A stretch of DNA of 33,797 nt. It comes from Candidatus Parvarchaeota archaeon. GTDB lineage: Archaea > Nanobdellota > Nanobdellia > JAFCGN01 > DAOVEB01. Both the position numbers and the translations under genes were made by a program. Below the pieces are notes generated by a model that was not told the origin of the DNA, did not search any database, and saw only the letters and a list, made by a program, of their open reading frames with translations. The stretch covers positions 1 to 33,797 of the forward strand of contig DAOVEB010000005.1 of NCBI GenBank assembly GCA_030669205.1. Reading direction: 5' to 3'. How positions within the stretch are numbered: the stretch's first letter is position 1; each line of letters starts with the position of its first letter. Positions 1 to 33,797 of this stretch are shown in pieces.

Positions 1-396
1 CCATTGAGTCCAGCCACTTTATGGCCTCGATGATGCCCTGCGTTGCTTCCCTCGCCCTCTTCTTTGCATCCTTCTCCTTCAGCCCATGCTTCACAAAGTC
101 CTCGAAGTCTATCTTGGTTGCTATGCCAGGGGTGTCAAGCAAGTTTATCACGAGCTCTTTCCCAGCCTTTGACCTTATCACAATGTTCTCCTTTGCCTGG
201 ATATGGCGCGTCTCGTGCGGCACCGCAGAAACGGTTCCAACCTCCTCTCCAAGCCAGTCCATTGATATCCTGTTTGCGAGCGTTGTCTTTCCCGTATTTG
301 TTGGACCGTAAATTCCCAGCCGGAAAGACTTCCTCCTTTTGAATAGCCTGTTAAAGATGTTGCTGAACCTCTTCCGGAACCTACTGAAAACACCCC
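1..396 (-). CDS. Era-like small GTPase domain (partial, runs off window start; frame-shifted from its likely N-terminal segment)
   Basis: Minus-strand reading frame without stop gives ...RLFKRRKSFRLGIYGPTNTGKTTLANRISMDWLGEEVGTVSAVPHETRHIQ...LVINLLDTPGIATKIDFEDFVKHGLKEKDAKKRAREATQGIIEAIKWLDSM: Walker A GPTNTGKT and G3 DTPG. Not in the ORF track because it lacks an in-frame start and reaches the edge. Confidence 0.8.
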
Positions 397-677
397 TTTT
401 TTTTTTCAGGCTCCTTCAACTCGGGTTCTATTTTGAGCCCTGGCTCAGGCTCTTTTTTCCTTGGTCTTTTCGGCTCTTTAATTTTCAACTTCTTCCTGAG
501 CTTTTTCTTTTCCCTTCTAGGCTTCGCTTTTTTCACTTTCTTCCTTTTTACGGTCTTCTTGGGCTTCTTCTCGCGTTTGCTCTCCTTCTCGATTATATTT
601 TCAATCTCCTTCAGCGCCTCTTCAGCTTTACTCACGCGCATGATCTTTCTCTTCGCTTCTTCCACTCTTTCAGCCAT
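381..677 (-). CDS. Lys-rich N-terminal segment, probably of the downstream GTPase, ending at a stop just after an A10 tract
   Basis: ORF 381..728; MAERVEEAKRKIMRVSKAEEALKEIENIIEK start at 677 is preceded by a TATA-like TTTATTA. Removing one A from the A10 tract (397-406) fuses it in frame to the GTPase. Confidence 0.6.
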   Translation of the reverse strand: MAERVEEAKRKIMRVSKAEEALKEIENIIEKESKREKKPKKTVKRKKVKKAKPRREKKKLRKKLKIKEPKRPRKKEPEPGLKIEPELKEPEKKKGCFQ

Positions 678-763
678 TGTTGTAATTATATTCTTCTTGG
701 TTGTAATAAATCTTTTTGTTGCTCCCATAAATTATAAAAGCCTGTCAGCCCATCTGTATATTA

Positions 764-1342
764 ATGGTCAGTTTGAAGCGATTTAGAATGTTCTGGAATA
801 GGACAGTAGTTGCACTACTGCTCTTCTCTTTCATCCTGTTCATTACAGCACTGTTTTCCGGGCTTCTGCAGACTGTTGACATAAACTTTGGCTCAGTACC
901 AATCAACATACCCTTTGTCGTCGTTTCGTGGCAGGTTTCACCAAACATGGCGCTCTGGATAGCCATAGCAGCGACCTCTGCCACCCTTGCAGGATTTTTT
1001 GAGTCATTCCTCCGTAAAAAGGTCTTTGTCTATTACAAGGTTGTGAACTACCCTGCGGACCATCTGAAGATACTCCACTCAATCAAGGGCCACCCGAAAA
1101 CCATGGAGGACATAGCAAGCGATTTTGACGTGCCTCCATCTGTTGCAGAGCACGTCCTTGAGGATCTCTGGGTTGATGGTCTGCTGCAGAAACTGGGAGA
1201 CGGCGGAAGGTCCATATACTATTTCCCGTTCGAGAAGAAGCTCGCCCAGATGGCTGAGGAGAAGAAGGAGCCGGAAGAGCCGGAAAAGAAGGGGGACAGA
1301 ATCTCGGAGCGCATCAAGAAGTTCGCGAAGAAAGGGGATTAA
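764..1342 (+). CDS. Membrane protein with two N-terminal TM helices and a cytosolic winged-helix-like domain
   Basis: 192 aa; two hydrophobic segments, then HLKILHSIKGHPKTMEDIASDFDVPPSVAEHVLEDLWVDGLLQKLGDGGRSIYYF (wHTH pattern); Lys/Glu-rich tail. TATA box TTATAAA at 733-739. Confidence 0.75.
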   Translation: MVSLKRFRMFWNRTVVALLLFSFILFITALFSGLLQTVDINFGSVPINIPFVVVSWQVSPNMALWIAIAATSATLAGFFESFLRKKVFVYYKVVNYPADHLKILHSIKGHPKTMEDIASDFDVPPSVAEHVLEDLWVDGLLQKLGDGGRSIYYFPFEKKLAQMAEEKKEPEEPEKKGDRISERIKKFAKKGD

Positions 1343-1590
1343 TAGTACTTTCTCTCCCTGTACAGGAACAGGAACACTATATATATCACCAGGAACATCA
1401 TCGACGTTATCCCTATGTTCAGGTACATGGTACCAACGTTTATGTAAAACTGGACGTTCACGTCTGTTACTGCCTGCTGCGCCTGTCTGAGATGGTCAAC
1501 ACCGTAAAGTACTGTCATGGTGCCAAAGAACAGGACCGCGATTGTGAAAACTGCCCAGAGCTGGAAGGTCATGCGCTTTCGTGGAAGCAT
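1339..1590 (-). CDS. Small two-TM membrane protein
   Basis: 83 aa with two hydrophobic helices; TATA-like TTTTTATTG about 25 nt upstream. Confidence 0.6.
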   Translation of the reverse strand: MLPRKRMTFQLWAVFTIAVLFFGTMTVLYGVDHLRQAQQAVTDVNVQFYINVGTMYLNIGITSMMFLVIYIVFLFLYRERKYY

Positions 1591-1684
1591 GGTAATATCT
1601 AGTTCTGCATCAATAAAAATGTTGGCGAACTATCAATGTAATGTTCAGAAAGTTATTTATTTTCACCACGCTCACGCAACCCTT

Positions 1685-2080
1685 GTGGAGCGGATACAAA
1701 TTGCTGGCGTGATAATCGAGAAGGATGGCAAGATTCTGATGCACAGACGATCTTATGAGCCCGGAAAAGGCAAGCTCAATTTTATAGGTGGTTACATTGA
1801 TGAGGGCGAGACCGCAGAGCAGACCGCGGTGCGCGAGGCGAAGGAGGAGACAGGGTTTGACGTGGAGATAGTTGCTAAGCTCGGCGAATTCGGCTACTTT
1901 GAGAGGGAGGAGAAAACTATCCACATCTTCATAGCCAAAATCATCGGCGGCAGGATGACGCATCCCATAGAGGGTAAACCTATGTGGGTGGACCTGGATG
2001 AGTTGAATCCCGAGAGGGACATGTCATTCCCCCAGATGTTCCAAATATTTGAAGCCTATGGTAAATGTGAGGTGGGCTGA
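1685..2080 (+). CDS. NUDIX hydrolase
   Basis: Nudix box GYIDEGETAEQTAVREAKEETGFDVEI. The ORF track starts at 1517, but GTG at 1685 with TATA (1653-1660) about 28 nt upstream is a better start. Confidence 0.85.
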   Translation: MERIQIAGVIIEKDGKILMHRRSYEPGKGKLNFIGGYIDEGETAEQTAVREAKEETGFDVEIVAKLGEFGYFEREEKTIHIFIAKIIGGRMTHPIEGKPMWVDLDELNPERDMSFPQMFQIFEAYGKCEVG

Positions 2081-3271
2081 TCATCTGCGCCTTCTTCCTC
2101 TAAATCCTCTCCTGTTGCTGTTGAACCTTCTGTTGCCAGTGTATCTTCTTGGAGGCAACTTCACCATTTCAAACTCGCCGGGCTCCCTCTTGTCGATCAG
2201 GTCCCTGTGACCATCCATAACCTTGTCCATCTTCCAGTAGTCTTTCTCTGAGAGAAGTATTATCGCGGTCCCTTTCTTCCCCTGCCGCGCGGTTCTCCCA
2301 ATGCGATGCGTGTAGGTATCTGCATCATCATGCAAATCATAGTTGATGACGTGGGTGATGTCCTCAACGTGTATACCTCGAGCTGCGACGTCTGTTGCGA
2401 CCAGCACGTCTATTTTTCCAGTTGAGAACTGCCCCATCACCTTTTCCCTCATGTGCTGGGTCATATCACCGTTCAGACACTCCGCCGTTATTCCGTTCCT
2501 CTTGAGGACACTTGCAACCAGCCTTGTCTTGCTCTTCGTGTTGCAGAAGACAAGTGTTAACCCGCACTTCTCAGTTTTCAGAAGGTGCACTAGGAAAGAT
2601 ATTTTTTCACGCTCCTTTATGTTATAGTAGTACTGCTCCAGAATCCCCCGTTCCAGTACATTCTCAAGCAGTATCTTTACGGCATCTTTCTGGTATCTGT
2701 GCATCATGCCCAGAACCCTGCTGTTTATGGTAGCGCTGAACATTAGACACTGCTTCTGATTTGGCATGAATCTGATTATGGCGTTGATGTCGTCGATGAA
2801 GCCCATGTCCAGAAGTCTATCGGCCTCGTCGATGATGAGATAGTTTGAACCCCCTAGATCTAACACATTCCTTCGCAGCAGGTCCAAAAGCCTTCCTGGT
2901 GTCCCGACAACAACGTCTGCTTCCCTCACCTTCTCAATCTGCGGATTTATCGAAACCCCGCCGTATACGATGGCAACTCCAAGACCTTTCCCCTTTGAGA
3001 ACTTGACGTACTCCTCGCCGACCTGCCTGGCCAGCTCCCTCGTCGGGGTTATGACGAGCGCCTGCACCCTTCCAATTGGTTTGATTTTCTCTATTGTGGG
3101 AATCGCGAAGCCTATGGTTTTCCCGCTTCCTGTTTCGGACTGGACCAGCACGTCCCTACCTTTCATGATATGTGGTATGGTCTCCTCCTGCACCTTTGTT
3201 GGTTTTACAATCCCATGTTCATGTAAATCAGTAATCAACTCATTACTTATCCCAAAATCCTCAAATTCCAC
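2081..3271 (-). CDS. DEAD-box RNA helicase
   Basis: Motifs QSETGSGKT, PTRELA, TPGR, DEAD, SAT, HRIGRTAR; Arg-rich C-terminus RRFNSNRRGFRGRRRR. GTG start. Confidence 0.95.
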   Translation of the reverse strand: MEFEDFGISNELITDLHEHGIVKPTKVQEETIPHIMKGRDVLVQSETGSGKTIGFAIPTIEKIKPIGRVQALVITPTRELARQVGEEYVKFSKGKGLGVAIVYGGVSINPQIEKVREADVVVGTPGRLLDLLRRNVLDLGGSNYLIIDEADRLLDMGFIDDINAIIRFMPNQKQCLMFSATINSRVLGMMHRYQKDAVKILLENVLERGILEQYYYNIKEREKISFLVHLLKTEKCGLTLVFCNTKSKTRLVASVLKRNGITAECLNGDMTQHMREKVMGQFSTGKIDVLVATDVAARGIHVEDITHVINYDLHDDADTYTHRIGRTARQGKKGTAIILLSEKDYWKMDKVMDGHRDLIDKREPGEFEMVKLPPRRYTGNRRFNSNRRGFRGRRRR

Positions 3272-3510
3272 TATTTTTCACAGTAATGCCTTCCGAGCGC
3301 TGTTTAAAAAGGTTGGTATATGATTTTATTGTTCAAGAACCGACAAATTTCACGACCGGACACCAAGGTTGAACTTCGTCAGCATGTTCAACGAGGCCGC
3401 GGAGATGTTGTGTGGGAGCAAGGGGACTGGGGATTAAAACCATATTGTTCGAGAACAACGAACAGCTTAGGAGAGAGTTGGCAAATCCCAATATAATCAA
3501 AAAATAAACG

Positions 3511-3634
3511 TGTCGGGGGCGGGAATTGAACCCGCGACCTCTGCGTTTCCCCGCGCTTTTTCCCGAGGGTTTTTGCGCGAAGCGGAAAAAGGCTCGCTCA
3601 TGAGCACAGCGTTCTACCACTGAACTACCCCGAC
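3511..3634 (-). tRNA. tRNA with CAU anticodon (elongator Met most likely; Ile2-CAU not excluded), containing an intron
   Basis: Acceptor GTCGGGG/CCCCGAC, D arm GTTC-GAAC, anticodon stem CTGTG/CGCAG, loop C-T-CAT-G, T arm GCGGG-TTCAATT-CCCGC. About 52-nt intron (3547-3598) between positions 37 and 38; mature length 72 nt. Confidence 0.9.
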
Positions 3635-3655
3635 GCAGGTTGAAATCTCACACCG

Positions 3656-4060
3656 TCACTTTTTAATGTTTTGGCTTATCAGGGTTGCAAACTCCTTCAT
3701 CTCGCCGTCGGTAAAGGACTTGATTAAATTGAACTTTATTGCGCCGCCGTGCCCATCCTTCGGGAACCTCGGTATCAGGTGTATGTGCGCGTGCGGAACG
3801 TCTTCACCCAGTACCGCACATGCTATGTATTCGGTGTCAAACGCCTTTTTCATAGCCATTGCTATCTTTCTGCAGACTTCCATGTAGCCGCCGATGTCCT
3901 CAACGTCCCAGACCCAGCGTATATGTTCTTTTGGCACGACGAGCGTGTGTCCCCTATTTCTTGGATTGACGTCCAGAAAGGCAAAAAAGCCGTCGTTTTC
4001 ATAGACTTTGTACGAGGTGATTTCCTCACTCGCTATCTTGCAGAATATGCAGTCTTCCAT
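3656..4060 (-). CDS. HIT family hydrolase
   Basis: MEDCIFCKIASEEITSYKVYENDGFFAFLDVNPRNRGHTLVVPKEH...HAHIHLIPR: HIT motif HxHxH. The ORF track start at 4186 overlaps the tRNA, so 4060 is preferred. Confidence 0.93.
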   Translation of the reverse strand: MEDCIFCKIASEEITSYKVYENDGFFAFLDVNPRNRGHTLVVPKEHIRWVWDVEDIGGYMEVCRKIAMAMKKAFDTEYIACAVLGEDVPHAHIHLIPRFPKDGHGGAIKFNLIKSFTDGEMKEFATLISQNIKK

Positions 4061-4144
4061 GAAGTAATTTACCACCAATCCCTTAAAAAATCCTTCGGAG
4101 AACATGCACAAAATTTTGGTCAAGCTTTTTCTAAAAGCTTGTTT

Positions 4145-4216
4145 TGGACCGACGGGGAATCGAACCCCGAGTCTCTTCCACGCCAAGGAAGCGCGTTACC
4201 GTTACGCCACCGGCCC
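4145..4216 (-). tRNA. tRNA-Ala (GGC)
   Basis: GGGCCGG TG GCG-TAACGGTAA-CGC G CTTCC TTGGCGT GGAAG AGACT CGGGG TTCGATT CCCCG TCGGTCC A; anticodon GGC; G3-U70 pair typical of tRNA-Ala. Confidence 0.93.
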
Positions 4217-4255
4217 GTCGATAACTATTAATTAATTCCTCTTTTTAATCTTTGC

Positions 4256-4753
4256 ATGGGATTCGTGGAATTCTTTGTCGGCTTTGTTGACTGGTTGGCT
4301 TCGCTTGGATACTTCGGAATATTCCTTGGCTCATTCCTCACAAACGCGACTATAATACTCCCAACCCCGTTCCACATAGCTGTTTTCCTGGTTGCTCCGC
4401 AGATGAATCCGATAGTGCTTGGAATAGTTGCAGGCCTCGGCGCAGCCTTGGGCGAGCTTGTTGGTTATGTTATAGGCTACCACGGGAAGCGGATCCTTCC
4501 TGAGAAACAGGAAAAACAACTCAATGACATAGGGGAGAAATTCCATAAGTATGGAGGTGTTCTGGTATTGACGGTCTTTGCAGCGACCCCGCTACCTGAT
4601 GATGTTGTCGGAATCTTCTGCGGAATGGTACACTACCCTCGCAAGAAGTTCTTCTTGGCAATGCTACTTGGCAAAACAATCATGTTCACAGCAATCGCTC
4701 TTGCAGGCTACTACTCCTTTGACTGGCTTTTAGGTTGGTTTGGGTCGCTCTAG
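4256..4753 (+). CDS. DedA/VTT-domain (SNARE-associated-like) membrane protein
   Basis: 165 aa, multiple TM segments, pattern LGxxLGexVGYxIGyxGkr...KYGG..[16 protein letters not shown].CGmxxyprkkFf. Confidence 0.8.
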
Positions 4754-4938
4754 CGGACTCGGACCCTGTTCGGCTTCTTTGCAGACCAAGCATAAGACTT
4801 CATCTTAGCGCTCTTGCCAAAACCACACGCAGAACACACCTTTTTCTTCACATGGTATGAGAACCTACCACAGCGCCTGCAGCGCATGTGACTCTTACCT
4901 TTACTGTGTTTTCCTTTAGAGGGTGTTCCTTTAACCAA
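4750..4938 (-). CDS. rpl37e: 50S ribosomal protein L37e
   Basis: [40 protein letters not shown]: conserved N-terminus and CxxC...CxxC. TTG start at 4938 preferred over GTG at 4947. Confidence 0.93.
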
Positions 4939-4948
4939 CAGAACCACC

Positions 4949-5194
4949 CTATTGAGAAGGTGATATCAGGATTATGGTGTCTCCCCTGATGAAAATCGTT
5001 CCCAGATTCCTCTTGGTCTTACCGTCCTTCATCTCCTTAGTGTCTTCCAGCACTGTATTGATGTGGATGTCAAATGCAATGAGCTTGCCCATAAACTGAC
5101 TTCCGGTTTTCAACTCCACCAGCACCGTTTTACCCTTCGCGTCGTTGAGGGTGTCCAATGGTCGTGTAGCGGGTCTTATAGGTTTTTCTGTCAT
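4949..5194 (-). CDS. LSm (Sm-like archaeal) RNA-binding protein
   Basis: [44 protein letters not shown]...[16 protein letters not shown]: Sm1/Sm2 motifs; adjacent to L37e as in many archaea. Confidence 0.94.
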
Positions 5195-5281
5195 GTCCAT
5201 CCACTCTTTCACCCTTCCTTTTAAACTTTGTTGTTTCACTTACCAAAATCTTTTTAATAGGTCTCAGGTGGTTATGCTCCT

Positions 5282-5944
5282 ATGGCTGTCTGGCAGGAGC
5301 GCTCAAAACGCAAACCATCAGGAGGCAAGTACCACCCATATAGGGACAAGCGGAAGGCAGCACTTGCTCGGCAGAACGTCCTTACAAAGATAGCAAGCGT
5401 TGAGAAACGAAGGCTCATCCGCGCTGCAGGAAACGTGAGGAAGCTGCGCAGCATGACAGCCACTCATGGAAATCTCTACGATCCGAAGACCAAGAAACAC
5501 AAAAGGGTCGAGCTGATCGATGTTGTTGAAAACCCGGCCTCGCGCCACTACGCACGTATGGACGTGCTCACTAAGGGCGCGATAGTCGAGACAGACATCG
5601 GCAAGGCCCGCGTTACCAACCGGCCTGGCCAGGAGGGATATATCAACCTTGTACTCATCGAGCGCAGGGCTCCTGAGGTCAAAAAGAAGAAAAAAAGGAA
5701 GCCGGTCGAGAAGGAGCCTGAGAAGAGGTCGATTATCAGCAGGCTCGTTGGGAAGAGCCCGGCGAAGAAGGTGACTCCGGTGAAGAAGAAAGTTGCTTCT
5801 GAGAAACCTGCTGCGAAGAAGGCACCGGTGAAGAAGCCTTCAAAGACCGCTCCTAAGAAAACCGCTCCAAAGAAAAAGCCGGTACAAAAGAAGACAACTT
5901 CAAAGAAGACCCCTGCAAAGAAGCCGAAGAAGAAGTCGAAGTGA
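5282..5944 (+). CDS. rps8e: 30S ribosomal protein S8e with a long Lys/Ala/Pro-rich C-terminal tail
   Basis: RSKRKPSGGKYHPYRDKRK...NPASRHYARMDVLTKGAIVETDIGKARVTNRPGQEGYINLVLIE followed by about 90 aa of KKPxKKxAPKK-type repeats. Confidence 0.93.
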   Translation: MAVWQERSKRKPSGGKYHPYRDKRKAALARQNVLTKIASVEKRRLIRAAGNVRKLRSMTATHGNLYDPKTKKHKRVELIDVVENPASRHYARMDVLTKGAIVETDIGKARVTNRPGQEGYINLVLIERRAPEVKKKKKRKPVEKEPEKRSIISRLVGKSPAKKVTPVKKKVASEKPAAKKAPVKKPSKTAPKKTAPKKKPVQKKTTSKKTPAKKPKKKSK

Positions 5945-6081
5945 CATTCTGTTGCCAATCCGCAAGTTTGATCTGAGAACCTTTTTGCAACCCTTTGGTA
6001 GAAACGCTTATAAAGGTTGCCAATAATGTATATTTAAACTTTGCTGAATGACAAAATGTTATATGTTCAAGGTGTTTTCTG

Positions 6082-7005
6082 ATGGATGATAAAAAAACTT
6101 TCACACAGAAGTGTCCCGAGTGCGGTTCCGCAAACCTCCACTGGGACAGAAAGCGCGGGGAGATGCACTGCAACTCCTGCGGCTATGTTATTGAGGAATC
6201 GATGATAGACTTCTCTCAGGAGTGGCGCGAGTTCGACCACGACCAGATTAATGCTAGGAGGCGTGTTGGTTCCCCTTCCACGTTTAAAAAGCATGACAAG
6301 GGCCTATCAACCAAGATTGGAAAGAGCGGTGACCTGTACAAACTTAGTTCGTCAGACAGGCGCAAATTCTACCGCCTGAAAAAGTGGCAGACCCGCATCT
6401 CCACAGCAATTGAGAGGAACCTCAAGTTTGCGTTGGCTGAGCTCAGGCGGGCAAGTTCATTTCTCAACATACCAGACATAGCAGAGGAGGAGTCGGCTCG
6501 GATTTATCGCATGGCTGCCGAGAAGGGCCTTGTCAGGGGCAGAAGTATGGAGTCTGTGGTTGCCGGAGCATTGTACGCAGCGTGTCGCAGGCACGGTGTT
6601 CCGCGGACATTGGAGGAAATATCATCAGCTTTTGGTCTTGACAAGAAGGAGATAGGTAAGACGTATAGGTTCATCTGCAGGCAGCTGGGTATAAGGATTC
6701 TGCCAACCAGCCCGCTTGACTATGTTTTCCGATTTTCGTCAGAGCTAGACCTCAATCCAGAGACAACAAGCAAAGCTGTCGAAATCCTGAAGAAGGCGAT
6801 AAAAAAGGAGATAACTTCTGGCAAAGGTCCCATGGGAATCGCGGCAGCAGGACTTTACGTTGCCGCGCTGTTGTGTGGAGAGAAAAAGACCCAGCGCGAA
6901 GTCGCGGATGTTGCAGGTGTCACCGAGGTCACAATCCGTAACAGGTACAAGGAGCTACTTGAAGAACTGGACCTTGAGAACAAGATAAAGGATATCAAGG
7001 AATAA
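6082..7005 (+). CDS. tfb: Transcription initiation factor B (TFB/TFIIB)
   Basis: Zinc ribbon CPECGS..HCNSCGYV, B-reader-like segment, two cyclin-like repeats (GLYVAALLCGEKKTQREVADVAGVTEVTIRNRYKEL). Confidence 0.96.
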   Translation: MDDKKTFTQKCPECGSANLHWDRKRGEMHCNSCGYVIEESMIDFSQEWREFDHDQINARRRVGSPSTFKKHDKGLSTKIGKSGDLYKLSSSDRRKFYRLKKWQTRISTAIERNLKFALAELRRASSFLNIPDIAEEESARIYRMAAEKGLVRGRSMESVVAGALYAACRRHGVPRTLEEISSAFGLDKKEIGKTYRFICRQLGIRILPTSPLDYVFRFSSELDLNPETTSKAVEILKKAIKKEITSGKGPMGIAAAGLYVAALLCGEKKTQREVADVAGVTEVTIRNRYKELLEELDLENKIKDIKE

Positions 7006-7006
7006 G

Positions 7007-7297
7007 ATGAACGAATCAGATGGGGAAGGTTGCTTACGGTATGTAGTAGGCTCCTTGAGCCATTTTGGCCTTGCAGTTGGCTGTCTTAAAACAGATTTGA
7101 AGCAGGCGTATGACTCTTACTGCATACGCCACAAAAATAGAAGAGATAAGGTGGACTCCGTTGCTCCGAAATACAAAAGATTCCAGTCAAAGGCAAATAA
7201 AGTCCTTCGCAAGATACACAATTACTGCGGTGGTTCTCCAGGACTCGATTCGCTCTTGGAAGAAGGTTATGATTTACTTCTTCTGTTTTGTGAGTGA
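7007..7297 (+). CDS. Hypothetical small protein immediately downstream of TFB
   Basis: 96 aa ORF starting 1 nt after the TFB stop; overlaps the convergent Trm1 3' end by 24 nt. Confidence 0.5.
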   Translation: MNESDGEGCLRYVVGSLSHFGLAVGCLKTDLKQAYDSYCIRHKNRRDKVDSVAPKYKRFQSKANKVLRKIHNYCGGSPGLDSLLEEGYDLLLLFCE

Positions 7298-8326
7298 GTT
7301 CAACACCTTCTTCAAAGTCCCTATATCTGCTTCAACTTTCAAACCCTGTGGGTGGAAGTGGCAACGTGAGACAGGAACATCTTTCTGTCTCAATGCCTCA
7401 AAAATCCTTTCCATTCTCGGCACAGGCTTTCCAAGCTTTGCGCTGACTTTGGGTACGAGGTAGTAGCCCACAGTTTCAATCTCATCCTTCAGATGTTCCG
7501 GAACCCTCACCATCTTCTCGACCAGCGCTTTGTCATGGAGCGGACCGCACCACAGAGGTCCGATATTCCCAGAGTCCGCCACCTCGCGCTCCAGCGTCTT
7601 CACGTCATACATGAGATATCTATTGTTGTCCAGCAGCTTGTCGATTTTGCCCGCACCACTTCCAACCTTGAAGTATGCCCTGAAGTAGTGGCGGGTCGAA
7701 TGCGCGAACACGGGTTGCAGCGCCAGGTCCAGAGCCGCACCATATCCAACTACATGCCTGATTAAGATTCTCAGACCAACCTCGTTGTGGAAGTTTGTCA
7801 TAACAACCTTTGACCCGTACTTCCTCCCCGTCACCCGTGGATACGTCCCTGACAGGGCAGCTGTGTCAGTGGCGCAGACAGCCAGAACCCCACCAACTCT
7901 CACTTTTGCTGCAGCCACAAGGAAATGATTAGGTGATCCGAACGGATCCACATCGATATAGTCGAAACTCCCGTGGGTGCCCAAGAACTCGAGCGCGTTC
8001 ATCTCTGACACTTCAACCTCACAGCGCAGCCTGCCTGCGTTGAGTTTGAGGTTCCTCTTCATTACCCTGTACGCATTCGGATTCGCGTCGTTGAGATACA
8101 CCTTCAATGGCTCGCATTCCGTTGCAATCCTCAGACCCCTGACCCCAGTCCCGGCGAGCAAATCACACACAACCAGCTTCTGCCTCCACCCATAAGCGTT
8201 TACAAATGATACTGAGATATCCCTACACGCCCGCTTCTCCGGATTGTAGAAGACCTCCATATCTTTGGTTGGTATCTTCGCGTCAGGCGCGTATAATTCC
8301 AGCTCACCCTCGCGGAACTTCTTCAT
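7274..8326 (-). CDS. trm1: tRNA (guanine26-N2)-dimethyltransferase
   Basis: MKKFREGELELYAPDAKIPTKDMEVFYNPEKRACRD...LLAGTGVRGLRIATE...FDYIDVDPFGSP...: Trm1 signature. Confidence 0.95.
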   Translation of the reverse strand: MKKFREGELELYAPDAKIPTKDMEVFYNPEKRACRDISVSFVNAYGWRQKLVVCDLLAGTGVRGLRIATECEPLKVYLNDANPNAYRVMKRNLKLNAGRLRCEVEVSEMNALEFLGTHGSFDYIDVDPFGSPNHFLVAAAKVRVGGVLAVCATDTAALSGTYPRVTGRKYGSKVVMTNFHNEVGLRILIRHVVGYGAALDLALQPVFAHSTRHYFRAYFKVGSGAGKIDKLLDNNRYLMYDVKTLEREVADSGNIGPLWCGPLHDKALVEKMVRVPEHLKDEIETVGYYLVPKVSAKLGKPVPRMERIFEALRQKDVPVSRCHFHPQGLKVEADIGTLKKVLNSLTKQKK

Positions 8327-8363
8327 AACAATCAAGATAAAAGAACTCTTTTTATAGTTGAGT

Positions 8364-8618
8364 TTACAGTAACTCAACCCCGGTTGCCATCGCCTGGCCA
8401 GGCAGACCGCGCTCGAATATTGCGCGAACCACGCCGTTCACACCGTGTGGCGCACTGATTTCACCTTTTATCACAGCCTTCTTCGACTTCCACTGGACCT
8501 TTTTCCCGACCAGCTTCTGCGCCTTTTCTTTGGTGTCGACTCCTTCGATTCGTATGAGCGCCTGGCGCGGGTTCTGTGTGTTCCTTCCCCTGCGATACGA
8601 TATCAAAACAGCTTTCAT
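8364..8618 (-). CDS. rpl35ae: 50S ribosomal protein L35Ae
   Basis: 84 aa: YRRGRNTQNPRQALIRIEGVDTKEKAQKLVGKKVQWKSK...GEISAPHGVNGVVRAIFERGLPGQAMATGVELL. Confidence 0.92.
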   Translation of the reverse strand: MKAVLISYRRGRNTQNPRQALIRIEGVDTKEKAQKLVGKKVQWKSKKAVIKGEISAPHGVNGVVRAIFERGLPGQAMATGVELL

Positions 8619-9646
8619 CTCTGACCCAACCCCTCTTCAATCAGCTTCTTCGCCCTGCCTGTGTCAACTTGCGTGTCCTCAAGCGAGACCATACCATCCC
8701 TCTTTACCTCGACCTTGTTCGCCTTCTCATAGACCTCGTATAACCATTTTTCACCAGACTCCTTGCGAATCTTCTTCAGTATGGACTCCATCTTTTTCAC
8801 GTACTTCTCAGTGTCCTTCATGAGATTATCAAACTCATTTGCTGTTATCTTTTTCTTCTCTTTGTGTTCGATTGCTTTGTAGACATCGATGGCGCGTTCA
8901 GCTATACTAACATACTCCTGTGTAATCAATTTTTTCTCCTTGAGAAGGATGTCATGGGCGAAGTCAGGAACAGCCCGCGGTGCAGGTGGCCTGTAGCCCA
9001 ACTCCATGAGCACGGCTTGGGTTGAGGAGACAACACACTGCTCAAGGTTGTAGACCAGTCTGCTCAGTATTGTCTTCTTGGTGAGCTTCAACAGCTCCTT
9101 TGCCACGAAGATGTGTTTGTCAACAGCCTCCTTACTCGGCTTTATCTTTCCCATTTTGAGCAGCATCTGCATGGGCAGCAGGAAACCCGTGTCAAAGAGA
9201 ATCACGCTGTCCCGCAGAACAAGGTTATAGATGACCGGGTTCCCCTCACGCACGTACTCCCAAAATTCGGTTAAGAGATAAGGCTGTGGATGAATCTTCT
9301 TTGAAATCGGGAACCCCATCTCACACAGGCGTTGGAAGAGCTTTTCCTTCAGTTCAATGCGTGTCATGCGCCGCACATCCGTGTCGTCTACAATTATCGC
9401 GATGTCTATGTCTGAGGTCTTCTTCTTGCCCTTGCCTGTCTTGCGCGAGCCGCCGACGCACATGGATTTGATGTACTTACCGAACTTCTTCACAACCGCC
9501 TCGACATAGGTCTCCACATCCTTTGCATCCTTCCTTGTGAGAAAGTCAAGGGGTATGAACTTTTTCTTATCAGCTGCTTTCTTTTTTGACTTCTTTGCAG
9601 CCTTCTTCGGAGCAACCTTTTTCGCCTTCGTAGCCTTCTTAGCCAT
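8615..9646 (-). CDS. Nucleotidyltransferase-domain protein (paralogue A), Lys/Ala-rich N-terminus, helical C-terminal half
   Basis: SMCVGGSRKTGKGKKKTSDIDIAIIVDD (NTase GGS...SDID signature); co-linear similarity with 10621..11448; 4-nt overlap with L35Ae. Confidence 0.85.
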   Translation of the reverse strand: MAKKATKAKKVAPKKAAKKSKKKAADKKKFIPLDFLTRKDAKDVETYVEAVVKKFGKYIKSMCVGGSRKTGKGKKKTSDIDIAIIVDDTDVRRMTRIELKEKLFQRLCEMGFPISKKIHPQPYLLTEFWEYVREGNPVIYNLVLRDSVILFDTGFLLPMQMLLKMGKIKPSKEAVDKHIFVAKELLKLTKKTILSRLVYNLEQCVVSSTQAVLMELGYRPPAPRAVPDFAHDILLKEKKLITQEYVSIAERAIDVYKAIEHKEKKKITANEFDNLMKDTEKYVKKMESILKKIRKESGEKWLYEVYEKANKVEVKRDGMVSLEDTQVDTGRAKKLIEEGLGQR

Positions 9647-9734
9647 GGTTATAACTTGCTCCCAAATTATTTAAATAACTTAGCATTTGCATAATCCGTG
9701 CTGATTTTGGGCATTCCAACGGAAAACCAAAAGC

Positions 9735-9764
9735 TTTATATAGGAGTAATATAATATTTTTACT
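9735..9764 (+). promoter_or_regulatory. TATA box followed by an imperfect inverted repeat (candidate operator)
   Basis: TTTATATA (9735-9742) then AGTAA...TTACT (9745-9764) upstream of the gene starting at 9797. Confidence 0.5.
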
Positions 9765-9796
9765 ATTAAAAAGTGATAAAATATGGAGGTGAAAAG

Positions 9797-10624
9797 ATGG
9801 TTGATCCCTTCAGAACATTGGAAGACAGATTAGAAGGTTCTAGTTTGTATCAGCCTTTGGTAGCTGCAGAAGAGAGTAGAAAGCGAACTGCTACAGGTGA
9901 GATGTCTTCTTCTGTTAAAGCCCAACTTGCTAAAACCCTTGCTGATAGAGGTATTGACACGAGCGGAGAATCTGCTGGCCAAATTTATCAGAGAGTTCAC
10001 GATTTATTCGAAGCTGATTTTCCAACGACTGTTCCGAAAGTTCAGGAAGCATTTGGGAAAACAGTTGATGATGTCATGAGAATCAAACCAGCTGCAATAC
10101 CTAGTGTTTATAAAACCGTTGAAGATGTACTTGGAGCTGGAACTGTTCCCATAGATGCTGATTTGAAGGATGCCTTGGACGCTGTCGGTGCTTACAATGA
10201 GCTTGAGGAGAGGATAAAGAGCGGTGAAACACTTACAGATGCTGATTTACCCGCAGAGTTATCCATAGAAAGGCTGGCAATAAGACATATAGAAAGCTTG
10301 GCAGAGGCTGATGAGATGTTGAAAGAACATCTGTTTAATCCAGACGGGACTATGACAGCATATGGTGAGAAATTGAAGGAATTCAGAGTGGACACTCTGT
10401 CAAAGATGGAAGTTGCTGAGATACTGCTTGGAAAATCTGGACAGGAATATGTAATTGGAAAGACTAAGGAAATGATTGCAAAGAAGGCTGAATTCAATTC
10501 TTACTTGACTGCTGCTAAACCCACACTTACAGCTATGACTGACAGAGACTTGTACGACGCTTACACCAACTTGGAATTGACGTATGGTCAGCTAAGTGAA
10601 AAAGGACTTGTGGAGACAAGCTAA
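9797..10624 (+). CDS. Uncharacterised, predicted all-helical protein
   Basis: 275 aa MVDPFRTLEDRLEGSSLYQPLV...; strong Shine-Dalgarno GGAGGTG just upstream of ATG 9797; TATA at 9735. Confidence 0.85.
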   Translation: MVDPFRTLEDRLEGSSLYQPLVAAEESRKRTATGEMSSSVKAQLAKTLADRGIDTSGESAGQIYQRVHDLFEADFPTTVPKVQEAFGKTVDDVMRIKPAAIPSVYKTVEDVLGAGTVPIDADLKDALDAVGAYNELEERIKSGETLTDADLPAELSIERLAIRHIESLAEADEMLKEHLFNPDGTMTAYGEKLKEFRVDTLSKMEVAEILLGKSGQEYVIGKTKEMIAKKAEFNSYLTAAKPTLTAMTDRDLYDAYTNLELTYGQLSEKGLVETS

Positions 10625-11448
10625 ACCTTCACAAACCTTTTCATTTTTTTGTAAAATTCTTTTGTTTTTTTCTTGTATCTGTCGTAGTCCCTACCAGTTA
10701 TTACTGTCAGCGATCCATGCTCTATCTTCTTGGCAACCCCATACACCTCGGCAAAGTCGTCAACGAATTTCTTGCTTAGTTTTCCCTTCTTCACGAAGTG
10801 TTTGTTAAGAGATTTTGGTATCTCTTCCTTGCTGGGTGGAACGTGGCCGGCTTCCATGAGCGCTGCCTGCGCTGCGTCGACCATGACCCAATGTAGGTCT
10901 ACAACCGCATTGAGTATCCTGCTGTTTGAGCGGGTCAGGTGCCATGGCGCACGCGTCATGCAGTTTGATATAGCTTCGTATGTTGGTCTGATTCTGCCCT
11001 TCTTCAGCAGGAACTGCAGCGGTTCGAAGTAGCCGGTGTCAATGAGCGGTACACCGTATCTCAGCACATTGATTGCAATCGGCTCGCCTGCTTTGACATT
11101 GTCCCAGAAAACTGTTAGTGGGACAGTGTTGACGTGAAGCCTGTGGTTTATCCTTTTTATTAGGTTCGCGACCTCAATGTTGAACCAGTTGAGGAAGTTC
11201 TTGGTCAGGTCTATTGAACAGTCGTCCAATATTATCATTATATCTATGTCGCTGTCCTCTCCTTCCTTCTGCTTGTAAACAGAGCCGAAGAGCACAATGC
11301 TTTTCACAACTTCAGGGAATCTTTCGAATATCTCCCCTGCGAACTGCATAGCTACGTCGTACTTGTTTTTGCCGACCCGTGATATTGACCTTTCAGTCCT
11401 CTCAAAAACCTTTTTTTTCACCTTCTGTTTCTTCACCTTTTTAACCAT
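10621..11448 (-). CDS. Nucleotidyltransferase-domain protein (paralogue B) with helical C-terminal domain
   Basis: SIVLFGSVYKQKEGEDSDIDIMIILDD signature; shares GxP..DTGxxxPxQxLLKxGxIxPxxEA and QAxLMExGxxPP with paralogue A. Confidence 0.87.
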   Translation of the reverse strand: MVKKVKKQKVKKKVFERTERSISRVGKNKYDVAMQFAGEIFERFPEVVKSIVLFGSVYKQKEGEDSDIDIMIILDDCSIDLTKNFLNWFNIEVANLIKRINHRLHVNTVPLTVFWDNVKAGEPIAINVLRYGVPLIDTGYFEPLQFLLKKGRIRPTYEAISNCMTRAPWHLTRSNSRILNAVVDLHWVMVDAAQAALMEAGHVPPSKEEIPKSLNKHFVKKGKLSKKFVDDFAEVYGVAKKIEHGSLTVITGRDYDRYKKKTKEFYKKMKRFVKV

Positions 11449-11457
11449 ATTTTCACC

Positions 11458-13038
11458 TCACGACATTGGCCTCCCGCCGAATCTGGATTTTTCACCAGGT
11501 GCGCTACCTCCAAGAGTGCTTGGCAGGCCTGAGAACCCCATTCCATACTGCTGTGTATGACCTGGTGGGAAGATATCTCCCACATGCATTGGGTAATCCC
11601 CGAAAAAGTAGTTCTCAGACGCCTGCGTCCATGTTGGGCCGAGCGGATAGGCTCTCTGACCCGTTCCTTTCACAGACTCATAAACCCCAAAGTGGGCCCC
11701 CTCTGGAAGACCATAAGACTCGATTAGAACGTTGCCTTTGTAACCTGCCTTCTTCAACTTGTCCATGACTTCCTTGTTCGGTGCGTTGCCCCAGCCAACA
11801 GGTAGATGCGCATCCATGTCACCCAGATTGTCGGAGAGATGCACATGCTTTATGAACGGTGCCAAATCCGTGAACTTGTCCTGCATCTTTTTGAACTCCT
11901 TGGGGTCGTCATTATATCTTTTCCACATGTTCATGTGGCCCACATCAAAGGTCATTCCAATGAGGTCCTTTGCAGCCCTCTCCGCCTCGGATTTTGAAAC
12001 ACCCTTATCCTTCATCTTCTTGACGAACTTCTCCCTCGACTTCTTTATTAACTCCTCCATCTCATCCGGCTTGTTGAAAGCCATTTCAGGGTACAGATTT
12101 TCTATAACCAGCATAGGCTTTGACTTCTTCTTGTAGGAATAGGCAGCTGTATTTGCAACAGTCTCTGCAACCTTTTCTATGGCATACTTTTCTATTGGCA
12201 CGAGCTGTTCGTATTTGCCCTCCTCTATGAACTCCATCTTTTTGCGCTGCATTTCCAGTTCAGATTCCTTCTTACGCTTTTCCAAAAGTTCTATTGACTC
12301 TAAATAAGTGTCAAGCTCACGTGAATACCGTTTGACATCGTCCTTTTTACCCTTCTTATCAGATCGTATAATCATCTCTTGAACTCCATCCATCCTCCTT
12401 TTCAAAAAGTCTATGTTATAGTCGATATTTGTAATTTCCATTGCCATGTTCATCCTCATTCGTTCATTGGTTTCATCCAACATATCCTGGGGTGTTTTTT
12501 TTATTATTTTGCCTGTTCTTTCGTCCAGCCTTTTCTCCTTCTTGACCCTACCAACTGAACCTGTGTCCAAGTCAGCAATGTACATAGCCTCTGTTGGACT
12601 TGGATTGCCTGGCACACCTGCTGATGGATGAATTACAATGGGTATGTTCTGCCTCTTCGCATTTGTGCCAATCTGGTCTGCGAAGTCGATTGTCTTCTTT
12701 ATGTTGAACTCGGCCCGTTGCCGGGCCATCTCGTCGAAACCACCTTGGCCTTGGAAACCTGAGATGTCCTCTTGGACAGTATGATGGATGCTCAGGTCCA
12801 TCTTGTTGAGTTTTGCGAGCCGAGCGAGTTCCTTGTTCTGCTCCTCAGGCGATTTGCCTGCTGAGAAACTGTCTTTAGCGCCAGTTGGACCTAAACCCAT
12901 CTCAACGAATGTCCAGCCCCAGTTCGCAGCTTTGTCCATCTGCTGCGATGGCATCGCGGTCGGCGGAAGAGACCCGCCGTAACTGCCAAAATCTAGGGAA
13001 GTTATGTAGTTCTTGTGATGTTTTATTGATGAGTACAT
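11458..13038 (-). CDS. Xylose-isomerase/AP-endonuclease-family-2-like TIM barrel protein with coiled-coil insertion and Gly/Pro-rich tail
   Basis: SIHHTVQED, PIVIHPSAG, LVIENLYP, GMTFDVGHMNMW, IKHVHLSDNLGDMDAHLPVGWGN, NVLIESYG (barrel strands with candidate metal ligands E/D/H/H/E). Confidence 0.85.
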   Translation of the reverse strand: MYSSIKHHKNYITSLDFGSYGGSLPPTAMPSQQMDKAANWGWTFVEMGLGPTGAKDSFSAGKSPEEQNKELARLAKLNKMDLSIHHTVQEDISGFQGQGGFDEMARQRAEFNIKKTIDFADQIGTNAKRQNIPIVIHPSAGVPGNPSPTEAMYIADLDTGSVGRVKKEKRLDERTGKIIKKTPQDMLDETNERMRMNMAMEITNIDYNIDFLKRRMDGVQEMIIRSDKKGKKDDVKRYSRELDTYLESIELLEKRKKESELEMQRKKMEFIEEGKYEQLVPIEKYAIEKVAETVANTAAYSYKKKSKPMLVIENLYPEMAFNKPDEMEELIKKSREKFVKKMKDKGVSKSEAERAAKDLIGMTFDVGHMNMWKRYNDDPKEFKKMQDKFTDLAPFIKHVHLSDNLGDMDAHLPVGWGNAPNKEVMDKLKKAGYKGNVLIESYGLPEGAHFGVYESVKGTGQRAYPLGPTWTQASENYFFGDYPMHVGDIFPPGHTQQYGMGFSGLPSTLGGSAPGEKSRFGGRPMS

Positions 13039-13701
13039 TTAATATCCATCCTCCTTAGGGAGATATAATCTTTTCTTTTTTAAGACCTCATCACCTGAGC
13101 CGCTTCGCAGGTCCTTTGTGAACTCGGTTGCAGCGCTGAAGATATCTTCCCTGTGTCTCTCCTCAGCCCGCTTGTATTCACCGCCGATATGCTTTGGCAG
13201 GAAGACCTCCTGCCTTGCAGACTGCCGCGTTGCTGTCGGCCTCCTTATCTCCTGTGTCATGGTTTCTGCACGCGCAAGTATCTCTTCACTGCTCCCGCGC
13301 TCGTAGTCCCTCAGCAGCTGCTCGCGCTCTTCAAGGAGACCGCGCATCTCGGCCTCGTTTCCGGTCGCGGGAATATAAGGCACAGGTGAACTTGGCTCCG
13401 GACCACCCTCTTCACCCACTTCGAAACGCGCCTCCCTCACAGGTCCGATGTACTTGCCAAACTCTATCTCGCCTGCTTCGATAATCGCAGAGGTCCCCTG
13501 CGCAGCGTCCATCAGTATCTCCTCAATTGTCCTTGGCTTCTCCTCTGATTTCTTCTTCTGGGAGAGCTGCTTTATGATGGATTCGAGAAATATCCTAATT
13601 TTCTTGTCCTTGACGTCATTCAGCAGCTCCTTGAGGAACTTGACCCTCTCTTCATCTGTCTTGAACCCGCTTAACTTCTTCAGAATCTCTTCTGGTCTCA
13701 T
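13039..13701 (-). CDS. Uncharacterised helical protein, member of 4-gene operon
   Basis: 220 aa; 4-nt overlap with upstream gene and 0-nt gap to the TIM-barrel gene. Confidence 0.8.
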   Translation of the reverse strand: MRPEEILKKLSGFKTDEERVKFLKELLNDVKDKKIRIFLESIIKQLSQKKKSEEKPRTIEEILMDAAQGTSAIIEAGEIEFGKYIGPVREARFEVGEEGGPEPSSPVPYIPATGNEAEMRGLLEEREQLLRDYERGSSEEILARAETMTQEIRRPTATRQSARQEVFLPKHIGGEYKRAEERHREDIFSAATEFTKDLRSGSGDEVLKKKRLYLPKEDGY

Positions 13702-15071
13702 GGCTTGTTCAGCATCCTGTGCGCCTTCTTGTAGATGTTGTAAACCAGGAACGCCCTGCTCTCATCAACGTTGTCAGGGTTGTGCATGAACAGTTTGGCG
13801 AGCTCCTTGGCTTGGTTGGAGCTGAACTTCCCCCATAGTGAGAAGGTCCTACCTCCACCACCCTCACCTTTCCCACCGTAGTTCTCCCTGAACGACTGGA
13901 TTATCTCGCCGACAAAGGTCCTCGGTTCCTTACTTTTCTCCTCCTTGACCTTGCCACTCTCAAGTTCTCCCAGATACTTATCCAAGTCCTCCTTGATTGC
14001 GAGGATGCTCTCGTTGGTGAGCGCGTCAATCAGTTCAAGGTCTTCCTCTATCTCCTTCTCCTTGAGTTTTTCCCATTCGTCTTCGCTGAAGGCGTAGGAC
14101 CTGAACGTCATGTCAACGTTCCCTGTCTGGCCATATCCCGACCTGCCACCGCCACTTTCAACCACTATGGGCGCTGTCCTGTACTTGAACTCAATCTCAA
14201 GAACAGCGTATGCCTTTGGCCCCTTTGGCTTCTTTGGCTTGAACCTTATTGGGAGGTCCTTTTCAAAATAAATCTCCTTGTAACCTCTGAGCGTTATCTC
14301 TATCCATGTCTGGTTGAAGGCCATCACAAGCTGCGGCATGTTGCTCTCCAGGTCCTTGAACCCGAGCCTCTTTATCGCTTTCAGATACGGCTTTGCCCAC
14401 TCTGTGTACATCTTCAGCGAACTGACCTGGGACTTGAGGTAGGTAAGTTCTATATTCCTTCTCTGCCTGAGCTCGCGCTCACCCTCCTTCAACCACTTCT
14501 CGTACTCCTTCAATCTCGAGCGGAGGATGTTCTTCACCCTTGTGTTGAGGTCTATCTTGTCTATCTCCTCCTGGGTGTCGACTGCGAAGAATGCGTCGCG
14601 CAGGGTTATGAAACCGTACTTCTCGCTTGTTGTGAGGTTATGTATGGAGCCTGTACCCTTCTTTATGTCCACCTCATCCAGCCAGATGCGCTTCAACTCC
14701 TCCTTTGCCCCTTTTTTCTCGTCCTTGAAGTCGTCGTAGATTGCCAGCCTCTCGTCGAACTGCTTCAGGTCGTACAACAGGTTGACTATGGACTTGACAA
14801 CTGTATTGACAGTGGCCATTATCTCGCTCACCCGCTTCTCTATCTGAGTTCTCCGCGCACCCATGTCGCCGAAGAAGTAGGAGGTTACAGAGGGTGACAT
14901 CGACTCGCTGACTTTCTCTGTCTCAAACCCGACCTTTTCCAGGAAGTCCAGCAGCCAGAAGTAAACTGGCTCAAGCGTTTTTCCAAACGCGTCGTAGATT
15001 ATCCTGTACTTGGGTCCTACAAGGTTTTTTTCCTTTATCCTCTTAATCTCTTCGCTTGGTGAGCTCATCAC
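13698..15071 (-). CDS. Uncharacterised helix-rich protein, first gene of 4-gene operon
   Basis: 457 aa with long helical/coiled-coil segments and a short beta-rich part (AYAVLEIEFKYRTAPIVVESGGG); no recognised family. Confidence 0.82.
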   Translation of the reverse strand: MMSSPSEEIKRIKEKNLVGPKYRIIYDAFGKTLEPVYFWLLDFLEKVGFETEKVSESMSPSVTSYFFGDMGARRTQIEKRVSEIMATVNTVVKSIVNLLYDLKQFDERLAIYDDFKDEKKGAKEELKRIWLDEVDIKKGTGSIHNLTTSEKYGFITLRDAFFAVDTQEEIDKIDLNTRVKNILRSRLKEYEKWLKEGERELRQRRNIELTYLKSQVSSLKMYTEWAKPYLKAIKRLGFKDLESNMPQLVMAFNQTWIEITLRGYKEIYFEKDLPIRFKPKKPKGPKAYAVLEIEFKYRTAPIVVESGGGRSGYGQTGNVDMTFRSYAFSEDEWEKLKEKEIEEDLELIDALTNESILAIKEDLDKYLGELESGKVKEEKSKEPRTFVGEIIQSFRENYGGKGEGGGGRTFSLWGKFSSNQAKELAKLFMHNPDNVDESRAFLVYNIYKKAHRMLNKP

Positions 15072-15147
15072 TTAAAGAAAGATTCCGCAGATATAAAATC
15101 TTTTCCAAAAGAAAACTATAAAATCATGGTTTGCATTGTATTCTGTC

Positions 15148-15429
15148 ATGGGTATACTAGACTTTCTGAAAAGGAATAAGGAAGATGACCTGCCTGATTT
15201 TGATGAGCCGATGCCTGGATTTGACGAGCCCGGGGACCCAACATCACCAACCTTTCCCACACCGCAGCCAACACAGCCAGCACCACCCCCACCTCCTGCG
15301 TCAACTGCAGGTTTCCATGACAAGAACCTTGAGGTGATTATCAGCAAGCTCGACGTGATAAAGGAGAAGCTTGAGAAGATAGAGCACCGCGTTGAACTCA
15401 TCGAAAGGTATATGTATGGCAGCAGATGA
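15148..15429 (+). CDS. Small protein: N-terminal amphipathic segment, Pro-rich linker, C-terminal coiled coil
   Basis: MGILDFLKRNKEDDLPDFDEPMPG...PTQPAPPPPPAS...VIISKLDVIKEKLEKIEHRVELIERYMYG; 14-nt overlap with the downstream DUF63-like gene. Confidence 0.75.
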   Translation: MGILDFLKRNKEDDLPDFDEPMPGFDEPGDPTSPTFPTPQPTQPAPPPPPASTAGFHDKNLEVIISKLDVIKEKLEKIEHRVELIERYMYGSR

Positions 15430-16204
15430 TTTTTTCCAGCAGTTCTTCATCCGGCCGATATTTGAATCTACTGGTTACAATATTTTCAACACGCTGGCGT
15501 ACGGTGGCCTTCTGATAGTCGTCTCCTACTTCATATACAGGGCAATTGAGAACTACAAGGTCAAGATTGATTTGGAGTTCATGGCAGCACTCACACCCTT
15601 CATAATCTTCTCAGCATTTGTGCGGGTTCTGACCGACTCGGGCTTCCATCCAAAATCATTCTTCACAGTCTCGCCTGGCATTGAGATAGTCATTGGACTT
15701 CCTGCGCTGGTCGCGCTCTTGGCGATTAGGACGCGCTTCAGGGAACACACAAGAAAGTTTGTTCTTTTTGGAGTCTTTCTATGCATCACCCAACTTCCTT
15801 TCTACAGGGTTGTTTCCTGGACTGCCCTGTTCCAGATTGTGTTTGTATTCGCCGCATGGTTTGCTCTTTTCCACGTCCTTCGCAGCAAAGCTGATTTCCT
15901 GAAAAGCCCCCTGCTTTTCTGGGCCCTGATGGCGAATATGCTCGACGGAACAGCCACATTTGTGACGATGCAGTTCTACTCCCACTTCTACTTTGAGCAG
16001 CATATCGTTGCCAACATCTTCATGGACCTTTTCGGCGCAGCCGGCATGTTCGTCATGAAACTGGTAGTGATTCTGCCGCTGTTTTACTTCATGCACAAAC
16101 ATGAGGAGGACAGGAACCTCAACAATTTCATCTTTCTGATTATCTTCTCCCTTGGACTTGCAGCTGGGTTGCGGGACGCGATGCGCTTGGTTATGATGGT
16201 CTAA
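15416..16204 (+). CDS. DUF63-like integral membrane protein
   Basis: MAADDFFQQFFIRPIFESTGYNIFNTLAYGGLLIVVSYFIYR...; multiple TM helices, DUF63-like pattern RVLTDSGFHPKSFFTVSPGIEI. Confidence 0.82.
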   Translation: MAADDFFQQFFIRPIFESTGYNIFNTLAYGGLLIVVSYFIYRAIENYKVKIDLEFMAALTPFIIFSAFVRVLTDSGFHPKSFFTVSPGIEIVIGLPALVALLAIRTRFREHTRKFVLFGVFLCITQLPFYRVVSWTALFQIVFVFAAWFALFHVLRSKADFLKSPLLFWALMANMLDGTATFVTMQFYSHFYFEQHIVANIFMDLFGAAGMFVMKLVVILPLFYFMHKHEEDRNLNNFIFLIIFSLGLAAGLRDAMRLVMMV

Positions 16205-17919
16205 CCATAGTAGTTGCCGCTCGACTTCTGCTCCCTATCCTTCACAGAATCCTTTTTGTTGACCCTTGGCCTGTTGGTTTCCTCGTCCCGCCGGAAGGTT
16301 ATATCCAGTTCCCTGAGAAGCATGTTCATCCCGTCCTTGACGCTGAATGGGTCGCTGCCCAGACCGGATTTCGCTGCTTCACCTCTGAAGACCAGCAAAC
16401 GCTCCGCAAGGTAGTCAACAAGCATGAGGTCGTGGTCTATCACAACCGCGGACGCCTCCTTTAACTTCACATGGTCTTTTATCACCTTGGCCACTATCAC
16501 GCGCTGCTCAACGTCCAGATGTGCTGAAGGCTCGTCCAGGAGATAGACGTCTGCGTCCTTGGCAAGGCACTCAGCGATGGCGACCCGCTGCAGTTCGCCG
16601 CCGGAAAGTTCCTCCACCTTCCTTTCCATCAGTCGGTCAATACCAAGTGAAGCGAGTATGTTTTTGCCAGCACCTTTGACCAGCACCTGAACTTCTGTTT
16701 TCCCTGGTATTGTTATGTACTGTGGCTTGTACGAGACGGTTACAGGGTTGCTGACCCCTCCCTTGTCAGGTTTTATCACACCAGCCAGCATCTGGGCAAA
16801 GGTGGTCTTTCCTGTGGCGTTGGCTCCAATAACCCCTACTATCTCGTTTGTCTTCAGTTCCCCTGCATCGACTTCCAGCACGAACTCTCCCAACTCCTTC
16901 TTCAATTTGCTCCAGGTTGTCAGCGTCCCCCTCTCCATTTCCTCGCGGGATACCTGGCTGAACTTGAGTGGATAGTCCCTGAACCGTATGTTCTCGTCGC
17001 GAAGATATCCAGATATGTAAGTGTTTATGGCCTTTGGACTCGCCATTGGCTGGGAAACTACACCGTAGACACCTGGTCTCCCATAGTTTATGTAAATCAG
17101 GTCTGTCAGGTAGTCGAGTATTATCAGGTCGTGCTCAACCACAAAGATGAGCTTTCCCTCCTTGAGGAGGTCGCGTATGAACCTTGCAACGTTCAGCCTC
17201 TGCCAGATGTCGAGGTAGGAGCTCACCTCGTCGAAGAAGTAGACGTCCGCGTCCTTCAGCACAGTGGCTGCGATTGCCACCCGCTGCAACTCACCGCCTG
17301 AAAGGTTGTTGAGCTCACGGTCGAGCACCTCCACAATATCCAGATCCTTTGCGATGGTTTCGACGTCACCTCCGCTTTTGCTGAGAAGTTCCTTCACCGT
17401 GCCTTTGTAAAGTGTGGGTAGTTTGTCTACATACTGTGGCTTTACAGCCACCTTTATACCTCCTCCATAGAGCCTCTCAAAGTACGCTTGGGCCTCACTC
17501 CCCTTGAAGAATTCGATTATTTCCCTCTCATCTGCTTCATCCTTTCCAAGATTCGGTTTGATGCTGCCCGAGAGTATGTTTACAGAGGTTGTCTTACCTA
17601 TGCCGTTCTGCCCGATTATGCCAACTACCTTGTTGAACTTCGGAATCGGAAAGCGGAACAGCCTGAACGCGTTTTTCCCATAGGAGTGGGTGCAACTCCC
17701 CTCCAGCTTCTCTGGCAGATTCACAACGCTTATCGCGCCATAAGGGCACTTCTTCACGCAAATTCCACACCCTATGCAGGTACTTTCATCTATCTCTGCA
17801 ATCTTTCTCACAACAACCGTGTCGTCACCTGCCCTGACCCTGGGGCAAAAGTTCCTGCACCCGTGGTTGCACCTCTTGGGGTTGCATCTCTTCCTGTCAA
17901 CAACTGCTACTCTCATCAT
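16201..17919 (-). CDS. abce1: ABCE1/Rli1 ribosome-recycling ATPase
   Basis: N-terminal Fe-S region (CNPKRCNHGC, CIGCGICVKKCPYGAI) plus two ABC domains (GQNGIGKTT, LSGGELQR; GANATGKTT, LSGGELQR). Confidence 0.97.
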   Translation of the reverse strand: MMRVAVVDRKRCNPKRCNHGCRNFCPRVRAGDDTVVVRKIAEIDESTCIGCGICVKKCPYGAISVVNLPEKLEGSCTHSYGKNAFRLFRFPIPKFNKVVGIIGQNGIGKTTSVNILSGSIKPNLGKDEADEREIIEFFKGSEAQAYFERLYGGGIKVAVKPQYVDKLPTLYKGTVKELLSKSGGDVETIAKDLDIVEVLDRELNNLSGGELQRVAIAATVLKDADVYFFDEVSSYLDIWQRLNVARFIRDLLKEGKLIFVVEHDLIILDYLTDLIYINYGRPGVYGVVSQPMASPKAINTYISGYLRDENIRFRDYPLKFSQVSREEMERGTLTTWSKLKKELGEFVLEVDAGELKTNEIVGVIGANATGKTTFAQMLAGVIKPDKGGVSNPVTVSYKPQYITIPGKTEVQVLVKGAGKNILASLGIDRLMERKVEELSGGELQRVAIAECLAKDADVYLLDEPSAHLDVEQRVIVAKVIKDHVKLKEASAVVIDHDLMLVDYLAERLLVFRGEAAKSGLGSDPFSVKDGMNMLLRELDITFRRDEETNRPRVNKKDSVKDREQKSSGNYYG

Positions 17920-17992
17920 TTCCTGTTTTGGAACACCGGTTTATAAAACATTCTTAGATAACCTTTTATTTCGATTTGTACCACTTCTAATC

Positions 17993-19144
17993 ATGTTGAT
18001 TGGTATAGTGGGCAAACCATCTTCCGGCAAATCCACTTTTTTTAGGGCAGCCAGCCTCGCAGAGGCTGAGATTGCTGAGAGGCCGTTCACAACAATCAAA
18101 CCCAATCGCGGCGTTGGCTACATCAAGACTAGGTGCCCCTGCAGGGAGTTCAACCTGGAGTGCAACCCTCAAAATTCGTTCTGCGTCGGCGGCTGGCGCT
18201 TCGCACCCATTGAAATAATGGATGTGGCGGGTCTCGTGCCAGAGGCCCACCGCGGCCGGGGTCTTGGGAACAGGTTCCTCGACGACCTGAGACAGGCCCA
18301 CGTCTTCATCCACGTTGTTGATGCCTCAGGGAGGACAGATGCAGAGGGAAATCCAACAAAAGGCCATGACCCTCTTGGAGACGTTGAATTCCTGAAGATA
18401 GAGATGGATATGTGGCTTATGTCACTGATAAAAAAGCACTGGCAGGAGATTGCAAAGCGCGCGGAGCATGGCAGAGGCGACTTTGTGGACGCCCTCTCAA
18501 AGCAGCTCAGTGGCCTTGGTATAAGGACCGAGCATGTGAAGGATGCTATGCTGGCGAAGAAACCCAGAGATTACAATGACATCGATCTCAGGGAGTTCAC
18601 AAGGAGGTTGCGTGAGACTGCCAAGCCAATGCTGATTGCGGCCAACAAGATGGACCTGTCTGAGGCTGAGGACAACATCAAGCTGATAAACGGCATTCCG
18701 TGTTGCGCAGAAGCCGAACTTGCCCTGCGAGAGGCAGCTGAGAAAGGCCTGATATCATATGTGCCGGGTGAGTCGCGTTTTGATGTTCTGAAGAAGGAGG
18801 AGCTCAACGAGAGGCAGAAGGCAGCCCTCCACTTCATAGAAAAACTCCTTGACAAGTGGGGAAACACTGGAGTCCAGCATTGCCTGAACAGGGCCTGCGA
18901 ACTACTCGACTGTGTCATTGTATTCCCTGTCGAGGATGAGAACAAGCTTACTGACAAGGATGGAAACGTGCTCCCGGACGCGATAATAATGCCTGCCGGC
19001 TCAACCGCGCTTGACCTGGCCTATAAAGTTCACGAGGAGATAGGTGCCAGGTTCATCCGGGCAATCGACTGCCGCACCAAAAAGGTGATAGGTAAGGACC
19101 AGGTCCTCCGGGACAGGGACATCATAAAGGTTGTTAGCAAATGA
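17993..19144 (+). CDS. OBG/YchF-like GTPase with C-terminal TGS domain
   Basis: MLIGIVGKPSSGKSTFFRAAS...RPFTTIKPNRGVGYIKTRC, DVAGLVPEAHRGRGLGNRFLDDLR, NKMD; TGS-like C-terminus. Start moved from 17774 to 17993. Confidence 0.95.
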   Translation: MLIGIVGKPSSGKSTFFRAASLAEAEIAERPFTTIKPNRGVGYIKTRCPCREFNLECNPQNSFCVGGWRFAPIEIMDVAGLVPEAHRGRGLGNRFLDDLRQAHVFIHVVDASGRTDAEGNPTKGHDPLGDVEFLKIEMDMWLMSLIKKHWQEIAKRAEHGRGDFVDALSKQLSGLGIRTEHVKDAMLAKKPRDYNDIDLREFTRRLRETAKPMLIAANKMDLSEAEDNIKLINGIPCCAEAELALREAAEKGLISYVPGESRFDVLKKEELNERQKAALHFIEKLLDKWGNTGVQHCLNRACELLDCVIVFPVEDENKLTDKDGNVLPDAIIMPAGSTALDLAYKVHEEIGARFIRAIDCRTKKVIGKDQVLRDRDIIKVVSK

Positions 19145-19374
19145 CAGATTACTGGTGCAATGAACTCAGGTGGAACTGGGTTGGTGGAAAACTTGAACTA
19201 TACTGCAGGAAGCAGTATGTTATAGATGAAATAACGGACCCACGTTGTCGGCTGGAAATCAAAGGAACCCGCGCCTACTGTTCTAATGAGAAATTCGTCG
19301 GGTTGGTGGAGGATATGGTCACCATTGACGAGAAGATAGAAGAACTCTTGGAAGAGAAAAAATCACTGAAATGA
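19141..19374 (+). CDS. Small Cys-containing protein
   Basis: 77 aa with four Cys (C6, C22, C36, C47 approx.); ATGA overlaps with both neighbours indicate translational coupling. Confidence 0.75.
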   Translation: MTDYWCNELRWNWVGGKLELYCRKQYVIDEITDPRCRLEIKGTRAYCSNEKFVGLVEDMVTIDEKIEELLEEKKSLK

Positions 19375-20237
19375 AACTGGACAACTATTTTGCAATCCTT
19401 TCAGGCAAAAGAAAGCCGAAATATCTCTCAGCTGATATTGATTCCTTGATTGAGCAATGCAAAAAGATAGTGAAGTCTTGCACATTGTGCGAACGTCATT
19501 GCGGCGTTGATCGTTTGAAAGGAGAGTTGGGAGTCTGTGGTGTTGGAGAAGCAAAGATATCAAGCGAGTTCCTCCACCACGGCGAGGAACGCGAGCTCGT
19601 GCCGAGCCACACTGTCTTCTTCTCCGGCTGCAACTTCAAATGTATCTACTGCCAGAACTGGGACATATCCCAGAACCCGGAAGCAGGTGTAAAAGTCCCA
19701 CCAGAGGCGCTCGCAGACGCTGTGAAAGGGCGCTTTAGCCAGGGCTCGAAGAACCTGAACCTTGTTGGAGGCGAGCCCACACCAAACCTACTCTACATAC
19801 TTCAGGTCCTCAAGCATCTCAACATTTCCATTCCTATCGTCTGGAACTCGAACATGTATATGACAAAAAGTACTATATCAATGCTCAACAGATTTGTTGA
19901 CCTTTACCTCACTGATTTCAAGTATGGGAACAACGCATGTGGTCTGCGCCTGAGCAAAGTGGAGAACTACTTCGACGTTGTCTCCCGCAACCACAGGCTT
20001 ATAGACGGCGACATCATAGTCCGTCACCTTGTTCTTCCGAACCACGTCGAGTGCTGCTCAAAACCGATTCTAAAATGGATTGCAAAAAACCTCGGAACAG
20101 ACACGCATGTAAACGTCATGGCCCAGTACAGACCCTGCTACCATGCTGACGAATATGATGAGATATCAGCCCCTCTCAATAGAGATGAGTATGTCCAGGC
20201 CTTGGAATACGCCAGAAATCTCGGTTTCACCTGTTAA
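19371..20237 (+). CDS. Radical SAM protein, PflX/COG1313-like (pyruvate formate-lyase-activating-enzyme relative)
   Basis: CTLCERHCGVDRLKGELGVCGV, then FFSGCNFKCIYCQNWDISQ (CxxxCxxC), LNLVGGEPTPNL, MAQYRPCYHADEY. Confidence 0.93.
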   Translation: MKLDNYFAILSGKRKPKYLSADIDSLIEQCKKIVKSCTLCERHCGVDRLKGELGVCGVGEAKISSEFLHHGEERELVPSHTVFFSGCNFKCIYCQNWDISQNPEAGVKVPPEALADAVKGRFSQGSKNLNLVGGEPTPNLLYILQVLKHLNISIPIVWNSNMYMTKSTISMLNRFVDLYLTDFKYGNNACGLRLSKVENYFDVVSRNHRLIDGDIIVRHLVLPNHVECCSKPILKWIAKNLGTDTHVNVMAQYRPCYHADEYDEISAPLNRDEYVQALEYARNLGFTC

Positions 20238-21210
20238 TGGTAGGGAAGAACGGTAGCGCCCCATCTGAATTTGCCGTGAAGATTTTATCAAATTTGTCTA
20301 TACAGTACACTGGAACAGACGACCACCTTTTCCTTATCATATGACGGGTATCTCCGTTGACGTCTGTTTCCTTCACCTTTCCGTCCCTGAACTCTTCGTA
20401 CGAGTTCCTTGACGCGACTGCGACTATTCGCGGTGGGTTTTTTCCTAACATGTCAATCAGGTTCGCGAGTGCTGACGGCCGGAGACTCTGGTACTCTCTG
20501 TATGGACTTTTTTCAGTTTCTATGATCTCATCCCTGTCTTTCAGCAGTATCGCAGCCAGAGAGCCCTCCGTCACAGCGTCGACAACTTTCCTGTGTTCCT
20601 TTGGTATCTCCCCATATTTTATCTCTTTGTCTATCCTCGGAAGCAGGGTTGATATCTCTGACCTGTACACTTTGACAAGGTTTTCCATAAGCATATCCTC
20701 TGCAACCGACATGTAAATTGTCCTCGTTCCGGTTCCACCCAAACTCTTTATTCTTTTGTTTATACGGCTTGTATCAACCATCAACACATCAGCAAGCCCG
20801 TCACTGTTGTCCCATATCAACTGGCTGCAATTTCCACATGGTGATGGAACCTTTGCGTCAAGGGCCACTGCAATAACGTTGATTTTCTTATAGTCGGCTT
20901 CCTCTATATCCCTCATTCTCGTGATTGCAGTGCATTCAGCATGCCTGCTGTTTTCCCCGCTCAGCTCCTCCTGGTTGAACCCGGCAGGAAGTTCACCACC
21001 GGAATAACCGACAGGGAGTATTGCGGCTCCAACTGCGAAATGGGATCTTGGGAGATTGTAATCCTTGCGGAGTTTGACAACTCTGTGTTTTTTTATTGCT
21101 ACTCTTACTAATTCCTTGTGTGAGTCCTCGAGTTCTCTGTAAAGCACGGGTTCTACTCCACGAGGAAGTCCGATTCCATCAGTCATTGCCCAGAAACAGA
21201 CCATTCTCAT
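20227..21210 (-). CDS. Cytidine deaminase-like zinc-dependent protein with extended C-terminal domain
   Basis: SHFAVGAAIL, RHAECTAI (HAE) and PSPCGNCSQLI (PCxxC). Confidence 0.85.
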   Translation of the reverse strand: MRMVCFWAMTDGIGLPRGVEPVLYRELEDSHKELVRVAIKKHRVVKLRKDYNLPRSHFAVGAAILPVGYSGGELPAGFNQEELSGENSRHAECTAITRMRDIEEADYKKINVIAVALDAKVPSPCGNCSQLIWDNSDGLADVLMVDTSRINKRIKSLGGTGTRTIYMSVAEDMLMENLVKVYRSEISTLLPRIDKEIKYGEIPKEHRKVVDAVTEGSLAAILLKDRDEIIETEKSPYREYQSLRPSALANLIDMLGKNPPRIVAVASRNSYEEFRDGKVKETDVNGDTRHMIRKRWSSVPVYCIDKFDKIFTANSDGALPFFPTINR

Positions 21211-21288
21211 TTTTAAGACTTACCTTTGATACGACTTCAAAATGATGAAATAAAAACATTTAAAAATATTGAATTTTGCCTTTTAGTT

Positions 21289-21618
21289 ATGTCTGGTCAA
21301 CAGATTGAAAAAACTCTTGAATTCGGATTTATTTCAAAAAAAGTAGTTCGCTGTACAGAGTGTGCAGAGAGAGATGAATTGCTCAAATATGAAACTTCGG
21401 TGGATGACCTTGTGAAAATGGTTGCTGTCAATGGCCATGAATACATTACAGTTTATATTGATGTAGATAAGCCTCAACAGCTGTTGGATTTTTGTTCCTC
21501 ACTTTCTAAATCATTGAGTGAACTGAATCCTGAGCATAGACATGGTATAATCAATATAGGGTATCTTAAAGGTGGGAAAGATATTGGCCTAAGACACATC
21601 TATCACATCAAGCCGTAA
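21289..21618 (+). CDS. Hypothetical protein (AT-rich orphan)
   Basis: 109 aa MSGQQIEKTLEFGFISKKVVRCTECAERDELLKY...; TATA TTTAAAAAT about 28 nt upstream. Confidence 0.7.
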   Translation: MSGQQIEKTLEFGFISKKVVRCTECAERDELLKYETSVDDLVKMVAVNGHEYITVYIDVDKPQQLLDFCSSLSKSLSELNPEHRHGIINIGYLKGGKDIGLRHIYHIKP

Positions 21619-21700
21619 CTTAATTTTATTCATTTTCTTGAAATTCAATTTAGATTTTACATATTTGGAATAAATCAAATAAAAAGAAAAGAGGTAGGGT

Positions 21701-21717
21701 GTAATACAAAGTATTAC
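21701..21717. repeat. Perfect inverted repeat GTAATAC-AAA-GTATTAC
   Basis: 7-bp arms, 3-bp spacer. Confidence 0.9.
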
Positions 21718-21769
21718 TTTATCTTATTTAAAGGTTTCGGTCTTCCGATTTAGAAATTTATATAAATTA

Positions 21770-21786
21770 GTAATACAAAATATTAC
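21770..21786. repeat. Inverted repeat GTAATAC-AAA-ATATTAC just downstream of TATA TTTATATA (21757-21764)
   Basis: Same GTAATAC half-site as 21701-21717, one arm mismatch. Confidence 0.85.
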
Positions 21787-21920
21787 ACGGACGATATGGG
21801 TGCTATTCACGGAAGTCAATAGCTACAAAGGAGATTATCTTACGGTGATTTTCTGCCCACGTCAAACTTTTAATTTCGCCAACGTCCGACTTTTGGGGGA
21901 ATGAAGTTCCCCTTACTTTT
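21786..21920 (+). ncRNA. Candidate unannotated small RNA
   Basis: TATA box about 25 nt upstream; pairable CGGACG (21788-21793)/CGTCCG (21883-21888); terminal hairpin GGGGAA-TGAAG-TTCCCC (21896-21912) followed by TTACTTTTTTATTTT; no ORF in the plus strand. Confidence 0.35.
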
Positions 21921-22434
21921 TTATTTTCACCACGCTGAGCGTTTCCCACGGAACCTTCTTCTGAGCCAGAACTTCACCATAGACTTGAGTTGGCGTGAGT
22001 GAGGAGACAACTATCAAAATGCTGCCGTCTGGTTTGAGATAATCTTTGGATTCTTCCAGAAAACGTGAAATAACCCCATTATCTGTTGTATTGATTCCGC
22101 TCTCCTTGTCTTCTCGTTCATCCTTTGGTAAGTAGGGTGGGTTAAATATTATCATATCAAACTTGCCGTCCACTCTGTTGAACAGGTCGGATACTAGAAA
22201 AGTAATTTCAACTTCAGCTTTTTTCGCATTTGTTTTAGCAACCTCTATTGCTTCTGGATTGATGTCACACGCAACGACTTCTGCTCCAGCTTCAGCAACT
22301 AATATAGCGACTATACCCATGCCTGTATCCATGTCAAGCACACGCATACCGGGTTTCACAACCTTTCTCACAACTGAAAGAAGGAGTTTGCTGTCCTCTC
22401 TTGGCTCATATATCACTGCAACCACTTGATACAC
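21913..22434 (-). CDS. HemK/Mtq2-like class I SAM methyltransferase (protein glutamine N5-methyltransferase family)
   Basis: VLDMDTGMGIVAILVAEAGAEVVACDINPEA...MIIFNPPYLP (NPPY motif). Confidence 0.9.
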   Translation of the reverse strand: MYQVVAVIYEPREDSKLLLSVVRKVVKPGMRVLDMDTGMGIVAILVAEAGAEVVACDINPEAIEVAKTNAKKAEVEITFLVSDLFNRVDGKFDMIIFNPPYLPKDEREDKESGINTTDNGVISRFLEESKDYLKPDGSILIVVSSLTPTQVYGEVLAQKKVPWETLSVVKIKK

Positions 22435-22458
22435 TGAGCAGTTGTCAGCACAATGAGA

Positions 22459-23073
22459 CTATCCATTTAGCCTCTTTATTGCCTTGAACAGCTCCTCTGG
22501 AGTCTCGACAACGATGTCAGGCCCAGCATCTTCCAGCTGCTTCTTTGTGTTGAATCCCCATACAACCGCTATGCATCTGATGCCGGCTTCCTTTGCAGCC
22601 AGAACGTCCTCGACCATGTCTCCTATGTATATAGTGCTGCTTGGATCCGCTCCGGTCTTTTCAAGTGCGTATTTCACAAGGTCCTTCTTGAATGGGGTGC
22701 CAGCCACATCAGCGGTTATGATGTCCTTGAAATGTTCGACCATTTCATTTTCTATGAGCTTCTCCAGTATGATTGGCCTGAGGGAGGAAGACACTATATA
22801 ATTTGAACCCGAATCCTTTACGATTTCAGGAATACCTTTGAAAAGCCGTGTGTCCTTCATCATGACCTTCAGGGTTTCAACCAATATGTTGGAGAAGGCT
22901 TTTTTCTTCTCCAGCTCCTGCATTACATCGTCCATCCAGCCATCGTTGAGCTTTTCCCTGAACTGCTCTGGCGAGAGGTCCTTGTAGGTGAAGCTGTTGT
23001 ATATGCGCAGGAAGACACCGAGCGAATCGAACAGCGTGCCGTCCCAGTCCCAGAATATAGTTGCCTCGCTCAT
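22459..23073 (-). CDS. HAD-family hydrolase (phosphoglycolate phosphatase-like)
   Basis: FWDWDGTLFDSLGV, ...YIVSSSLRP..., YIGDMVEDVLAAKEAGI. Confidence 0.93.
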   Translation of the reverse strand: MSEATIFWDWDGTLFDSLGVFLRIYNSFTYKDLSPEQFREKLNDGWMDDVMQELEKKKAFSNILVETLKVMMKDTRLFKGIPEIVKDSGSNYIVSSSLRPIILEKLIENEMVEHFKDIITADVAGTPFKKDLVKYALEKTGADPSSTIYIGDMVEDVLAAKEAGIRCIAVVWGFNTKKQLEDAGPDIVVETPEELFKAIKRLNG

Positions 23074-24269
23074 AGTTTTACCTTCTTCTCCTTGCCTGTT
23101 TTCATGTCCCTGATAGTCACAATTCCGGATTCCTTTTTACCGACTATGTAGACTTTGGGAACACCGATGCGGTTTGCGTAGTTCAGTTGTTTCTTCAGGC
23201 TGCGGCCCATGAGTCCGATTTGAACCACCTTCTTCTGTTCTCTTAGCATTTTGGCTATTTTTATAACCTTTTTATCAGCTCCAACATTCGCCACAAATAT
23301 GTCGGGAGTCGTTACTACCTTGCCTTTCATGAGTTCAAACATTGGTTCAATTCCAAGCGAAAACCCTGTTGCTGCGATGTCCCTCCCGCTCAATAGACCT
23401 ATCAGTTTGTCGTATCTTCCGCCTCCCCCAACACTCACATTTATACCGTCGCAGGACGCCTCAAAAACAGGTCCTGTATAGTAGTCCATACCACGGGCCA
23501 GGGAAAGGTCGAGCACGAAGTTCCTTACACCCATTGATGTGAGATAGTTGGCAAGCTCTTCCAACTCAGCAAATCCCTCCTTGCCACCCTCATCAACGAG
23601 CTCCTCCGCTTTTTTGAGGTCGTCCGTCTTCATGAAATCAATTACCTTTCTGATTTCCTTTATACCCCTGTCTCCCAACTCTTTTTCAACGCCCTTGAAT
23701 CCTATCTTGTCCAACTTATCGATTGCCCGGAATAGTTCATCCTCGTCTTTCACATCTGCGTACCGTGCGAGTGCGGAAAGTATTTTGCGGTTGTTTATGC
23801 GCATTGTGACCTTAATTCCGAGCTCTTTGTAAACCCGGAGCGACGCTGCTATGATTTCTGCGTCTGCCAGCATACTTTTTGCGCCAAAGATGTCGGCATC
23901 GAACTGATAGAACTCGCGGTAGCGACCCTTCTTTATCTCTCCGTACCTCCAGCACCTGCCAGACTGATAGCGCTTGACTGGCAAGGGAAGATTCGGATTC
24001 ATAGCTAGGAAACGCGCAGTTGGAACCGTAAGGTCATACCGCAGACCAATCTCACGTCCGGATTTGTCCTTGAAGTTGTAGGTTTCATTCTGCACGTCCT
24101 CCCCACCACCACCCTTTGCATTCAGCACTTCCATGTATTCGAGAGCAGGTGTGTCCAGAGGTAGGAAACCATACCTTCTGAAAACCTCCTTAGCCGTGTC
24201 GATTATCTTTTCCCTTACCACCATATCCTTTGGTGAGAAGTCACGGGTCCCCTTAACGTTCGAGAGCTT
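23070..24269 (-). CDS. hisS: Histidyl-tRNA synthetase
   Basis: KGTRDFSPKD, DTPALEYMEVLNAKGG, LRYDLTVPTARFLA, ARGMDYYTGPVFEAS, GGGGRYDKLIGLL. Confidence 0.95.
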   Translation of the reverse strand, partial: KLSNVKGTRDFSPKDMVVREKIIDTAKEVFRRYGFLPLDTPALEYMEVLNAKGGGGEDVQNETYNFKDKSGREIGLRYDLTVPTARFLAMNPNLPLPVKRYQSGRCWRYGEIKKGRYREFYQFDADIFGAKSMLADAEIIAASLRVYKELGIKVTMRINNRKILSALARYADVKDEDELFRAIDKLDKIGFKGVEKELGDRGIKEIRKVIDFMKTDDLKKAEELVDEGGKEGFAELEELANYLTSMGVRNFVLDLSLARGMDYYTGPVFEASCDGINVSVGGGGRYDKLIGLLSGRDIAATGFSLGIEPMFELMKGKVVTTPDIFVANVGADKKVIKIAKMLREQKKVVQIGLMGRSLKKQLNYANRIGVPKVYIVGKKESGIVTIRDMKTGKEKKVKL

Positions 24270-24442
24270 CATCACATTAACCATAACAACCACTTGTTTT
24301 ATCTTTTGTCATAGAAGCAAAGCTAGAAATATCTTTTTCATAGATGAATAAAATCACTTTTCATTGTGCTTCAGAAATCATGTTTTTACATCTCTTTAAA
24401 AATCTTTCTCACTCCGTGTCTCATATCTTTGACCATTGTTCT

Positions 24443-25423
24443 TCAAAGGCCGAGCTCCCGGCGCTCCTTGAAGGTGTCTCTGAAAACCTTGAGGAACTCC
24501 TTGTTCATCTCGTGCGTCCCAACACCAATGCGTATCCATTCAGGGAGCTCGTAAGCGACCTTCACGAACACCCCATTCTCTTCGAGTTTTTTCCGTGTAC
24601 CCTCGCCGTCACCTACCTTTGCGCAGACGAAATTGGCGTAGGTTGGCAGAACTTTGCATCCCATTGACAACATCCTGGCCCTCAGGAACTCGCGCTCAAA
24701 AGAGACTTTTTTCCATATCTTTCTATAGTAGTCCTCATCGTTGATTGCAGCAATCGCAGCCGCTACTGCAATGCTGTTCACCTCATATCTGAAGTAGCTT
24801 TTGGTCCTTTTCAGGAGTTTTGGATCCCCCACAGCAAAGCCGAAACGCAGACCAGCGAGCCCATACGTCTTGGACAGGCTGCGCAGGACTATCAAATTTT
24901 CATGTTCTGCGACAAGTGGCAAGACAGTTTTCCCATAGTAGCTGTAGTAGCATTCGTCAACACAGACCGTGCACCTGACCCCGTTTATTATCTTGTTCAG
25001 CGCCTCCTCGGGGACAACACCGCCTGTTGGGTTGTTCGGGTTCGAAAGCCAGAGAAAATTTGCATCCTGGCAAAGATCTATCATCTCATCTGCATCCACC
25101 TTGAATCCGCTGTCAAAGCAGTTGACCCTTTCAACCCGGCATCTGTTCCGTCTTGCCTGCACGTCATACATTGGAAAGTCTGGACTCACTATGACGACCT
25201 TGTCCAGATTGTGGAGCAGGTCCTGTGAAAGCCAGCTTATTATCTCATTCGAGCCGTTTCCAATCAGGATATGGTCGCGTGAGTAGCTTGTATACTCCTC
25301 TAGCACCTTGTACAGTTCCTTGTACCTTGGATATAGGTTCACAGAGGTGTTAGCATCCCCAACTGCAGCGACAACATTTGGGGACACTGGAAACCTGTAT
25401 TCGCACAGACTTAAATCCAACAT
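24443..25423 (-). CDS. PLP-dependent class I/II aminotransferase (HisC-like)
   Basis: NPNNPTGGVVPEE, VDECYYSYYG, LRSLSKTYGLAGLRFGFAVG (PLP Lys). Confidence 0.92.
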   Translation of the reverse strand: MLDLSLCEYRFPVSPNVVAAVGDANTSVNLYPRYKELYKVLEEYTSYSRDHILIGNGSNEIISWLSQDLLHNLDKVVIVSPDFPMYDVQARRNRCRVERVNCFDSGFKVDADEMIDLCQDANFLWLSNPNNPTGGVVPEEALNKIINGVRCTVCVDECYYSYYGKTVLPLVAEHENLIVLRSLSKTYGLAGLRFGFAVGDPKLLKRTKSYFRYEVNSIAVAAAIAAINDEDYYRKIWKKVSFEREFLRARMLSMGCKVLPTYANFVCAKVGDGEGTRKKLEENGVFVKVAYELPEWIRIGVGTHEMNKEFLKVFRDTFKERRELGL

Positions 25424-25427
25424 AGAA

Positions 25428-25601
25428 TCACCTGAGTTCAGAGAGTTTAACTTGCCTGTAAGGCGAAGGCAGGATAATCAGGCGTCTGTTTTTCTCGTCA
25501 AAGATGAGCCTTATTTTACCCTTTATCTTAAGCTCATCCCTCAACTTTTTGGGTATCACCACCCTGCCCCTAGTCCCGACCTTCAGAACAGTTGCCTTCA
25601 C
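25428..25601 (-). CDS. AbrB/SpoVT-like swapped-hairpin DNA-binding protein
   Basis: VKATVLKVGTRGRVVIPKKLRDELKIKGKIRLIFDEKNRRLIILP. GTG at 25601 with TATA TTTATTA about 28 nt upstream is preferred over 25622. Confidence 0.88.
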   Translation of the reverse strand: MKATVLKVGTRGRVVIPKKLRDELKIKGKIRLIFDEKNRRLIILPSPYRQVKLSELR

Positions 25602-25653
25602 TTTGGAAACAAACAAGAACACAGTAATAAACCTTTTCTTAGAACATAAGATA

Positions 25654-25672
25654 ATATTACTTTAAGTAATAT
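25654..25672. repeat. Perfect 9-bp inverted repeat ATATTACTT-T-AAGTAATAT upstream of the AbrB-like gene
   Basis: Direct reading; overlaps the stop codon of 25657..26073. Confidence 0.9.
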
Positions 25673-26073
25673 ATTAATTCTTGATCGTTTTCGTTTCCTT
25701 TAGATTGTAAAATCCTTTTCATCACTGAAATAAGCATGTAGGCCTCTTGGGGCAGTTCACATAGTTGCATGTCGTTCAGAATGTCTTTAACAATATATTG
25801 GATGTCCCACACATACCATCTACTCATATAATCATGAACTGACTGTTCCTGGTCGAGAAGCTCTTGGCAGGGGTTTTCCACCACATCATCAAAAGAGAAC
25901 GAGACCTGCATCAATCTTTTGGGATTCAATCTGGAGGTAATATCATCTATCTGTTCTTTGTATGCATTACATGTGCTCTGTTCTTCCCGTGAATCCAACT
26001 GGAGGAGCTGGGCCCAGAAACCAACTTCCTTTTTACTGCTGTAACGCGTTCGGGTGTCCACATGTTTTCCCAT
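25657..26073 (-). CDS. Hypothetical helical protein (AT-rich orphan)
   Basis: 138 aa MGKHVDTRTRYSSKKEVGFWAQLLQLDSREEQ...; TATA-like ATATTTATAA upstream. Confidence 0.7.
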   Translation of the reverse strand: MGKHVDTRTRYSSKKEVGFWAQLLQLDSREEQSTCNAYKEQIDDITSRLNPKRLMQVSFSFDDVVENPCQELLDQEQSVHDYMSRWYVWDIQYIVKDILNDMQLCELPQEAYMLISVMKRILQSKGNENDQELIYYLK

Positions 26074-26171
26074 AGTAAACTATTAGTTACTTTATAGTTA
26101 TAAATATTTCCGTTTTACTGTTCACATCTTAGTCCATTACATTTAAATCCCGCAAGGTTTTATACCCGGCT

Positions 26172-26675
26172 ATGGAGCCTCCGGAAGACAAGAAGTTCGC
26201 CACAGTCGGAGCGATAATCGAGCGGGATGAGTCGCCGGAGCCTGATATAGTTCTTCAGACCAGATGGACAAAGGGCGCGCACTTCAACGGCACCCTTGAA
26301 ATCCCGGCTGGGCACATTGAGCGTGGCGAGCAAGTGTATGACGCGCTCAGACGCGAGGTCAAAGAGGAGTGCGGACTCGAGGTGACTGAAATACGCAACA
26401 GGATTGACACCCTGGCCAAAGGAACTGACATGAGCGTTGCGTTCGTACCTTTCTGTGGTTGCACCTTTATTGGCTCATCGCGCATAGGCTTTGTCTTCGT
26501 GTGCAGAGCTCGCGGGAGGTTGGTGGATAAGGGGTCTGATGACGGCAAGGACGCGAGATGGGTTCGGTTTGGAGAGTTGAAGCGCCTTGTCCAAGACGAA
26601 CCTGAAAGGTTCTTCCCGTACAACCTGGCTGCTCTCAAGTTCTACATCGAGCAGAAGGAAGCTAAGAAACTGTGA
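26172..26675 (+). CDS. NUDIX hydrolase
   Basis: Nudix box GHIERGEQVYDALRREVKEECGLEVTEI. Confidence 0.92.
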   Translation: MEPPEDKKFATVGAIIERDESPEPDIVLQTRWTKGAHFNGTLEIPAGHIERGEQVYDALRREVKEECGLEVTEIRNRIDTLAKGTDMSVAFVPFCGCTFIGSSRIGFVFVCRARGRLVDKGSDDGKDARWVRFGELKRLVQDEPERFFPYNLAALKFYIEQKEAKKL

Positions 26676-26709
26676 CGGTGACAACAACACCAGGCTAACC
26701 AAAATAGTA

Positions 26710-27216
26710 TCATAAATAATATTTTATTATTTTATCCCAAGCTACTGCTATGATAAGTAATGCTACAAACATGACACCAAAAGCTACTCCAATGTTGTTG
26801 TAAGTGCCATCTACTATGAGTAGCAGGTTTCCATATGTGGGCAAATAACTAAGAAATACAAACATACCAACAAGACTCACAATAATAAGTAAGAGCCATA
26901 CACGTTCAAAGGTGATTTTTGGAAATCTACCGCTTGAGTCGTAATCATGTTCCTTAACACCTTCTCTCAGATAACCTTTACCATCAATGTAAACATCGTC
27001 AGGTTCATCGTATGTATATCTATGAAGTCTATTGTGCTCCTCTTCGGTCATAATCTCAAGATTTGAAACATCATTGTTCAACTTGTCGCCATCTATATGA
27101 TGAACTACATATTTCTTAAATGGTAGAGGGTATTTGTCCCTGTTCTTGCGATATATCTTATGGTAGGCAATCTGCCTGTGAATCAGTGTTGAATGTTTCT
27201 TTTCTTCTGTTGTCAT
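26710..27216 (-). CDS. HNH endonuclease domain protein with two C-terminal TM helices
   Basis: YVVHHIDGDKLNNDVSNLEIMTEEEHNRLH (HNH) then ERVWLLLIIVSLVGMFVFLSYL and NIGVAFGVMFVALLIIAVAW. TATA TATATA about 25-30 nt upstream. Confidence 0.85.
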   Translation of the reverse strand: MTTEEKKHSTLIHRQIAYHKIYRKNRDKYPLPFKKYVVHHIDGDKLNNDVSNLEIMTEEEHNRLHRYTYDEPDDVYIDGKGYLREGVKEHDYDSSGRFPKITFERVWLLLIIVSLVGMFVFLSYLPTYGNLLLIVDGTYNNIGVAFGVMFVALLIIAVAWDKIIKYYL

Positions 27217-27324
27217 TCAATAGAATCAACTGAGAATGAGTATATATGGGTTTTGAAGGGAGGGTTGATACCCTCACTTTTTGATTTGATTACATCCCTG
27301 ATGGGAGACAAACTTGGAATACTA

Positions 27325-27396
27325 GGCCGCAGCTGGGAATTGAACCCAGTCCTGGAGGGCCACAACCTCCTGCGCTACCATTACGCTACAGCGGCC
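27325..27396 (-). tRNA. tRNA-His (GTG)
   Basis: Encoded G-1 opposite C73, anticodon loop TTGTGGC, T arm CTGGG-TTCAATT-CCCAG; one U6-U67 acceptor mismatch. Confidence 0.92.
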
Positions 27397-27445
27397 ACAG
27401 AAACAACCCAAACCTTTTAACTTTAAAAGATTTGCCTGGGCTTCC

Positions 27446-27988
27446 ATGGAGTGGTGGGAGGCGCTTCTGGTCGGCATGAACCTGGCTTTTGCAACAGTCG
27501 GCTTTTTCACATACATCCCCCAGCTCTCCGCAACTCCGGTCTGGCTCTGGGTCTTCACACCCGACTGCCCCACTGGCTGGCTGCTCTTCGCGCTGGCCTA
27601 CCTTTACAAGAACAATACCTTCCGGTTCTTCGCCTTCGTCACAGGACTGAAGTATGCGATTTGGACTTTGTCAACCCAAGTGCTCTACTGGGATTATTTC
27701 GTCCAGATTCCGCTTTGGATGGCTGCCATAGTCGCAACACACATACTTCTCTTGGTTGAAGTCTTCCTTCTCAGACCAAGATTTTCATGGAGAGCAGTAG
27801 CGCTCACACTCGCGTTTTTCACGCTTGCTGACGTGTCAGACTACCTACTTGGTACTTGGCCTTGGCTGCCGTCAACACAGTACATCACACCGCTTGCCTG
27901 GACAGCTGTTGTTTTGACACTGGTCGCGCCACTCATACCGCTGGCGTGGCAAACGATAAATAGGCGCAAAAACATGGATGGGACATGA
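27446..27988 (+). CDS. DUF1405-like integral membrane protein
   Basis: MEWWEALLVGMNLAFATVGFFTYIPQLSATPVWLWVFTPDCPTGWLLFALAYLY...; multi-TM. Confidence 0.82.
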   Translation: MEWWEALLVGMNLAFATVGFFTYIPQLSATPVWLWVFTPDCPTGWLLFALAYLYKNNTFRFFAFVTGLKYAIWTLSTQVLYWDYFVQIPLWMAAIVATHILLLVEVFLLRPRFSWRAVALTLAFFTLADVSDYLLGTWPWLPSTQYITPLAWTAVVLTLVAPLIPLAWQTINRRKNMDGT

Positions 27989-28488
27989 TACTCAACTGGC
28001 TGCTCACCTACATGGTTGCATCGTTCTCAGTTCCCCTTGGCTTTCTCATAGCGAGTAAGACCAGATCTGAGTGGAAAGGAAGTATTTTGCCTGAATTGGT
28101 CTCTGACACAATTATACTGGTTGCAGTTGGCGTTGCTTTGTACGTTGCTCTGGGAGCAGAGTCGCTCTCGCTCTACACAGTACTCTTTGGTATTCTTGCT
28201 GGCTACTTCGCAAGGGTGGGTTTTGAGTTCCTACCCTCAGCGTCACTCATCTATTACCTAGATGCAGTGTCTGGGAGCTACCTCCCGGTTGTCCTATCCG
28301 CGCTCTGGCTCGTAAAAGGGTCAGGGTTGAAGTTGCGAGATATGCTCTTCCAGTGGGGCCTCTTCGTCTTGGTTTCTGTTGTCTTTGTCACCTCAGGCCT
28401 TTTCATATTTGCATCCATGTTACCTTTCATAATCTCCTTCTTTTCAGGACTCTCAATCGGACAGCTGGTGAGGTCAGTTGATATATGA
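27985..28488 (+). CDS. Uncharacterised multi-TM membrane protein
   Basis: 167 aa hydrophobic protein; ATGA overlap with upstream gene. Confidence 0.78.
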   Translation: MILNWLLTYMVASFSVPLGFLIASKTRSEWKGSILPELVSDTIILVAVGVALYVALGAESLSLYTVLFGILAGYFARVGFEFLPSASLIYYLDAVSGSYLPVVLSALWLVKGSGLKLRDMLFQWGLFVLVSVVFVTSGLFIFASMLPFIISFFSGLSIGQLVRSVDI

Positions 28489-28693
28489 GGTAGTTGTCAA
28501 GACCAATGCCAAGGAGAGCAAGGTGGTCGACGGCGAACCATTGCGGGTGTGGCTGCGTTCCAAGCCTGTGAAAGGCAAGGCCAATGCGGAATTGATTGAA
28601 GTTCTTGCAAAGCACTTCGGCGTATCGAAGAACAGAGTTACAATAATCTCTGGCTTGACATCAAGAAGGAAGCGGGTTGAGGTCCTGAACTGA
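28478..28693 (+). CDS. DUF167/YggU family protein
   Basis: VVVKTNAKESKVVDGEPLRVWLRSKPVKGKANAELIEVLAKHFGVSKNRVTIISGLTSRRKRVEV; TTG start. Confidence 0.92.
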   Translation: MIYEVVVKTNAKESKVVDGEPLRVWLRSKPVKGKANAELIEVLAKHFGVSKNRVTIISGLTSRRKRVEVLN

Positions 28694-28732
28694 CCAGAAA
28701 GGTTTAAAGATACCGCCTCCCGGCAAAACCAT

Positions 28733-29233
28733 ATGTCTGGAGGCCGTGCGACCTTTGTTTCTCTTGATGATGTGATTGAGTCAACAGAGGATACGTGCTT
28801 GGTGGTGCATCCATTCTACACACAGGAGGTTCTTCAGGACAGGCGGTATGTGGAGGACATTAGGGCCCTGTTCTTCGGTTTTCCTGGCCAGCTCTTTGTC
28901 CTGAGTCCAAGTGACGGACATAAGACAACGCTGGACGTACTTTTCAGTGATGGATTCCGGGAACCTTCGGCATATGAAGGCAGGTTTATCATGACCAAGA
29001 ACCGGTCTTCTGAGATAAGTGAGGAGTACGCCGGTGTTCTTGAGTCACACATAGAAGACAACAAACCCGGAACAGTGTATTATGCCGGCGGATACGTCGG
29101 CACCCACATCTTTACAAGGGGCTGCCTGACCCAGGTTATGGACGAGATAAGGAGTTTATATCCGCGATGCGATAGCATACTCATCGATGGCTGCGTCTTT
29201 GACTGGAACGGCCAAGTAATCAGGAGGCTGTGA
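28733..29233 (+). CDS. Hypothetical protein, alpha/beta
   Basis: 166 aa MSGGRATFVSLDDVIESTEDTCLVVHPFYTQEVLQ...YYAGGYVGTHIFTRGCLTQVMDEIRSLYPRCDSILIDGC; no family assigned. Confidence 0.75.
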   Translation: MSGGRATFVSLDDVIESTEDTCLVVHPFYTQEVLQDRRYVEDIRALFFGFPGQLFVLSPSDGHKTTLDVLFSDGFREPSAYEGRFIMTKNRSSEISEEYAGVLESHIEDNKPGTVYYAGGYVGTHIFTRGCLTQVMDEIRSLYPRCDSILIDGCVFDWNGQVIRRL

Positions 29234-29236
29234 AGT

Positions 29237-29647
29237 TCAGTATTCCCTATAACCTTCTGCAAGCGGATGTCCTTTGCACGATAAGTTGAACTTCTTGTAC
29301 CAGCCGAACGGCGAACGCGCCACGATTATTCCCTCATTTTTGAGTGCTTCCTCCATCTCTTGCAGCACCTGCTTCGCAAGTTTTGCAGAGCCAAGGCTCT
29401 TGCTCAGGTGCGCGTATGGGTAGATGAGAACTATTTCCGGCTTGATGCGGCCCACATCAATCTTGGTGTTTTCAACGAACGCCTTGAGAATCTCGTCATG
29501 CCTGTTCTCGTCCCGTTTCTCATAGCAGGTGAAGCAGACCAATACATTGTCATAACCGGCTTTCATGGTTCCGTCATGCTCGGCAACAGGTGTCTCCTTT
29601 ATCGCCTCGTAGTCGAACTCTGTGCAGTGAAGGTTGAGAATCTTCAT
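29237..29647 (-). CDS. Stand-alone archaeal-type threonyl-tRNA synthetase editing domain
   Basis: MKILNLHCTEFDYEA...VLVCFTCYEKRDE...IVLIYPYAHLSKSLGSAKLAKQVLQEMEEAL...ARSPFGWYKKFNLSCKGHPLAE: archaeal ThrRS N-terminal (DTD-like) domain. Confidence 0.92.
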   Translation of the reverse strand: MKILNLHCTEFDYEAIKETPVAEHDGTMKAGYDNVLVCFTCYEKRDENRHDEILKAFVENTKIDVGRIKPEIVLIYPYAHLSKSLGSAKLAKQVLQEMEEALKNEGIIVARSPFGWYKKFNLSCKGHPLAEGYREY

Positions 29648-29699
29648 GGTAATGGCTTTACCGTCAACCTATTTAAAGGATTTTTGGATAATTTCACTT

Positions 29700-30272
29700 A
29701 TGTTTAGGGATGATGATATATCTGAACTGTTTAGGAAGCGAATTACTGATCTCTTGAGAAAGTTTGCCGATGAACATGCAGATTACGGAGACATTAGGAA
29801 GAAAGTGGATGAAATGGCTTCAATCTTTCCCGGACACATCAGCTTTGGAGGGGTCAAAATAGAGGGTGATAACATCACATTTTTTGGAGATGGTCCTCCA
29901 GAAGAGATCATGAAGCGTTTATCCAAAGTTTTTGGAGATAGAATATTTAGTCAACTTCCAATCATTTATGAGCAAGAAAAGAAATCCCTTATCATCAGAA
30001 GTACCATTGATGTAATAAAAGAGAATGACCAATATAGGGTCGTCGCAGAGTTGGGGTCCCTGTACTCTCCAAAATGCAAACACAGGGTTAAGTCTTACCC
30101 TGGCGGTCTCACACTGGAACTGGAATGTAAAAAGGAACGCGAGGAGATGGAGCTATCCGGAAACATTGATCTCAGAGAGAGATTAGAAGATGGTTACTAT
30201 GATGGCAGGTTCAATGTACTCAAAAATCACATTACAAATAGTATCCTAGAAGTTCTAGTAAAAAAGGCTTAA
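29700..30272 (+). CDS. Hypothetical protein between the two ThrRS pieces
   Basis: 190 aa MFRDDDISELFRKRITDLLRKFADEHADYG...; opposite strand to both ThrRS genes; no family recognised. Confidence 0.75.
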   Translation: MFRDDDISELFRKRITDLLRKFADEHADYGDIRKKVDEMASIFPGHISFGGVKIEGDNITFFGDGPPEEIMKRLSKVFGDRIFSQLPIIYEQEKKSLIIRSTIDVIKENDQYRVVAELGSLYSPKCKHRVKSYPGGLTLELECKKEREEMELSGNIDLRERLEDGYYDGRFNVLKNHITNSILEVLVKKA

Positions 30273-31771
30273 AGCTCTTCTTGGCTCCAGGCCACGAATA
30301 TCGGCCGCTTGCTCATCCTTGTTGGGATGTACATTGGCCGATATGGTTTGTCGCCAATCTGTTCCTTGAGCTCTTTCACAAACTCCTCAAGTGTCCACTT
30401 ATTCATGTGGTCCTTCTTCAAGGTGGACTTCCTGCGCACCACAACCGGCAATTTTTCACCTTTCGTCTCCTTGTCACCTATAACAATAATGTATGGCACC
30501 CACTTTGCCTTGGCATCAAAGACCTTTCTGCCCAAACGTTCGTTCCTGTCGTCGATTCCGACTCGTATACCCTCGTAGCACAGTGCTTCTGAAAGTTCAA
30601 CCGCCTTCTCGTCATGCCTGTCTGCGACTGTCAGAACCCTCACCTGCTCTGGCTCGAGCCATAACGGGAGATGAGGTAATCTCATCCTTGAAGCCCGCTC
30701 CAGCAATGCATACATGACCCTCTCGATTGCGCCGCTTGGCGAGCAGTGGAGTATTATCGGCTCCTTCTGCGTGTTGTCCTTGTCAGTGAACCTTATCTTG
30801 TAGTTGTTCGCGTTCTCCACGTCTATCTGGTCAGTTGCCAGTGCAGCCGCCTTGTCGAGCGTGTCTATAAAGTTCAGCTCATACTTGAACACGAAATAGA
30901 AGTGCTGCTTGTTCCACATCTCGAGCAGCGCAGGCTTTCTGAACCTCTTCACCAGGTTTCTGACAACGTCCTTGTTTTTGTTGTAGAACGGACGCACGAT
31001 TCTCACAGCAAGTTCAAAGTCCTTTGATACGCTGAAACCTATGTTACTGTTGACATTTAGGACCATACTGAACCTGTCCATCAGCTCCTCTTTTGCAGAG
31101 TCCATGTCTGCGCAGAACGCGTGGCAGTCTGGCATTGTAAACGTCCGAAGGCGATGCAAACCAACGAGCTCTCCCCGTTTTTCGAGCCGGAAGGAGTACT
31201 TTGTGAGCTCGTACATCTTCATCGGCATGTTCTTGTGGGATATCACCATGTCCTTTGCCATGAGAAACTGGCCAAAGCAGGCCGAGAACCTCAGGAAAAG
31301 GTCCTTTTTCACCGACTTCACTATGTACTGCCTTGCAGGAAACCTGTCCAGATAGGTTTTGAGCGTTGGATGTTTGAAGTCGTACATTATTGGAGTCTCG
31401 ACCTTCATAGCCCCATAATGATTCACAACATGGGCGTTTACCATGTCGATGAGCAGGTCGCGGATGAGCTCGCCGTTTGGGTAGTATCTCATATTTCCCG
31501 GATCGCTTGCCGGCTCGTAATCAGCCAGTTCCAGTTTTCTCATGTACTTCACGTGTACCGGCTCTTCCTTGACCTCGCGCGACTTAGCCATCTCGTACAT
31601 CGCGAGCTTCTTGAGATTAAATCGCTTTTTGAAGTTGTAGCCGACTACGTCGCCATCCTTTATTTTTAGGGGATTGAGCTTACCACTCGGCTCTACGATA
31701 TACCATGAACTCTTGAGCGTCTCTTCAGCTATGAGAGCCCTTGAGACCTCCTTATCCTGTTCATTTACCAT
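30269..31771 (-). CDS. thrS: Threonyl-tRNA synthetase catalytic plus anticodon-binding domains, lacking the N-terminal editing domain
   Basis: NPLKIKDGDVVGYNF, GMKVETPIMYDF-type motif 1, RFSACFGQFLMAKDM, LHRLRTFTMPDCHAFCADMDSA, LHCSPSGAIERVMYALLERA, LPLWLEPEQVRVLTV. Confidence 0.95.
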   Translation of the reverse strand: MVNEQDKEVSRALIAEETLKSSWYIVEPSGKLNPLKIKDGDVVGYNFKKRFNLKKLAMYEMAKSREVKEEPVHVKYMRKLELADYEPASDPGNMRYYPNGELIRDLLIDMVNAHVVNHYGAMKVETPIMYDFKHPTLKTYLDRFPARQYIVKSVKKDLFLRFSACFGQFLMAKDMVISHKNMPMKMYELTKYSFRLEKRGELVGLHRLRTFTMPDCHAFCADMDSAKEELMDRFSMVLNVNSNIGFSVSKDFELAVRIVRPFYNKNKDVVRNLVKRFRKPALLEMWNKQHFYFVFKYELNFIDTLDKAAALATDQIDVENANNYKIRFTDKDNTQKEPIILHCSPSGAIERVMYALLERASRMRLPHLPLWLEPEQVRVLTVADRHDEKAVELSEALCYEGIRVGIDDRNERLGRKVFDAKAKWVPYIIVIGDKETKGEKLPVVVRRKSTLKKDHMNKWTLEEFVKELKEQIGDKPYRPMYIPTRMSKRPIFVAWSQEEL

Positions 31772-31863
31772 GGTATTAATTCATCCTCGCACATCTTTAT
31801 AAATCTTATATCTGCCTCCAACTTTGAAAATATTTAAAAATCCGCTCATCAGAGGTTCATTTG

Positions 31864-32088
31864 ATGGTTAAGATAGAGGGCAAGGAGGGGTTGTTTAATA
31901 TCCCTCCATCATACTGTCCGCCATTTGGGGACCTAGGGATAGACTTCTCCAAAATCAATTCCAATCTGTACTCTCACAAACAAATTGAAGTAATAGATGG
32001 TTATGTCAACATCTTTCCTACTGGGAAGATAGAAGTCTACAAGATACTCACCGATTATAGCCCAAGTCCTGACCAACAATCTATATAA
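31864..32088 (+). CDS. Hypothetical small protein (AT-rich orphan)
   Basis: 74 aa MVKIEGKEGLFNIPPSYCPPFGDLGIDFSK...; TATA-like TATTTAAAAAT about 30 nt upstream. Confidence 0.6.
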   Translation: MVKIEGKEGLFNIPPSYCPPFGDLGIDFSKINSNLYSHKQIEVIDGYVNIFPTGKIEVYKILTDYSPSPDQQSI

Positions 32089-32111
32089 ACCCAATCCATG
32101 TATTGTTCATC

Positions 32112-32774
32112 ATGGTGGCTCCTGAAAACCCGTTTCTGTCGATTGTACCGAGGAGGAACGAGAAGATAATCGACATGGTCTCAATTGTCAAGGAGCTCAG
32201 GGAGCTCGTCACTGAGACCCTGAAAGGTGATGTTCTAATTGTTCTGAAAGGTGGCTATGGCTCTGGCAAGACCCTGATTTCAGAGCATCTGGCAAAGTTC
32301 TTGAAAAAGAAGAATGTTGAAGTCAGGCGCCTAACTTGCACCCAAGAGATTATTGATGACATCCGTGCAATCCCTGACGAGCGCAAGAAAGACATCTTTG
32401 TTGTTGTGGACGGCCTAGATGTCTGCATGGGCATGGACGAAGTGATGACAAACAAGCTTCTTGACCTGTTGATGGAGAGGAGCAGCAAAGGTCTCACATT
32501 TCTTCTTGAGTGCACTCCGGACGTCTTGGAGAGGTTCTATTCGCTCAACAGGAGATTTGAAAAGTTTTCCAGGGTTGTGAATATCATGCCCATAGGCTAC
32601 GACGAGGCGAGGGAGCTGGTGGTTTCCAGACTGAACGAAATCCGGAAGCGAAAGTCAGAGTCGGTTGAGCCATTCACAGAGGATGAACTTAAAAAATACT
32701 GGAAGACTTCGCGTGGCAACCCACGCATGATACTGATGCTCTGCCAAAGTATGTACGACAGGAAGGTTCAATGA
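32112..32774 (+). CDS. AAA/Cdc6-like P-loop ATPase
   Basis: VLKGGYGSGKTLISEHLAKFL (Walker A), DIFVVVDGLDV (Walker B-like), YWKTSRGNPRMILMLCQ (sensor 2-like). Confidence 0.85.
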   Translation: MVAPENPFLSIVPRRNEKIIDMVSIVKELRELVTETLKGDVLIVLKGGYGSGKTLISEHLAKFLKKKNVEVRRLTCTQEIIDDIRAIPDERKKDIFVVVDGLDVCMGMDEVMTNKLLDLLMERSSKGLTFLLECTPDVLERFYSLNRRFEKFSRVVNIMPIGYDEARELVVSRLNEIRKRKSESVEPFTEDELKKYWKTSRGNPRMILMLCQSMYDRKVQ

Positions 32775-33553
32775 AATACTCTTTTGTCCTCCTCACCATA
32801 ACAGTCAGCCTTTTCCTCCTTTGTGAGCTCTTTGGGCTCCACGTGAGCAATGTTTATTCAACAGCAGATCTTCCTTATGGCATTGAACCTCCTGAGATGG
32901 GAGGTATGGATGCAGTCTTCTATCTGCTCTTTGCCATAATCTTCATGACGGTATTCCTGCTTCTGCTGCAACGCCTGAGGTTGCAGAGATTCATCAAACT
33001 TTGGTTTGGCGTCGCATTCTTCCTATGTGTTTCAGTGTCACTCTCGGTCTTTGTATCTGAATGGATGGCGATGGTCGGTGCCTTCACACTTTTGATACTG
33101 AGGGTCAGGGAGAAGGATCTCTATGTGCACAACATAGGCGAGATATTCGTATATGGTGGTGTAGCTGCTATATTTGTGCCAATCTTAACTCCGCTATCAA
33201 TCTTTTTTCTCATGGTAATAGTCTCCATATACGATTTCATATCTGTTTTCGTGACCAAGCACATGGTCGCCTTGGCAGAGGGGCAGAGGGAACTCGGAAT
33301 CTTTTCAGGACTTCTGCTGAAGTACAAGGATGAAGTTGGTCTCCTGGGCGGCGGGGACATAGCCTTTCCGTTGCTTTTTGCCTCTGTTGCGATGCGGGAA
33401 CTTGGCACGGTTTCAGCGCTCTTTTCGGTTTACGGCGCAACAGCAGGACTCATAGCCCTTATACTATTAGGAAGAAAGAACAAGTACTACCCAGCACTCC
33501 CATTTTTAACGCTTGGAACGCTTTTTGGCTTTGCGCTTTCCCTTATCTTCTAA
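32771..33553 (+). CDS. Presenilin/SPP-like intramembrane aspartyl protease
   Basis: Multi-TM protein with SIYDFISV (YD), LLGGGDIAFPLL (GxGD) and YPALPFLTLG (PAL). Confidence 0.92.
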   Translation: MKYSFVLLTITVSLFLLCELFGLHVSNVYSTADLPYGIEPPEMGGMDAVFYLLFAIIFMTVFLLLLQRLRLQRFIKLWFGVAFFLCVSVSLSVFVSEWMAMVGAFTLLILRVREKDLYVHNIGEIFVYGGVAAIFVPILTPLSIFFLMVIVSIYDFISVFVTKHMVALAEGQRELGIFSGLLLKYKDEVGLLGGGDIAFPLLFASVAMRELGTVSALFSVYGATAGLIALILLGRKNKYYPALPFLTLGTLFGFALSLIF

Positions 33554-33748
33554 CTCCTCTTGGATATCTTCGAGAATATCCTCCTGCTTTGCTATCTCTT
33601 TGAGCTCCACAACTTCCATATTCTTTATCTTTTCAAGCATCGCTCTCATGTTCCTGTCTATTCTTATGAGGAACTTCAGCTCATAGACGACTGCTGCAGC
33701 AAAACCAAGAAGAATTCCCAAGACAAGTGCAAGTGTCTCTTCAACCAT
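33506..33748 (-). CDS. Small single-TM protein with coiled coil and basic tail
   Basis: 80 aa: LALVLGILLGFAAAVVYEL TM helix, then coiled coil and KGKRKAKKRSKR; 48-nt convergent overlap with the protease gene. Confidence 0.65.
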   Translation of the reverse strand: MVEETLALVLGILLGFAAAVVYELKFLIRIDRNMRAMLEKIKNMEVVELKEIAKQEDILEDIQEELEDKGKRKAKKRSKR

Positions 33749-33797
33749 ATTATATCAGAAAATTATAGAAGGGGCTTATTTAAAGAACTTTCGATTT

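Follow-up and report, generated by a model that had tools for sequence, protein, structure and literature searches.

Two genes for one threonyl-tRNA synthetase

We have analyzed a stretch of archaeal DNA of 33,797 nucleotides (the window), which is the entire contig C16 of a 911 kb genome that is assembled in 68 contigs and is 87.6% complete. It encodes a threonyl-tRNA synthetase (ThrRS) in two separate genes with a third open reading frame between them. The strands and coordinates of these three reading frames, listed in an earlier note on this DNA, were verified, and the features of the locus are as follows.

28478–28693, plus strand: DUF167 gene, converging on the editing domain gene
28733–29233, plus strand: second ORFan, 166 aa, converging on the editing domain gene with the gene ends 3 nt apart, and with its own TATA-like box at −30
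29237–29647, minus strand: stand-alone archaeal ThrRS editing domain (ED), 136 aa, without an anticodon-binding domain
29672–29677: TTTAAA palindrome, a putative TATA box for both the ED and the orphan; the hexamer starts 30 nt before the ATG of the ED and 28 nt before that of the orphan
29700–30272, plus strand: AT-rich ORFan of 190 aa (the orphan), lying between the catalytic and ED genes and divergent from ED
30269–31771, minus strand: ThrRS catalytic core plus anticodon-binding domain, 500 aa, starting at the linker that follows the ED in fused archaeal ThrRS
31796–31803, minus strand: putative TATA box TTTATAAA of the catalytic gene
32103–32774, plus strand: P-loop NTPase, conserved flank, divergent from the catalytic gene
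32771–33553, plus strand: presenilin/SPP-type protease, conserved flank, divergent from the catalytic gene

Profile searches identified the tRNA-synt_2b and HGTP_anticodon domains in the catalytic protein. Its alignment with the archaeal ThrRS model NF003068 spans positions 141–612 of 613 and scores 593 bits (cut-off 484), and the ED protein aligns with positions 1–136 of the same model. These segments are complementary, as if a single archaeal ThrRS had been divided where the ED meets the linker; the N-terminally fused ED of an NF003068 protein is here a separate downstream gene. The ED scores 150.5 bits against PF08915 (cut-off 30.2), with residues 1–135 lying on positions 1–136 of the 137 in the profile. 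The proposal of the earlier note that the synthetase is split, with a catalytic gene that starts at the linker, is thus upheld, as is the permuted order: read along the minus strand, the ED gene lies 3′ to the catalytic gene, the reverse of the fused protein. Both reading frames are intact and have normal codon use. In the catalytic protein C165, H217 and H342, which are invariant in our alignment, align with the bacterial zinc ligands; we take these to be the Cys/His/His set of E. coli ThrRS.

The orphan that the note had pointed out between the two pieces is present, as an intact reading frame with a 4-nt overlap at the catalytic stop. Codon statistics favor its own frame, if weakly. The GC content is 39%, against 49% in the neighboring genes, and third-position GC is 0.39 compared with about 0.65. 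Among the 378 genomes of the class that were searched, no relative rose above noise; viral contigs and phage records gave none either, and it belongs to no Pfam or PHROG family. Single-sequence structure prediction was uninformative, with a pLDDT of 38. We considered the orphan as a component of the system and rejected this, since it is absent from the relatives and has no detectable family, and we have treated it as incidental. The catalytic and ED genes touch in most relatives. The simplest reading of the sequence is that the orphan was a late insertion specific to the window, which would have interrupted a catalytic–ED operon, so that the ED and the orphan would have come to use one promoter.

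TATA-like hexamers upstream of 30 genes of the window are clustered approximately 30 nt before the start codons, 14 of 24 falling in the bin from −30 to −21. The ED appears to have a putative promoter of its own, the TTTAAA that it may share with the orphan. This palindrome is spaced for two divergent leaderless genes, and is a candidate bidirectional archaeal promoter. Elsewhere in the window an AT-rich HNH endonuclease gene (26710–27216, minus strand; 35% GC, with a hydrophobic C-terminal part) lies near tRNA-His (27324–27396) and is possibly mobile.

The catalytic–ED pair in related genomes

The class to which the window belongs is, we infer, one of Nanoarchaeia-type DPANN archaea. In most genomes of the class that have PF08915, this domain sits in a long fused reading frame. 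Seven relatives, from two further families of the class, have the two parts as separate genes of one strand, the ED gene following directly after the catalytic gene, as follows.

G016 (family f3): catalytic and ED genes overlap by 4 nt
G029 (family f9): spacing of 2 nt
G045, G059 and G009 (family f9): about 1–4 nt from the catalytic gene to the ED methionine
G037 (family f9): gap of 112 nt
G053 (family f9): gap of 379 nt, holding a 101-aa reading frame

The pair is thus found in at least three families. A linked and permuted pair had seemed unusual; the linkage and permutation are real, but the arrangement is not a one-off. In G037 (L044:5058–5135, minus strand) and G053 (L047 5103–5481, minus strand) the gap carries a similar copy of the start of the ED, reading MRILQWH or MKLLQWH followed by unrelated codons, as a partial duplication or a short leader reading frame.

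The surroundings of the pair are also partly conserved. The NTPase and SPP genes both lie near the catalytic gene in G006, G009, G037, G045 and G053, and near the locus of G015; at the G016 locus the SPP gene alone is present. In G015 too the DUF167 gene (43% identity) converges directly on the ED. For the small membrane protein conserved downstream of the ED in f9, no convincing counterpart was found in the window. The catalytic gene closest to that of the window, with 57% identity and the same neighborhood, is that of G006, in which no ED was detectable; editing may therefore be dispensable in some relatives.

Stand-alone EDs also occur beside other synthetases. G003 belongs to the family of G016; there a stand-alone archaeal ED (6571–6978) directly follows the gene for a bacterial ThrRS (L051:4362–6284) that contains TGS and tRNA_SAD domains. 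On one reading the catalytic gene was replaced in place while the ED was retained. Two serine-editing domains of different families stand side by side at this locus. G015 has a minimal ThrRS of 406 aa without any editing domain, and its ED lies 4.5 kb downstream. Outside these archaea, the Bathyarchaeote B46_G15 (G378) has an ED-less archaeal ThrRS (L092:6001–7452) and, on another contig, an ED (L170:7158–7583) that is 58% identical to that of the window. A second Bathyarchaeote has an archaeal ThrRS without a cis ED (L100:455–1909), and no PF08915 was found in it.

Two further observations concern the distribution of these genes. The nearest relatives examined, G001 and G002 of the window's own order, lack PF08915, and their ThrRS is of the bacterial type, carrying TGS and tRNA_SAD (L058, L059), so that the type of ThrRS changes within the order. 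There is also a second, divergent class of stand-alone PF08915 scoring 70–103 bits (G306:C25, G219:C9, G095:C2, G084:C16, G323:C4 and G226:C38), and some of these genomes have a fused ThrRS as well.

Origin of the swapped order

The earlier note is correct that the layout cannot come from a simple insertion, yet either of two histories would account for it: a tandem duplication followed by complementary losses, or disappearance of the cis domain and subsequent gain of a free one. The function in trans would be the same in both cases.

In the first of these, to which we would give slightly less than an even chance, a fused thrS gene was duplicated in tandem to give ED1-cat1-ED2-cat2, and complementary losses left cat1-ED2. 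The swapped order then requires just two deletions, and the boundaries are as expected, with the catalytic gene starting at the linker and the ED stopping at the domain boundary. The shared NTPase/SPP synteny is consistent with this, as is the phylogeny of the synthetase. A tree built from 94 catalytic domains places the split catalytic parts and that of the ED-less G006 in one clade (SH-aLRT 98) within the fused archaeal ThrRSs; in this clade those of the window and G016 are sisters (99). Against it, the flanks hold no credible remnant of a second catalytic part or of a first ED, and the short copies of the ED start seen in G037 and G053 seem to have arisen later and locally.

Alternatively, the ED of the window may come from a mobile stand-alone lineage acquired from outside, the synthetase having lost its cis domain separately. 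We regard this as a serious possibility, if not a probable one. It draws its support from the ED tree, which is the weaker of the two with about 137 columns. In this tree the EDs of the window, G016, G003 and the Bathyarchaeote G378 form a clade (100/100) that contains stand-alone genes only, and the stand-alone ED of G015 adjoins it (99/95). The Bathyarchaeote ED lies on a different contig from the catalytic gene, which is itself without a cis ED and whose catalytic part falls on the Bathyarchaeota/Nitrososphaerota side of the tree, and the partners differ, with a bacterial ThrRS in G003 and the minimal one in G015. Acquisition would however have been needed twice, in f9 and in f1/f3, with both EDs landing just downstream of the catalytic gene.

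The EDs of f9 form another clade (100/100), apart from the window-type EDs on the free tree, so a single origin of the pair is not proven by the trees: the catalytic parts form one clade and the ED groups are separate. Both ED groups are long-stemmed, so that long-branch effects are likely, and constraining all of these EDs to one clade was not rejected (AU p = 0.348 and 0.438). The recurrent position of the ED right behind the catalytic gene favors one origin, while the Bathyarchaeote ED and the all-stand-alone clade favor mobility. We would advance only tentatively, and at rather less than even odds, the broader view that the window-type ED is a trans-editing protein of archaea in its own right, which consists of the ED only, moves horizontally and is independent of any one synthetase. 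It would have partnered three kinds of ThrRS (the archaeal type lacking a cis ED, the bacterial type, which has an N2 domain of its own, and the minimal type) in Nanoarchaeia-type archaea and Bathyarchaeota, and its presence would have allowed repeated loss of the cis domain.

Probable editing in trans by a free domain

The ED aligns over its full length with the solved archaeal N-terminal domains (NTDs). Its residues H80, Y117, K118 and E131 correspond in the alignment to P. abyssi H83, Y120, K121 and E134, so that the active-site set is complete, in agreement with the note's account of conserved editing motifs; functional data exist for His83, Tyr120, Lys121 and Glu134 (PMC4491819). In vitro, Ser-tRNA(Thr) is deacylated by the NTDs of P. 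abyssi and M. jannaschii on their own, and by the trans-acting domain of A. pernix (PMC4491819), so that an ED-only protein should in principle be able to do the same. The archaeal ED may depend on U73 for its selectivity (PMC11295145). U73 is present in tRNA-Thr(UGU) of the window genome, and in all four relatives in which a tRNA-Thr gene was detected (G001, G003, G006 and G016). We looked for a special charge in the stand-alone EDs and rejected this; their pI values are within the range of the fused EDs.

A full-length ThrRS elsewhere in the same genome was sought and none was found. The profile search of this 87.6% complete genome (about 12% missing) found one ThrRS only, without a cis ED, and one PF08915, supporting the reading of editing in trans.

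The conclusion that emerges is that the catalytic gene and the free ED probably constitute a two-gene ThrRS system, derived from a tandem catalytic–ED pair, that carries out post-transfer editing in trans; we place the probability of this at about 0.75. The protein encoded at 30269–31771 would charge tRNA(Thr), having lost its own N-terminal editing domain. The 29237–29647 protein, a free domain of the D-aminoacyl-tRNA deacylase fold, would hydrolyze mis-charged Ser-tRNA(Thr) after its release; having no anticodon-binding domain, it would recognize its substrate by the acceptor end (U73). Both genes would descend from a tandem pair common to several families of the class; the orphan would have entered later, and the ED would have gained its own promoter. 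Domain content, gene order, conservation of the pair, retained residues and U73 are read directly from the sequence, from which activity, substrate, action in trans and promoter use are inferred. Editing in trans, suggested in the earlier note, is the most likely mechanism; the activity of isolated NTDs and the zinc ligands of the catalytic protein point the same way.

It is improbable that the ED serves another pathway, such as clean-up of Ser-tRNA(Cys) beside SepCysS or removal of D-amino acids from tRNA. Small free tRNA-Thr-ED genes do adjoin clade VII SepCysS in methanogens and Hadesarchaea (PMC5424206), and these too encode an ED alone, but the window ED is linked to ThrRS, and the window genome (G000; incomplete) has no match to SepCysS (TIGR02539). 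Among five other genomes searched, three gave weak matches below the cut-off. DTD1, a D-aminoacyl-tRNA deacylase, is free-standing and shares the fold of the ED; however, the sequence of the window ED matches the ThrRS ED family, and the Lys of the Tyr-Lys pair, Lys118, is kept where DTD has Met (PMC4491819). An assembly artifact, such as the rearrangement at 29.2–31.8 kb that the note had envisaged, or gene decay is very unlikely indeed: the draft is fragmented, but the same gene order occurs in relatives of other families, both reading frames are intact with normal codon use, and the flank is conserved.

Freestanding archaeal ThrRS editing is itself already known, in the form of crenarchaeal ThrRS-ed (reviewed in PMC7373986). 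In the ThrRS-cat/ThrRS-ed pair of Sulfolobus and Aeropyrum (PRK14938, Ser-tRNA(Thr) hydrolase) editing is likewise apart from aminoacylation and expected in trans, and the comparison made in the note is apt to this extent. The architecture differs, since ThrRS-ed carries an anticodon-binding domain (PMC11295145). The window ED is homologous to PRK14938 at 102 bits, below the cut-off of 362, but at 136 aa has no HGTP_anticodon; it stands alone, linked downstream of a catalytic gene of the archaeal type that normally has its ED in cis. Compared with the fused archaeal ThrRS (NF003068; PF08915 plus tRNA-synt_2b and HGTP_anticodon), the window halves together align end to end, but as two genes in reversed order. 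B46_G15 is similar in having an ED-less archaeal ThrRS and a stand-alone ED, but on different contigs. No paper describing an ED-only, linked and swapped arrangement was found in the open-access literature searched. The window system departs from crenarchaeal ThrRS-ed in having no anticodon domain on its ED, and from the SepCysS-linked EDs in being linked to ThrRS, with no SepCysS match in the genome.

The conservation of such a protein raises the question of how tRNA(Thr) is recognized from the acceptor end alone. The class offers natural comparisons between ThrRS that is fused, split and linked, split beside a bacterial synthetase, or deprived of its ED, and these bear on when editing in cis becomes dispensable and on how domain order is permuted in evolution.
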